DNA from: Streptomyces sp. sk2.1
GTDB taxonomy: Bacteria; Actinomycetota; Actinomycetes; Streptomycetales; Streptomycetaceae
Assembly: GCF_008120935.1 (NCBI RefSeq)
Contig: NZ_RDBO01000077.1
Location: 107,127-171,126 of the forward strand
Reading direction: 5' to 3'
DNA: 64,000 nt
Shown here: piece by piece, positions 1-64,000 of the stretch
Layout: each line of letters begins with the position of its first letter
Numbering within the stretch: the first letter of the stretch is position 1
The notes under the pieces: model-generated
Database searches by the model: none
Told to the model about the DNA's origin: nothing
The model's input: the letters and a program-made list of their open reading frames with translations, nothing else
Position numbers and translations under genes: made by a program

Positions 1-2
1 GC

Positions 3-180
3 CTACGCCCCGACGCCGCGCATCAGCACCCGGGCCAGGGACGCGGCGAACTCGTCGAGGGGCTGCGGGGGCTCCCCGCCCGCCATGGCCTCGTAGGCGA
101 ACGCCCGCTGCGCGCAGGCCCCGATCAGCAGCGACGCGGCCGCGTACGTGTCCGCGTCGGCCCGTACCCGTCCGGCGGCC
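3..180 (-). pseudogene. C-terminal remnant of a TetR-family regulator
   Basis: The minus strand between the window edge and the adenosine deaminase stop reads as a classic TetR C-terminal tail: DADTYAAASLLIGACAQRAF, then a Pro-Leu-Asp linker and a final amphipathic helix ending LMRGVGA before TAG at 5-3. No helix-turn-helix is present. The frame runs back only into the end of the deaminase gene, in a different frame, with no start codon in a sensible place. About 55-60 residues survive of a roughly 200-residue family, so this is read as a 5'-truncated relic. The TetR identity is judged by eye from sequence style. Confidence 0.5.
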
Positions 181-192
181 CGGGGCCCGGAC

Positions 193-1215
193 TCAGCCCG
201 CGGGCCCCGCCAGCCAGGCGTCGATGCCGGCCAGGAGTTCCGTCCGCACCGCGGCCGGGGCGGCGGACCCGCGCACCGACTGCCGGGCCAACTCCGCCAG
301 CTCCTCGTCCGTGAACGCGTGGTGGCGCCGCACGAGGTCGTACTGCGCGGCCAGCCGGGAACCGAAGAGCAGCGGGTCGTCCGCGCCCAGCGCCATCGGC
401 ACCCCGGCCTCGAACAGCGCGCGCAGGGGGACGTCGGACGGCTTGTCGTAGACGCCGAGCGCCACGTTCGAGGACGGGCAGACCTCGCAGGTCACCCCGC
501 GCTCCGCCAGCATGCGCAGCAGCCGCGGGTCCTCGGCGGCCCGCACCCCGTGCCCGATCCGGGCCGCGTCGAGGTCGTCCAGGCAGTCCCGCACGCTGGA
601 GGGGCCGGACAGTTCGCCGCCGTGCGGGGCCGCCAGCAGACCGCCCTCGCGGGCGATGGCGAAGGCCCGGTCGAAGTCCCGGGCCATCCCGCGGCGCTCG
701 TCGTTGGAGAGCCCGAACCCGACCACGCCCCGGTCGGCGTACCGCACCGCGAGCCGGGCGAGCGTCCTGGCGTCCAGCGGGTGCTTCATCCGGTTCGCCG
801 CGATCACCACCCGGATCGGCAGCCCCGTCTCGCGCGACGCGGAGTCCACCGCGTCCAGGATGATCTCGATGGCCGGGATCAGCCCGCCGAGCAGCGGGGC
901 GTACGAGGTGGGATCGACCTGGATCTCCAGCCAGCCGGAGCCGTCCGCGACATCCTCCTGGGCGGTCTCGCGCACCAGGCGCCGGATGTCGTCGGGTTCC
1001 CTCAGGCAGGAGCGGGCGATGTCGTAGAGCCGCTGGAAGCGGAACCAGCCGCGTTCGTCCGTGGCCCGCAGCTTGGGCGGCTCGCCGCCGGTCAGTGCCT
1101 CCGGCAGGTGCACGCCGTACTTGTCGGCGAGTTCGAGCAGGGTGGTGGGCCGCATCGACCCGGTGAAATGCAAGTGCAGGTGGGCCTTGGGCAACAGCCG
1201 TACATCACGCTCCAT
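193..1215 (-). CDS. add: adenosine deaminase
   Basis: This 340-residue metal-dependent amidohydrolase deaminates adenosine or deoxyadenosine to inosine in purine salvage in the cytosol. Seen in the sequence: the N-terminal metal site HLHFTGS (His14, His16), the HGGE motif with catalytic Glu, an IGHG histidine motif, CPSSN, and the ADDPLLF pair of aspartates near the C-terminus, in the order expected for the adenosine/AMP deaminase TIM barrel. The length fits the bacterial family. ATG at 1215 gives the usual N-terminus just before the HxH motif; no strong Shine-Dalgarno precedes it. It lies downstream of the aminotransferase on the same strand but beyond a hairpin, so it may be transcribed separately. 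A related deaminase such as an adenine or aminodeoxyfutalosine enzyme cannot be fully excluded. Confidence 0.9.
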   Translation of the reverse strand: MERDVRLLPKAHLHLHFTGSMRPTTLLELADKYGVHLPEALTGGEPPKLRATDERGWFRFQRLYDIARSCLREPDDIRRLVRETAQEDVADGSGWLEIQVDPTSYAPLLGGLIPAIEIILDAVDSASRETGLPIRVVIAANRMKHPLDARTLARLAVRYADRGVVGFGLSNDERRGMARDFDRAFAIAREGGLLAAPHGGELSGPSSVRDCLDDLDAARIGHGVRAAEDPRLLRMLAERGVTCEVCPSSNVALGVYDKPSDVPLRALFEAGVPMALGADDPLLFGSRLAAQYDLVRRHHAFTDEELAELARQSVRGSAAPAAVRTELLAGIDAWLAGPAG

Positions 1216-1289
1216 CCCCGGATCTTGCCGCATCCGCGGGGTGCTCCGGTAGCCGCTTCGCCAATCGGGGGTGAAGCCGGAACAAACGA

Positions 1290-1317
1290 GCGACCCCCGG
1301 CCGGGGCCGGGGGTCGC
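1290..1317 (-). terminator. terminator behind the aminotransferase gene
   Basis: A 13-bp perfect inverted repeat (GCGACCCCCGGCC with its complement, 2-nt centre) lies 20 bp downstream of the aminotransferase stop on the minus strand. On that strand it is followed by TCGTTTGTT, a moderately T-rich tail, so it looks like an intrinsic terminator. Confidence 0.7.
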
Positions 1318-1337
1318 CCATGAGTTCCTGCGGATGC

Positions 1338-2564
1338 CTACGCCTTGGCCTCCGCCAGCAGCTTCTGGATCCGGGAGACGCCCTCGACGAGGTCGTCGTC
1401 GCCCAGGGCGTACGAGAGGCGCAGGTACCCCGGCGTGCCGAAGGCCTCGCCCGGTACGACCGCGACCTCGGCCTCGTCCAGGATCAACGCGGCCAGCTCG
1501 ACCGAGGTGGCCGGGCGCTTCCCGCGGATCTCCCTGCCGAGCAGCCCCTTCACCGACGGGTACGCGTAGAACGCGCCCTCGGGCTCCGGGCACAGCACGC
1601 CGTCGATCTCGTTGAGCATCCGGACGATGGTCCGCCGGCGCCGGTCGAAGGCGGTGCGCATCTCGGCGACCGCGTCCAGGTTCCCGGAGACGGCGGCCAG
1701 CGCGGCGACCTGGGCCACGTTGGAGACGTTGGACGTGGCGTGCGACTGGAGGTTGGTCGCGGCCTTGACGACGTCCTTCGGGCCGATGACCCAGCCCACC
1801 CGCCAACCGGTCATCGCGTACGTCTTGGCGACACCGTTGACCACGATGCACCTGTCGCGCAGCTCGGGCACGATCGCGGGCAGCGAGGTGAACTTCGCGT
1901 CCCCGTAGACCAGGTGCTCGTAGATCTCGTCGGTCAGCACCCACAGGCCGTGCTCGACGGCCCAGCGGCCGATCGCCTCGGCGTCGGCCTCGCTGTACAC
2001 GGCGCCGGTCGGGTTGGAGGGGGAGACGAACAGGACGACCTTGGTCCGCTCCGTGCGCGCCGCCTCCAACTGCTCCACCGAGACGCGGTAACCGGTCGTC
2101 TCGTCGGCCACGACCTCCACCGGGACGCCGCCCGCGAGGCGGATCGACTCGGGGTAGGTGGTCCAGTACGGGGCCGGGACGATGACCTCGTCGCCCGGGT
2201 CGAGGATCGCGGCGAACGCCTCGTAGATGGCCTGCTTGCCGCCGTTGGTCACCAGGATCTGGGAGGCGTCGACCTCGTAACCGGAGTCGCGCAGCGTCTT
2301 CTCCGCGATGGCGGCCTTGAGTTCCGGGAGCCCTCCCGCCGGGGTGTAGCGGTGGTACTTCGGGTTGCGGCAGGCCTCGACAGCGGCCTCGACGATGTAG
2401 CCGGGGGTCGGGAAGTCGGGTTCGCCGGCGCCGAAGCCGATCACCGGACGACCGGCGGCCTTGAGGGCCTTGGCCTTGGCGTCGACGGCGAGGGTGGCGG
2501 ATTCGGAGATCGCACCGATGCGGGCGGAGACCCGGCGCTCGGAGGGGGAAGTTGCAGCGCTCAT
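1338..2564 (-). CDS. aspC: pyridoxal-phosphate aspartate-type aminotransferase
   Basis: This 408-residue fold-type I aminotransferase probably interconverts aspartate/2-oxoglutarate and oxaloacetate/glutamate. Visible landmarks are [10 protein letters not shown] near residue 45, [10 protein letters not shown] (cofactor phosphate region), SPSNPTG (Asn184), [10 protein letters not shown] (Asp212, Tyr215), the Schiff-base lysine in [16 protein letters not shown] (Lys247), and a C-terminal LRLSYA arginine that binds the substrate carboxylate. ATG at 2564 gives an N-terminus beginning [19 protein letters not shown]; an in-frame ATG at 2573 is nine bases further out and less natural. It ends 20 bp before a strong hairpin. 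Neighbouring tRNA-Trp and secE are divergent. The family also contains prephenate and other aromatic aminotransferases, so the exact substrate is inferred. Confidence 0.9.
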
Positions 2565-2676
2565 GGCCCCCATGGTCCCAGACCCCGATCCCCGGCGGCA
2601 CACGGGTTTCAGGGACCGGACAGGACCCCGACAGCATGCGGACGGGCCCGGACCCGGAGCCGCCCGGAGCTATCTG

Positions 2677-2706
2677 TTCGACGCCGGGCCGCTGAGCACG
2701 TACACT
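2677..2706 (+). promoter_or_regulatory. probable promoter for tRNA-Trp / secE-nusG
   Basis: TTCGAC (2677-2682), an 18-bp spacer and TACACT (2701-2706) match the actinomycete housekeeping consensus and point toward the tRNA-Trp and secE. A second TAGGTT at 2770-2775 is close enough to the tRNA to be an alternative -10 element, but has no convincing -35. Confidence 0.5.
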
Positions 2707-2789
2707 CACCTGTCGTTGGCCTTCACCAGCCGCACCGTTCCTGCACTCGGGTCATCCGGGGAGATGCGGTAGGTTGGTGGAAACCACAA

Positions 2790-2862
2790 AGGGTCGTAGC
2801 TCAATTGGTAGAGCACTGGTCTCCAAAACCAGCGGTTGGGGGTTCAAGTCCCTCCGGCCCTG
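2790..2862 (+). tRNA. tRNA-Trp (anticodon CCA)
   Basis: A 73-nt cloverleaf can be folded by eye. Acceptor AGGGTCG pairs with CGGCCCT (one G-U). The D arm contains AGCTCAATTGGTAGAGC. The anticodon stem CTGGT/ACCAG encloses loop CTCCAAA with anticodon CCA. The T arm is GGGGGTTCAAGTCCCTC-like, with discriminator G. The 3' CCA is not encoded. tRNA-Trp upstream of secE is a conserved arrangement in actinomycetes. Confidence 0.95.
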
Positions 2863-2968
2863 CTACACACTCCTTCGCCAGGATGTGTGCGCATGTACGT
2901 ACTTCAATGCACCGCCGTGCGGCTCCACCGGGCGCGGCACGGCCATGACCCGGAATCAGGTGAGAAGC

Positions 2969-3256
2969 GTGACGGACGCCGTGGGCTCCATCGACATGCC
3001 TGATGCCGAGGATGAAGTACCCGAGTCGAAGAAGAAGACCCGGAAGGGCGGAAAGCGCGGAAAGAAGGGCCCTCTGGGTCGCCTCGCGCTGTTCTACCGC
3101 CAGATCATCGCCGAGCTGCGCAAGGTCGTCTGGCCGACCCGGAGCCAGCTGACGACGTACACCACAGTGGTGATTATTTTCGTCGTCGTCATGATCGGTC
3201 TGGTCACCGTGATTGACTTCGGTTTCCAGCGGGTCATGAAGTACGTCTTCGGCTGA
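2969..3256 (+). CDS. secE: preprotein translocase subunit SecE
   Basis: This 95-residue single-span subunit clamps SecY in the SecYEG channel. It has a charged Lys-rich N-terminus ([15 protein letters not shown]), the conserved amphipathic segment [13 protein letters not shown], and one membrane helix ([17 protein letters not shown]) before a short tail. GTG at 2969 is chosen because AGGTGAG sits just upstream and the product MTDAVGSID... has the family's usual length. The upstream in-frame ATG at 2945 lacks a ribosome-binding site. It is followed at 76 bp by nusG in the usual secE-nusG pair, separated from it by a short leader. Confidence 0.93.
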
Positions 3257-3332
3257 TCCCGCGGAGGGCGCCTCGCAGAGGGCGCCCCTTTCGCATGTTC
3301 CACCCATTTGTATCCAGGAAGAAGCAGCCACC

Positions 3333-4181
3333 GTGTCTGACCCGAACCTGAACGACGCCGTCGAGCCGACGGCGGGCGCCTTCGAGTCCGCCGAGGACGA
3401 GCTCGACATCGTCGAGGCGGCGGACGCCGAGGAGCCGGACCAGGCCGAGGCTGCCGACGCCGCCGCTGGCGAGCCCGCCGAGCAGGAAGCCCTGCACGTC
3501 GAGGACGAGGCGGAGACCGAGGGCGACGAGGACGAGGCGGAGGAGGCCGAGCCGGCCGCTCCCGTCGACGCCGTCGCGGCCCTGCGCGAGGAGCTGCGCG
3601 GCCTTCCCGGCGAGTGGTACGTCATCCACACGTACGCCGGGTACGAGAAGCGCGTGAAGGCCAACCTGGAGCAGCGCGCCGTCTCGCTCAACGTCGAGGA
3701 GTTCATCTACCAGGCCGAAGTGCCCGAGGAAGAGATCGTCCAGATCAAGAACGGCGAGCGCAAGAACGTCCGCCAGAACAAGCTCCCGGGCTACGTCCTG
3801 GTGCGCATGGATCTGACGAACGAGTCCTGGGGCGTCGTCCGCAACACTCCCGGCGTCACCGGCTTCGTGGGCAACGCCTACGACCCCTACCCGCTGACCC
3901 TGGACGAGATCGTCAAGATGCTCGCCCCGGAGGCCGAGGAGAAGGCCGCCCGCGAGGCCGCCGAGGCCGAGGGCAAGCCGGCTCCGGCCCGCAAGGTCGA
4001 GGTCCAGGTGCTCGACTTCGAGGTCGGCGACTCGGTCACCGTCACCGACGGCCCGTTCGCGACGCTGCAGGCGACGATCAACGAGATCAACGCCGACTCG
4101 AAGAAGGTCAAGGGCCTCGTCGAGATCTTCGGCCGCGAGACCCCGGTGGAGCTCAGCTTCGACCAGATCCAGAAGAACTGA
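3333..4181 (+). CDS. nusG: transcription elongation/termination factor NusG
   Basis: This 282-residue factor binds RNA polymerase and links it to Rho and to the ribosome. The NGN domain starts at about residue 90 with [20 protein letters not shown] and contains the [10 protein letters not shown] strand; the KOW domain covers about residues 225-282 ([18 protein letters not shown] to the end). Residues 1-85 form a long Glu/Asp/Ala-rich extension, typical of high-G+C actinomycete NusG and absent from E. coli. The GTG at 3333 follows AGGAAGAAG. A strong intrinsic terminator follows the gene, so secE-nusG is a closed unit. Confidence 0.95.
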
Positions 4182-4214
4182 CGCCACCGGCGGCGGTTTC
4201 TGGGCACATGCCTA

Positions 4215-4263
4215 CCGAGCAGGTCAGACCGGCTGAGAAGCCCGTCTGACCTGCTCGGTTTTT
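4215..4263 (+). terminator. strong intrinsic terminator after nusG
   Basis: A perfect 15-bp stem (CCGAGCAGGTCAGAC and its complement) continues after one C-C mismatch into GGCT/AGCC capped by a GAGA tetraloop, and is followed by TTTTT. It is one of only a few terminators in this window with a true U-tract. Confidence 0.92.
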
Positions 4264-4289
4264 GGACGCGCAGCCATACCCGTTATCGT
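4262..4289 (+). promoter_or_regulatory. probable rplK-rplA promoter
   Basis: TTGGAC (4262-4267), a 16-bp spacer and TATCGT (4284-4289) lie directly behind the nusG terminator and about 70 bp upstream of rplK. The -35 overlaps the terminator's T-run. Confidence 0.5.
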
Positions 4290-4358
4290 TGTGCGGTATG
4301 CCTCCATCCGGATGATCGGACGGCGGCGAAACACTCTCACTAGGACCCGGAGAGAGCA

Positions 4359-4793
4359 ATGCCTCCCAAGAAGAAGAAGGTCACGGGGCTTATCAAGCTC
4401 CAGATCAACGCCGGCGCCGCCAACCCGGCCCCGCCGGTCGGCCCCGCGCTCGGCCAGCACGGCGTCAACATCATGGAGTTCTGCAAGGCCTACAACGCCG
4501 CGACCGAGTCGCAGCGCGGCATGGTCGTGCCGGTGGAGATCACGGTCTACGAGGACCGTTCCTTCACCTTCGTCACCAAGACTCCGCCGGCCGCCAAGCT
4601 GATCCTCAAGGCCGCGGGCGTGGAGAAGGGCTCCGGCGAGCCCCACAAGACCAAGGTCGCCAAGCTGACGGCCGCCCAGGTCCGTGAGATCGCCACGACG
4701 AAGCTCCCCGACCTGAACGCCAACGACCTCGACGCCGCGTCGAAGATCATCGCTGGCACCGCCCGTTCCATGGGCATCACGGTCGAAGGCTGA
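4359..4793 (+). CDS. rplK: 50S ribosomal protein L11
   Basis: This 144-residue protein forms the GTPase-associated centre with 23S rRNA and L10 and is needed for RelA-type stringent signalling. The N-terminal proline-rich motif [17 protein letters not shown] is intact; this is the face where thiostrepton binds. The C-terminal rRNA-binding domain ([19 protein letters not shown]) follows. ATG at 4359 is preceded by GGAGAG. It forms a two-gene unit with rplA, 80 bp downstream. Confidence 0.97.
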
Positions 4794-4873
4794 ATCAGCC
4801 CCTCACGTCCTCAGTGGTAGGGCCAAGCGCTGGCCCGCACCACGACTCCACACCTGAAACCACAGGAGCAGAA

Positions 4874-5596
4874 GTGAAGCGCAGCAAGAACCTCCGGGCT
4901 GCGGACGCCAAGGTCGACCGGGAGCGCCTCTACGCCCCGCTCGAGGCCGTCCGTCTCGCCAAGGAGACCGCGACCACGAAGTTCGACGGCACTGTCGAGG
5001 TCGCCTTCCGTCTGGGTGTCGACCCCCGCAAGGCCGACCAGATGGTCCGTGGCACCGTGAACCTCCCGCACGGCACCGGCAAGACCGCCCGGGTCCTGGT
5101 CTTCGCGACCGGTGACCGTGCTGCGGCCGCGGAAGCCGCGGGCGCCGACATCGTCGGCGCCGACGAGCTCATCGACGAGGTGGCGAAGGGCCGTCTGGAC
5201 TTCGACGCCGTCGTCGCCACCCCGGACCTCATGGGCAAGGTCGGCCGCCTCGGCCGCGTGCTCGGTCCGCGTGGTCTGATGCCGAACCCGAAGACCGGCA
5301 CCGTCACCCCCGACGTCGCCAAGGCCGTCACCGACATCAAGGGCGGCAAGATCGAGTTCCGCGTCGACAAGCACTCGAACCTGCACTTCATCATCGGCAA
5401 GGTCTCGTTCGACGACACCAAGCTGGTGGAGAACTACGCGGCCGCGCTGGAGGAAGTCCTCCGTCTGAAGCCGTCCGCCGCCAAGGGCCGCTACATCAAG
5501 AAGGCCGCCCTGACCACCACGATGGGCCCCGGCATCCCGCTGGACGCCAACCGCACCCGTAACCTCCTCGTCGAGGAGGACCCGGCCGCCGTCTGA
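4874..5596 (+). CDS. rplA: 50S ribosomal protein L1
   Basis: This 240-residue L1-stalk protein can also act as translational repressor of its own mRNA in many bacteria. Landmarks are [22 protein letters not shown], the [22 protein letters not shown] signature, and [24 protein letters not shown] at 4874 is chosen because AGGAG lies 5 bases upstream and the product [15 protein letters not shown] fits other L1 N-termini; an upstream in-frame ATG at 4814 would add an unlikely leader. A stem terminator follows. Confidence 0.96.
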
Positions 5597-5639
5597 GCCC
5601 TCGCGCTCGACAGCACGCCGTGTCACGTGTGACATGGAC

Positions 5640-5670
5640 GGGCCCCGCAACCTTTCGAGGTGCGGGGCCC
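5640..5670 (+). terminator. stem terminator after rplA
   Basis: GGGCCCCGCAACCT pairs with AGGTGCGGGGCCC around a TTCG loop (13 bp, one bulged A). There is no U-tract, as is common for actinomycete terminators. Confidence 0.7.
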
Positions 5671-5758
5671 GTCCTCGTATGTACGTACCGAAGGGCGCTG
5701 TCGGACCCGTGCGTTAGCGTGAGCCCCCGACAGAGCCGAACGAGGGGTGGAAGCTGAC

Positions 5759-6679
5759 ATGAGGACCAGTACCGTACGACGCGTGTGTCTGTCGGTGGCG
5801 GTGGCGGCGGCGCTGACGTCGGTCGCGGCCTGCAACGGGTCTGACGGCGACAAGAGCGACAAGAGCGGGAAGAGCACGGACCGCGGCAGCGGCGTGACGA
5901 AGACCGACCCCATAGCCGCGCTGCTCGACGTCCAGAAGAAGACCAACGGGCAGAGCTCGGCCAAGGTCGAGGGCACCACGCAGATGGGCACCACCATGTC
6001 CATGAAGCAGACCGGCTCCATCGACTGGTCCGACGGCCTCACCGGCGCCATGGAGATCACGTACACCGGTGGCACCATGGCGGACGCCATCAAGCAGTCC
6101 GGCGGTACCGGCACGATGCAGGCCCGGTACTTCAAGAACGGCTACGTCGTGAACATGGGCGACGCCTTCGCCAAGCAGGCCGGCGGCAAGCACTGGATCA
6201 ACTACAGCTACGCCGACATCGCCGAGATGGCGGGCGCCTCCGGCGAGGCGATGAAGCAGCAGATGGAGAACACCACGCCCGACCAGGGCGTGAAGTCGCT
6301 GCTGGCCTCCGGCGACGTGAAGAAGGTCGGCGAGGAGGACGTGCGCGGTGTCCCCACCACGCACTACTCGGGCACGGTCGACGTCGCCGAGCTGACCGCG
6401 AAGAACTCCGAGCTCGACGCCGACCAGCTCGCCCAGCTGAAGAAGCAGCTGAGCGACGCCGGCATCACCACGGAGCAGGTCGACATCTGGGTCGACAAGA
6501 ACGATCTGCTGGTCAAGAAGACCGAGCGCGGCCAGATGAAGACCGGGGAGCTCAACTCCACGGTGTACTACAGCGACTACGGCACCGACGCCTCGGTCGA
6601 GATGCCCCCGGCCTCCGACACGGTCGACTTCAAGGAGCTCCTGAAGCAGCAGCAGGGCGCCGCCGGCGGCGCCTCCTGA
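5759..6679 (+). CDS. putative lipoprotein of unknown function
   Basis: This 306-residue secreted lipoprotein has Arg-containing n-region MRTSTVRR, a hydrophobic stretch and lipobox VAAC with the lipidated Cys25. A Gly/Ser/Asp/Lys linker follows and then a mostly beta-rich domain with alternating Lys/Thr/Ser strands (for example TGSIDWSDGLTGAMEITYTGG) that resembles the LolA/LppX-like lipoprotein fold used for lipophilic ligands. The fold assignment is an impression from strand pattern, not a match to a known motif. ATG at 5759 follows AGGGGTGG. It is flanked by a terminator and by the rplJ promoter, so it is probably a single-gene unit embedded between ribosomal operons. Confidence 0.8.
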   Translation: MRTSTVRRVCLSVAVAAALTSVAACNGSDGDKSDKSGKSTDRGSGVTKTDPIAALLDVQKKTNGQSSAKVEGTTQMGTTMSMKQTGSIDWSDGLTGAMEITYTGGTMADAIKQSGGTGTMQARYFKNGYVVNMGDAFAKQAGGKHWINYSYADIAEMAGASGEAMKQQMENTTPDQGVKSLLASGDVKKVGEEDVRGVPTTHYSGTVDVAELTAKNSELDADQLAQLKKQLSDAGITTEQVDIWVDKNDLLVKKTERGQMKTGELNSTVYYSDYGTDASVEMPPASDTVDFKELLKQQQGAAGGAS

Positions 6680-6707
6680 CCCTTCCGGACCACCCCCGGG
6701 TGACGGA

Positions 6708-6737
6708 TTTGCTCGACGCGGCCCCGGTCGCGTAACC
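6708..6737 (+). promoter_or_regulatory. probable rplJ-rplL promoter
   Basis: TTGCTC (6708-6713), an 18-bp spacer and TAACCT (6732-6737) point at rplJ. The start would leave a leader of about 210 nt. Confidence 0.6.
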
Positions 6738-6954
6738 TTCCACAGAAGCCAAAGACCGCTGGTCGTTGCCGTGCCCTCGCAAGAGGGGGATGGCGACCGA
6801 AGGATCCGTTGAGTACGGGCGACCTGCGCAGGTGACTGTGGAAAGCTCCCGGACTTTGTTCGGTCGAGCTACGCCCTGGCGCCTGCGCCGGGGCGTTTCG
6901 TCTTTCCCGGCCCCTTCTGAGCGGTCCTCATCACCCGGAAGGAGGCCGACGCTC
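6738..6954 (+). promoter_or_regulatory. L10 (rplJL) mRNA leader with attenuator-like hairpin
   Basis: The untranslated leader before rplJ is about 210 nt long, as expected for the L10 leader where the L10-L12 complex represses its own mRNA. A distal hairpin ACGCCCTGGCGC / GCGCCGGGGCGT (6871-6896, one G-U) is followed by TTTCGTCTTT, like an intrinsic terminator in front of the gene. The upstream part contains smaller pairings such as GAAGGATCC. The leader identity follows from position and length; no covariance test was possible. Confidence 0.65.
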
Positions 6955-7485
6955 ATGGCAAGGCCCGACAAGGCTGCCGCGGTAGCCGAGCTCGCGGACC
7001 AGTTCCGCAGCTCGAACGCCGCCGTGCTGACCGAGTACCGGGGTCTCACCGTGGCCCAGCTCAAGCAGCTGCGCCGTTCGCTCGGTGAGAACGCCCAGTA
7101 CGCCGTGGTGAAGAACACGCTGACCAAGATTGCGGCCAACGAGGCCGGGATCACGTCGCTGGACGACCAGTTCACTGGTCCGACGGCGGTTGCCTTCATC
7201 ACCGGTGACCCGGTGGAGTCGGCGAAGGGTCTTCGTGACTTCGCCAAGGAGAACCCCAACCTCGTCATCAAGGGCGGTGTCCTTGACGGCAAGGCGCTGT
7301 CCGCCGATGAGATCAAGAAGCTCGCGGACCTCGAGTCCCGCGAGGTTCTGCTCGCCAAGCTGGCGGGCGCTCTGAAGGGCAAGCAGACTCAGGCTGCTCA
7401 GGTCTTCCAGGCGCTCCCGTCGAAGTTCGTCCGCACCGCGGAGGCGCTTCGTGCCAAGCAGGCCGAGCAGGGCGGTGCCGAGTAA
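6955..7485 (+). CDS. rplJ: 50S ribosomal protein L10
   Basis: This 176-residue base of the L12 stalk binds 23S rRNA with its N-terminal domain ([33 protein letters not shown]) and carries L7/L12 dimers on a C-terminal helix. ATG at 6955 follows an excellent GGAAGGAGG; an earlier in-frame ATG at 6790 lies inside the leader and has no ribosome-binding site. rplL follows after 111 nt, bracketed by a long-range inverted repeat. Confidence 0.96.
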
Positions 7486-7580
7486 TTCGGCTCGCGCATT
7501 GATCGCAGCCCATCCGGGCGGCGGTCGCAGCGGGCCGAACGTACGCCCGCCTACATGTACATCCGGCACCAGCCGAATTA
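7483..7580 (+). repeat. long-range inverted repeat bracketing the rplJ-rplL gap
   Basis: TAATTCGGCT (7483-7492, beginning with the rplJ stop codon) is the exact complement of AGCCGAATTA (7571-7580), which lies just before the rplL ribosome-binding site GGAAGGA. The 10-bp pairing would fold the whole spacer into a loop and bring the two cistrons together. Confidence 0.6.
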
Positions 7581-7596
7581 GTGGAAGGACGCCATC

Positions 7597-7980
7597 ATGG
7601 CGAAGCTGTCCCAGGACGACCTGCTCGCGCAGTTCGAAGAGATGACCCTCATCGAGCTCTCCGAGTTCGTGAAGGCCTTCGAGGAGAAGTTCGACGTCAC
7701 CGCCGCTGCGGCCGTCGCCGTCGCCGGTCCGGCCGGCCCGGGCGCCGTTGCCGAGGCCGTCGAGGAGCAGGACGAGTTCGACGTCATCCTCACCGGCGCC
7801 GGCGACAAGAAGATCCAGGTCATCAAGGTCGTGCGTGAGCTGACCTCGCTGGGTCTGAAGGAGGCCAAGGACCTCGTCGACGGCACCCCGAAGCCGGTCC
7901 TCGAGAAGGTCGCCAAGGAGGCCGCCGAGAAGGCTGCCGAGTCCCTCAAGGCCGCCGGCGCTTCCGTCGAGGTCAAGTGA
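7597..7980 (+). CDS. rplL: 50S ribosomal protein L7/L12
   Basis: This 127-residue flexible stalk protein recruits translational GTPases and is present in several copies per ribosome. It has the N-terminal dimerisation helices ([18 protein letters not shown]), an Ala/Gly/Pro hinge ([14 protein letters not shown]) and the C-terminal factor-binding domain with [26 protein letters not shown] at 7597 follows GTGGAAGGA. A strong hairpin 60 bp downstream separates the rplJL unit from rpoBC. Confidence 0.97.
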
Positions 7981-8040
7981 CTCAAGGAGTCCTCTGACTC
8001 CTCCTGGCGCCCCGTGCCGCACGGCATGGACGTCATCTGA

Positions 8041-8076
8041 CGAAGGGCGATCACCCATCGGGGTGGTCGCCCTTCG
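8041..8076 (+). terminator. stem terminator/attenuator after rplL
   Basis: CGAAGGGCGATCACCC pairs with GGGTGGTCGCCCTTCG around ATCG (16 bp, one G-U). There is no U-tract. A smaller hairpin AGGAGTC/GACTCCT precedes it at about 7985-8002. It may end rplJL transcripts or attenuate readthrough into rpoBC. Confidence 0.7.
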
Positions 8077-8388
8077 GCGTACCCGAGGCGGCTGCCTTGC
8101 TCTTCCGGCGGTGACGAGTATGGTGATCATCGCCGTTGCCTCTCGGGACGGCGGACCGGCGCCGGGAGGCGCCCGGGTGAGGACCTCGGGGCGGCCGACC
8201 CCGTTGGGGGGCCTTGACGAACCGCACGCGGCGCGCAATTCTCAGGACGCGTCGCCACATCGATCCGAATCCGAGGCATGGATCGTGGGCGAAGCGGGCA
8301 GTAAAGAAGAGCGCACCACGCGCGACAACCGAGTCATGGGTGTTGAGAACAGCTGTTGAGAGCAACGTGGGTCTCTGAGAACCCCGAC
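8077..8388 (+). other. non-coding region upstream of the rpoB promoter
   Basis: This region of about 310 bp has no convincing gene. Close to the promoter it carries a direct repeat TGTTGAGA (8341-8348 and 8354-8361, 13 bp apart), possibly a binding site. The rest shows no clear structure. Confidence 0.4.
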
Positions 8389-8417
8389 TGGACATCAGTG
8401 TGCCGTTTGGCTACACT
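8389..8417 (+). promoter_or_regulatory. rpoB promoter
   Basis: TGGACA (8389-8394), a 17-bp spacer and TACACT (8412-8417) form the best-matched housekeeping promoter in this part of the window. Transcription would start near 8424, leaving a leader of about 175 nt before rpoB. Confidence 0.72.
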
Positions 8418-8600
8418 GACCCTTTGCGCTGCCTGTTAGCTGCCCCCTGCCCGTCACCAGGGGCATGCCCACGCTAGAGCACCGATGACCGAACGCCTCT
8501 GACCTGGCCTTTTCCGGCCGACTCAGGAACGGACTGTCTAAGTGGCCGGCTTGGGACCGGTACGCGCGTAGTGAGTCCGAGCCCTCGGAAGGACCCCCTC

Positions 8601-11600
8601 TTGGCCGCCTCGCGCAACGCCTCGACCGCGAATACGAACAACGGTGCCAGCACCGCCCCGCTGCGCATCTCCTTTGCAAAGATCAAGGAGCCCCTCGAGG
8701 TTCCGAACCTCCTCGCGCTGCAGACCGAGAGCTTCGACTGGCTCCTCGGCAACGCCGCCTGGAAGGCTCGCGTCGAGGCTGCTCTGGACAGTGGACAAGA
8801 CGTCCCCACCAAGTCCGGACTGGAGGAAATCTTCGAGGAGATCTCCCCGATCGAGGACTTCTCCGGGTCGATGTCGCTCACGTTCCGCGACCACCGCTTC
8901 GAGCCCCCGAAGAACTCGATCGACGAGTGCAAGGAGCGCGACTTCACGTTCGCCGCCCCGCTCTTCGTCACGGCCGAGTTCACCAACAACGAGACCGGCG
9001 AGATCAAGTCCCAGACGGTCTTCATGGGCGACTTCCCGCTCATGACCAACAAGGGCACCTTCGTCATCAACGGCACCGAGCGTGTCGTCGTGTCGCAGCT
9101 GGTCCGTTCGCCGGGTGTCTACTTCGACTCCTCCATCGACAAGACGTCCGACAAGGACATCTTCTCCGCCAAGATCATCCCGTCCCGGGGTGCCTGGCTG
9201 GAGATGGAGATCGACAAGCGCGACATGGTCGGTGTGCGCATCGACCGCAAGCGCAAGCAGTCCGTGACCGTCCTCCTCAAGGCCCTCGGTTGGACGACCG
9301 AGCAGATCCTGGAGGAGTTCGGCGAGTACGAGTCCATGCGCGCCACCCTGGAGAAGGACCACACCCAGGGCCAGGACGACGCGCTGCTCGACATCTACCG
9401 CAAGCTCCGTCCGGGCGAGCCCCCCACGCGCGAGGCCGCCCAGACGCTGCTGGAGAACCTCTACTTCAACCCGAAGCGCTACGACCTGGCGAAGGTCGGC
9501 CGCTACAAGGTGAACAAGAAGCTCGGCGCGGACGAGCCGCTGGACGCCGGGGTCCTCACCACCGACGACGTCATCGCGACCATCAAGTACCTGGTCAAGC
9601 TGCACGCCGGTGAGACCGAGACGATCGGTGAGTCGGGCCGGGAGATCGTCGTCGAGACCGACGACATCGACCACTTCGGCAACCGTCGCCTGCGGAACGT
9701 CGGCGAGCTCATCCAGAACCAGGTCCGTACGGGTCTCGCCCGTATGGAGCGCGTCGTGCGCGAGCGCATGACCACCCAGGACGTCGAGGCGATCACGCCG
9801 CAGACCCTGATCAACATCCGGCCGGTCGTCGCCTCCATCAAGGAGTTCTTCGGCACCAGCCAGCTGTCCCAGTTCATGGACCAGAACAACCCGCTGTCGG
9901 GTCTGACGCACAAGCGTCGTCTCTCGGCGCTGGGTCCCGGTGGTCTGTCCCGTGAGCGGGCCGGCTTCGAGGTCCGAGACGTGCACCCGTCCCACTACGG
10001 ACGCATGTGCCCGATCGAGACCCCCGAAGGCCCGAACATCGGTCTGATCGGTTCGCTCGCCTCGTACGGTCGCGTCAACGCGTTCGGCTTCATCGAGACG
10101 CCGTACCGCAAGGTCGTCGACGGCCAGGTCACCGACGAGGTCGACTACATCACGGCCGACGAGGAGGACCGCTTCGTCATCGCCCAGGCGAACGCGACCC
10201 TCTCCGAGGAGCTGCGCTTCACCGAGCCCCGCGTCCTGGTCCGCCGCCGCGGCGGCGAGGTCGACTACGTGCCGGCCGGCGAGGTCGACTACATGGACGT
10301 CTCGCCGCGCCAGATGGTGTCCGTCGCCACCGCGATGATCCCCTTCCTGGAGCACGACGACGCCAACCGTGCCCTCATGGGCGCGAACATGATGCGTCAG
10401 GCGGTGCCGCTGATTAAGTCGGAGGCCCCGCTCGTCGGCACCGGCATGGAGTACCGCTGCGCCACCGACGCCGGTGACGTGCTGAAGGCCGAGAAGGACG
10501 GTGTGGTCCAGGAGGTCTCCGCGGACTACATCACCGTGACCAACGACGACGGCACGTACACCACGTACCGCATCGCCAAGTTCTCGCGCTCCAACCAGGG
10601 CACCTCGGTCAACCAGAAGGTCGTCGTCTCCGAGGGCGACCGGGTCGTCGAGGGCCAGGTCCTCGCCGACGGTCCGGCCACCGAGAACGGTGAGATGGCG
10701 CTCGGCAAGAACCTCCTCGTGGCGTTCATGCCGTGGGAGGGCCACAACTACGAGGACGCGATCATCCTGTCGCAGCGCCTCGTGCAGGACGACGTCCTCT
10801 CCTCGATCCACATCGAGGAGCACGAGGTCGACGCCCGTGACACCAAGCTCGGCCCGGAGGAGATCACCCGGGACATCCCGAACGTCTCCGAAGAGGTCCT
10901 CGCCGACCTCGACGAGCGCGGCATCATCCGGATCGGTGCCGAGGTCGTCGCCGGTGACATCCTCGTCGGCAAGGTCACGCCCAAGGGCGAGACCGAGCTG
11001 ACCCCCGAGGAGCGCCTGCTCCGCGCGATCTTCGGTGAGAAGGCGCGCGAGGTGCGCGACACCTCGCTGAAGGTGCCGCACGGTGAGATCGGCAAGGTCA
11101 TCGGCGTCCGCGTCTTCGACCGCGAGGAGGGCGACGAGCTGCCGCCCGGCGTGAACCAGCTGGTCCGCGTCTACGTCGCGCAGAAGCGCAAGATCACCGA
11201 CGGTGACAAGCTCGCCGGCCGTCACGGCAACAAGGGCGTCATCTCGAAGATCCTGCCGATCGAGGACATGCCGTTCCTGGAGGACGGCACCCCGGTCGAC
11301 ATCATCCTCAACCCGCTGGGTGTCCCGTCCCGAATGAACCCGGGACAGGTCCTGGAGATCCACCTCGGCTGGCTCGCCAGCCGCGGCTGGGACGTCTCCG
11401 GCCTCGGTGACGAGTGGGCCAAGCGCCTGCAGGCCATCGGCGCCGACCAGGTCGCCCCCGGCACCAACGTCGCCACCCCGGTCTTCGACGGTGCGCGCGA
11501 GGACGAGATCTCCGGTCTCTTCGGGGCCACGATCCCGAACCGCGACGGCGACCGCCTGGTCCAGCCCTCCGGCAAGGCCAAGCTGTTCGACGGCCGCTCC

Positions 11601-12086
11601 GGCGAGCCGTTCCCGGACCCGGTCTCGGTCGGGTACATGTACATCCTCAAGCTGCACCACCTGGTCGACGACAAGCTGCACGCGCGTTCGACCGGGCCGT
11701 ACTCCATGATCACCCAGCAGCCGCTCGGTGGTAAGGCCCAGTTCGGTGGACAGCGCTTCGGTGAGATGGAGGTGTGGGCCCTTGAGGCTTATGGCGCCGC
11801 ATACGCCCTCCAGGAGCTCCTGACGATCAAGTCCGACGACGTGACCGGCCGCGTGAAGGTCTACGAGGCCATCGTCAAGGGCGAGAACATCCCCGAGCCC
11901 GGCATCCCCGAGTCCTTCAAGGTGCTCATCAAGGAAATGCAGTCGCTCTGCCTCAACGTGGAGGTGCTGTCCTCGGACGGCATGTCCATCGAGATGCGCG
12001 ACACGGACGAGGACGTCTTCCGCGCGGCGGAGGAGCTCGGTATCGACCTGTCCCGGCGCGAGCCGAGCAGCGTCGAAGAGGTCTGA
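8601..12086 (+). CDS. rpoB: DNA-directed RNA polymerase beta subunit
   Basis: This 1161-residue subunit forms half of the polymerase active-site cleft. The rifampicin-binding cluster reads [20 protein letters not shown] (about residues 417-436) followed by [21 protein letters not shown], with Gln, Asp, His and Ser at the classical resistance positions in their sensitive form. Other landmarks are [31 protein letters not shown] with the active-site lysines, and a C-terminal clamp segment [23 protein letters not shown] at 8601 is preferred as start: GGAAGGA lies 7 bases before it and the product (M)[14 protein letters not shown] has the family's usual N-terminus; an upstream GTG at 8571 would add ten residues. 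It forms an operon with rpoC, 129 bp downstream. Confidence 0.97.
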
Positions 12087-12165
12087 CGGGTTGGCCGGCC
12101 GGATCCCAGTGATCCGGCCGGCTCTCCCCGGACCCGTTCAGACCATTGCTGAAGTGCCCCAATTT

Positions 12166-12195
12166 CTCGCTTGACGCGAGGGGGCTCGAACCCCC
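12166..12195 (+). promoter_or_regulatory. two adjoining hairpins before rpoC
   Basis: CTCGC/GCGAG (12166-12180) and GGGGG-CTCGAA-CCCCC (12180-12195) stand back to back 20 bp before the rpoC start. They may control rpoC translation or protect the processed mRNA end. Confidence 0.4.
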
Positions 12196-12215
12196 GAAAG
12201 AGGGATTGACGACAA

Positions 12216-16115
<3,900 letters not shown>

Positions 16116-16139
16116 GCAGCCGCGAGTCGCCTGAACGAA

Positions 16140-16184
16140 CCGGAGGGCGGCCACCCCGTATCGCACGGGGTGGCCGCCCTCCGG
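16140..16184 (+). terminator. 20-bp stem terminator after rpoC
   Basis: CCGGAGGGCGGCCACCCCGT pairs perfectly with its complement around a 5-nt ATCGC loop, with no U-tract. It is the longest perfect stem seen in the window and closes the rpoBC operon. Confidence 0.88.
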
Positions 16185-16271
16185 CGTATGTGTCGGTTCG
16201 GCGAAGTCGCGGTGTGTGCGGGACCGCCCGGGTAAAGTCCGCCCTCGGCCGAGGGGCTCGACGGTGGAAGC

Positions 16272-17042
16272 ATGGGGGCGGGTTTGGAGACGGCGCGTGT
16301 CTTCTTCGGTATGACGGCGGCGTTATCGGTGCCATGGGGGACAGGCTGGCAGCGGACTCGTCCATGGCCGGCAGTTTCCTTCGTGGCCCTGTACGGCGTG
16401 TACATCATCGCTCCGTACGCGCACGAGCCGAGGTCCTGGTCGGCGTTGGCCACCGCTGTGCTGCTCGTCTACGGATCGGCCCTGCTGCATGGCGCGGCCG
16501 CGATGCCGTCGCCGGGTTTCTCGATCACGCTTCCCCTGACGGCGGGTTCCTCGCCGGCGACGAAACGTGCGGGGGCGGCCCTGCTGGTCGTCGCCGCGCT
16601 GCTGTCGCTGTGGACGGCAGGCGGTACAACAGTCACCCTGGGCGGCGACCTGTTGCGCAGTGACCGAGTGGCGATCTTTCTGTCGGCCCTTCTCCTCGCG
16701 GTGTTCGGCGGCGGATCTCTGGCCAAGGCGGCCACGGACCCGGTCCGTGCCGAAGTCGAGTCGATGCGGGACGGACCGGAAAAGACCAAGGCGCTGGATT
16801 TCATGAGCGGCAGCAAGAACATCGGATTGCTGGAGCGCGGACTTCTCTTCGCTTTCATCGCCGCCGGTCAGCCCGAAGCCGCTGCCCTGGTCCTGGCGGC
16901 CAAGTCGCTGGCACGCGTACCGACGAACGACCACGGCAAGCACGCTTCGGAATACTTCCTCATCGGTACGCTGGCCAGTGTCATCGCGTCCCTGGCGATG
17001 GGCATGGCCGCTCGCTCCGCGGTCGGGCTGCCCGTCCTCTAG
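16272..17042 (+). CDS. multi-spanning membrane protein of unknown function
   Basis: This 256-residue hydrophobic protein has five or six likely membrane helices: FVALYGVYIIAPYA, ALATAVLLVYGSALLHGAA, ALLVVAALLSLWTA, IFLSALLLAVFGGGSLA, and two in the last third. The C-terminal part NIGLLERGLLFAFIAAGQPE...AAKSLARV...EYFLIGTLASVIASL resembles a short conserved module (Glu-Arg, Ala-Lys-Ser-x-x-Arg, Glu-Tyr-x-Leu-x-Gly-Thr-Leu) that I associate with the C-terminus of DUF3307-type membrane proteins. That resemblance is from memory and should be treated as a lead. ATG at 16272 follows GGTGGAAG. The next gene starts 11 bp after the stop, so the two form an operon placed between rpoC and rpsL. Confidence 0.72.
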   Translation: MGAGLETARVFFGMTAALSVPWGTGWQRTRPWPAVSFVALYGVYIIAPYAHEPRSWSALATAVLLVYGSALLHGAAAMPSPGFSITLPLTAGSSPATKRAGAALLVVAALLSLWTAGGTTVTLGGDLLRSDRVAIFLSALLLAVFGGGSLAKAATDPVRAEVESMRDGPEKTKALDFMSGSKNIGLLERGLLFAFIAAGQPEAAALVLAAKSLARVPTNDHGKHASEYFLIGTLASVIASLAMGMAARSAVGLPVL

Positions 17043-17053
17043 GAGGAGGGCCT

Positions 17054-17494
17054 TTGGACCTGACCGAACATCCATTTGTCCGGAAGCTCCTGTCCCTCGA
17101 CCTGGCGGTCGATGACTACGTCGTCGCGGGCAGCGGACCCATGCTGGCCCATGGGCTCAGGAAGACCGTGGGGGACCTGGACGTCGTGGCGAGGGGGGCG
17201 GCCTGGAAGGTGGTCGTCGGCCTGGCCGACCCCATTCCGGCGCCATCCGGGTACGGCCATATGGTGCTGCTCTTCGACGGTTGCCTGGAAGTGTTCGACC
17301 GCTGGCTGCCCGGCTCCGCGGAGCCCGACGAACTGATCGAGGCAGCCGAGTTCATCCAGGGCATACCGTTCTGCCCGCTCGCCGAGGTGGCCGCCTGGAA
17401 GAGGAGATCCAATCGCCGGAAGGACCGAGAGGATCTCGTCTTGATTCAGAACTATTTGAACGGCAACGCACTGAAGAGCGGGCAGGGGGATTGA
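17054..17494 (+). CDS. small nucleotidyltransferase-fold protein
   Basis: This 146-residue protein shows the signature of a minimal nucleotidyltransferase: YVVAGSGPMLAHGLRKTVGDLDVVA, that is Gly-Ser (26-27) followed by Asp-x-Asp (41, 43), then a C-terminal ADVAxWK-like helix (LAEVAAWKRRSNRRKDREDL) seen in AbiEii/MNT-like proteins, where Lys-Asp-x-x-Asp follows the core. A TTG start at 17054 is supported by the near-perfect AGGAGGAGGG 3 bases upstream. It is translated right after the membrane protein. Possible roles include nucleotidyl modification of a protein or RNA. No third catalytic acidic residue is obvious, so it may be inactive or only nucleotide-binding. Confidence 0.7.
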   Translation: MDLTEHPFVRKLLSLDLAVDDYVVAGSGPMLAHGLRKTVGDLDVVARGAAWKVVVGLADPIPAPSGYGHMVLLFDGCLEVFDRWLPGSAEPDELIEAAEFIQGIPFCPLAEVAAWKRRSNRRKDREDLVLIQNYLNGNALKSGQGD

Positions 17495-17585
17495 TTCCAG
17501 GCGAATACCCCGGCCCGAAGGTCCGGCAAAGGTTGTCATGGAGACGCATCGGGGCCTCGGCGTGTTCCGGTGGACAGCATTTGTT

Positions 17586-17614
17586 TTGACCGGAGTCGAT
17601 GAGGTAGGTACGCT
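17586..17614 (+). promoter_or_regulatory. rpsL (str operon) promoter
   Basis: TTGACC (17586-17591), a 17-bp spacer and TACGCT (17609-17614) give a near-consensus promoter. Transcription would start near 17621, leaving a leader of about 190 nt before rpsL. Confidence 0.75.
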
Positions 17615-17733
17615 CAGACCTTGTGCCTGGGGTGTGCCTGGGCTCGTGTGCGTGTCCTCAACCGCATGGCGAGTCCGTCAGGGGCCACCGTGATCTGCGC
17701 TCCCTCTGCCTTGCGGCAGAAGTCTGCAGCATT

Positions 17734-17807
17734 CGACACACCCGACCGCGTGGGTCGGTGACGTTCCAGGTTAGTTTCACGAACGGCACACAGAAACCGG
17801 AGAAGTA
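17734..17807 (+). promoter_or_regulatory. rpsL leader element shared with the rpsJ leader
   Basis: CGACACA followed by CCCGACCGCGTGGGTCGG (stem CCGACC/GGTCGG with a 5-nt loop) is repeated with one mismatch in the rpsJ leader at 33904-33928. Downstream, GTTCCAG, GTTAG and ACAG boxes also recur in the same order in both leaders. This suggests one regulatory RNA element or protein site acting on both operons. Confidence 0.65.
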
Positions 17808-18179
17808 GTGCCTACGATCCAGCAGCTGGTCCGGAAGGGCCGGCAGGACAAGGTCGAGAAGAACAAGACGCCCGCACTCGAGGGTTCGCCCCAGCGCCGC
17901 GGCGTCTGCACGCGTGTGTTCACGACCACCCCGAAGAAGCCGAACTCGGCACTCCGCAAGGTCGCGCGTGTGCGTCTGACCTCCGGTATCGAGGTCACGG
18001 CCTACATCCCGGGTGAGGGACACAACCTGCAGGAGCACTCCATCGTGCTCGTGCGTGGTGGCCGTGTGAAGGACCTGCCGGGTGTTCGTTACAAGATCAT
18101 CCGCGGCTCGCTCGACACCCAGGGTGTCAAGAACCGCAAGCAGGCCCGCAGCCGCTACGGCGCCAAGAAGGAGAAGTAA
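17808..18179 (+). CDS. rpsL: 30S ribosomal protein S12
   Basis: This 123-residue decoding-centre protein controls translational accuracy. The conserved [17 protein letters not shown] loop and the [17 protein letters not shown] loop are both present with lysines at the positions whose mutation gives streptomycin resistance, so the allele looks sensitive. GTG at 17808 follows GGAGAAG. It is the first gene of rpsL-rpsG-fusA-tuf, 2 bp before rpsG. Confidence 0.97.
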
Positions 18180-18181
18180 GA

Positions 18182-18652
18182 ATGCCTCGTAAGGGCCCCG
18201 CCCCGAAGCGCCCGGTCATCATCGACCCGGTCTACAACTCTCCTCTTGTCACCTCGCTGATCAACAAGATCCTGCTGGACGGCAAGCGTTCCACCGCTGA
18301 GCGGATCGTGTACGGCGCCATGGAGGGCCTCCGCGAGAAGACCGGCAACGACCCGGTCATCACGCTGAAGCGCGCGCTTGAGAACGTCAAGCCCTCGCTC
18401 GAGGTCAAGTCCCGCCGTGTCGGTGGCGCCACCTACCAGGTGCCGATCGAGGTCAAGCCCGGTCGCGCCTCCACCCTCGCGCTGCGCTGGCTCGTGGGCT
18501 ACTCCCGCGCCCGCCGCGAGAAGACCATGACCGAGCGCCTCATGAACGAGCTGCTCGACGCCTCCAACGGTCTTGGCGCTGCCGTCAAGAAGCGTGAGGA
18601 CACCCACAAGATGGCCGAGTCCAACAAGGCCTTCGCGCACTACCGCTGGTAG
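18182..18652 (+). CDS. rpsG: 30S ribosomal protein S7
   Basis: This 156-residue primary binder of the 3' major domain of 16S rRNA often represses its own operon. The product begins [20 protein letters not shown] and contains the [13 protein letters not shown] beta hairpin and the C-terminal [21 protein letters not shown] at 18182 overlaps the rpsL ribosome traffic with only 2 bp spacing (GGAGAAGTAAGAATG). Confidence 0.97.
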
Positions 18653-18690
18653 TCGCTACCCACATCGAGACCGAGAGAAGACTGAGCCTT

Positions 18691-20817
<2,127 letters not shown>

Positions 20818-20859
20818 CTCTCCCGAGCTCACGCTTTAGGCTTGTCACCGGAGCCTGGT

Positions 20860-20901
20860 GGGGCATTCCTCGCAGAGCGAAAGCAATGTGTTGAATGCCC
20901 C
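20860..20901 (+). promoter_or_regulatory. hairpin in the fusA-tuf spacer
   Basis: GGGGCATTC (20860-20868) pairs exactly with GAATGCCCC (20893-20901) around a 24-nt loop that contains CGCAGAGCGAAAGC. The 161-bp spacer is long enough for a separate tuf promoter, but no clean -35/-10 pair was found. The hairpin could be a processing or attenuation site. Confidence 0.5.
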
Positions 20902-20978
20902 CGGCCCCGGCATCCCAGCAAAGATCACCCTGGCGCCGATGAAGCAAGGCGTACAGAACCACTCCACAGGAGGACCCA

Positions 20979-22172
<1,194 letters not shown>

Positions 22173-22214
22173 TTACTTGACCGTCTGACCTGGTTGCTCC
22201 GCACAGAGCACCAA

Positions 22215-22258
22215 GAAGGGCCCCGGCCCGCCGCGCGAGCGGTGGACCGGGGCCCTTC
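22215..22258 (+). terminator. terminator after tuf
   Basis: GAAGGGCCCCGGCCCGCCGC pairs with GCGGTGGACCGGGGCCCTTC around a GCGA loop, with only a few wobbles or mismatches in about 20 bp. There is no U-tract on the plus strand. Confidence 0.8.
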
Positions 22259-22339
22259 GGCATGTCCGGGGCCCTTCGGCGCGTCCGGGGTTCTGCGGTG
22301 TGCGCGGGGGCTTTTCCGGTGTGTGCACGGAGCCCCGGG

Positions 22340-23425
22340 TCAGCCGTCCAGACGGACGGGCATCAGCAGGGAGAAGGTGTCCTCGGAGTCGGTCCGGCGG
22401 ATCGCGACGGGGGCGGTCGGCGCGCCCAGCTCCAGGACCAGCCGGTCCCGGGCCCCGGCGTCGAGGGCGTGCAGCAGGAACTCCCGGTTGAGGGCGATCA
22501 GGTCGTCCCGGTGGCCGTCGGCGTCCTCGTGGACGGTCACGGTGCCGTCGTCGGCCGGCCCGAGCAGGGTGAGCCCGTCGCCCGGTCCGTCCTGTTCGCG
22601 GGCCGTTTCCGTATGGACGGGACCGTTCTCGACGGCCTGCCGGAGGGCCGGGACGTCGACGGTCACCCGGCGCCCGGCCGGCAGGCGGACGAGGCGGCGG
22701 TAGTCGGGGAAGCCGTGGTCGAGGCACCGGCCCGCCACCTGGCGGTCGCCCGACTCCAGGGCCACGCGGTCGCCGTCCACGGTGAGGCGGGTGTCCGCGT
22801 CGTCGGTGAGCAGCGCCCGCATGGCGTCGACGAGCGGGGACGGCACGACGACCTGCGTGCCGGGGCCCTCGTGCCCGGTCGTGCCGGTGTGCGCGACGGC
22901 CAGCCGGTACCGGTCGGTGGCCACGACCCGGAGCCCGTCGTCCTCGAAGTCGAACAGGACGCCGTGCAGCATGGGGAGCTCGGGGTCGGTGCCGGCGGCG
23001 AAGCGGACCGCGTCCAGGGCGGCGGCCAGCCCGGGGCCGGAAACGGCCGATCGGAGCGGCGTGGTGCGGAGCGAGGCCATGGGGTTCTCCCTGCGTTCGA
23101 GTACGGCTCGGATCCTGGAGAACTCGGCGCGGGCCTCGGACAGACCTGTTTCGAGCCGGTGCAGATGCGTCCGCAGCAGCGTCCGGATCAGTTCGGTGTC
23201 GGCGGCGGACCACCCGGCCAGCACCAGCCGGATGTCCGCCAGCGGCATGCCGGTCCGGCGCAGCCCGGCCAGCAGCACGGCCTCCGCGAGCTGCTCGGGC
23301 CCGTACCAGCGGTAGCCGCTGTCCGGGTCCACCCGGGCCGGGACCAGCACGCCGGCCCCGTCGTAGAACCGCAGGGCGCTCACGCCCAGTCCGCTGTCGC
23401 GGGCCATCTCGCCGATGCTGCGCAT
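22340..23425 (-). CDS. MerR-type regulator fused to sliding-clamp (DnaN-like) domains
   Basis: In this 361-residue protein, residues 1-70 are a MerR-family winged helix (SIGEMARDSGLGVSALRFYDGAGVL, then DPDSGYRWYGPEQ). Residues 75-112 form the coiled-coil dimerisation helix. Residues 117-361 look like domains 2 and 3 of the DNA polymerase III beta clamp: LPMLHGVLFDFEDDGLRVVATDRYRLAVAHT, then DYRRLVRLPAG, and the clamp-like end FSLLMPVRL. Clamp domain 1 is replaced by the MerR part. ATG at 23425 follows GGAG; a GTG four codons upstream is possible. An inverted repeat just upstream suggests autoregulation. The clamp domains may bind a ligand or a partner protein. DNA replication itself is unlikely to be its role. 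Confidence 0.85.
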   Translation of the reverse strand: MRSIGEMARDSGLGVSALRFYDGAGVLVPARVDPDSGYRWYGPEQLAEAVLLAGLRRTGMPLADIRLVLAGWSAADTELIRTLLRTHLHRLETGLSEARAEFSRIRAVLERRENPMASLRTTPLRSAVSGPGLAAALDAVRFAAGTDPELPMLHGVLFDFEDDGLRVVATDRYRLAVAHTGTTGHEGPGTQVVVPSPLVDAMRALLTDDADTRLTVDGDRVALESGDRQVAGRCLDHGFPDYRRLVRLPAGRRVTVDVPALRQAVENGPVHTETAREQDGPGDGLTLLGPADDGTVTVHEDADGHRDDLIALNREFLLHALDAGARDRLVLELGAPTAPVAIRRTDSEDTFSLLMPVRLDG

Positions 23426-23452
23426 GTCGTTCTCCACGTCCGGAACTCTGGG

Positions 23453-23475
23453 CCCTTGACCAGGTCGAGGGTCAA
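23453..23475 (-). promoter_or_regulatory. MerR-type operator in an elongated-spacer promoter
   Basis: CCCTTGACCAGGTCGAGGG (23453-23471) is a near-perfect dyad of 9-bp half-sites around one central base. Read on the minus strand, TTGACC (23475-23470) serves as a -35. A 19-bp spacer leads to CAGAGT, and the dyad fills the spacer. This 19-bp spacing is characteristic of promoters twisted open by MerR regulators, so this is the probable site for the downstream MerR-clamp protein. Confidence 0.65.
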
Positions 23476-23561
23476 CCGCGGCCCGGACCGGGAGGTGACG
23501 GCGGCCCGGGACGGGGTCGACGGCGTCCCCGGCCGGCTTCCGGGCGGCCGGGTCAGGGCCG

Positions 23562-23975
23562 TCAGACCCGGGGCAGGGCGTCGGGGCCCGGGGCCACCAC
23601 CACCGGCCGCCCGTCCTTCCCGATGTGGAGCGCGCGGGTCCGTCCGACGCCGGCGGCCCCTGCCGCCGCACGAGGGTCCCGTCGGGCGTGCGGAGCCGGA
23701 TCAGCCCCTTCGTGGTACGGCCGAGCAGCACCGGGCCGCGCGGCGTACGGGCGGCGGCCACCGCACCGTACCCGTCGAGGCCCGGCAGGTCGACGGCCCG
23801 GTGCCCGGGGCCGCCGAGACCGACACCGCCGCCGTCCGGCCGGTCCGTACGGTCGTCGGGGCGGCCTTCGCCGCCGCGCGGTGGAACAGCTCGACGGACC
23901 CGTCCGCCCCGGGCAGCGCGGCCGGACCGTCCCCCGGCACCGGCACCCCGCCGATCTGGGTGCGCGCGGTCACCG
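23562..23975 (-). pseudogene. frameshifted copy of the PIG-L protein C-terminus
   Basis: The minus strand contains fragments in two or more frames that match the last 115 or so residues of the intact PIG-L protein encoded at 25277-27346. Pairs are TARTQIGGVPVP / TARAQLTDAPTP, LPGADGSVELFHR / LPAPDGSVELYYR, GPVLLGRTTKGLIRLRT / GPVLLGRTSEGRIRLRT, and ALHIGKDGRPVVVAPG / ALHVGADGRPVVVGFG, ending at TGA (23564-23562). It is a decayed partial duplication with frameshifts and no N-terminal enzyme domain. Confidence 0.72.
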
Positions 23976-24300
23976 CGTCGCCGGGCGCTGGACGCCGGCG
24001 CCGCCGGGTACCTGCTCAAGAGCGCCACCCCGCGCGGACCGCCGACGCCATCCGGCGGATCGCCGCGGGCGGCCGGGGCGTCGACCCCCGGCTGCGGGGT
24101 GTCGAGCGGTCCGCACCCGGCCCGCTCACCGGACGGGAGGCCGAGGTCCTGCGGCCGGCCGCCGGGGCGCACTCCCGGGAGATCGTCGCCGAGCTGTTCC
24201 TCGGCGTCGGCACTGTACGCGACCAGTTCTCGTCGACGGTCGGCAAGCCGCACGTCCGCACCCCCGTCGCCGCGGTACGGATCGCGCAGGGCCAGGAACG
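23976..24300 (+). pseudogene. remnant of a NarL/LuxR-type response regulator
   Basis: The plus strand carries the end of a receiver domain (ALDAGAAGYLLKSATPR). After a frame change comes a linker plus a LuxR-type helix-turn-helix: DAIRRIAAGGRGVDPRL, PLTGREAEVLRPAAGAHS, EIVAELFLGVGTVRDQFSS and AAVRIAQGQE. Canonical residues have decayed; the usual LS.GTVRNHLS motif reads LGVGTVRDQFS. The receiver N-terminus with the phosphorylated aspartate is missing. The remnant abuts the PIG-L fragment tail to tail, so this stretch looks like a recombination scar. Confidence 0.62.
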
Positions 24301-24303
24301 GGC

Positions 24304-24346
24304 GCAGGCCCCGGTACCTCGGAGCGGCGAGGTACCGGGGCCCTGC
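24304..24346 (-). terminator. terminator downstream of the secreted protease gene
   Basis: CCCCGGTACCTCG pairs exactly with CGAGGTACCGGGG around a 6-nt loop, extended by GCAGG/CCCTGC with one bulge. It lies about 60 bp after the protease stop on the minus strand and is symmetric, so it could work in both directions. Confidence 0.7.
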
Positions 24347-24402
24347 GGTTCACGGGGACGGCGGGCCGGTCAGGTGCCCGTCGTCCCGGTCGGCGGCGTC
24401 GG

Positions 24403-25128
24403 TCAGACGCCCGCGATCGACTGGATCCAGGACCGGTACGCGGTGACGTTCGTGTACGCGGTCGTGGTCTGCCGGTCGCTGGTGGAGGCGACGCCGACCT
24501 GGATGCCGTTCGCGGTCATCGGGCCGCCGGAGTCGCCGCCCGCGGTGATGCCGTTGCCGCGCCGGGCGCAGATCGCCGAGCCGCCGTACGCGTCACTGCA
24601 GCCGCCGGTGACCGTCACGTTGGCGACCTTCAGGTAGCGCGACTGGCAGTTGGCCTCGGAGCCGCACTGCGAGGTGGCGCCCCAGCCCCAGACCTGGACG
24701 CTCTGCCCGATGCTCACCGAGCCGGGCGAGCCGAGGCGGGAGTAGGTCGCCTGCACGGAACGGTCCAGGCGCACCAGTGCCAGGTCCGAGCCGTGTGTGT
24801 AGGTCTGGGTGCCGTTGGCGACCACACCGCCGCTGTGCTGGTCGAGGCTGCCGATGCGGAACGACAGGCCGCCGCCGGCGACACAGTGCTTGGCGGTGAG
24901 GATCCAGGTCGGCGCGATGATCGTCGCCGAACAGGTCTCCCTGCCGTTCGAGAAGAGGCGGGCGGCCCAGGGGGCGTTGGTCGCCTGGCCGCCGCCGATG
25001 ATCTGGGTGGTGGGCGGCGGGGAGTCCTGGAGCGGGGGCTCCGGGGCGGCCGACGCGGACGGTGCGAAGAGGGCGAGGACACAGGCCGCTGCGGCGGCGG
25101 CAGCGGGCACGAGCCTGGATATACGCAT
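24403..25128 (-). CDS. secreted chymotrypsin-fold (S1) serine protease
   Basis: This 241-residue exported protease has a signal peptide (MRISRLVPAAAAAAACVLAL...SASA), a short propeptide, and a mature start at IIGGGQA (Ile43). The triad is visible: His81 in LTAKHCVAG, Asp115 in GSDLALVRL, Ser200 in GGDSGGP. Six cysteines form three probable disulfides (66-82, 155-161, 177-187). The residue equivalent to chymotrypsin 189 appears to be Ile194 in GITAGGDSGGP, so trypsin-like Arg/Lys specificity is not expected. ATG at 25128 follows GAGGAAG. It is likely an extracellular digestive or developmental protease, transcribed alone. Confidence 0.9.
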   Translation of the reverse strand: MRISRLVPAAAAAAACVLALFAPSASAAPEPPLQDSPPPTTQIIGGGQATNAPWAARLFSNGRETCSATIIAPTWILTAKHCVAGGGLSFRIGSLDQHSGGVVANGTQTYTHGSDLALVRLDRSVQATYSRLGSPGSVSIGQSVQVWGWGATSQCGSEANCQSRYLKVANVTVTGGCSDAYGGSAICARRGNGITAGGDSGGPMTANGIQVGVASTSDRQTTTAYTNVTAYRSWIQSIAGV

Positions 25129-25276
25129 GCTTCCTCGTTTCGCGCGACACGCTGGGGTGGGCGTGTCCATGGGGGATGGTGGGCAACAGGGTGCCGGAGC
25201 GCGACGAGGCAGAGGTACTAGCGTTTGGGAATAACGCGGCCTTATGGAGCGGCAGTTGGGGCGGAGTCGCCCGACT

Positions 25277-27346
25277 CTACGGGCGCCACGCCCAGGGTGC
25301 GGCGTCCGCCCCGAACCCCACGACGACCGGCCGCCCGTCAGCGCCGACGTGGAGCGCGGTGCCATCCAGGGCGACCGGCCCCCGCGACCGTACGGCGGAG
25401 CCCTCGGCGGTCCGCAGCCGGATGCGGCCCTCCGAGGTCCGGCCCAGCAGGACCGGGCCGCCCGGCGCGGCGGCGGCGGTCACCGGACCGTACCCCCCGA
25501 AGCGGGGCGCGGGATCGGCGCCGGACCGTACGACGGCGAGCTCCGACCGTGCGGCAGGCCGGTAGTACAGCTCTACGGACCCGTCCGGCGCGGGGAGCGC
25601 GCCGGGGGCGTGCGCCGGTGTGGGAGCGTCCGTGAGCTGGGCACGGGCGGTGACGTCGGTGTCCGGGGTGTCCTGGGTCCAGTGGTGCACGGAGTGGTGC
25701 CCGGCCGCGTACACATGGACGCACCCCGCCGTGTCCACGACTGCGGTCAGCCCGTCCTGCACCTCGCCGCCGCCCAGATCGCGCCACTCGCTCCAGCGCC
25801 CGGACCCCGCGTCGCGCACCCGGGTGCTCAGCCCCTTTTCCGCGTTCCGTACGAAGAGGTGGACGCGGCCGTCCGGGGCCGTCACGGCGACGGGCACGCC
25901 GATCCGCCGCCCATGGTCCGCTCCGGCGGAGGGGTTGCCGAGCCCGCGCCAGGCGTGGAAGGGGCCGCCCGGTGCGCCCTGCTCCAGCAGCACGATCTCG
26001 CGCTCGTTGTCCGAGCCGTGCCCGCCGAGCGCCGCGAACCGCAGCCCGAACAGCAGGTGCCGCCCGTCCGCCGTCGCCGCCGAGCCCAGCACCGGGGCGA
26101 GCGGACCGCCGCCGAGGTCGTCCGCTGCTTCGAAGAGCCCGCTGCCGGGCGCGCTCTCGCGCCACCGGGCCGCGCGCAGTCCCAGCACCCCGTACAGGGT
26201 GAGCCGGCCGTCCGCCCCGGCGGCGACCCGCGCTCGGGGGCCCGGATGGCGGTGGTGGGTGGACCGCACCCAGCCCTTGCGGTTGGTCAGCGGCCTGTCG
26301 CCGCCCACGTTGTAGTCCCCGCAGCCCGCGGGGTTGCCGCACCGCCAGTCCACCGAGCCGCCGTAGGGCACCAGGTGCGAGGCCTTCTCGGCCAGTACCG
26401 CGGGCGGCAGGTTCTTCGGCCAGTGCCGGTTGTAGTAGGCCCGGAACGACGTGGTGGTGAAGGCGGGTATCCCGGCGCCGTCCCGGGTGGAGTGCGCCAC
26501 CCACCGGATCAGCGCCGCCCAGGTGAACGACGCGGCGGCGGTGTGGTCGGGGTGGTCGGAGTAGCCCGGCTGCTCGCTGTCCCGGCGGCGTACGGCCTCG
26601 CTGCTGTGCTGGATGTCCGGGTCCGGGTCCAGGGTGTGCACGACGCTGGGCCGGTACCGGTCCAGGAGCCCGACCAGCACGTCGATCAGCCCGTCGTAGG
26701 TGTACGAGCCCGCCTTCGTCAGCGGGGAGTCGTCGGCGACGACGGTGCGCAGGACGAGCCGCCGGTCCTGCCAGAGGCTGGGCAGTCCGAGGCGCCCGTA
26801 CGAGGTGTGCATGGCGGTGTTGAGGAAGATCAGCTCGACCCTGCGGCCGCCGGAGGAGAGGGTGTTGATCTCGGCGCGGTGACCGTCGTGCAGTTCGAGG
26901 ACGGACTTCTCCCACGCCGTGAACCGGTCGAGGCCGAGCAGGGTCGCGTACGCCTGGCGGAGCCCCTGGTGGCGGGAGGAGGAGTACGCGGCCTTGTCGG
27001 GCGGGGGCGTGGGGCGGCCGGGTATTCGGTTGACGCCGTTGGCCTCGCCGCCGGTCAGGTAGACGCAGACGAGGGGCGCGCCGGCGTCCAGGGCCTGCTG
27101 GGTGTCCGGGTTCATGAAGTACAGGTCGTCGTCCGGGTGGGCGAGGAACTGCATCATCAGGGCCGGGTGCGAGGTGCTGATCGGCAGGCCGGGCAGGGGA
27201 TCCGCGGCCGGGTCGCGGCGACGGGGCGAGGAGGGCGCCGCGCAGGCGGTGAGGGCCGCGAGCCCGGTCGCGCCGACCGCCGCCGTCATCAGGGTGCGCC
27301 GCGTCGTTCCCGTGCGGGATGCGCGCGACAAGGGTCGATCCGTCAC
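25277..27346 (-). CDS. Tat-exported PIG-L family deacetylase with lectin-like C-terminus
   Basis: This 689-residue protein begins with a twin-arginine leader (TGTTRRTLMTAAVGATGLAAL) ending in lipobox LTAC (Cys35), so it is probably a Tat lipoprotein. The PIG-L/LmbE zinc deacetylase domain starts near residue 60 with QFLAHPDDDLYFMNP and contains a second His motif (YSDHPDHTAAASFTW). Residues from about 360 to the end are a series of W/G-rich repeats (DGRLTLYGVLG, DGRVHLFVRNAEKGLSTRVRD, DGSVELYYRPA) like sialidase or PLL-type beta-propeller lectins. It probably de-N-acetylates a cell-surface or environmental glycan. GTG at 27346 has GGAG six bases upstream. A decayed copy of its C-terminus lies at 23562-23975. 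Confidence 0.87.
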   Translation of the reverse strand: MTDRPLSRASRTGTTRRTLMTAAVGATGLAALTACAAPSSPRRRDPAADPLPGLPISTSHPALMMQFLAHPDDDLYFMNPDTQQALDAGAPLVCVYLTGGEANGVNRIPGRPTPPPDKAAYSSSRHQGLRQAYATLLGLDRFTAWEKSVLELHDGHRAEINTLSSGGRRVELIFLNTAMHTSYGRLGLPSLWQDRRLVLRTVVADDSPLTKAGSYTYDGLIDVLVGLLDRYRPSVVHTLDPDPDIQHSSEAVRRRDSEQPGYSDHPDHTAAASFTWAALIRWVAHSTRDGAGIPAFTTTSFRAYYNRHWPKNLPPAVLAEKASHLVPYGGSVDWRCGNPAGCGDYNVGGDRPLTNRKGWVRSTHHRHPGPRARVAAGADGRLTLYGVLGLRAARWRESAPGSGLFEAADDLGGGPLAPVLGSAATADGRHLLFGLRFAALGGHGSDNEREIVLLEQGAPGGPFHAWRGLGNPSAGADHGRRIGVPVAVTAPDGRVHLFVRNAEKGLSTRVRDAGSGRWSEWRDLGGGEVQDGLTAVVDTAGCVHVYAAGHHSVHHWTQDTPDTDVTARAQLTDAPTPAHAPGALPAPDGSVELYYRPAARSELAVVRSGADPAPRFGGYGPVTAAAAPGGPVLLGRTSEGRIRLRTAEGSAVRSRGPVALDGTALHVGADGRPVVVGFGADAAPWAWRP

Positions 27347-27707
27347 ACCGTGCTCCGTCCGTTCCCCCGCAGCGGGCGGTCGGGCGACCCTGTGCTGCGT
27401 GCCGATTCGCGTGCGGACCGCCGGAGGGGGGTGAGCGGTTGCCGCGGGGGGATAGACGGAGATCGACGGGGGAGGGTTGCCTGGTCCGGGCCGTCGGACG
27501 GGACACAGGCGGAATATCCGGTTCGGGTGACTTCTCGGGCCATGTCTCCCGGCGCGGCCAGGTCTACGTACCGTGAGGAGCGATGAGCCCTGCGCGTACG
27601 GGAGTTGTCCGGGGCTTGTCCGGTGTTGTCCCGGCTGTCCGGGGTGACGTGCGGGGGACACCGGGGGTTGGGCCGGGAACGGTGAGCGCGTCGGAAGCGG
27701 GGCACGG
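27347..27707 (+). promoter_or_regulatory. intergenic region with phased TTGTCC boxes before the XRE regulator
   Basis: This 361-bp divergent spacer between the PIG-L gene and the XRE regulator holds no gene that I can support. At 27605-27640 four boxes, TTGTCC three times and CTGTCC once, are spaced 11, 10 and 9 bp apart, each followed by G/C-rich sequence. Helical phasing of this kind suggests a multimeric protein-binding site, possibly for the downstream regulator. Confidence 0.45.
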
Positions 27708-28589
27708 ATGAGCGTGGACGGGGTCGGTACGGAGCGGAGTGGTGACGGCGGGGCGGACGAGCCGGGCTGGGACGTCGATCCCGATGACGAGTCGGGCGTC
27801 GCGGTGGTCGCCGCCGTGGGGCGGCAGATCAAGGCCTGGCGGGAGGCCGCGGGACTGCGGGCCGGCGAGTTCGGCGCGGTGATCGGGTACGGGGAGGACC
27901 TGGTCCACAAGGTGGAGGGCGGGCGGCGGATCCCTCGCCCGGAGTTCCTGGACAAGGCGGACGAGGTGCTGGGGGCGGCCGGGAAGATCGCCGCGATGAA
28001 GCAGGACGTGGCGGAGGTCCGGTACCCGAAGAAGATCCGGGATCTGGCGAAGCTGGAGGCCAGGGCCGTCGAGCTCGCCGCATACGGCAGTCACAACCTG
28101 CACGGTCTGTTGCAGACGGAGGAATACGCCAGAGCCCTGCTCGGTACGAGGCGCCCGGTCCTTTCGCCGGACGATCTGGAGCGAGCCGTGGCCGGACGCG
28201 TGGCCCGGCACTCCATCTTCGACCGGGCCCCCGCCCCCGAACTCAGCTTTGTCCAGGAGGAGTCCTCGCTGCGCCGCCCGATCGGGGGCGTGGCGGTGTG
28301 GCGACGGCAGCTCGACAACCTGCTGCGGCTGGGGGAGTTGCCCTTCGTGGACATCCAGGTGATGCCGACCTCCCGGTGGGATCACCCAGGAACGGGCGGG
28401 CGGATCCAAGTACTGAAATTCGCCGACGGATCGGCTGTCGGCCGGGCCGACGACGAGTTCGCAGGCAGGCCCATTGCCCACCCGAAGCAGCTTCGTATTC
28501 TTGACCTACGGTTTGGAATCATCCGGGCTCGGGCTCTCACGCCGGAGGAGTCCCAGGCGTTCATCGAGCAAGTGCGGGGAGAGACATGA
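27708..28589 (+). CDS. XRE-family helix-turn-helix regulator with DUF5753
   Basis: This 293-residue protein belongs to the large Streptomyces family paired with DUF397. Residues about 33-90 are the HTH (VGRQIKAWREAAGLRAGEFGAVIGYGEDLVHKVEGGRRIP), and residues about 110-290 the DUF5753 domain (ELAAYGSHNLHGLLQTEEYARALL, LPFVDIQVMPTSRWDHPG). The gene ends ATGA, overlapping the start of the next gene by 4 bp, which is the usual arrangement of such pairs. Family members are described as regulators that act with the small partner. The target here is unknown. The ribosome-binding site before ATG 27708 is weak; nearby GTG codons could also start it. Confidence 0.88.
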   Translation: MSVDGVGTERSGDGGADEPGWDVDPDDESGVAVVAAVGRQIKAWREAAGLRAGEFGAVIGYGEDLVHKVEGGRRIPRPEFLDKADEVLGAAGKIAAMKQDVAEVRYPKKIRDLAKLEARAVELAAYGSHNLHGLLQTEEYARALLGTRRPVLSPDDLERAVAGRVARHSIFDRAPAPELSFVQEESSLRRPIGGVAVWRRQLDNLLRLGELPFVDIQVMPTSRWDHPGTGGRIQVLKFADGSAVGRADDEFAGRPIAHPKQLRILDLRFGIIRARALTPEESQAFIEQVRGET

Positions 28590-28795
28590 CCTACAAGCCC
28601 TTTGCCGGGGAAGCCTCCGAGCTGCGGTGGTTCAAGAGCAGTTACAGCGACAGCAGCAACCCCAACGACTGCGTCGAGGTCGCGACGGCCCCGGGGGCGG
28701 TGCGGGTCCGTGACTCCAAGGACTGCCGGGGGCCCCGGCTCTCCTTCACTGCGGGGGCGTGGGAAGGCTTCGTCTCGTACGTCTGCGGCAGCTGA
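28586..28795 (+). CDS. DUF397 small protein, partner of the XRE regulator
   Basis: This 69-residue protein has the DUF397 core: LRWFKSSYSDSSNPNDCVEVA, then VRVRDSKDCRGPRLSFTAGAWEGFV. The Trp-Phe-Lys-Ser-Ser-Tyr, Cys-Val-Glu and Arg-Asp-Ser-Lys motifs are typical. It overlaps the upstream regulator by 4 bp (ATGA), implying coupled translation. Members are thought to work with the XRE partner in an antitoxin-like or anti-regulator role. Confidence 0.9.
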   Translation: MTYKPFAGEASELRWFKSSYSDSSNPNDCVEVATAPGAVRVRDSKDCRGPRLSFTAGAWEGFVSYVCGS

Positions 28796-28894
28796 ACGGT
28801 TCGTACGTTCCCGGCGGCCGGGCCGTCGGACGGGGTACGGGCGGAGGCCCGGGGCGGCACGCGTGGCGGACGGTCCTCCGGGGACCGGGTCCGG

Positions 28895-29448
<554 letters not shown>

Positions 29449-29452
<4 letters not shown>

Positions 29453-31728
29453 CGCAGGTCCCGTACCCCGTCCCCGTCCACCCGTCGTAGTTCCGCCCCC
29501 GGGATGCCGCGCAGCAGCTCGCCGCCGATCTCCGCGAGCCGTGACGCGTCCGGCGGGGTGCGGCCGAGGCCGATGGCGTACTGGACGTGGGAGGCGTCGG
29601 CGGCGTAGGGCCGGGGCCAGGCGTGGGCGTCCGGGGAGCCCGCGTCGGCGAGAGCGGCGAGCAGGGCCAGGAGCCGGCCCCGGAAGCGGCCCTCGTCCTC
29701 GCCCCGCCGCACCGGGACGACCGCCCAGGCCGCGTGCCGTTCGCGCAGCGGCGGCGGGGCGCAGAGCAGGGAACGCGGCACGGGGCCGAAGTCCGCGGCG
29801 GATTCCAGGACCTCCCAGGCGCGGAACAGTTCCTCGGTGACGAGGTCGCGGCCCGCCGCCGAGACCTGCGCGGTGCAGGAACGCACGGGGGCGGTCGGGG
29901 TCAGCACGGTGAGGGGGAGCCCGTCGGCGTCGCCGGAGGGCGGTTCGTCGCCGACCGCCCGGTCCCAGTCCCACGCCGCCCAGGTCGCGAAGAAGTGCCG
30001 CAGCAGGGCGAGCGGCGGCAGGTCGCCCGCCTCGTGGGCGGTACGGGCCGCGAGCACCGACCAGGCGAGGCCGGGCAGCCCGCCGCACGGGGCGGAGTCC
30101 AGGCCGCGCGCCCGGGCCCATGCCTTCACGTCGCGGGCGAGCCGGACGAACGCCTCCCGGTGCGGGTCCGCCGCCGCGAGCACGGCGTCCGCGTCGCTCA
30201 CCGCGCTGAGCGCGACGGCCGCCGCCGCGCCCAGTCCGGTGCGGCGGGCGACCGCCCCGGCCGGGGGCACGTCGCCCGTCGCGACGGTCACCAGGTCCAC
30301 CCCGAGCCCGTCCGCCTCGAAGCGCAGACCGGGCACGCGGGCCCCGGTCACCTCGCGCGCCCCGGCGGCCTCCGGCAGCGCGGCGGCCAGGCGCGCCCGC
30401 ACCCCCGGCAGGTCCCCGTCGCCCGGCAGCGCCGCGACCAGGTCCACGTCGGCGCCGGGCAGCGCGCACCCCGTCCGGCGCGAACCGACCAGGTGGACGC
30501 ACCCCTCGGGCAGGGCGGCGGCCACCCGGCGCACGATCTCCGCGGCGAGGACGCCCTCCGCGGCGACGGCCGCCTCCGCCTCCGCGGAATCACCGGCCTC
30601 ATGGGCCCCGGGGGTCCCGGCGGCGCGGGCCAGCCCGACCCGGACCCCGAAGTGGTCCGAGACGTACAGCCCGTCCGGCGCCGCCGTGTCGCCCAGCAGC
30701 ACCGCCGACGCCGGGCGCAGCCGTTCCGAGCGGAGCAGCACCCGGTCCAGCCGGGACGCGCGCCCGGTCAGCGAGGAGACCGCGGCCAGCGGATTGACCG
30801 AGGGGTCGAAGGTCGGCGTCCGGTCACCGGCGCCGTGCACCCGGCTCCAGGCGTCCGCCATCCCCAGCCGCTCCTGCGGGGTGTCCCCGCCGTCGTTGAA
30901 GTCGCCGAGCAGCGCCACATCGCCCTCGACCGCAGCCAACCCCGTTGCCAGATCGGTCAGTTCGGCATCGCGCCGTCCGGCGCCGTTCGACGAGTGGTCG
31001 CTGCTGAGATGGGTGACCGCGACCGTGAAGGGCCCCTCGGACGTCTCCACGACGACGGCCGCGACCGCCTTGTGCGGGCCGAGCGCGTGCAGCCCCGCCT
31101 CCCGCACCGGAAGCCTGCTGAGCAGCAGCAGACCGCAGTCGGCGACGTCCCGGCCCGCCGGATCGGCCCAGAACGTGTAGCCGTCGCGGACCCAGGGCGC
31201 CGCCAGCAGCAGGGCGAGCAGGGCGGGTTCGGCCTCCTGGAGGGCGATGACGTCGGCGTCCGCCGCACGCAGAGCGTCGAGCAGGAGCGGCCTGCGGCGG
31301 GCGGTGTCGATGCGGTCGCTGTCGTAGCGGTCCCAGAGGGTGTTCCAGGTCAGCAGCGTCGGGGGACCGGAGGCCGGCGGGGGCGCGGGCGCGTCCTCGG
31401 GCACCGGCGTCCAGGCGGCCCGCGAGGCGGAGTACGCGTGCGGCGTGCGCGAGGTGAAGTACGGGGACGGCAGCCGTCGCGGGGTGCGCACCCGCCCGGC
31501 GTCCGTCGCGTCGATCCGGTCCACCCCCGAGGACCGGTCCCACACCACCTCGCCGTCCGCCTCGAAGAACAGCACCCGGTGCCAGGGGATGTCCCCGCCC
31601 GGCGTGAACCGGGGCAGCGGCACCCGCTTGGGCACCGTCCCGCGCTGCGCCACGCCCATCACGAAGCGCGCCGGGTCGAACCGGGCGTCCCAGCGGACCC
31701 GGTGGTAGATCTCCTCGCTGGTACGCAT
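29449..31728 (-). CDS. MJ1316 domain - EEP phosphoesterase - poly(A)-polymerase-like fusion (RNA repair)
   Basis: This 759-residue fusion has three modules. Residues 1-73 are an MJ1316/DUF504 RNA-end recognition domain (YHRVRWDARFDPARFVMG, IPWHRVLFFEADGEVVWDR). Residues 124-367 are an endonuclease/exonuclease/phosphatase domain with LLTWNTLW (Asn129), LQEAE (Glu165), THLSS (His240), GDFND (Asp276, Asn278) and SDH (Asp358, His359). Residues 390 to the end are a nucleotidyltransferase like poly(A) polymerase, with VGSRRTGCALPGADVDLVA (Asp427, Asp429), a CGGLPGLAWSVL helix and a C-terminal RNA-binding-like region. ATG at 31728 lies 20 bp after the ligase-kinase stop. The GNAT gene overlaps its end. 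These domains are known from RNA repair and RNA-end processing; the joint role is inferred. Confidence 0.82.
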
Positions 31729-31748
31729 CTACGCGTCGCCCTCCGTCG

Positions 31749-33419
31749 TCACGCCCTGTCCTCCACGGTTCCGCCCGCCCCGATGTACCAGGTGCGGTGC
31801 GCCTGGCCGGGGTACGGGGGAACGAACCGGTGCAGCTGGGAGGTCAGCACCTCCGGGGGCACCGGGTGGTCGCGCCGGCCGTTGCGGCGCAGCAGCTCCG
31901 CCTCGTCGACCAGGGCCACGGCGTGCGTGAGCAGCGCGTCCCGGCGCCGGGCGACCGCGTGCACCAGGGAACGCTGGTGCGCGTTGAGCGAGGTGGCGTC
32001 CCAGACGACCGTGCCGCCCGCGGCGAGCGCGGCGTCCAGCCGGTCGAGTCCCTCGCGCAGCACCTCGCCGTTGGCCTTCTGGTCGGCGCGCGAACCCCGG
32101 GCCAGCCGCAGGTCGTCCAGCGAGACGTACGCGCCGACCCCGGGCAGGCCGCGCGCGAAGGTGCTCTTGCCGCTGCCGGACGGGCCGACCAGGTGGACCA
32201 GGCGCGGGAAGTCCCCCGACCGCCACCGCCAGGTCGCCGCGACCGCCTCCTCGGCGGTGCCGACCCGGCCCAGCGCGTACGCCTCGCGGGCCTGCGCCAG
32301 GCAGCGGTCGGCGGCCTCCGGCGCCAGGTCCGCGAAGGCGTCCCGCAGCCCCTCGGGCTCCCGCAGTTCCTCCGCGTGCAGCGCCGACCACTCCACCTGC
32401 TCGCGGGCCCCGTCGTCCTCCGCGACCGCGGCGGCCAGGGTGTGCAGCAGCGGCAGGTCGGCGGCGAACGACATCCGGACCAGGCCCGTGCGGCGCTCCT
32501 CGTCCGGGTACGGGCGGTGCAGCGAGGGGTGGAGCCCGACGAGGTCGGCGACGCGCCGGGCGAGCGGCATCCCCACCGTCCGGGCCAGCGCGGGCGCCAG
32601 CGCGGCGCGGGGCGAACGGCGCAGCAGCGCGGCCAGCACCCCGGCGAGCCGGTCGTCTCCGGTGCGGCCCGCCGCGTCGAGGGCCGCGGCCGTCGCGCGG
32701 GCGGCCTTGGCGTCCCCGGCCCCCGTGCCCGTCGCGGCGGCCAGCGCCGCCGCGTCGACGGGGGCCCCGGACCGTACGGCCCACAGGGCGGCGGCCGGGC
32801 CGAGCCCGTTCTCCACCACGGCGGCGTGCATCCAGTGCGTGTCGGTCCGCACGTGGCCGGGGCGCACCCACTTCGCGACCAGGCGGCCGAAGTGCGGGGC
32901 GTCGAAGCCGTCGGCGGGGCGCACCACGTACCCCTCCTGCCGCCCGGTGTCCGGCCGCAGCGCCCGCAGGGTCTTCTCGGCGCGGGCGTCGAACACCCCG
33001 CGCCACAGCACGGGCGGCACCGGTATCCCCAGGTCGCGCAGGAACGCCACGGTCCGGTCCCAGTCCAGGCACCGCTCCCCGTCCCAGACGGAGAATCCGT
33101 AGAAGTAGCTCTCCAGACCGTCGTACGGGAGGGAGTGACGGGCGAACATGTTCTCGCCGCAGATCCGCCGCCCGGCGGGGATGCGGGCCCCGATCCGGCC
33201 CTGGAGGGCCTTCACCCAGCCCCGTGAGGGGTGGTGGGCGGAGTCGAGGGAGCGGGCGTGGAGCCCGTCGGGGTAGAGCGTGGTGTTCTCGCCGTCCAGC
33301 TTCTCGGTGACGACGACCTCGCGGCCGGTCAGCCCGGAGAGGTCCGCGATCCGCACGTCGTCCGAGGTGGCCCCGGGGGACCAGGGCAGGTGCGCGGTGC
33401 GCGGATAGTGCGTACGCAT
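31749..33419 (-). CDS. RNA ligase - polynucleotide kinase fusion (RNA repair)
   Basis: This 556-residue protein has an N-terminal Rnl-type RNA ligase: nucleotidyl-lysine motif VTEKLDGENTT with Lys40, CGENMF, YFYGFSVWD (motif III-like), EGYVVR at 162-167 (IV) and VAKWVR at 181-186 (V). A helical middle region of about residues 200-400 has no match that I recognise. Residues 405-556 are a P-loop kinase: HLVGPSGSGKST with Lys418, VSLDDLR, VWDATSLNAHQR, and a LRRNGRR lid, as in polynucleotide kinases. It should phosphorylate 5'-OH RNA ends and seal them. ATG at 33419 gives the short N-terminus; a GTG one codon earlier is possible. It is the first gene of a three-gene unit running away from the rpsJ operon. 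Confidence 0.86.
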   Translation of the reverse strand: MRTHYPRTAHLPWSPGATSDDVRIADLSGLTGREVVVTEKLDGENTTLYPDGLHARSLDSAHHPSRGWVKALQGRIGARIPAGRRICGENMFARHSLPYDGLESYFYGFSVWDGERCLDWDRTVAFLRDLGIPVPPVLWRGVFDARAEKTLRALRPDTGRQEGYVVRPADGFDAPHFGRLVAKWVRPGHVRTDTHWMHAAVVENGLGPAAALWAVRSGAPVDAAALAAATGTGAGDAKAARATAAALDAAGRTGDDRLAGVLAALLRRSPRAALAPALARTVGMPLARRVADLVGLHPSLHRPYPDEERRTGLVRMSFAADLPLLHTLAAAVAEDDGAREQVEWSALHAEELREPEGLRDAFADLAPEAADRCLAQAREAYALGRVGTAEEAVAATWRWRSGDFPRLVHLVGPSGSGKSTFARGLPGVGAYVSLDDLRLARGSRADQKANGEVLREGLDRLDAALAAGGTVVWDATSLNAHQRSLVHAVARRRDALLTHAVALVDEAELLRRNGRRDHPVPPEVLTSQLHRFVPPYPGQAHRTWYIGAGGTVEDRA

Positions 33420-33600
33420 GACGGAAGCCCCCGGTGCCGATGGTGTTGCCCGACCGGTCACTGTAGGGCGGGGGAGTGCGGCGCTCGACCGGATTTCCCG
33501 GGAGTCGCGGTGGGCCGGACGGGCGGGGGGAGCGGCGGTCCGTGGCATCCGGCGCGTCCGGTGGAAGCGGAGCCTCCGGGGCGCCGCCGCGCGCCCGCGT
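33420..33600 (-). promoter_or_regulatory. upstream region of the RNA-repair cassette
   Basis: This divergent spacer reads toward the ligase-kinase gene on the minus strand. TACAGT (complement of 33460-33465) is a possible -10 about 40 bp before the start, but no good -35 accompanies it. No gene was seen here. A promoter must exist in this interval if the cassette is transcribed independently. Confidence 0.3.
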
Positions 33601-33628
33601 TTGACCGGGCGACCACGCGGGGTAAGAT
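33601..33628 (+). promoter_or_regulatory. rpsJ (S10 operon) promoter
   Basis: TTGACC (33601-33606), a 16-bp spacer and TAAGAT (33623-33628) form a near-consensus promoter. The leader to rpsJ would be about 355 nt. A second weaker start with CACACT at about 33665 is possible. Confidence 0.72.
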
Positions 33629-33991
33629 CCTCCGCCCGATTGGCCAGGCCCGCGCCCCGTATGGCACACTGACCAGGTTGCTCGGTTGAGTGTCAATGCT
33701 GCGCGCCTCCCGCCGGGAGGACCGGAAGCGAGTCCCACAGTACTCGTCGACCCCCTGCGGGTCGGACGTACGGGAATCTTCCGGGAAGCGTCAGCGGGGC
33801 ACCGGCCAGGCGCCCGGTGGGTGTTCCGCCCCCGGTCCTGCGGTCCTCGGGCCCGCACCCCCTTGGTTGGGAAATCCTTCGGGAGATCTGCGTAGAGGGG
33901 ATGCGACACGCCCGACCGCGTGGGTCGGAGATGGAGTCGTCAGAGCCCCCGGGTTCCAGAGCGTTAGCGAGAGACAGGACTACTAGTAGCC
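33629..33991 (+). promoter_or_regulatory. S10 operon leader with element shared with rpsL
   Basis: This leader of about 360 nt holds no gene. At 33904-33928, CGACACG plus CCCGACCGCGTGGGTCGG repeats the rpsL leader block with a single difference. It is followed by GTTCCAG (33953-33959), GTTAG and ACAG boxes in the same order as in the rpsL leader. Earlier parts contain further inverted repeats, for example CGCCTCCC/GGGAGG near 33705-33721. Autogenous control by an S10-operon protein is plausible. Confidence 0.65.
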
Positions 33992-34300
33992 ATGGCGGGA
34001 CAGAAGATCCGCATCCGGCTCAAGGCCTACGACCACGAGGTCATCGACTCCTCGGCGAAGAAGATCGTCGAGACGGTGACCCGCACTGGTGCGTCGGTCG
34101 CGGGCCCGGTGCCGCTGCCCACTGAGAAGAACGTGTACTGCGTCATCAAGTCGCCGCACAAGTACAAGGACTCGCGCGAGCACTTCGAGATGCGCACGCA
34201 CAAGCGCCTCATCGACATCCTCGACCCCACGCCGAAGACGGTTGACTCGCTGATGCGTCTCGACCTGCCGGCGGGCGTCGACATCGAGATCAAGCTCTGA
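33992..34300 (+). CDS. rpsJ: 30S ribosomal protein S10
   Basis: This 102-residue protein also acts as NusE in transcription antitermination. The product [18 protein letters not shown]...[19 protein letters not shown]...[17 protein letters not shown] is fully conserved. ATG at 33992 follows a weak but acceptable GAGAGACAGGA further upstream. First gene of the S10 cluster, 13 bp before rplC. Confidence 0.97.
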
Positions 34301-34313
34301 GGTGACGCGCGAG

Positions 34314-34958
34314 ATGGCTAAGAACATTAAGGGCGTCCTGGGCGAGAAGCTCGGCATGACCCAGGTCTGGGACGAGAACAACCGGGTCGTCCCGGTGACC
34401 GTCGTCAAGGCCGGGCCCTGTGTCGTCACCCAGGTCCGCACCAACGACACCGACGGCTACGAGGCAGTCCAGATCGCCTTCGGCGAGATCGACCCCCGCA
34501 AGGTGAACAAGCCCCTCAAGGGCCACTTCGCCAAGGCCGACGTGACCCCGCGCCGCCACCTGGTGGAGCTCCGCACCGCCGACGCCAGCGAGTACACGCT
34601 CGGCCAGGAAGTCACCGCCGAGGTGTTCGAGTCCGGCGTCAAGGTCGACGTCACGGGCAAGAGCAAGGGCAAGGGCTTCGCCGGTGTCATGAAGCGTCAC
34701 AACTTCAAGGGCCTCGGCGCCGGTCACGGCACCCAGCGCAAGCACCGCTCTCCCGGTTCCATCGGTGGCTGCGCCACCCCGGGCCGTGTGTTCAAGGGCC
34801 TCCGCATGGCGGGCCGCATGGGCAACGAGCGGGTCACCACCCAGAACCTGACCGTTCACGCCGTTGACGCGGAGAAGGGTCTGCTCCTCATCAAGGGCGC
34901 AGTCCCCGGTCCGAACGGCGGCCTCGTCCTGGTCCGTACCGCGGCCAAGGGGGCTTGA
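34314..34958 (+). CDS. rplC: 50S ribosomal protein L3
   Basis: This 214-residue early assembly protein reaches the peptidyl-transferase centre. The extended loop [18 protein letters not shown] contains the conserved Gln that is often methylated. ATG at 34314 is preferred ([19 protein letters not shown]) because AGGTGA overlaps the rpsJ stop 8 bases upstream; the in-frame ACG-preceded start 4 codons earlier lacks support. Confidence 0.96.
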
Positions 34959-34965
34959 GGAACCG

Positions 34966-35616
34966 ATGAGCACCATTGACATCCTTTCGCCGGCAGGCGA
35001 CAAGGCCGGGACCGTCGAGCTCCCCGCGGAGATCTTCGACGCCAAGACCAGCGTTCCGCTGATCCACCAGGTCGTTGTCGCGCAGCTGGCAGCTGCCCGT
35101 CAGGGCACGCACAAGACCAAGACCCGCGGCGAAGTCCGTGGTGGCGGCAAGAAGCCGTACCGCCAGAAGGGCACCGGCCGCGCCCGTCAGGGTTCGACCC
35201 GCGCTCCGCAGTTCGCCGGCGGTGGCGTCGTCCACGGCCCCGTGCCGCGTGACTACTCGCAGCGGACCCCGAAGAAGATGAAGGCCGCCGCCCTGCGCGG
35301 TGCCCTCTCGGACCGGGCCCGTCACTCCCGCATCCACGTCGTCACCGGCGTGGTCGAGGGTGCCGTCTCCACCAAGGCCGCCAAGACGCTGTTCGGCAAG
35401 ATCTCGGAGCGCAAGAACCTGCTCCTGGTCGTCGACCGCGCCGACGAGGCCGCGTGGCTGTCCGCCCGCAACCTGCCCCAGGTGCACATCCTGGAGCCGG
35501 GCCAGCTGAACACGTACGACGTGATCGTCTCTGACGACGTGGTCTTCACCCAGGCCGCCTTCGAGTCCTTCGTGTCTGGCCCCCAGACCGCTGAGACCGA
35601 AGGGAGCGACGCCTGA
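34966..35616 (+). CDS. rplD: 50S ribosomal protein L4
   Basis: This 216-residue protein lines the exit tunnel and, in some bacteria, represses the S10 operon. The tunnel loop [25 protein letters not shown] is intact, with no macrolide-resistance change evident. ATG at 34966 lies 7 bp after rplC with TTGAGGAACC as ribosome-binding site. Its stop overlaps the rplW start by one base. Confidence 0.96.
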
Positions 35617-35939
35617 TGAGCGAGGCGACCGTTACCAGCAAGACCTTCACGGACCCGCGCGACGTTCTCGTCAAGCCGGTTGTTTCCGAGAAGAGCTACG
35701 CGCTGCTCGACGAGAACAAGTACACGTTCATCGTCGCGCCCGGCTCCAACAAGACCCAGATCAAGCAGGCCGTGGAAGCGGTCTTCTCGGTCAAGGTCAC
35801 CGGGGTCAACACGATCAACCGGCAGGGCAAGCGCAAGCGCACCCGCACCGGTTTCGGCAAGCGCGCCGACACGAAGCGCGCCATCGTGACCCTCGCCGAG
35901 GGCGACCGTATCGACATCTTCGGCGGCCCGACCTCCTGA
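35616..35939 (+). CDS. rplW: 50S ribosomal protein L23
   Basis: This 107-residue protein at the tunnel exit docks trigger factor and SRP. The product has [24 protein letters not shown] and the loop [21 protein letters not shown]. Start and rplD stop share a base (TGATG), so translation is coupled. Confidence 0.96.
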
Positions 35940-35978
35940 CGGAGGTCGAGTCGTCCGGAATCGGACGAGGACTGAGAA

Positions 35979-36815
35979 ATGGGTATCCGCAAGTACAAGC
36001 CGACGACCCCGGGCCGTCGTGGCTCCAGCGTCGCCGACTTTGTCGAGATCACGCGGTCCACGCCGGAGAAGTCGCTGGTCCGCCCCCTGCACAGCAAGGG
36101 CGGCCGTAACAACGCCGGTCGTGTGACCGTTCGCCACCAGGGCGGTGGCCACAAGCGCGCCTACCGAGTGATCGACTTCCGTCGTCACGACAAGGACGGC
36201 GTGCCGGCCAAGGTCGCGCACATCGAGTACGACCCCAACCGCACCGCGCGCATCGCGCTCCTGCACTACGCGGACGGCGAGAAGCGCTACATCATCGCCC
36301 CCCGTGGCCTGTCGCAGGGCGACCGTGTCGAGAACGGCCCGGCCGCCGACATCAAGCCCGGCAACAACCTGGCGCTGCGCAACATCCCGGTCGGTACGAC
36401 CATCCACGCCATCGAGCTGCGGCCCGGCGGCGGCGCGAAGTTCGCCCGTTCCGCGGGTGCCTCCGTGCAGCTGCTGGCGAAGGAGGGCACCATGGCCCAC
36501 CTCCGCATGCCGTCCGGTGAGATCCGCCTGGTCGACGCCCGCTGCCGCGCCACGATCGGCGAGGTCGGCAACGCCGAGCAGTCGAACATCAACTGGGGCA
36601 AGGCCGGCCGCATGCGCTGGAAGGGCGTCCGCCCGACCGTCCGCGGTGTCGCGATGAACCCGGTTGACCACCCGCACGGTGGTGGTGAGGGCAAGACCTC
36701 CGGTGGTCGCCACCCGGTCTCGCCGTGGGGTCAGAAGGAGGGTCGTACTCGTTCGCCGAAGAAGGCATCGAACAAGTACATCGTCCGCCGCCGCAAGACG
36801 AACAAGAAGCGCTAG
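35979..36815 (+). CDS. rplB: 50S ribosomal protein L2
   Basis: This 278-residue protein is essential for peptidyl transfer and subunit joining. It carries the central [21 protein letters not shown] and the C-terminal [18 protein letters not shown] with the key histidine. ATG at 35979 follows GAGGACTGAGAA. A 39-bp spacer precedes it and 12 bp separate it from rpsS. Confidence 0.97.
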
Positions 36816-36827
36816 GAGCGGGTTTAG

Positions 36828-37109
36828 ATGCCGCGCAGTCTCAAGAAGGGGCCCTTCGTCGACGGCCACCTCATCAAGAAGGTGGACGTACAGAACGAGG
36901 CAGGCACCAAGAACGTCATCAAGACCTGGTCCCGTCGCTCGATGATCGTCCCGGCCATGCTGGGTCACACCATCGCGGTGCACAACGGCAAGATCCACGT
37001 CCCGGTGTTCGTCACCGAGTCGATGGTCGGCCACAAGCTCGGCGAGTTCTCGCCGACTCGCACCTTCCGCGGCCACGTCAAGGACGACCGGAAGTCGAAG
37101 CGCCGCTAA
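36828..37109 (+). CDS. rpsS: 30S ribosomal protein S19
   Basis: This 93-residue head protein binds with S13 near the A-site. The product [18 protein letters not shown]...[22 protein letters not shown]...[23 protein letters not shown] is typical in every block. ATG at 36828 follows AGGAGCGGG. Confidence 0.97.
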
Positions 37110-37152
37110 TCGCGGAGTGGAACGACTAATGACTTACACCGAAGGGACAACC

Positions 37153-37500
37153 ATGGAAGCCAGGGCCCAGGCGCGGTACATCCGCGTCACGCCCATGAAG
37201 GCCCGCCGCGTGGTGGACCTCATCCGTGGCATGGATGCCACGGAGGCTCAGGCGGTCCTGCGTTTCGCCCCGCAGGCCGCGAGCGTGCCGGTTGGCAAGG
37301 TGCTGGACAGCGCCATCGCCAACGCCGCACACAACTACGACCACACCGACGCCTCTTCGCTGGTCATCAGCGAGGCGTACGTGGACGAGGGCCCGACCCT
37401 GAAGCGGTTCCGTCCGCGTGCCCAGGGCCGTGCCTACCGGATCCGTAAGCGGACCAGCCACATCACCGTGGTCGTCAGCAGCAAGGAAGGAACCCGGTAA
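37153..37500 (+). CDS. rplV: 50S ribosomal protein L22
   Basis: This 115-residue tunnel protein starts [25 protein letters not shown] and has the beta-hairpin loop [29 protein letters not shown] at 37153 follows GAAGGGA and matches the usual N-terminus. In-frame starts at 37129 (eight residues longer, with GGAGTGG upstream) and 37117 also exist, so the true start is uncertain. The stop overlaps the rpsC start by one base. Confidence 0.93.
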
Positions 37501-38339
37501 TGGGCCAGAAGGTAAACCCGCACGGGTTCCGGCTCGGCATTACCACGGACTTCAAGTCCCGTTGGTACGCCGACAAGCTGTACAAGGACTACGTCAAGGA
37601 AGACGTCGCCATTCGTCGCATGATGACGAAGGGCATGGAGCGGGCCGGCATCTCCAAGGTGGAGATCGAGCGCACCCGCGACCGCGTCCGCGTTGACATC
37701 CACACCGCTCGTCCGGGCATCGTCATCGGCCGCCGCGGCGCCGAGGCCGACCGCATCCGCGGCGAGCTGGAGAAGCTGACCGGCAAGCAGGTCCAGCTGA
37801 ACATCCTCGAGGTCAAGAACCCCGAGGTGGACGCCCAGCTGGTGGCCCAGGCCGTCGCCGAGCAGCTCTCCTCCCGCGTCTCCTTCCGTCGGGCCATGCG
37901 CAAGAGCATGCAGTCCTCGATGAAGGCCGGCGCCAAGGGCATCAAGATCCAGTGCGGTGGCCGCCTCGGCGGCGCCGAGATGTCCCGCTCGGAGTTCTAC
38001 CGCGAGGGCCGTGTGCCCCTGCACACCCTCCGCGCGAACGTCGACTACGGCTTCTTCGAGGCCAAGACGACCTTCGGCCGCATCGGCGTGAAGGTCTGGA
38101 TCTACAAGGGCGACGTCAAGAACATCGCCGAGGTCCGCGCCGAGAACGCCGCTGCCCGCGCCGGCAACCGCCCGGCCCGTGGCGGCGCCGACCGTCCGGC
38201 CGGTCGTGGCCGCGGTGGCGAGCGTGGCGGTCGCGGCCGCAAGCCGCAGCAGCAGTCGGCTCCGGCTGCCGAGGCCCCCAAGGCCGAGGCTCCCGCCGCT
38301 GCCGCTCCGGCCGCCGAGAGCACCGGAACGGAGGCCTGA
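37500..38339 (+). CDS. rpsC: 30S ribosomal protein S3
   Basis: This 279-residue mRNA-entry protein with helicase activity has the KH domain [26 protein letters not shown] and the C-terminal domain [31 protein letters not shown]. After about residue 215 comes an actinomycete-type Arg/Gly-rich then Ala/Pro/Glu-rich tail ([17 protein letters not shown] and beyond) that most bacteria lack. The start ATG shares a base with the rplV stop. Confidence 0.97.
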
Positions 38340-38344
38340 CCGAA

Positions 38345-38764
38345 ATGCTGATCCCCCGTAGGGTCAAGCACCGCAAGCAGCACCACCCGAAGCGCAGCGG
38401 TATGTCCAAGGGTGGCACGCAGGTTGCGTTCGGCGAGTACGGCATCCAGGCGCTGACCCCGGCGTACGTGACGAACCGCCAGATCGAGGCCGCTCGTATC
38501 GCGATGACCCGCCACATCAAGCGTGGCGGCAAGGTCTGGATCAACATCTACCCGGACCGTCCCCTGACGAAGAAGCCCGCCGAGACCCGCATGGGTTCCG
38601 GTAAGGGTTCTCCCGAGTGGTGGATCGCGAACGTCAAGCCCGGTCGGGTGATGTTCGAGCTGTCCTACCCGAACGAGAAGATTGCTCGTGAGGCGCTCAC
38701 CCGCGCTGCTCACAAGCTTCCGATGAAGTGCCGCATCGTTCGGCGCGAGGCAGGTGAGGCGTGA
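38345..38764 (+). CDS. rplP: 50S ribosomal protein L16
   Basis: This 139-residue protein touches the A-site tRNA. It has [23 protein letters not shown] and the [24 protein letters not shown] segment. ATG at 38345 lies 5 bp after rpsC; the stop TGATG overlaps rpmC. Confidence 0.97.
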
Positions 38765-38988
38765 TGTCGGCCGGAACCAAGGCGTCCGAGCTGCGCGAGC
38801 TGGGCAACGAGGAGCTGCTCAACAAGCTCCGCGAGGCCAAGGAAGAGCTGTTCAACCTCCGCTTCCAGGCGGCGACCGGGCAGCTCGAGAACCACGGTCG
38901 GCTCAAGTCCGTCCGTAAGGACATCGCCCGGATCTACACCCTGATGCGCGAGCGCGAGCTGGGCATCGAGACGGTGGAGAGCGTCTGA
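38764..38988 (+). CDS. rpmC: 50S ribosomal protein L29
   Basis: This 74-residue helical-hairpin protein near the tunnel exit has the conserved [35 protein letters not shown]. The ATG at 38764 overlaps the rplP stop (TGATG), and its own stop overlaps the rpsQ start in the same way. Confidence 0.96.
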
Positions 38989-39272
38989 TGAGCGAGAAGA
39001 CTGTGACTGAGACGAACACCGACCGCGGTTTCCGCAAGACCCGTGAGGGTCTGGTCGTCAGCGACAAGATGGACAAGACCGTCGTCGTCGCTGTCGAGGA
39101 CCGTGTCAAGCACGCGCTGTACGGCAAGGTCATCCGCCGTACGAACAAGCTCAAGGCGCACGACGAGCAGAACGCCGCCGGCGTCGGCGACCGCGTCCTC
39201 CTGATGGAGACCCGGCCGCTGTCCGCCACGAAGCGGTGGCGCGTCGTCGAGATCCTCGAGAAGGCCAAGTAA
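38988..39272 (+). CDS. rpsQ: 30S ribosomal protein S17
   Basis: This 94-residue OB-fold protein reads [48 protein letters not shown], with the usual [25 protein letters not shown] at 38988 overlaps the rpmC stop. It ends the tight S10 block before a spacer with two hairpins. Confidence 0.96.
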
Positions 39273-39274
39273 TT

Positions 39275-39296
39275 CCTGAGGGGCATTCCCCTCAGG
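39275..39296 (+). promoter_or_regulatory. intra-operon hairpin after rpsQ
   Basis: CCTGAGGGG-CATT-CCCCTCAGG is a perfect 9-bp stem with a tetraloop, starting right after the rpsQ stop. There is no U-tract. It may be an attenuator, a processing site or a 3'-end stabiliser between the S10 and spc parts. Confidence 0.6.
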
Positions 39297-39321
39297 CAAG
39301 TTCCGCCAGGCTCGGCGGGGA

Positions 39322-39345
39322 GCCGCGCAGGTCACCCTGTGCGGC
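39322..39345 (+). promoter_or_regulatory. second hairpin before rplN
   Basis: GCCGCGCAGG-TCAC-CCTGTGCGGC is a 10-bp stem with one G-U pair, 37 bp before rplN. Together with the preceding hairpin it isolates the spc cluster, and may set relative expression. Confidence 0.55.
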
Positions 39346-39381
39346 CCCCGTCGGGAACCGGCAGACGATCAGGAGATAGAC

Positions 39382-39750
39382 GTGATCCAGCAGGAGTCGC
39401 GACTTCGCGTCGCCGACAACACGGGTGCGAAGGAAATCCTCACCATCCGTGTTCTCGGTGGTTCGGGTCGCCGCTACGCGGGCATCGGTGACGTCATCGT
39501 CGCCACCGTCAAGGACGCGATCCCCGGTGGCAACGTGAAGAAGGGTGACGTCGTCAAGGCCGTCATCGTTCGCACCGTCAAGGAGCGTCGTCGTCAGGAT
39601 GGCTCGTACATCCGCTTCGACGAGAACGCCGCCGTCATTCTGAAGAACGACGGCGACCCCCGCGGCACCCGCATCTTCGGCCCCGTGGGCCGGGAACTGC
39701 GCGAGAAGAAGTTCATGAAGATCATCTCGCTCGCGCCGGAGGTGCTGTAA
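39382..39750 (+). CDS. rplN: 50S ribosomal protein L14
   Basis: This 122-residue subunit-interface protein begins [26 protein letters not shown] and ends [16 protein letters not shown], as expected. GTG at 39382 follows CAGGAGATAGAC. It opens the spc cluster, 2 bp before rplX. Confidence 0.97.
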
Positions 39751-39752
39751 GC

Positions 39753-40076
39753 ATGAAGATCAAGAAGGGCGACCTGGTTCAGGTCATCACCGGTAAGGAC
39801 AAGGGCAAGCAGGGCAAGGTCATCGTGGCCTACCCGGCTCAGGACCGTGTCCTCGTCGAGGGTGTCAACCGGGTCAAGAAGCACACCAAGGCCGGTCAGA
39901 CGGCTCGCGGTTCGCAGACCGGCGGCATCGTCACCACCGAGGCCCCGATTCACGTCAGCAACGTACAGCTGGTTGTGGAGAAGGACGGCAAGAAGGTCGT
40001 CACCCGCGTCGGCTACCGCTTCGACGACGAGGGCAACAAGATCCGCGTTGCCAAGCGGACCGGTGAGGACATCTGA
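39753..40076 (+). CDS. rplX: 50S ribosomal protein L24
   Basis: This 107-residue assembly initiator is a KOW protein: [41 protein letters not shown] at 39753 is 2 bp after rplN with GGAGGTGC upstream. Its stop overlaps the rplE start. Confidence 0.97.
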
Positions 40077-40633
40077 TGACTGCCACCACTGCGCCGCGTC
40101 TCAAGACGCGCTACCGCGAGGAAATCGCCGGCAAGCTGCGTGAGGAGTTCTCCTACGAGAACGTCATGCAGGTCCCCGGCCTGGTCAAGATCGTGGTCAA
40201 CATGGGTGTGGGCGACGCCGCCCGCGACTCCAAGCTGATCGACGGCGCCGTGCGCGACCTCACCACGATCACCGGCCAGAAGCCGGCCGTCACCAAGGCC
40301 CGCAAGTCCATCGCGCAGTTCAAGCTGCGCGAGGGCCAGCCGATCGGCTGCCACGTCACCCTCCGCGGTGACCGGATGTGGGAGTTCCTGGACCGTACGC
40401 TGTCGCTCGCGCTGCCGCGTATCCGTGACTTCCGCGGTCTGTCGCCGAAGCAGTTCGACGGCCGTGGCAACTACACCTTCGGTCTCACGGAGCAGGTCAT
40501 GTTCCACGAGATCGACCAGGACAAGATCGACCGGGTCCGGGGCATGGACATCACCGTGGTCACCACGGCGACCAACGACGACGAGGGTCGTGCCCTCCTT
40601 CGTCACCTCGGCTTCCCGTTCAAGGAGAACTGA
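40076..40633 (+). CDS. rplE: 50S ribosomal protein L5
   Basis: This 185-residue protein binds 5S rRNA in the central protuberance. Conserved blocks are [39 protein letters not shown] and [23 protein letters not shown] at 40076 overlaps the rplX stop. Confidence 0.97.
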
Positions 40634-40635
40634 CC

Positions 40636-40821
40636 GTGGCGAAGAAGGCTCTGATCGCTAAGGCCGCCCGTAAGCCGAAGTTCGGCGTCCGCGGGTACAC
40701 CCGCTGCCAGCGCTGCGGCCGGCCCCACTCCGTCTACCGCAAGTTCGGCCTGTGCCGCGTGTGCCTCCGTGAGATGGCTCACCGTGGCGAGCTGCCGGGC
40801 GTGACCAAGAGCTCCTGGTAA
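40636..40821 (+). CDS. rpsZ: 30S ribosomal protein S14, zinc-ribbon type
   Basis: This 61-residue S14 keeps the four zinc cysteines (Cys24, Cys27, Cys40, Cys43 in [10 protein letters not shown]...FGLCRVC). This C+ form is used under zinc sufficiency; many Streptomyces carry a zinc-free paralogue elsewhere, under Zur control. GTG at 40636 sits 2 bp after rplE. Confidence 0.95.
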
Positions 40822-41045
40822 CTCTCCCTCGCCCCCTGGGCGTTGGAAGTACCCGGAAGCTCTCGGTAAGCATCTGGTCGGCAGGAGCCCCGCCTTTCAT
40901 GCCGTAGGCTTGAAGGGTTGGGCGCCTGCCGTCCAAGACCGACTTACTACGCCGTAGGTCCCCGCACCGCACCCGTCCCGCCACTGAGTGGGGAGAGGGA
41001 TGGCGCATACAGGAAACCCCGGCGAGAGAGGCCGAAGGCCAATTC
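40822..41045 (+). promoter_or_regulatory. rpsH leader region
   Basis: This 224-bp spacer has no gene. GCCGTAGG occurs twice (40901-40908 and 40951-40958), exactly 50 bp apart. CCACTGAGTGGGGAG near 40980 can fold into a short hairpin. S8 represses spc mRNA in some bacteria through a helix near the rplE start, but no close copy was recognised here. Confidence 0.4.
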
Positions 41046-41444
41046 ATGACCATGACTGATCCCATCGCAGACATGCTCACGCGTCTGCGCAACGCGAACT
41101 CGGCGTACCACGACTCCGTCGTGATGCCGCACAGCAAGATCAAGTCGCACATCGCGGAAATCCTCAAGCAGGAGGGTTTCATCACCGGCTGGAAGGTCGA
41201 GGACGCCGAGGTCGGCAAGAACCTCGTCCTCGAGCTGAAGTTCGGTCCGAACCGCGAGCGCTCGATCGCCGGCATCAAGCGCATCTCGAAGCCGGGTCTG
41301 CGTGTTTACGCAAAGTCCACCAACCTGCCGAAGGTCCTCGGCGGCCTGGGCGTGGCGATCATCTCCACGTCCCACGGTCTCCTGACCGGTCAGCAGGCCA
41401 GCAAGAAGGGCGTAGGTGGGGAAGTCCTCGCCTACGTCTGGTAG
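41046..41444 (+). CDS. rpsH: 30S ribosomal protein S8
   Basis: This 132-residue primary 16S binder reads [32 protein letters not shown] and ends [26 protein letters not shown], the signature Ser-Thr-Ser-x-Gly. ATG at 41046 is chosen; a second ATG two codons on is equally possible. It follows GGCCGAAGGCC. Confidence 0.96.
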
Positions 41445-41465
41445 TCGGGAACGGAGGAATAGCTC

Positions 41466-42005
41466 ATGTCGCGAATCGGCAAGCTCCCCATCCAGGTTCC
41501 CGCCGGTGTGGACGTCACCATCGATGGCCGCACGGTCGCGGTGAAGGGTCCCAAGGGCACCCTCACGCACACCGTCGCGTCGCCGATCGAGGTCACCAAG
41601 GGTGAGGACGGCGTTCTCAACGTCACCCGCCCGAACGACGAGCGTCAGAACAAGGCCCTCCACGGCCTGTCCCGCACGCTGGTGGCGAACATGATCACCG
41701 GTGTGACCAAGGGATACACCAAGGCGCTCGAGATCAGCGGTGTCGGTTACCGCGTCCAGGCGAAGGGCTCCAACCTGGAGTTCGCCCTGGGCTACAGCCA
41801 CCCGATCGTCGTCGAGGCGCCGGAAGGCATCACCTTCAAGGTCGAGTCCCCGACCAAGCTGTCCGTCGAGGGAATCGACAAGCAGAAGGTCGGCGAAGTC
41901 GCGGCCAACATCCGCAAGCTGCGGAAGCCCGACCCGTACAAGGCGAAGGGCGTCAAGTACGCCGGCGAGGTCATCCGCCGCAAGGTCGGAAAGGCTGGTA
42001 AGTAG
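41466..42005 (+). CDS. rplF: 50S ribosomal protein L6
   Basis: This 179-residue protein near the factor-binding site reads [30 protein letters not shown] and ends with the [23 protein letters not shown] motif. ATG at 41466 follows GGAGGAATAGCTC. It lies 2 bp before rplR. Confidence 0.97.
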
Positions 42006-42007
42006 CC

Positions 42008-42391
42008 ATGGCATACGGCGTGAAGATCGCCAAGGGCGACGCCTACAAGCGTGCCGCCCTCAAGCGTCGCCACATCCGTGTCCGCAAGCACATCTCCGGT
42101 TCGCCGGAGCGCCCGCGCTTGGTCGTGACGCGGTCCAACCGCCACATGGTCGCCCAGGTCATCGACGACATCGCGGGCCACACGCTCGCGTCGGCGTCGA
42201 CCCTGGACGCCTCCATCCGTGGTGGCGAGGGCGACAAGAGCACCCAGGCCAAGCAGGTCGGCGCCCTGGTCGCTGAGCGCGCCAAGGCCGCAGGCGTCGA
42301 GGCCGTCGTGTTTGACCGCGGTGGTAACCAGTACGCCGGGCGGATTGCCGCTCTGGCTGACGCCGCCCGTGAAGCCGGTCTGAAGTTCTGA
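42008..42391 (+). CDS. rplR: 50S ribosomal protein L18
   Basis: This 127-residue 5S rRNA-binding protein has the basic N-terminus [28 protein letters not shown] and ends [26 protein letters not shown] at 42008 is 2 bp after rplF. Confidence 0.97.
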
Positions 42392-42437
42392 GCCCGGTTC
42401 CTACGCACAGCGGACGTAACAGAGAGAGGTAAATCCA

Positions 42438-43043
42438 ATGGCTGGACCCCAGCGCCGCGGAAGCGGTGCCGGTGGCGGCGAGCGGCGGGACCGGAAGGGC
42501 CGTGACGGCGGCGCAGCTGCCGCCGAGAAGACCGCGTACGTCGAGCGCGTCGTCGCGATCAACCGCGTCGCCAAGGTTGTGAAGGGTGGTCGTCGCTTCA
42601 GCTTCACCGCGCTGGTCGTGGTGGGCGACGGTGACGGCACCGTCGGTGTCGGCTACGGCAAGGCCAAGGAAGTTCCCGCGGCCATCGCCAAGGGCGTGGA
42701 AGAGGCCAAGAAGAACTTCTTCAAGGTCCCGCGCATCCAGGGCACCATCCCCCACCCGATCCAGGGTGAGAAGGCTGCGGGCGTCGTCCTGCTGAAGCCT
42801 GCTTCCCCCGGTACCGGTGTTATCGCCGGTGGCCCGGTGCGCGCCGTCCTGGAGTGCGCCGGCGTCCACGACATCCTGTCGAAGTCGCTCGGCTCCGACA
42901 ACGCGATCAACATCGTGCACGCGACCGTGGAGGCCCTCAAGGGCCTGCAGCGTCCCGAGGAGATCGCGGCCCGCCGCGGTCTGCCGCTCGAGGACGTCGC
43001 CCCCGCGGCTCTGCTCCGTGCGCGTGCGGGAGCGGGTGCGTAA
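42438..43043 (+). CDS. rpsE: 30S ribosomal protein S5
   Basis: This 201-residue protein controls accuracy and spectinomycin sensitivity. The core [19 protein letters not shown] is preceded by a Gly/Arg-rich actinomycete extension of about 30 residues. The loop where spectinomycin resistance arises ([10 protein letters not shown]) is unaltered. ATG at 42438 follows GAGAGAGG. Its stop overlaps the rpmD start by one base. Confidence 0.97.
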
Positions 43044-43225
43044 TGGCTCGCCTCAAGATCACGCAGACGAAGTCGTACATCGGCAGCAAGCAGAACCACC
43101 GCGACACCCTTCGTTCGCTCGGGCTGAAGCGCCTGAACGACGTGGTCGTCAAGGAGGACCGTCCCGAGTTCCGCGGCATGGTGCACACCGTCCGCCACCT
43201 CGTGACGGTTGAGGAGGTCGACTGA
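43043..43225 (+). CDS. rpmD: 50S ribosomal protein L30
   Basis: This 60-residue protein reads [34 protein letters not shown], with the C-terminal [15 protein letters not shown] typical of L30. The ATG at 43043 shares a base with the rpsE stop; rplO starts 1 bp after its own stop. Confidence 0.96.
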
Positions 43226-43226
43226 C

Positions 43227-43682
43227 ATGGCGGAGAACAAGCCGCTGAAGGCCCATGACCTCCGGCCTGCCCCGGGCGCCAAGACCGCCAAGACCCGTGT
43301 GGGTCGTGGTGAGGCGTCCAAGGGTAAGACCGCCGGTCGTGGCACCAAGGGCACCAAGGCCCGTTACCAGGTTCCGGAGCGCTTCGAGGGTGGGCAGATG
43401 CCCCTCCACATGCGTCTCCCGAAGCTCAAGGGCTTCAAGAACCCGTTCCGCACCGAGTACCAGGTCGTGAACCTGGACAAGCTCGCGACCCTCTACCCCG
43501 AGGGTGGCGAGGTCACCGTGGCCGACCTGGTCGCCAAGGGTGCCGTGCGCAACAACCACCTCGTCAAGGTCCTCGGACAGGGCGAGATCTCCGTGGCGCT
43601 GCAGGTTTCGGTTGACGCCGTCTCCGGCTCCGCCAAGGAGAAGATCACCGCCGCCGGCGGTACCGTCACCGAGCTCGTCTGA
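43227..43682 (+). CDS. rplO: 50S ribosomal protein L15
   Basis: This 151-residue late-assembly protein has the basic N-terminus [34 protein letters not shown] and the C-terminal core with [18 protein letters not shown] at 43227 follows GAGGAGG; an ATG six codons upstream falls inside rpmD. It ends the spc block before a terminator. Confidence 0.96.
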
Positions 43683-43707
43683 GACAACTCGATGGCCTGA
43701 ACATCCG

Positions 43708-43742
43708 ACCGGGGATGCCTCTCAAAAGGGGCATCCCCGGTT
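43708..43742 (+). terminator. terminator between rplO and secY
   Basis: ACCGGGGATGCC pairs with GGCATCCCCGGT (12 bp) around CTCAAAA-rich loop sequence, followed by TTGG. It separates secY-adk from the ribosomal spc genes. Beyond it, TAAGGT at 43772-43777 may be a -10 for secY, but no good -35 was found. Confidence 0.78.
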
Positions 43743-43895
43743 GGTCGTTCCTAGGGGGGCATGGTCGCCGGTAAGGTGGCGTGCGTTGTTGTGTGGTACC
43801 CCCTGGGCACTCCCCAGGACCTTTGACCGTTTACGTATTCGTCGATCCTCAAGACCGTCACCTCTTCGCATTGCGCGGGGGTCGCAGGAGGCACC

Positions 43896-45215
43896 GTGCT
43901 CACCGCGTTCGCCCGGGCGTTCAAGACGCCCGACCTGCGCAAGAAGCTGCTCTTCACGCTCGGCATCATCGTGATCTACCGCCTCGGGGCGCATATCCCG
44001 GTACCGGGAGTGAGCTACGAGAATGTCCAGATTTGTGTTGATCAGGCCAGTAAGGGCAACAACAGCCTCTTCGGCCTGGTGAACATGTTCAGCGGTGGTG
44101 CACTGCTGCAGATCACGATCTTCGCGCTCGGCATCATGCCGTACATCACGGCCAGCATCATCCTTCAGCTGCTGACCGTCGTCATCCCCCGACTCGAGGC
44201 GCTCAAGAAGGAGGGGCAGTCCGGCCAGGCCAAGATCACGCAGTACACGCGTTACCTGACCGTCGCGCTCGCCATCCTCCAGGGCACCGGCCTGGTGGCC
44301 ACCGCCACCAGCGGCGCGCTCTTCAGCGGCTGCCCGGTCGCCGACCAGATCGTCCCCAACCAGTCGATCTTCACCACCATCGTGATGGTCATCACGATGA
44401 CCGCGGGCACCGCGGCCGTCATGTGGCTCGGTGAGCTCATCACCGACCGCGGCATCGGCAACGGCATGTCGATCCTGATGTTCATCTCGATCGCCGCCAG
44501 CTTCCCGGGCGCCCTGTGGGCCATCAAGACCAGCGGCAAGCTGGCCGACGGCTGGATCGAGTTCGGCACCGTCATCCTGATCGGCTTCGTGATGGTGGGC
44601 CTCGTCGTCTTCGTCGAGCAGGCCCAGCGCCGCATCCCGGTGCAGTACGCGAAGCGCATGATCGGCCGTCGTTCCTACGGCGGTACCTCGACGTACATCC
44701 CGCTGAAGGTGAACCAGGCGGGTGTGATTCCCGTCATCTTCGCTTCTTCGCTGCTCTACATCCCCGCCCTGATCGTCCAGTTCTCCAACTCCACCGCGGG
44801 CTGGGCGACATGGATTCAGGACCACTTCGTCAAGGGCGACCACCCGTACTACATCACGGCCTACTTCCTCCTGATCGTCTTCTTCGCCTTCTTCTATGTG
44901 GCGATTTCGTTCAACCCCGAGGAAGTCGCCGACAACATGAAGAAGTATGGTGGCTTCATCCCGGGTATCCGGGCCGGTCGACCTACTGCCGAGTATCTGA
45001 GCTACGTGCTCAACAGGATCACTTGGCCGGGCTCGCTGTACCTGGGTCTGATCGCTCTTGTGCCGACGATGGCGTTGGCGGGCTTCAACGGTGCCAACCA
45101 GAACTTCCCGTTCGGCGGGACGAGCATCCTGATCATCGTGGGTGTGGGGCTGGAGACCGTGAAGCAGATCGAGAGTCAGCTCCAGCAGCGCAATTACGAA
45201 GGGTTCCTCCGCTGA
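43896..45215 (+). CDS. secY: preprotein translocase subunit SecY
   Basis: This 439-residue channel protein has ten membrane helices. It includes [35 protein letters not shown], the plug region, and the long cytoplasmic loop [16 protein letters not shown]. The C-terminal EGFLR is typical. GTG at 43896 follows GCAGGAGGC. adk starts at the overlapping TGATG. Confidence 0.97.
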
Positions 45216-45871
45216 TGCGAATCGTCCTCGTCGGGCCGCCCGGTGCCGGCAAGGGAACGCAGGCTGCGTACCTTGCCAAGAACCTGTCGATTCCGCAGAT
45301 CTCCACGGGCGATCTCTTCCGCGCCAACATCAGCCAGGGCACCGACCTTGGCAAGCAGGCCCGCGCCTACATGGACGCAGGCCAGTTGGTGCCGGACGAG
45401 GTCACCATCGGGATGGCCAAGGACCGCATGTCCCAGCCGGACGCCGAGGGCGGTTTCCTGCTGGACGGCTTCCCGCGCAACGTGGGCCAGGCCGAGGCGC
45501 TCGACGCCATGCTCAAGGACGAGGGCACCAAGCTCGACGCGGTCCTGGACCTGGAGGTCCCCGAGGACGAGGTGGTCAAGCGCATCGCCGGCCGCCGGAT
45601 CTGCCGGAACGACGGTTCGCACGTCTTCCACGTGACGTACAACCCGCCGAAGACCGAGGGCGTCTGCGACGCCTGCGGCGGCGAGCTGTACCAGCGGGAC
45701 GACGACACCGAGGAGACGGTCCGCACCCGGCTGGAGGTCTACCACACCCAGACCGAGCCGATCATCGACTACTACCGGTCCCAGGGCCTGGTGGTCACCA
45801 TCTCCGCGCTCGGCAAGGTCACCGACGTGACCGAGCGGGCGATGGAGGCACTCAAGTCCGACCAGGGCTGA
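45215..45871 (+). CDS. adk: adenylate kinase
   Basis: This 218-residue enzyme interconverts ATP+AMP and 2 ADP. The P-loop GPPGAGKGT, the AMP-binding [10 protein letters not shown], and the lid with [10 protein letters not shown]...CDACGGEL (a Cys/His zinc-like lid) are seen, followed by [16 protein letters not shown]. The ATG at 45215 overlaps the secY stop by one base (TGATG). A very strong hairpin follows. Confidence 0.97.
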
Positions 45872-45894
45872 GCGCAACACCCGCAGTACTCGTG

Positions 45895-45935
45895 CAGTCG
45901 GCCGCGGCGTCCTCGGACGCCGCGGCCGACTGTTT
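45895..45935 (+). terminator. strong terminator after adk
   Basis: CAGTCGGCCGCGGCGTCC pairs perfectly with its complement (18 bp, two-base centre) and is followed by TTT. It closes the secY-adk unit. Confidence 0.88.
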
Positions 45936-46012
45936 GCGCCGTATCGTTGTCCCGGTACGCCGTATCCCCCGACCACCGTTCGATGCAGTCCGACGCAGAG
46001 AGGCGCCGCGCA

Positions 46013-46849
46013 ATGGTGCAGATCAAGACCCCCGAGCAGATCGCGAAGATGCGCGAGGCGGGGCTGGTGGTCGCTGCCATTCACGCGGCCACCCGTGAGG
46101 CGGCGGTGCCCGGTGCCACCACGCGCGACCTGGACCAGGTCGCCCGCAAGGTGATCGCCGACCACGGTGCCAAGTCGAACTTCCTCGGGTACGGCGGTTT
46201 CCCCGCGACGATCTGCACCTCGGTCAACGAGGTCGTCGTCCACGGCATCCCGGACGACAAGACCGTCCTCAAGGACGGCGACATCATCTCCATCGACGCC
46301 GGCGCCATCGTCGACGGCTGGCACGGCGACGCCGCGTACACCGCCTTCGTCGGCACCGGTCATGCCCCGGAACTGGTCGAGCTGTCCAGGGTCACCGAGG
46401 AATCGATGTGGGCCGGCATCGCCGCGATGAAGGTGAACAACCGGCTCGTGGACATCTCGAAGGCGATCGAGTCCTACATCCGCCGCCAGCCCCGCCCCGC
46501 CACCGGCAAGTACGGGATCATCGAGGACTACGGCGGCCACGGCATCGGCACCGAGATGCACATGGACCCGCACCTGCTGAACTACGTCGCCCGCAAGCGC
46601 GGCAAGGGCATCAAGCTCGTCCCCGGCGTCTGCCTGGCCATCGAGCCGATGGTCTCGCTCGGTACCGCGCAGACCGAGGTGCTCCAGGACGACTGGACGG
46701 TCATCACGACGGACGGCACCTGGTCCTCCCACTGGGAGCACTCGATCGCCCTCACCGAGCAGGGCCCCCTGGTCCTGACCGCCCCCGACTGCGGCCGGGC
46801 GAAGCTGGCGCAGTACGGCATCGAGGCGGCCCCGGACCCCCTCGGCTGA
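46013..46849 (+). CDS. map: methionine aminopeptidase
   Basis: This 278-residue type I enzyme removes N-terminal Met from new proteins. The five metal ligands are present: SIDAGAIVDGWHGDAA (two Asp), YGGHGIG (His), LAIEPM (Glu), and WSSHWEHS (Glu). ATG at 46013 is chosen because the product VQIKTPEQIAKMREAG starts as in the family; AGAGAGGCG lies upstream. It lies behind the adk terminator and so needs its own promoter, which I could not place with confidence. Confidence 0.95.
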   Translation: MVQIKTPEQIAKMREAGLVVAAIHAATREAAVPGATTRDLDQVARKVIADHGAKSNFLGYGGFPATICTSVNEVVVHGIPDDKTVLKDGDIISIDAGAIVDGWHGDAAYTAFVGTGHAPELVELSRVTEESMWAGIAAMKVNNRLVDISKAIESYIRRQPRPATGKYGIIEDYGGHGIGTEMHMDPHLLNYVARKRGKGIKLVPGVCLAIEPMVSLGTAQTEVLQDDWTVITTDGTWSSHWEHSIALTEQGPLVLTAPDCGRAKLAQYGIEAAPDPLG

Positions 46850-46994
46850 ACCGGCCCGCCCGGTCGGACCGGCCCGGTACCGGCGGTGGGGCCTGCGGGA
46901 AGCGTGTGAGTCGAGTGCCCGCCGAGGAGCGCGGGGTGGATTTGACCCGCTTGCGAAGGTCTAAGGATCTCCTCGGCTGGGCAAACTTGACGGA

Positions 46995-47024
46995 TTCGTC
47001 TTTTGAGGTTCGCTGACGTAGACT
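46995..47024 (+). promoter_or_regulatory. possible infA promoter
   Basis: TTCGTC (46995-47000), an 18-bp spacer and TAGACT (47019-47024) make a fair match; the -10 is better than the -35. TTGACC at 46942 and TTGACG at 46987 are good -35 hexamers without well-placed partners. Transcription from here would read infA-rpmJ and possibly onward. Confidence 0.4.
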
Positions 47025-47111
47025 GACTCGTCGGCTCTCGTGCATCAGTGTGTCCACATTCCACATGCGATGGCGGAAGTCGATCAAGGTAGCCGATTCG
47101 AAAGGCGAAGC

Positions 47112-47333
47112 GTGGCCAAGAAGCAAGGTGCCATCGAAATTGAGGGCACCGTGATCGAGTCCCTCCCGAACGCCATGTTCAAGGTGGAACTCCAGAACGG
47201 TCACAAGGTCCTCGCGCACATCAGCGGCAAGATGCGGATGCACTACATCCGAATCCTTCCGGATGACCGGGTCGTCGTGGAGCTCTCCCCGTACGACCTG
47301 ACGCGTGGCCGGATCGTCTACCGCTACAAGTAG
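47112..47333 (+). CDS. infA: translation initiation factor IF-1
   Basis: This 73-residue OB-fold factor blocks the A-site during initiation. The product [51 protein letters not shown]-type sequence is conserved end to end. GTG at 47112 follows AAAGGCGAAGC. It is 60 bp upstream of rpmJ. Confidence 0.97.
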
Positions 47334-47393
47334 ATCTTGCCTGCACCCCGCCTCGGCGCGGTGATGGCACTGACCCGGAGAACCTGACATCCC

Positions 47394-47507
47394 ATGAAGG
47401 TCAAGCCGAGCGTCAAGAAGATCTGCGACAAGTGCAAGGTGATCCGCCGTCACGGCCGGGTCATGGTCATCTGCGACAACCTGCGCCACAAGCAGCGCCA
47501 GGGCTGA
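47394..47507 (+). CDS. rpmJ: 50S ribosomal protein L36, zinc-ribbon type
   Basis: This 37-residue protein reads [20 protein letters not shown] and ends [10 protein letters not shown]. Cys11, Cys14, Cys27 and His32 form the zinc site, so this is the C+ form. ATG at 47394 follows GGAGAACCTGACATCCC. Too short for most gene callers, but unmistakable between infA and rpsM. Confidence 0.97.
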
Positions 47508-47701
47508 CGCACGACCCCCTGCATCTCGCAGCACTTCGCGCGACGCACGTAACACCGTACATACGCAGAGTCCGTCCAAGCTTCGGCTGACGACACCTCC
47601 GGCGGGGGCCGGGGACCCGGACGTACCACCTCTCCCAGAAGGGGTCGGCGGTCGGGAGCGGCACTGCGGAAGACCCCCGACATGACAACTGGAGCCATTG
47701 C

Positions 47702-48082
47702 ATGGCACGCGTTTCAGGTGTTGACATCCCGCGCGAAAAGCGCGTGGAGGTCGCCCTCACCTACGTCTTCGGCATCGGGCGCACCCGGTCCAAGGAGATC
47801 CTCGCCGCCACCGACGTGAACCCGAACACCCGCGTTCGCGACCTGGCCGAAGAGGACCTGGTCAAGATCCGCGAGTACGTGGACGCCAACCTCCGCACCG
47901 AGGGTGACCTCCGCCGCGAGATCCAGGCCGACATCCGCCGCAAGGTCGAGATCGGCTGCTACCAGGGTCTGCGTCACCGCCGTGGCCTGCCGGTCCACGG
48001 TCAGCGCACCAGCACGAACGCTCGTACCCGCAAGGGCCCGCGTCGCGCGATCGCCGGCAAGAAGAAGCCGGGCAAGAAGTAG
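47702..48082 (+). CDS. rpsM: 30S ribosomal protein S13
   Basis: This 126-residue head protein contacts both subunits and P-site tRNA. It reads [33 protein letters not shown] and ends [20 protein letters not shown] at 47702 follows GGAGCCATTGC. The 194-bp spacer before it holds no gene; only short GC hairpins are seen there. Confidence 0.97.
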
Positions 48083-48186
48083 TCCTCAGCGGACGCACTG
48101 CGGACGTCCGGACCACCGGAACCCGCAGCAACCAGCGGTCTTCGCTGTAGGACCGATCACCTCCCCTCTCCATCTGGAGTCAAGAC

Positions 48187-48591
48187 ATGCCCCCCAAGGG
48201 TCGTCAGGGCGCTACCAAGAAGGTGCGTCGCAAGGAAAAGAAGAACGTCGCTCACGGCCACGCGCACATCAAGAGCACGTTCAACAACACGATCGTCTCG
48301 ATCACGGACCCCTCGGGCAACGTGATCTCCTGGGCCTCCGCCGGCCACGTCGGCTTCAAGGGCTCGCGCAAGTCCACCCCCTTCGCCGCGCAGATGGCCG
48401 CCGAGTCGGCCGCCCGCCGCGCGCAGGAGCACGGCATGCGCAAGGTCGACGTCTTCGTGAAGGGTCCGGGCTCCGGCCGCGAGACCGCGATCCGTTCGCT
48501 CCAGGCCACCGGCCTGGAGGTCGGCTCGATCCAGGACGTCACCCCGACGCCGCACAACGGCTGCCGTCCGCCGAAGCGCCGTCGCGTCTGA
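48187..48591 (+). CDS. rpsK: 30S ribosomal protein S11
   Basis: This 134-residue protein lines the mRNA exit and reads [44 protein letters not shown], ending [19 protein letters not shown] at 48187 follows TGGAGTCAAGAC. A hairpin separates it from rpoA. Confidence 0.97.
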
Positions 48592-48634
48592 TCCGTCACG
48601 GTCGGTGACGACCGTGCGTCAGTGACGCCGATCC

Positions 48635-48677
48635 GGGCGGTATGTCCCTTCCGGGGGCATGCCGCCCGTATCCTTGT
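48635..48677 (+). terminator. hairpin with U-rich tail between rpsK and rpoA
   Basis: GGGCGGTATGTCCC pairs with GGGGCATGCCGCCC (14 bp, two G-U) around TTCCG, followed by GTATCCTTGTTTC. It looks like a partial terminator or attenuator that would lower rpoA expression relative to rpsK. TATCCT just after could also serve as a -10 for rpoA. Confidence 0.6.
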
Positions 48678-48728
48678 TTCATCTGTCGGGCATCAAATAG
48701 TGGGTGCCCACGACTGAAGGATCTCAAC

Positions 48729-49751
48729 ATGCTTATCGCTCAGCGTCCGTCGCTGACCGAAGAGGTCGTTGACGAGTTCCGCTCCCGGTTCGTCATCGAG
48801 CCGCTGGAGCCGGGCTTCGGCTACACCCTCGGCAACTCGCTCCGCCGTACGCTCCTCTCCTCGATCCCCGGTGCCGCCGTCACCAGCATCCGGATCGACG
48901 GTGTCCTGCACGAGTTCACCACCGTGCCGGGCGTCAAGGAGGACGTCACCGACCTCATCCTCAACATCAAGCAGCTGGTCGTCTCCTCGGAGCACGACGA
49001 GCCGGTCGTGATGTACCTGCGCAAGCAGGGCCCCGGCCTGGTCACCGCTGCCGACATCGCCCCGCCGGCCGGTGTCGAGGTCCACAACCCGGACCTGGTC
49101 CTGGCCACGCTCAACGGCAAGGGCAAGCTGGAGATGGAGCTGACCGTCGAGCGCGGTCGCGGCTACGTCTCCGCCGTCCAGAACAAGCAGGTGGGCCAGG
49201 AGATCGGCCGCATCCCGGTCGACTCCATCTACTCGCCGGTGCTCAAGGTCACCTACAAGGTCGAGGCGACCCGTGTCGAGCAGCGCACCGACTTCGACAA
49301 GCTGATCGTCGACGTCGAGACCAAGCAGGCCATGCGTCCGCGCGACGCCATGGCCTCGGCCGGCAAGACCCTGGTCGAGCTGTTCGGCCTGGCGCGCGAG
49401 CTCAACATCGACGCCGAGGGCATCGACATGGGCCCGTCCCCGACGGACGCCGCGCTCGCCGCCGACCTGGCGCTGCCGATCGAGGAGCTGGAGCTCACGG
49501 TCCGCTCCTACAACTGCCTCAAGCGCGAGGGCATCCACTCCGTGGGTGAGCTCGTCGCCCGCTCCGAGGCCGACCTGCTCGACATCCGCAACTTCGGTGC
49601 GAAGTCGATCGACGAGGTCAAGGCGAAGCTGGCCGGCATGGGCCTGGCGCTCAAGGACAGCCCGCCCGGATTCGACCCGACCGCCGCCGCCGACGCCTTC
49701 GGCGCCGACGACGACGCGGACGCCGGTTTCGTCGAGACCGAGCAGTACTGA
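48729..49751 (+). CDS. rpoA: DNA-directed RNA polymerase alpha subunit
   Basis: This 340-residue subunit dimerises through its N-terminal domain ([31 protein letters not shown]) and contacts UP elements and activators through the C-terminal domain ([49 protein letters not shown]). A short acidic tail ends it. ATG at 48729 follows AAGGATCTCAAC and gives [12 protein letters not shown], the usual start. Confidence 0.97.
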
Positions 49752-49818
49752 TCCACCCCCGATCGGGGCGCACGGTTTCGCCGGGCGCCCCGGCCGGGCG
49801 AGGGCTTCTGCCCCCGAT

Positions 49819-49846
49819 CGCCGGACGGGCCCGCTCCCGTCCGGCG
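49819..49846 (+). promoter_or_regulatory. hairpin in the rpoA-rplQ spacer
   Basis: CGCCGGACGGG pairs with CCCGTCCGGCG around CCCGCT (11 bp). It stands in a 182-bp spacer that has no gene. It could modulate rplQ-truA expression. Confidence 0.5.
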
Positions 49847-49933
49847 AACTTCTGATCTTCCGGGTGGCGACCGCCGCCCGGGAACTGACACCGGTACCTG
49901 GTACGGCCGGTGCAGCACACAAGGAGAAACACC

Positions 49934-50437
49934 ATGCCGAAGCCCACCAAGGGTGCCCGTCTGGGCGGCAGCGCCGCGCACGAGAAGCTTCTTCTCAACA
50001 ACCTCGCGAAGTCGCTGTTCGAGCACGGCCGCATCACCACGACCGAGGCCAAGGCCCGCCGCCTGCGTCCGGTCGCCGAGCGCTTCATCACCAAGGCGAA
50101 GAAGGGCGACATCCACAACCGTCGCCTGGTGCTGCAGTCGATCACGGACAAGGGCGTCGTCCACACGCTCTTCACCGAGATCGCCCCGCGGTACGAGAAC
50201 CGCCCCGGTGGTTACACCCGCATCACCAAGATCGGCAACCGTCGCGGCGACAACGCCCCGATGGCCGTCATCGAGCTGGTCGAGGCGCTGACCGTGGCGC
50301 AGCAGGCCACCGGTGAGGCCGAGGCCGCCACCAAGCGTGCGGTCAAGGAGGACGCCCTCAAGAAGGACGCCGCCGAGACCGAGGCCGTCGAGGACGCCAA
50401 GCCGGCCGACGCCGACGCCGAGTCCAAGGACGCCTGA
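49934..50437 (+). CDS. rplQ: 50S ribosomal protein L17
   Basis: This 167-residue protein has the conserved core [35 protein letters not shown] and [24 protein letters not shown]. After residue 120 it bears a charged Ala/Glu/Asp/Lys tail typical of actinomycete L17. ATG at 49934 follows AAGGAGAAAC. The stop codon lies inside a tandem repeat. Confidence 0.96.
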
Positions 50438-50470
50438 GCGTTCCGGGATCGCTGAGCGTTCCGGGATCGC
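50435..50470. repeat. two tandem copies of an 18-bp unit at the rplQ stop
   Basis: TGAGCGTTCCGGGATCGC occurs twice head to tail (50435-50452 and 50453-50470), each starting with TGA. The first TGA is the rplQ stop. The duplication is exact and looks recent. Confidence 0.95.
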
Positions 50471-50473
50471 CGG

Positions 50474-50512
50474 ACGGGCCCGCATCACCCTTCGGGGCGG
50501 TGCGGGCCCGTT
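50474..50512 (+). terminator. terminator after rplQ
   Basis: ACGGGCCCGCA pairs with TGCGGGCCCGT (11 bp), with an inner ACCC-TTCG-GGG extension, followed by TT. It probably ends most alpha-operon transcripts before truA. Confidence 0.75.
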
Positions 50513-50561
50513 CCGTATGCACCTGATGTACCTGCACGCACCGGTAGTAAAGGACCCTGGG

Positions 50562-51416
50562 GTGAGTGACGAAGTGGAGCCCGGCTCCGTACGGCTGCGG
50601 CTGGACCTGGCGTACGACGGCAAGGACTTCTCGGGCTGGGCCAAGCAGACCGGGCGGCGGACCGTCCAGGGAGAGATCGAGGACGCGCTGCGGACCGTGA
50701 CCCGGTCGGCGCGGACGTACGACCTGACGGTCGCCGGCCGTACCGACGCCGGGGTGCACGCCCGGGGCCAGGTCGCCCATGTCGACCTGCCGGTCGAGGT
50801 GTGGGAGGAGCACGGGGACAAGCTGCTGCGGCGGATGGCCGGGCGGATGGCGCCCGATGTGCGGATCTGGCGGATCGCACCGGCGGCCGACGGGTTCAAC
50901 GCCCGCTTCTCGGCGCTGTGGCGGCGGTACGCGTACCGGGTCTGCGACCGGACCGGCGGGGTGGATCCCCTGTTGCGGGGTCATGTGCTCTGGCACGACC
51001 GGCCGTTGGACGTCGACGCGATGAACCGGGCGGCCGCCCGGATGACGGGGGAGCACGACTTCGCCGCGTACTGCAAGAAGCGCGAGGGCGCGACGACCAT
51101 CCGCACGCTGCAGAAGCTGAGTTGGGTGCGGGACGGGGCGAGCGGCATCCTGACGGCGACGGTCCAGGCCGACGCGTTCTGCCACAACATGGTCCGGGCA
51201 CTGATCGGCGCGGCGCTCTTCGTCGGCGACGGGCGCCGCCCGGCCGAGTGGCCCGCGCAGGTGCTCGCGGCCGGGGTGCGGGACCCCGGGGTGCACGTGG
51301 TGCGTCCGCACGGGCTGACGCTGGAGGAAGTCGCCTATCCCGCCGACGAGTTGCTGGCCGACCGGGCCGCGCAGGCGCGCAACGTGCGCACCCTGCCCGG
51401 GGCGGGCTGCTGCTGA
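50562..51416 (+). CDS. truA: tRNA pseudouridine(38-40) synthase
   Basis: This 284-residue enzyme isomerises uridines 38-40 in the tRNA anticodon stem. The catalytic Asp62 lies in [16 protein letters not shown]; other blocks are [34 protein letters not shown] and [16 protein letters not shown] at 50562 follows AGGACCCTGG and gives a typical length. It sits behind the rplQ terminator, so it is probably expressed at a lower level by readthrough or a nearby promoter. Confidence 0.95.
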
Positions 51417-51423
51417 GGGACGG

Positions 51424-53361
51424 TCAGACCGCCCCCGGTCCGGGCGGGTTCACCCGGGCCGGAGGTTCGTCCGGGGCGACGGCGGCCGCGTCGTGGGTCC
51501 TTCGCCACCGCCAGGCCCGTACCAGCCGGACCGCCAGGTACAGGGCCACCAGCGCGGCCGCCGTCCCGCGCACCGGACGGACCTCCGGGGGCGACCAGCC
51601 GAGCACGGCGGCGGCCGTGAACAGCAGCAGGCCCAGGACGCGCAGCAGCCACCAGCCCGCCCCGCGCGGCTCCCGGGAGCCGGGGGGTGCCGGATGGGCG
51701 CCGTCCGGTGTGATCAGCGTGGAGCGCACCCCGGCCAGCAGGCCGCGGCGGGCGAGGACCCGGGCGCCGGGGAGGGTGCCGAGGACCTCGGGGCGGTCGC
51801 CGAAGCCCGGCGGGAGCGGGGGCAGGGACAACGCGGCCAGCAGGTCCGCCTGGTGGCGGGACGGGTTGCCGGTGGAGCGCAGTACGTGCGCCAGCGGGCG
51901 GGGGTCGTCGAGGGCGAAGGTGTGGGACAGGGCCTCGGCCGTGGCGGTGACCGCGGTGTGGTCGGGGGCCGGGGCGGCGGCGTCCCACTCGTGGGTGGCC
52001 AGGGGGCGGCCCTTGAGGAACAGGGTGAATCCGCAGCGCTCGGGCGTGCGGCGCAGCACCAGCGTGGGCCACTTCTCGCCGGTGGTGAAGTTGTCGGCCG
52101 CCGTGGTCAGCGGGTCCTCGGTGGACAGCAGCGAGCGCTTGGCGGGCCGGGCGTCGGCGACGGCCTCGACGTAGGTGTGGGTGTCGGTGGCCGGGGCGGT
52201 GCGCAGCGAGACGCCGCAGACCAGCGCCGCCTGGGCCACGTCCGCCGGGCGGGCCGCCGCGATCGCGACCGCGCAGGGCGCCCCCGGTACCCACTCGGGG
52301 ACGGGGCCGGGGGCGGAGGGCGCGGGGCGGCCGAAGAACGGGGTCCGCGCCGCCAGATGGACCCGGACGCCCGAGCGGGTGTCCAGGAACTCCTGGCGCG
52401 GGTCGTCGCCGAGGTACGCCCAGGGATACCTGGTCGCGTGGGCGCCGATGGAGCGGAAGGCTTCGAGCGCCTCCTCCCAGCGCTCCGCGCGCAGCAGCAT
52501 CAGGACGAGGCAGTTGCGGAAGCCGGCCGCCTCCGGGCTGCCCGGCCCGTACGCGGCGGAGAGGTCCAGGGCACGGGCGACCGCCGCGTCGACGCGGTGC
52601 GCGTGCGGGTCGGGGCCGTCGTCGGGCGGCCCGGACGACAGGACCGCGTACTCCAGCGCCGCGAACAGCGGCAGCGCGTGCAGTTTCGAACCGGGCGGGG
52701 CGGTGTCGGCGGCGCCCTCGGCGAAGCCGAACATCTCCTCGTGCGAGCCGTGCCACTTCGCGCACAGGTACTGCAGGGCCGCGGCGTGGCACCCGTAGTG
52801 GTGCGGGTCGCGGGTCCGGGCCCGGTCCCAGTAGTCGTCGAAGACCGGACGGGGGGCCTGGCTGCCCACCGCGTGGGTCAGGGCGATGCGCCACGGTACG
52901 GGGTCGGCGGGGTTGAGCTCCGCGGCCCGGCCGATCACCGGGACGGCGTCCTCCAGGAGTGCGAAGAAGGCCCGGAACTGGTCGCGCGAGACCTGGTCGG
53001 CGCGGTCCGCGGTGCGGATCTCCCACGCCCGGTCGATCCGCAGGGCCGCGTCGACCAGGGCCGCGTCCGGGTCGTCGGGGAGTTCGGCCTGCCAGGCGTC
53101 CAGCCAGCCCGGGTTGTGCAGGGCGGCCGAGGCGAGGCGGGAGACGTAGCCGTCCCTCAGCTCCCACTGGGTGTGCTCGCGGGTCGCGGCGAGCAGGGCG
53201 CGGGCGGGGCCGTGGTCGCCCTGGGCGGCCGAGGTCAGGGCGGCGCGCAGCGCGGGGTCCGGGGCGTCGACGACGACCGCCTCGTCCGGCGGCAGGTCGG
53301 CGCCGACGGCGGCGCTGTGGCGCAGTACCCGGGGGAGGGTGAGGAGGAACGGAAGGCGCAC
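51424..53361 (-). CDS. large protein with helical N-terminus and C-terminal membrane segments, unknown function
   Basis: I do not recognise this 645-residue protein. Residues about 30-330 are Ala/Asp/Arg-rich helices with a repeat-like look (RALDLSAAYGPGSPEAAGFRNCLVLMLLRAERWEEALEAF), like tetratricopeptide-type repeats. A middle domain of about residues 340-560 has alternating strands. Near the end come two membrane helices (WWLLRVLGLLLFTAAAVLGW and GTAAALVALYLAVRLV), then a short basic tail. GTG at 53361 has GGGGAA just upstream. It lies 18 bp after the next minus-strand gene and its end nearly touches the truA stop, so the two minus-strand genes form an operon inserted between ribosomal genes. 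Confidence 0.72.
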   Translation of the reverse strand: MRLPFLLTLPRVLRHSAAVGADLPPDEAVVVDAPDPALRAALTSAAQGDHGPARALLAATREHTQWELRDGYVSRLASAALHNPGWLDAWQAELPDDPDAALVDAALRIDRAWEIRTADRADQVSRDQFRAFFALLEDAVPVIGRAAELNPADPVPWRIALTHAVGSQAPRPVFDDYWDRARTRDPHHYGCHAAALQYLCAKWHGSHEEMFGFAEGAADTAPPGSKLHALPLFAALEYAVLSSGPPDDGPDPHAHRVDAAVARALDLSAAYGPGSPEAAGFRNCLVLMLLRAERWEEALEAFRSIGAHATRYPWAYLGDDPRQEFLDTRSGVRVHLAARTPFFGRPAPSAPGPVPEWVPGAPCAVAIAAARPADVAQAALVCGVSLRTAPATDTHTYVEAVADARPAKRSLLSTEDPLTTAADNFTTGEKWPTLVLRRTPERCGFTLFLKGRPLATHEWDAAAPAPDHTAVTATAEALSHTFALDDPRPLAHVLRSTGNPSRHQADLLAALSLPPLPPGFGDRPEVLGTLPGARVLARRGLLAGVRSTLITPDGAHPAPPGSREPRGAGWWLLRVLGLLLFTAAAVLGWSPPEVRPVRGTAAALVALYLAVRLVRAWRWRRTHDAAAVAPDEPPARVNPPGPGAV

Positions 53362-53379
53362 GTGGGTTCCCCGGTCGCG

Positions 53380-54234
53380 TCAGCCGGTGGCCGCGGTCGC
53401 CGCCGCCGACGCCTGGAGCTCGCCGCGGCGGTGGATCTGGCGGAACGTGAAGTTCGTCAGGTCGTTGCCGGTGGTGTAGACGTTCTTGTCGGCGGTGGTG
53501 ACGCTCTTGCCGTTGGTGAACCCGCTGATGGCGAAGTAGGCGTAGCGGCCGTAGGAGTTGGCGGTGCGGCGGCAGACGGAGCCGGCCGGGCAGAAGGAGG
53601 GCACTCCCGCGCCGCTCAGGGTGGCGATGCTGCCGCTCGCCTGCCGGGCCGCCTTCTTGGCCCGTTCCTCGGTCTCGAAGACCGCGACCCCGATGGTGGC
53701 GGCGATCCCGTCCTTGCTGTACGTCACCCGGATCACCTGCTGGCAGCCGTTGTTCACGAGGACCGAGCCGAGCGCGCCCTTGGTGGTGGCGGCGCAGTTC
53801 TTGGTCTGCTGGGTCGCGCCCTTGACGTAGACGCGGTCACCCATCGTCAGCTTCTTGCCGGGGAAGAAGGCGTCGGCGGTGATCGGCGCCCGGTCCTTCT
53901 TCCCGCTGGATATGTAGTCCTTCGGGTTCGGCGGGGGCGGTGGTGCCACCGAGGAGAAGGACGGTTCGGGTTCGGCGGTCTCGGTCGGCAGGTCGGACGG
54001 CGCGGGCAGTTCGCTCGCGTGCTTGCCGGACCCGGCGGAGCGGTTGTTCTCGTCGGTCGAGATCACCGCCGTGGCCACGATCGCGCCGACCGCCGCGGTG
54101 GCGAGTACCCCGCCGCCGATCAACAGCCATTTCTTGCGCCGGTTGCGTGCTGCCGAGGCGTCGGCCAGCGCTGCCCAGTCAGGGGTCCGTGCGTCCCCGG
54201 GCCCCCAGGAGGGCCCCCCATGCCCAAAGCTCAT
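53380..54234 (-). CDS. single-pass exported protein of unknown function
   Basis: This 284-residue protein has a cytoplasmic N-terminus of about 35 residues (SFGHGGPSWGPGDARTPDW), one membrane anchor (KKWLLIGGGVLATAAVGAIVATAVI), a Pro/Ser/Glu-rich stretch, and an extracytoplasmic domain with four cysteines that probably pair: NCAATT, NNGCQQV, SFCPAGSVCR. Alternative starts at 54243 and upstream are possible; ATG at 54234 has AGGA eight bases before it. It is likely to be anchored in the membrane facing outward. It is the first gene of the minus-strand pair and is divergent from the ABC-F gene. Confidence 0.75.
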   Translation of the reverse strand: MSFGHGGPSWGPGDARTPDWAALADASAARNRRKKWLLIGGGVLATAAVGAIVATAVISTDENNRSAGSGKHASELPAPSDLPTETAEPEPSFSSVAPPPPPNPKDYISSGKKDRAPITADAFFPGKKLTMGDRVYVKGATQQTKNCAATTKGALGSVLVNNGCQQVIRVTYSKDGIAATIGVAVFETEERAKKAARQASGSIATLSGAGVPSFCPAGSVCRRTANSYGRYAYFAISGFTNGKSVTTADKNVYTTGNDLTNFTFRQIHRRGELQASAAATAATG

Positions 54235-54288
54235 GCGGCGCATCCTAATGTGCCCCCCGGTCACGGCGGCGAACGGAGCGTAAACCGG

Positions 54289-54317
54289 TTGGGCGGGGCT
54301 TCGCGGACCGTGACAAT
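54289..54317 (+). promoter_or_regulatory. possible promoter for a leaderless ABC-F mRNA
   Basis: TTGGGC (54289-54294), a 17-bp spacer and GACAAT (54312-54317) place the transcription start at about 54324-54325, which is the ATG of the ABC-F gene. No ribosome-binding site is visible, which fits a leaderless message. Confidence 0.45.
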
Positions 54318-54324
54318 GCTGTGC

Positions 54325-55944
54325 ATGGGACATCTTGAAGCGGGCCACCTGGAGTACTACCTACCGGATGGGCGGGTACTGCTCGGTGATGCCTCGTTCC
54401 GGGTCGCGGACGGGGCGGTGGTCGCCCTCGTGGGGGCCAACGGCGCCGGGAAGACGACCCTGCTGCGGCTGCTCTCCGGGGAGATCCAGCCGCACGGCGG
54501 CACCGTCTCGGTGAGCGGCGGGCTCGGGGTGATGCCGCAGTTCGTGGGCTCGGTGCGGGACGAGCGCACGGTCCGGGACCTGCTCGTCTCGGTCTCCCAG
54601 CCCCGCATCCGGGAGGCGGCCCTGGCGGTCGACCGGGCCGAGGAGCTGATCCTCACGGTCGACGACGAGGCCGCGCAGATGAAGTACGCGCAGGCCCTGA
54701 GCGACTGGGCGGAGGCCCGCGGGTACGAGGCCGAGACCGTCTGGGACATGTGCACCACGGCCGCGCTCGGCGTCCCGTACGAGAAGGCGCAGTGGCGCGA
54801 GGTGCGCACCCTGTCCGGCGGCGAGCAGAAGCGGCTGGTGCTGGAGGCGCTGCTGCGCGGGCCCGACGAGGTGCTGCTGCTCGACGAGCCGGACAACTAC
54901 CTCGACGTGCCGGGCAAGCGGTGGCTGGAGGAGCGGCTGAAGGAGACCCGCAAGACGGTCCTGTTCGTCTCCCACGACCGCGAGCTGCTGGCCCGCGCCG
55001 CCGAGAAGATCGTCAGTGTGGAGCCCAGCCCGGCGGGCAGCGACGTGTGGGTGCACGGTGGCGGCTTCGACACGTACCACCAGGCGCGCAAGGACCGGTT
55101 CGCCCGGTTCGAGGAGCTGCTGCGGCGCTGGGAGGAGGAGCACGCCCGGCTGAAGGCGCTGGTCCTCCGGCTCCGGCAGCAGGCGGCGAACAGCCCCGAC
55201 ATGGCGTCCCGCTACCGGGCGATGCAGACCCGCTTCAAGAAGTTCGAGGACGCGGGCCCGCCGCCGGAGCCGCCGCGCGAGCAGGACATCAGGATGCGGC
55301 TGCGCGGCGGCCGGACCGGGGTGCGGGCGTTGACCTGCGAGAACCTTGAGCTGACCGGGCTGATGAAGCCGTTCGACCTGGAGGTCTTCTACGGGGAGCG
55401 GGTCGCCGTCCTCGGTTCGAACGGCTCCGGCAAGTCGCACTTCCTGCGTCTTCTGGCGGGCGAGCCGGTGGCGCACACGGGGCAGTGGAAGCTCGGGGCG
55501 CGGGTCGTGCCCGGACACTTCGCGCAGACCCACGCCCACCCGGAGCTGCTGGGGCACACGCTCGTCGAGATCCTGTGGACCGAGCACGCCAGGGACCGCG
55601 GCGGCGCGATGTCCGTGCTGCGCCGCTACGAGCTGGAGCGCCAGGGCGACCAGCCCTTCGAGAAGCTGTCCGGCGGCCAGCAGGCCCGTTTCCAGATCCT
55701 GCTCCTGGAGCTGGCCGGCACGACCGCGCTGCTGCTCGACGAGCCCACGGACAACCTCGACCTGGAGTCGGCCGAGGCGCTCCAGGACGGTCTTGAGGTG
55801 TACGAGGGGACGGTGCTGGCCGTCACGCACGACCGCTGGTTCGCGAAGTCCTTCGACCGCTATCTGGTCTTCGGCTCCGACGGGGTCGTGCGCGAGACGC
55901 GGGAGCCGGTGTGGGACGAGCGCCGGGTGGAGCGGGCGCGGTAG
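54325..55944 (+). CDS. ABC-F family ATPase
   Basis: This 539-residue protein has two ABC cassettes and no membrane spans. Cassette 1: Walker A GANGAGKT (37-44), signature LSGGEQKR, Walker B VLLLDEPDNYLD. Cassette 2: GSNGSGKS, LSGGQQAR, ALLLDEPTDNLD. They are joined by a charged helical linker (RFEELLRRWEEEHARLKALVLRLRQQ) that enters the ribosomal E-site in this family. The catalytic glutamates are present. ABC-F proteins rescue or tune ribosomes and some confer resistance to ribosome-targeting antibiotics; which applies here is unknown. ATG at 54325 is chosen because it lies just ahead of the GHLEAGHLEYYLPDGR start; ATG at 54316 adds three residues. Confidence 0.88.
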   Translation: MGHLEAGHLEYYLPDGRVLLGDASFRVADGAVVALVGANGAGKTTLLRLLSGEIQPHGGTVSVSGGLGVMPQFVGSVRDERTVRDLLVSVSQPRIREAALAVDRAEELILTVDDEAAQMKYAQALSDWAEARGYEAETVWDMCTTAALGVPYEKAQWREVRTLSGGEQKRLVLEALLRGPDEVLLLDEPDNYLDVPGKRWLEERLKETRKTVLFVSHDRELLARAAEKIVSVEPSPAGSDVWVHGGGFDTYHQARKDRFARFEELLRRWEEEHARLKALVLRLRQQAANSPDMASRYRAMQTRFKKFEDAGPPPEPPREQDIRMRLRGGRTGVRALTCENLELTGLMKPFDLEVFYGERVAVLGSNGSGKSHFLRLLAGEPVAHTGQWKLGARVVPGHFAQTHAHPELLGHTLVEILWTEHARDRGGAMSVLRRYELERQGDQPFEKLSGGQQARFQILLLELAGTTALLLDEPTDNLDLESAEALQDGLEVYEGTVLAVTHDRWFAKSFDRYLVFGSDGVVRETREPVWDERRVERAR

Positions 55945-55960
55945 GGCTTCCGGGAGCGGT

Positions 55961-55981
55961 GGGGCCGGGGCGGCCGGCCCC
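55961..55981 (+). terminator. short hairpin after the ABC-F gene
   Basis: GGGGCCGG-GGCGG-CCGGCCCC (8 bp) lies 17 bp after the stop, just ahead of the rplM promoter. There is no U-tract. Confidence 0.5.
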
Positions 55982-55992
55982 GGCGCCGCGTT

Positions 55993-56022
55993 TTGACCCG
56001 CCCGGGGCGGGACGGGTAATGT
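55993..56022 (+). promoter_or_regulatory. rplM-rpsI promoter
   Basis: TTGACC (55993-55998), an 18-bp spacer and TAATGT (56017-56022) match the housekeeping consensus well. Transcription would start near 56029. Confidence 0.75.
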
Positions 56023-56028
56023 CGACTG

Positions 56029-56205
56029 CTGTTATGCGTATGGGCTGCGTGTTCTCACGCGAAGAGCCCTTGCGCAAGTTCTCTGGAGCAGTTACCAGTG
56101 GCTCGCATACGGGTGTGTTCCCGGCACTGTGGGCCCCAGCTGCATGATCGCTTCAGAGGTGTCGTGTGTATGGACCCCATCCACTGAAGAAGCGAAGGCT
56201 ACGAA
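56029..56205 (+). promoter_or_regulatory. rplM mRNA leader
   Basis: A leader of about 175 nt contains a bulged hairpin: GGGCT-GCGTG-TTCT-CACGC-GAAG-AGCCC (56042-56069), where the GAAG forms a one-sided bulge. The rest has no gene. A length like this and a stable 5' hairpin suggest autogenous control by L13. Confidence 0.5.
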
Positions 56206-56649
56206 GTGCGTACGTACAGCCCCAAGCCCGGCGATGTCACTCGCCAGTGGCACATCATCGACGCTCAGGACATCGTCCTGGGTCGTCTGGCCACCACGGC
56301 TGCGAACCTTCTCCGCGGTAAGCACAAGGCGATCTACGCCCCCCACATGGACATGGGCGACTTCGTCATCATCATCAACGCCGACAAGGTTCACCTGTCC
56401 GGCAACAAGAAGACCCAGAAGATGGCGTACCGCCACTCCGGGTTCCCGGGTGGTCTGCGCTCCGTCCGTTACGACGAGCTGCTGGCCAAGAGCCCCGAGA
56501 AGGCCGTCGAGAAGGCCATCAAGGGCATGATCCCCAAGAACAGCCTGGGCCGCCAGATGCTCTCGAAGCTCAAGGTCTACGCGGGCGACCAGCACCCGCA
56601 CGCTGCTCAGCAGCCGGTCCCGTTCGAGATCACCCAGGTCGCGCAGTAG
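56206..56649 (+). CDS. rplM: 50S ribosomal protein L13
   Basis: This 147-residue protein reads [61 protein letters not shown] in blocks typical of L13, and has the [21 protein letters not shown] signature. GTG at 56206 follows GAAGCGAAGGC. rpsI follows after 44 bp. Confidence 0.97.
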
Positions 56650-56693
56650 TTCCGGCCTCCCCCTAAGACCAAAAGAAAGATCTGAGGAGAATC

Positions 56694-57221
56694 GTGGCCG
56701 AGACCACTGTTGAGAACCCCGTCGAGGGCACCGAGGGCGAAGAGGTCTTCGCCGAGGTCACCACCTTCGAGTCCGAGGTTCCCGTCGAGGGCGAGTACAC
56801 CAGCGAGTCGCTGGCGTCCCGCTTCGGCGACCCGCAGCCCGCCGCCGGCCTTGGCCGTCGGAAGAACGCCATCGCCCGCGTCCGGATCGTTCCGGGCACC
56901 GGCAAGTGGAAGATCAACGGTCGCACCCTTGAGGACTACTTCCCCAACAAGGTGCACCAGCAGGAAGTCAACGAGCCCTTCAAGGTGCTCGAGCTCGATG
57001 ACCGCTACGACGTCATCGCCCGCATCTCGGGTGGCGGCGTCTCGGGTCAGGCCGGTGCCCTGCGCCTCGGCGTGGCCCGTGCGCTGAACGAGGCCGACGT
57101 GGACAACAACCGTCCCACGCTGAAGAAGGCCGGCTTCCTCTCCCGCGACGACCGTGCGGTCGAGCGCAAGAAGGCCGGCCTCAAGAAGGCCCGTAAGGCC
57201 CCGCAGTACAGCAAGCGCTAA
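56694..57221 (+). CDS. rpsI: 30S ribosomal protein S9
   Basis: This 175-residue protein has an acidic N-terminal extension of about 45 residues, common in actinomycetes, before the core [24 protein letters not shown]. The C-terminal [20 protein letters not shown] ends in the arginine that contacts P-site tRNA. GTG at 56694 follows TGAGGAG. A terminator follows. Confidence 0.97.
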
Positions 57222-57247
57222 ACCGCCTGCTCATCTGCTTTACACGC

Positions 57248-57291
57248 ACGCCCCGGCGGCACACCTCGTGCTGCCGGGGCGTTCGTTTATC
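57248..57291 (+). terminator. terminator after rpsI
   Basis: ACGCCCCGGCGGCAC pairs with GTGCTGCCGGGGCGT (15 bp, one G-U) around ACCTC and is followed by TCGTTTAT. It closes the rplM-rpsI operon. Confidence 0.85.
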
Positions 57292-57452
57292 GACACCTCC
57301 GGGCGTATAACGGCATAAGACGTTCATAGTCTTGTTTGCGTGACGTTGTGTTGCTCGGCGTTCGATGCGTGGCGTTGTGCGCATTGTGTCGTTGTGTTGC
57401 ATTGCTTTGGTCGGTTTGGTTTGCGGTTTCGGAGCATCTTCGGAGGACACCA
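57292..57452 (+). promoter_or_regulatory. GT-rich leader upstream of glmM
   Basis: This 160-bp spacer is markedly lower in G+C than its surroundings and rich in G and T on the plus strand. Short related units recur: GACGTTGTGTTGC, GGCGTTGTGCGC, GTCGTTGTGTTGC. A promoter may lie at its start (TATAAC or CATAGT at about 57305-57332), but the -35 is unclear. The region could bind a protein or produce an unstructured leader. Confidence 0.45.
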
Positions 57453-58811
57453 GTGGGACGACTCTTCGGCACGGACGGCGTGCGCGGTGTCGCCAATGCG
57501 GATCTGACGGCGGAGCTGGCGCTCGGCCTCTCGGTGGCCGCGGCGCACGTGCTCACCGAGGGGAGCGCCGCCGACGGCGCCCGGCCGACGGCCGTGGTGG
57601 GCCGTGACCCACGCGCCTCCGGGGAATTCCTGGAGGCCGCGGTCGTGGCCGGTCTCGCCAGCGCGGGCGTGGACGTCCTGCGGGTCGGTGTGCTGCCCAC
57701 CCCCGCGGTGGCGTACCTCACCGGCGCGCTGGGGGCCGACCTCGGCGTGATGCTCTCGGCGAGCCACAACTCCATGCCGGACAACGGTGTCAAGTTCATC
57801 GCCCGCGGCGGTCACAAGCTCTCCGACGAGCTGGAGGACCGGATCGAGTCGCTCTACGAGCAGCACCGCACCGGTGAGCCGTGGGCGCGCCCGACCGGTG
57901 CCGGCGTGGGACGCGTCACCGAGTACACGGAGGGCTTCGACCGTTACGTGGCCCACCTCGTCGCGGTCCTGCCGAACCGGCTCGACGGGCTGAAGGTGGT
58001 GCTCGACGAGGCGCACGGGGCCGCCGCCCGCGTCTCGCCGGAGGCCTTCGCCCGGGCCGGCGCCGAGGTGATCACGATCGGTGCCGACCCGACCGGCCTG
58101 AACATCAACGACGGCTGCGGTTCCACCCATCTGGAGCCGCTGAAGGCCGCCGTCGTCGAGCACGGCGCCGACTTCGGCATCGCGCACGACGGCGACGCCG
58201 ACCGCTGCCTGGCGGTGGACGCCTCCGGCGAGGAGGTCGACGGCGACCAGATCCTCTCCGTCCTGGCCCTCGCCATGCGCGAGGCCGGGCAGCTGCGCAA
58301 GGACACCGTGGTCGGCACGGTCATGTCCAACCTCGGCTTCAAGATCGCTATGGAGCGGGAGGGCATCCGGCTCGTCCAGACCGCCGTCGGCGACCGCTAC
58401 GTGCTGGAGTCGATGAAGGCCGAGGGCTACGCGCTGGGCGGCGAGCAGTCCGGCCACGTCATCGTCCTGGACCACGCCACCACCGGCGACGGCACGCTGA
58501 CCGGCCTGCTGCTGGCGGCCCGGGTCGCCGCCACCGGCCGTACGCTCGCCGACCTGGCCGGGGTCATGCAGCGGCTGCCGCAGCTGCTGATCAACGTTCC
58601 CGACGTGGACAAGTCCCGGGTCGGGACCTCCCCGGAGATCGCCGAGGCGGTCGCCGCGGCCGAGCGCGAGCTGGGCTCCACCGGGCGCGTGCTGCTGCGC
58701 CAGTCGGGCACCGAGCCGCTGGTGCGGGTCATGGTCGAGGCGGCCGACATCGAGCAGGCGCGGGCCATCGCCGAGCGGCTGGCCGACGTGGTGAAGTCCG
58801 CGCTCGGCTGA
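57453..58811 (+). CDS. glmM: phosphoglucosamine mutase
   Basis: This 452-residue enzyme converts glucosamine-6-phosphate to glucosamine-1-phosphate for UDP-GlcNAc and peptidoglycan. Ser104 in [12 protein letters not shown] is the phosphorylated residue, HDGDADR (Asp246, Asp248, Asp250) binds magnesium, GGEQSGH binds sugar, and [12 protein letters not shown] binds phosphate. GTG at 57453 follows CGGAGGAC and yields [14 protein letters not shown]. glmS, which makes its substrate, lies 3.3 kb downstream. Confidence 0.97.
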
Positions 58812-58830
58812 CCGCCGCCGCACGGATCGG

Positions 58831-58878
58831 GGCCGTCCCGAGATTCCCGACCGCCGGGGGATCACGGGACGGCCTTTT
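58831..58878 (+). terminator. terminator after glmM
   Basis: GGCCGTCCCG pairs with CGGGACGGCC (10 bp) with an inner TTCCC/GGGGGA pairing, and is followed by TTTT. It also sits between convergent genes. Confidence 0.82.
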
Positions 58879-58938
58879 CCGTCCCCCCGCCCGCGGGCCT
58901 CCCTGCCCGCCGACCCCCGCTCCGGCGGCGGGATTCCC

Positions 58939-59910
58939 TCAGTCCTGCCCGCCGGTCCTCCGGCCCGGGGCGCCGGGCTTCCCGCTCCGGCGGTGGTGCG
59001 CCGCCCACAGGACCCGCTGGACCAGCAGCGTCAGGGTGCCCGCGACCACGATCCCGCCGAGGTTGGCCATCAGCTGGGCCGTGGAGCCCCACATCTGGCC
59101 GTAGTCGCTGTAGCTGAACGCCACCGCCGCGTTGGCCGCGGCCGGCACGGTCGTCACCGAGATGGCAACCCCGATCAGCGCCCCCGACTTCGCCGAGGTC
59201 AGCGAGAGCGTCCCGGCGATCCCGGCCAGGAACGCCACCACGAACGACATCGCGTCCGGCTTCCAGATGAACGCCGTGTTGGGGCGCTCGCCCTCGATCA
59301 TCGAGCGGGCGAACAGCCCGAAGGAGTCCATCAGCCAGGCGAACCCGGCCGTCAGCACCATCGCGACGGCGAAGCCGCCGACCAGCGCGTACAGGGACCG
59401 CAGCGCCAGCCGGGGCGCGCGCTGCACCAGGGCCGTGGAGATCCCGGCCAGCGGACCGAACTCCGGGCCGACCGCCATCGCGCCCACGATCAGAATCGCG
59501 TTGTCGAGCATCACACCGCAGGCGGCGAGCATCGTCGCGACCGCGAGGAACGCCACGTACGTGACGCTGAACGTCGACTCCTCGTGGGTCGCCTCCGTCA
59601 GCTCCTCCCACAGCACCGCGTCCGCGCCCTCGCCCGGGGCGGCCTCCTCGGCCCGGTCGGCGTGCGCGGAGAGCGTCAGGTCCATGTTCTCGACGGTGAT
59701 CGAACCGGACTCGTCGATGCCCAGCCCGCGCAGCGCGGAGATCAGCCCGTCGCCCGCCTCGCGGGCCACGTCGCACAGGACCAGGTCGCCGGCGGGGTCG
59801 CGGGCGGCCCCCGCCACCACCACGAGGTGCGTCGTGCCGACGGTGTTCTCCACCAGGCGGAGCACCTCGTCCGTGCGGCCGGCGGGGACGATCAGACGCA
59901 GGTGCAGCAC
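58939..59910 (-). CDS. DUF389 family membrane protein
   Basis: This 323-residue protein belongs to the DUF389 family: a ferredoxin-like N-terminal domain (LHLRLIVPAGRTDEVLRLVENTVGTTHLVVV), then five or six membrane helices (VTYVAFLAVATMLAACGVML, AILIVGAMAVGPEFGPLAGIS, SLYALVGGFAVAMVLTAGFA, FVVAFLAGIAGTLSL, LIGVAISVTTVPAAANAAVA, LMANLGGIVVAGTLTLLV). The function of the family is unknown. GTG at 59910 follows GGGAG. It lies downstream of coaA on the same strand, across a tandem repeat. Confidence 0.88.
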   Translation of the reverse strand: MLHLRLIVPAGRTDEVLRLVENTVGTTHLVVVAGAARDPAGDLVLCDVAREAGDGLISALRGLGIDESGSITVENMDLTLSAHADRAEEAAPGEGADAVLWEELTEATHEESTFSVTYVAFLAVATMLAACGVMLDNAILIVGAMAVGPEFGPLAGISTALVQRAPRLALRSLYALVGGFAVAMVLTAGFAWLMDSFGLFARSMIEGERPNTAFIWKPDAMSFVVAFLAGIAGTLSLTSAKSGALIGVAISVTTVPAAANAAVAFSYSDYGQMWGSTAQLMANLGGIVVAGTLTLLVQRVLWAAHHRRSGKPGAPGRRTGGQD

Positions 59911-59924
59911 GCGGGCACTCCCGG

Positions 59925-59987
59925 GGCGAGGACGGCGAGGACGGCGAGGACGGCGAGGACGGCGAGGACGGCGAGGACGGCGGGGAA
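59925..59987. repeat. 9-bp tandem repeat GGCGAGGAC (6-7 copies)
   Basis: Six exact copies of GGCGAGGAC (59925-59978) and a seventh degenerate copy lie in the spacer between the coaA stop and the DUF389 start. The array is likely to vary in copy number between strains. Confidence 0.95.
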
Positions 59988-60024
59988 GCTGGGGACGGCG
60001 GGGCTCAGGGCCTGCGCGGGGACG

Positions 60025-61020
60025 TCAGAGCTTGCGCAGGGACAGCCGCTGGACCTTGTGGTCCGGGCCCTTGCGCAGCACCAGGGTGGCACGGCCCCGG
60101 GTGGGCGCGACGTTCTCCACCAGATTCGGCTTGTTGATGGTCCGCCACATCGTCGCCGCGTACTCCATGGCCTCCTCCTCGGAGACCTGGGTGTACTTGC
60201 GGAAGTACGAGGACGGGTCCTGGAACGCGGTGTCGCGCAGCTTGCGGAAGCGGTTGAGGTACCAGGTCTCGATGTCCTCGGTGCGCGCGTCCACGTACAC
60301 GCTGAAGTCGAAGTAGTCGGCGAGCCCGACCCTGGTCCGGCCGTCCTTGCCGGGCATCGCGGGCTGGAGGACGTTGAGCCCCTCGACGATCAGGATGTCG
60401 GGGCGGCGCACGCTGAGCCGCTCGTCCGGGACGATGTCGTAGATCAGGTGCGAGTAGACGGGCGCCGTCACCTCGTCCTTGCCGGCCTTGATGTCGGCGA
60501 CGAAACGGGTCAGGGCCCGCCGGTCGTACGACTCGGGGAAGCCCTTGCGGGACATCAGACCGCGGGCCCGCAGCTCCTTCATCGGCAGCAGGAAGCCGTC
60601 GGTGGTCACCAGCTCGACGCGCGGGTGCTCGGGCCAGCGGGCCAGCAGGGCCTGGAGGATGCGCGCGGTGGTGGACTTGCCGACCGCGACGCTGCCCGCG
60701 ACGCCTATGACGAACGGGGTGCCGCGCTGCTCGCCGTGGCCGTTCCCGGCGTCCCCGAGGAAGGTGTTCAGCGCGCCGCGCAGGCCCGAGGTGGCCTGGA
60801 CGTAGAGGTTGAGGAGCCGGGAGAGCGGCAGGTAGACGTCCCGTACCTCGTCCAGGTCGATGACGTCCCCGAGGCCGCGCAGCCGCTCGACCTCGTCGGC
60901 GCTCAGCGGCAGCGGGGTCTTGTCGCGCAGGGCGCTCCATTCGGCGCGGGACAGATCGACGTACGGCGTCGCCGCGGGTTCGGCGCGTCGGTGGGTGCTC
61001 CGTGGCGGCGAAGTGATCAC
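60025..61020 (-). CDS. coaA: pantothenate kinase (type I)
   Basis: This 331-residue enzyme performs the first, rate-limiting step of CoA synthesis. It has the P-loop [38 protein letters not shown], and the family's IVEGLNVLQ and [13 protein letters not shown] at 61020 gives the usual N-terminus ([27 protein letters not shown]). The gene has no tight operon partner upstream. Confidence 0.96.
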
Positions 61021-61088
61021 GGGTTCATTGTCGCGGGAGTTCCGACGGAGTGGGGGGTGGGCTCGGTCACGTGGGGTACGGGTGGCGC

Positions 61089-61679
61089 CTACGGCCGGTC
61101 CACCTTTTCGAGCACGCAGAGGACCCCGCTGTCGGGGTCGCCGACGTAGGTCCACAGGACGGGGGAGCCGCGGTGGCCCCTGGCCTCCAGGAAGCCGCTG
61201 ACGTCCTCGGCGGCGTACCCGGGGGCGAAGTCGAGGGTGACCCCGGTCGCGCCGTCCCGGTACGAGCCGTCGTCGGAGTCCCACGTCCCGGTGCCGCTCA
61301 TCCTGGACGGGAGGTCGAAGCCGGAGTGGGTGCCCTCGTCGAAGTCCGCGTAGTCGCCGCAGGCCTCCGTGGTGCTGAAGGTGCCGTCCGCGGCGAGGAC
61401 GAGGATCCCGCCGCGGTCGTCCTGCCAGGTGCCCGCCAGCTCGCTCGCGGTCAGCGCGAGCGGGGACCCGTCCGGCGGCGGGGCCGCGTTCACGGCGCGC
61501 AGGGTGAGGAGCAGGGCGACCAGGACCAGGGGGACGAGGACCACGAGGACCGCCCCGATGGACAGCCCCAGCAGGATGCCGCCCCAGATCGGCATCCGGA
61601 GCCTCGGCGGGGGCGGTACGGGCCAGGGACCCCGCGGCGGACGTCCCGACGGTGCCGCCGGTTCTCCGGTGCCGGACAT
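61089..61679 (-). CDS. single-span membrane protein with lipocalin-like C-terminal domain, unknown function
   Basis: This 196-residue protein has a Pro/Arg-rich cytoplasmic N-terminus, one long membrane segment ([30 protein letters not shown]), and an outer domain starting [28 protein letters not shown]. The ELxGTWxx...GTF pattern occurs in small beta-barrel domains of Streptomyces surface proteins. The two cysteines (EACGD, VLCVLEK) could pair. ATG at 61679 is chosen; a GTG three codons upstream is possible. Confidence 0.72.
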
Positions 61680-62110
61680 GCGCTCCACCCCCCGGTGCTC
61701 GGCCGGCGGGCGTCCGCGACGACCGTCGGCGACGCAATGATGCACCCGGGGGCGCCGGCCGCCGACGGCGGGGCCCGGTGCCGCGTCGCGACGGCCCGGC
61801 CCCGGGCCCGTTCCGGCCGGGACCCGGCGGGGCCCGACATCCTCCCGTACCTGCCGGGCGTCCGGTGCGGACGGGCACCGGACGCCCCGGTGCCGCGCCG
61901 CCGGCTCGGACGGGCACCGACCGCGCCGCGCCGTCGGCTCGCGGACCGCCGGGCGCGGGACGAGGGACGCCTCCAGGGCCCGTTCCCGCCGTTCCTTCCG
62001 CACCGGACGCCCCAGTGCCGCGCCGCCGTCCTCCCTGCCGCCCCGTGCGCCTTCTGCGACGATGCGGAGAGGAGGGGGGTTCGGCCGTGAATGGGCATGA
62101 AGGGAACGGT
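61680..62110 (+). promoter_or_regulatory. intergenic region with repeats before glmS
   Basis: This 430-bp region has no supported gene. It contains a 13-bp stem GGGCGTCCGGTGC / GCACCGGACGCCC (61856-61887), and a direct repeat of about 29 bp (61875-61903 and 62000-62028) with one mismatch that includes part of the stem. This resembles a leader or recombination-prone spacer. No glmS-riboswitch core was recognised. Confidence 0.45.
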
Positions 62111-63958
62111 ATGTGCGGAATCGTCGGTTACGTCGGTGGGCAGTCGGCGCAGGACGTCGTCGTGGCGGGCCTCAAGCGCCTCGAATACCGGGGCTACGAC
62201 TCGGCGGGCATCGCCGTCCTCGCGGACGGCGGTCTGGCCGCGACGAAGCGGGCCGGAAAGCTCGTCAACCTGGAGAAGGCACTGGTCGAGGCGCCGCTCC
62301 CGGCCGGGAACACGGGCATCGGGCACACCCGCTGGGCCACCCACGGCGCGCCCACCGACGCCAACGCCCACCCGCACCTGGACAACGCGGGACGCGTCGC
62401 CGTCGTGCACAACGGGATCATCGAGAACTTCGCCGCCCTGCGCGCCGAACTCGCCGACCGCGGCCACGACCTGGCCTCCGAGACCGACACCGAGGTCGTC
62501 GCCCACCTGCTGGCCGAGGCGTTCTCCTCCTGCGCGGACCCGGCGGAGGCGATGCGGCAGGTCTGCCGCCGGCTGGAGGGCGCGTTCACCCTCGTGGCCG
62601 TGCACGCCGACGCGCCCGAGGTGGTCGTCGGGGCCCGGCGCAACTCGCCGCTCGTGGTGGGGGTGGGGGAGGACGAGGCGTTCCTGGCCTCCGACGTGGC
62701 CGCGTTCATCGCGCACACCCGCTCCGCGATCGAACTGGGCCAGGACCAGGTGGTGGAACTGCGCCGGGAGGGCGTCACCGTCACCGACTTCGACGGGCGC
62801 CCCGCCGAGGTCCGCAAGTACCACGTGGACTGGGACGTCTCCGCCGCCGAGAAGGGCGGCCACGACTCCTTCATGCTCAAGGAGATCGCCGAGCAGCCCG
62901 GGGCCGTCGCCGACACGCTGCTCGGGAGGATCGACGGCGAGGGCTCGCTCCGCCTCGACGAGGTGCGCATCCCGCCGCACGAGCTGCGGGAGGTCGACAA
63001 GGTCGTCGTCGTCGCCTGCGGCACCGCGTTCCACGCCGGGATGATCGCCAAGTACGCCATCGAGCACTGGACCCGCGTCCCCTGCGAGACCGAGCTGGCC
63101 AGCGAGTTCCGCTACCGCGACCCGATCCTCGACCACCGCACCCTGGTCGTCGCGATCTCCCAGTCCGGCGAGACGATGGACACCCTGATGGCCGTGCGGC
63201 ACGCCCGCGAACAGGGCGCGAAGGTCCTGGCCATCTGCAACACCAACGGCTCCACGATCCCCCGGGAGTCCGACGCCGTGCTCTACACGCACGCCGGACC
63301 CGAGGTCGCCGTCGCCTCCACCAAGGCGTTCCTCACCCAGTTGGTCGCCTGCTACCTCGTCGCCCTGTACCTCGGACAGGTCCGCGGCACGAAGTGGGGC
63401 GACGAGATCCGCACCGTCGTCCGCCAGCTCTCCGAGATCCCCGGGGCGGTCGAACGGGTCCTGGAGACCATGGAGCCGGTGCGCGAACTCGCCCGCTCCC
63501 TCGCCGCCCACGACACGGTGCTCTTCCTCGGCCGCCACGTCGGCTACCCGGTGGCCCTGGAGGGCGCGTTGAAGCTCAAGGAACTGGCGTACATGCACGC
63601 CGAGGGCTTCGCCGCGGGCGAGCTCAAGCACGGGCCGATCGCGCTCGTCGAGGCCGGGCTGCCGGTCGTGGTGGTGGTGCCCCCGCCGCGCGACCGGTCG
63701 GTGCTGCACGACAAGATCGTGTCGAACATCCAGGAGATCCGGGCCCGCGGCGCCCGCACCGTCGTCATCGCCGAGGAGGGCGACGAGGCGGTCGTCCCGT
63801 ACGCCGACCACCTGATCCGGATCCCCGTTGCGCCTACGCTGCTTCAGCCGCTGGTGTCCACCGTGCCGTTGCAGGTCTTCGCCTGCGAACTGGCCCGGGC
63901 CCGCGGCAACGACGTGGACCAGCCGCGCAATCTGGCGAAGTCCGTGACCGTGGAGTAG
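62111..63958 (+). CDS. glmS: glutamine-fructose-6-phosphate aminotransferase
   Basis: This 615-residue enzyme makes glucosamine-6-phosphate for cell-wall and amino-sugar synthesis. The N-terminal glutaminase domain starts at the catalytic Cys ([10 protein letters not shown]) with [11 protein letters not shown] and HNGIIENF; the SIS domains show [21 protein letters not shown] and the C-terminal [12 protein letters not shown] at 62111 follows AAGGGAACGG. glmM is 3.3 kb upstream. Some Streptomyces have more than one glmS, so its precise role is inferred. acpS follows 20 bp later. Confidence 0.97.
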
Positions 63959-63978
63959 CGAGGGATGAGGGGACGCCC

Positions 63979-64000
63979 GTGATCATCGGGGTCGGGATCG
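63979..64000 (+). CDS. acpS: holo-[acyl-carrier-protein] synthase (5' end only)
   Basis: Seven codons are visible before the window ends: GTG followed by IIGVGI. AcpS proteins begin with this motif and the enzyme attaches phosphopantetheine to acyl carrier protein. The GTG lies 20 bp after glmS, with GAGGGGA upstream, suggesting an operon. The remainder is outside the window. Confidence 0.7.

Follow-up and report, generated by a model that had tools for sequence, protein, structure and literature searches.

Organization of the Fusion Gene

The window, which is the whole 64,000-nt stretch of Streptomyces sp. sk2.1 that was analysed (NZ_RDBO01000077.1, positions 107,127 to 171,126), carries a MerR-clamp fusion gene at 22340..23437 on the minus strand. 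The predicted protein has 365 residues (MENDMRSIGEMARDSG...FSLLMPVRLDG), and the gene is convergent with a neighbour at 20979-22172, which we take to be tuf. Translation probably begins without a leader at the GTG at 23437-23435, as judged from the spacing between the promoter hexamer and this codon, and ends with the stop codon at 22342-22340. The same promoter-to-start spacing makes the GTG at 23437 the likely start rather than the ATG at 23425.

Residues 7-74 (23216..23419, minus strand) represent a MerR winged helix-turn-helix part according to Pfam and AlphaFold2, with a MerR_1 match of 44.8 bits, above the family cut-off of 21.6. In a comparison of the family profile with solved structures, BmrR and BrlR (5xbt, 5xql, 3q5p, 7ckq) match this DNA-binding part among the best 60 chains listed, but they have other effector domains and no clamp; the effector domain of BmrR is GyrI-like. 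A long helix of residues 81-117 (23087..23197, minus strand) in the AlphaFold2 model is placed where MerR proteins have the coiled coil of the dimer, from which we infer that the fusion protein is also a dimer.

Residues 123-363 (22349..23071, minus strand) correspond to sliding-clamp domains 2 and 3. In Pfam, DNA_pol3_beta_2 matched with 60.4 bits (cut-off 27), and DNA_pol3_beta_3 matched weakly with 17.3, under its cut-off of 27. The N-terminal clamp model PF00712 scored 26.2 (cut-off 24.4), but at residues 136-230, where the central-domain model scored 60.4; because this match lands on the domain 2 stretch, domain 1 is still counted as absent. The NCBI DnaN model (TIGR00663) aligned over its positions 132 to 367 only, and its 94.6 bits are below the curated cut-off of 137.65. 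The structure was predicted with AlphaFold2 on a 53-sequence alignment (pLDDT 90.3, pTM 0.72); an earlier model from 13 sequences was poorer (78.9 and 0.58) and matched the same fold. Residues 123-363 of the model superpose on residues 121-366 of the E. coli clamp with a best Z of 26.0 and rmsd of 2.4 over 226 residues, so that a clamp fold is predicted for the region (residues 117-361) on which the original prediction had made itself depend. Structure matches also include 5ah2, the M. smegmatis clamp with a natural product (Z 24.0), and 8ciy, the E. coli clamp with cyclohexyl-griselimycin (Z 22.8). The claim made earlier from the sequence, that a MerR DNA-binding part is joined to clamp domains 2 and 3 without domain 1, thus agrees with Pfam, the NCBI DnaN alignment, and AlphaFold2; as modelled, the protein has domains 2 and 3 and lacks domain 1.

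Distribution, Family Groups, and Neighbouring Genes

In the genus of the window, a match to the fusion protein (E up to 1e-20) was found in 28 of 61 genomes, sorted by hand into 16 with group A, to which the window gene belongs, and 12 with two other groups, B and C. The genome of the window has both group A and group B: a second MerR-clamp paralogue of group B, with 35% identity, is at C285:1138188-1139237 (locus L002), and it is preceded by a TTGACC promoter of its own with a 19-bp spacer and followed by a TPR gene. Class-wide, matches at E up to 1e-17 were found in 49 of 296 genomes. As read by hand, 27 of these genomes, from six families, have a match that extends from the MerR part far into the clamp part; the matches in the remaining 22 are confined to one part or go only slightly past it. 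In a tree of the clamp parts of groups A, B, and C beside eight actinomycete DnaNs, with E. coli as the sole outgroup, all the fusions fall into a single clade (0.975), in which B joins C (0.98).

Gene calls in the flanks were made with a simple GC-frame rule. No conserved neighbour of the group A gene was found in 80 loci with flanks of up to 10 kb; since no family exceeds 13 of the 80 loci, and that one in scattered places, the gene has no operon partner there, and no dedicated protein partner was found for group A. A TPR gene lies directly downstream of the fusion gene in 16 of 16 loci of group B (one of them, L151, by a fragment match only), in six of eight distinct loci of group C, and in none of 109 loci of group A, where some genes are counted twice and flanks range from 1.5 to 10 kb. 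Members of the same TPR gene family also occur directly after another gene in the same direction, which is presumably ung (uracil-DNA glycosylase), in the window's genome (L178:2263-2946 and 3093-3581) and in loci L183, L184, and L185. Group C fusions in loci L028, L144, and L145 directly follow, in the same direction, a gene that we read as dnaB. The TPR partner and its ung-adjacent relatives keep a link to repair open for groups B and C, and such an arrangement would fit DNA repair as well as drugs.

Conservation of the Clamp Pocket

The ligand pocket was taken as the 18 residues given in a review (PMC11139829), and the consensus of eight actinomycete DnaNs, including that of the window's genome, was the reference. 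On the minus strand of the window, the pocket is represented by the segments T174-D-R-Y-R-L179 (22901..22918; E. coli T172-L177), P244-D-Y-R-R-L249 (22691..22708; E. coli P242-V247), and M359-P-V-R362 (22352..22363; E. coli M362-R365), and by the subsite II residues N317 and F320 (22478..22489; E. coli N320 and Y323). In ten group A sequences, the DnaN consensus is kept at a mean of 0.75 over the 18 pocket positions vs. 0.24 over the 219 others (p 4e-8). When only positions conserved in DnaN are compared, the values are 0.90 for the pocket and 0.31 elsewhere (p 7e-6), the positions not being independent of each other. The corresponding values for pocket and other positions are 0.72 and 0.33 in group B and 0.74 and 0.35 in group C. 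Residues T174, R176, R178, M359, and P360 are invariant in 53 of 53 group A sequences, N317 is the same in 48, and R362 in 49. In E. coli numbering, subsite II of group A has N320 in 8 of 10 sequences and F or Y at 323 in all 10, while in groups B and C neither N320 nor Y323 is kept (0 of 15 for both) and subsite I is.

Other parts of the clamp are not conserved in this way. At the ring-dimer positions 272, 273, and 304, none of the ten group A sequences has the DnaN consensus residue, at position 298 four of them do, and the loop at 148, 150, and 151 is not retained in group A. The fusion is therefore similar to DnaN in domains 2-3 and the pocket, but it differs in the missing domain 1, the dimer residues that are not kept, and the score below the DnaN cut-off. 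As judged from the alignments, the fusion retains the residues of the peptide and antibiotic pocket of the clamp but neither its domain 1 nor the residues of the ring dimer. These losses would suit a clamp part that is a mere scaffold or relic, with the true signal acting elsewhere in the protein, but the pocket is preferentially kept, even where overall identity is as low as 42%, and we regard this explanation as very improbable.

Promoter, Operator, and Internal Start

Upstream of the gene, all on the minus strand, are a -35 element TTGACC (23470..23475), a putative 9-1-9 operator dyad CCCTCGACC-T-GGTCAAGGG (23453..23471), which is complementary at 8 of 9 positions and overlaps the -35 element by two bases, and a -10-like hexamer CAGAGT (23445..23450). 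The order is thus TTGACC, 19 bp, CAGAGT, 7 nt, GTG, and a spacer of 19-20 bp holding a dyad is a feature of MerR-type promoters. The arrangement was compared in the best 80 loci of a search, referred to as named loci (76 from Streptomyces, three from Actinacidiphila, and one from a MAG labelled Streptosporangiales), two of which come from one genome (S. griseosporeus). The -35 element is TTGACCCTCGAC in 79 of them and TTGACCCTCAAC in one, and the -10-like hexamer is CAGAGT in 47 and CAGGGT in 24. In all 80, TTGACCCTC[G/A]AC is followed 19 bp on by a hexamer starting with CA or GA, and a GTG stands 6-8 nt past the hexamer, at exactly 7 nt in 77. The dyad is complementary at 6 or more of 9 positions in 79 of the 80. 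The 9-1-9 dyad in a 19-bp -35/-10 spacer, proposed earlier for the window gene, is consequently present at 23471-23453 and conserved in all the named loci, and a promoter layout found in 80 of 80 loci is, on this comparison, more than chance.

In six group A homologues from other families, with 42-50% protein identity, TTGACCCTCGACC was found exactly in three and with one change in three. Promoters of groups B and C also have TTGACC and a 19-bp spacer. In each of 15 genomes, a profile of the B/C operator had a single strong match, located at the own promoter (the next-best match had E 0.0024), and in two genomes without B/C genes the best match was no better than 0.09. Group A genes at L255, and at L027 with L039, look broken (or misassembled), and their operator is intact or one base off, which suggests recent loss of the gene.

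At the junction of the MerR and clamp parts, the DNA reads AGGGAG-AACCCC-ATG. It consists of a Shine-Dalgarno-like AGGGAG (23087..23092, minus strand) 6 nt before an ATG for Met120 (23078..23080, minus strand), the predicted start of a free clamp-domain product of about 246 residues. An ATG or GTG in the linker with a Shine-Dalgarno-like word was found in 80 of 81 genes (the window and the 80 named loci), in 36 of 56 genes of genus g61 (family f37), and in four of five others; it is missing in the other 20 of the 56 g61 genes. Such a word precedes 109 of 116 linker ATGs vs. 43 of 606 ATGs elsewhere in the same genes. The ATG form of the internal start was found in none of 15 group B genes and in two of eight group C genes. 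From the internal start, a separate protein consisting of the clamp part alone is predicted, comparable to TipAS and AlbAS. The keeping of a start codon for the clamp domain alone is a further point against the clamp part being a scaffold or relic.

Operator Sites in the Genus of the Window

An operator profile was built from 30 sites of the window and the named loci, with none taken from g61; the own promoter of the window gene matched it at E 2.1e-13, being itself among the 30. A 22-letter pattern with at most one mismatch matched the own promoter in 16 of 16 group A genomes, two of which have one extra one-mismatch match each, and gave no match in 10 of 10 genomes without group A. With the profile, one site per genome at E < 1e-10 was found in the 16 genomes, always at the own promoter. 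The window's genome has the next-best site among the 16 (E 0.003), and four genus genomes without the gene gave nothing better than 0.03. No strong site for dnaN was found with the profile in the 16 genomes. Weaker operator matches were set aside as background, as 19 of 19 fetched sit inside called genes.

Perfect dyads were found in 18 of 392 genus genomes: ten at the own promoter, one at an exporter gene, six inside called genes, and one with no gene called. Such a second site is present in the window's genome beyond the window itself: at C285:998886-998904 (equal to L188:2387-2405), a perfect CCCTCGACC-A-GGTCGAGGG dyad precedes an MFS exporter gene (L188:1086-2369) by 17 bp. This site is weak by the profile (E 0.003) and is without TTGACC; by its dyad and position, the exporter may belong to the regulon.

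This organization resembles two antibiotic-binding regulators. TipA, the thiostrepton regulator of Streptomyces lividans, is described as a minimal autoregulated system with two products from one gene (PMC7762955 / PMC10189885). The fusion shares with it the MerR winged helix-turn-helix and is predicted to resemble it in the coiled coil, autoregulation, two products, and an effector domain that binds a drug. TipA differs in its effector domain, TipAS (PF07739), in the place of which the fusion carries clamp domains; no Pfam match to PF07739 was found in the fusion protein at E up to 1. AlbA of Klebsiella is described in the same sources as a "self-regulatory sponge" for albicidin with two translation products; its 8-1-8 palindrome is reported there to lie within a 19-bp spacer, to share two bases with the -35 element, and not to be found elsewhere in its genome (PMC7762955 / PMC10189885). 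The dyad of the fusion gene has the same position and two-base overlap, the strong site in the 16 genus genomes is at the own gene only, and two products and a sponge role are predicted for the fusion as well, but the ligand domain is another one, and in g61 the operator of the fusion stands at several genes. The fusion is probably, in our estimate, a self-regulated ligand sensor and sponge in the manner of TipA and AlbA, with an effector domain that would be a decoy of the antibiotic's target.

Operator Sites in Genus g61

In genus g61, 112 of 121 genomes have a site at E up to 0.005, and 93 of these have at least two, as counted by hand. A set of 112 sites from 72 genomes was classified by the gene that follows: 59 are at the fusion gene itself, 26 at dnaN/oriC, 21 at exporters, four at a TPR family, and two at YunG genes. 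These sites are not a random sample but the best 30 loci, 80 picked among the matches listed, and two from G254, and as all g61 matches add to about 259, per-genome frequencies derived from them are lower bounds. One TPR site (L289) and two exporter sites (L279 and L303) are partial matches. The mean information of the operator is 1.65-1.86 bits per base vs. 0.33-0.91 in the 60 bases before it; since the operator was the criterion of selection and two classes comprise just four members each, the independent part of this result is the class of the gene following.

All 26 dnaN sites are 688-702 bp upstream of the DnaN start, and in 25 of them DnaA-box-like words come after the site, from which it follows that transcription would cross the origin into dnaN. 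Downstream of the dnaN operator, an apparent leaderless open reading frame varies in length from 37 to 146 codons without keeping a constant frame, and it was not called a gene. The operator was absent before dnaN in eight of eight other dnaN loci (G000, G054, G090, G153, G160, G187, G238, and G315). As G153 is itself a member of g61, the dnaN arm is confined to some members of this one genus.

Of the exporter sites, 17 are at one MFS exporter and four at a homologue of the exporter of the window's genome, one of the four homologues resting on a partial match. Both exporters are MFS_1 proteins. Their best NCBI model is an H+ antiporter, and Mef, Tet(V), Tap, and EntS also matched, so that macrolide, tetracycline, and multidrug efflux are covered along with EntS, all below cut-offs. 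The siderophore export of EntS type among these matches counts against a drug response. G536 has a single site up to an E of 0.005, and it belongs to an exporter gene, not to a fusion gene.

Outside g61, self sites were found in 3 of 22 genomes of family f19, and a fourth match was spurious. A match in G222 (L301) was rejected as an operator site, its best stretch having 15 of 22 letters and no operator-like sequence.

Proposed Role of the Fusion

To our knowledge, few natural antibiotics act on the sliding clamp. Domains II and III of DnaN are described as having the griselimycin binding site between them, and mycobacterial resistance to the drug as having depended on amplification of dnaN-ori (PMC5694481). 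The griselimycin and mycoplanecin clusters are reported to carry a dnaN copy (PMC10817943). These second clamps of the producers, GriR and MypR, are similar to the fusion in being an extra clamp copy tied to clamp-inhibitor immunity (PMC10817943), but they are encoded by dnaN genes within the antibiotic cluster, while the fusion has domains 2-3 only and these are joined to a regulator.

According to the sensor and sponge reading, a fusion dimer would sit on the 19-bp promoter, and the clamp pocket would be filled by a ligand, for which natural inhibitors of the clamp, such as griselimycin or mycoplanecin, are the most likely candidates; the dimer would then reshape the promoter DNA and turn transcription on. 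The leaderless GTG would give the full-length sensor, and the internal ATG a free clamp-domain decoy that would mop up the ligand. In g61, the same signal would raise the true target DnaN and the exporters too. More target, more decoy, and export are what one expects against clamp drugs, and for this reason the operator-bearing genes point to a drug sensor. Support at the sequence level comes from the MerR part, clamp domains 2-3 with the pocket, the conserved 19-bp promoter operator, the internal ribosome-binding site, and the g61 operator sites. It is a reasonable but tentative proposal, for which we see a little less than an even case, that the system is a dedicated immunity regulon against clamp antibiotics, in which a copy of the target would serve as sensor and free decoy, and which in one genus would also include dnaN (through the origin promoter) and exporters.

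The retained pocket should bind the cell's own clamp clients too, and this counts against a drug sensor. On it rests the main rival, in which the fusion would keep the clamp supply constant: when DnaN is short or swamped, free clients would load the pocket, and the fusion would raise itself and, where the operator is present, dnaN. The pocket is nearly that of DnaN and so should bind clamp-binding motifs, the operator stands at dnaN/oriC in 26 g61 genomes, the group C genes at L028, L144, and L145 follow the gene read as dnaB, and relatives of the TPR partner adjoin ung. However, exporter genes hold the operator at 21 of the 112 g61 sites, and dnaN is without a strong site in the 16 genomes of the window's genus, so no such loop would exist there. 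A gene as patchy as that of group A (16 of 61 genus genomes) would also be odd for housekeeping, and a free clamp-only product would compete with DnaN for clients and not relieve a shortage. Such a role in clamp supply is therefore considered rather unlikely.

The original prediction had suggested the fusion as a possible sensor of a replication or repair protein that would act through the pocket for linear peptides. Sensing through this pocket is in agreement with its conservation far above the rest of the clamp part, and clamp pockets are described as binding linear motifs (PMC11139829), which would suit a single protein as the signal. But besides dnaN, no recognised replication or repair gene was found at the 112 g61 sites, the own promoter is the only strong site in the 16 genus genomes, and the 80 loci share no conserved neighbour (the best family in 13, scattered). 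The operator at exporters and dnaN in g61 and the two-start, self-regulated layout of an antibiotic sponge mean that this is not the best reading, and one replication or repair protein as the signal seems improbable to us.

If the drug-sensor reading is true, actinomycetes would be under widespread pressure from clamp-directed natural products, of which some should still await discovery, and the fusion promoter would be a ready reporter, or simple biosensor, for new clamp inhibitors. A regulator that apparently senses the occupancy of the clamp pocket would show how soil bacteria answer clamp-directed compounds, and the fusion would exemplify a sensor derived from a copy of a drug target. No description of a MerR-clamp fusion was found in titles and abstract openings of the open-licence PMC literature among the matches listed.

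Additional DnaN-Like and YunG Genes

A tie of the fusions to second DnaN genes was considered but not adopted. A second full-length DnaN is encoded in G238 (C1:836272, L162), 15 kb from a group C fusion and beside a gene that we read as malate dehydrogenase. A partial DnaN-like match was also found in G187 (C1:3447496, L172 and L177), in a stretch that is presumably a prophage.

The two YunG genes with an operator are from G572 and are near-identical (L272:2019-2453 and L273:1527-1967), with a start codon at the leaderless place. They belong to Pfam YunG (PF24585), as tested on the first of them, and a gene similar by eye precedes the group C fusion at L026.
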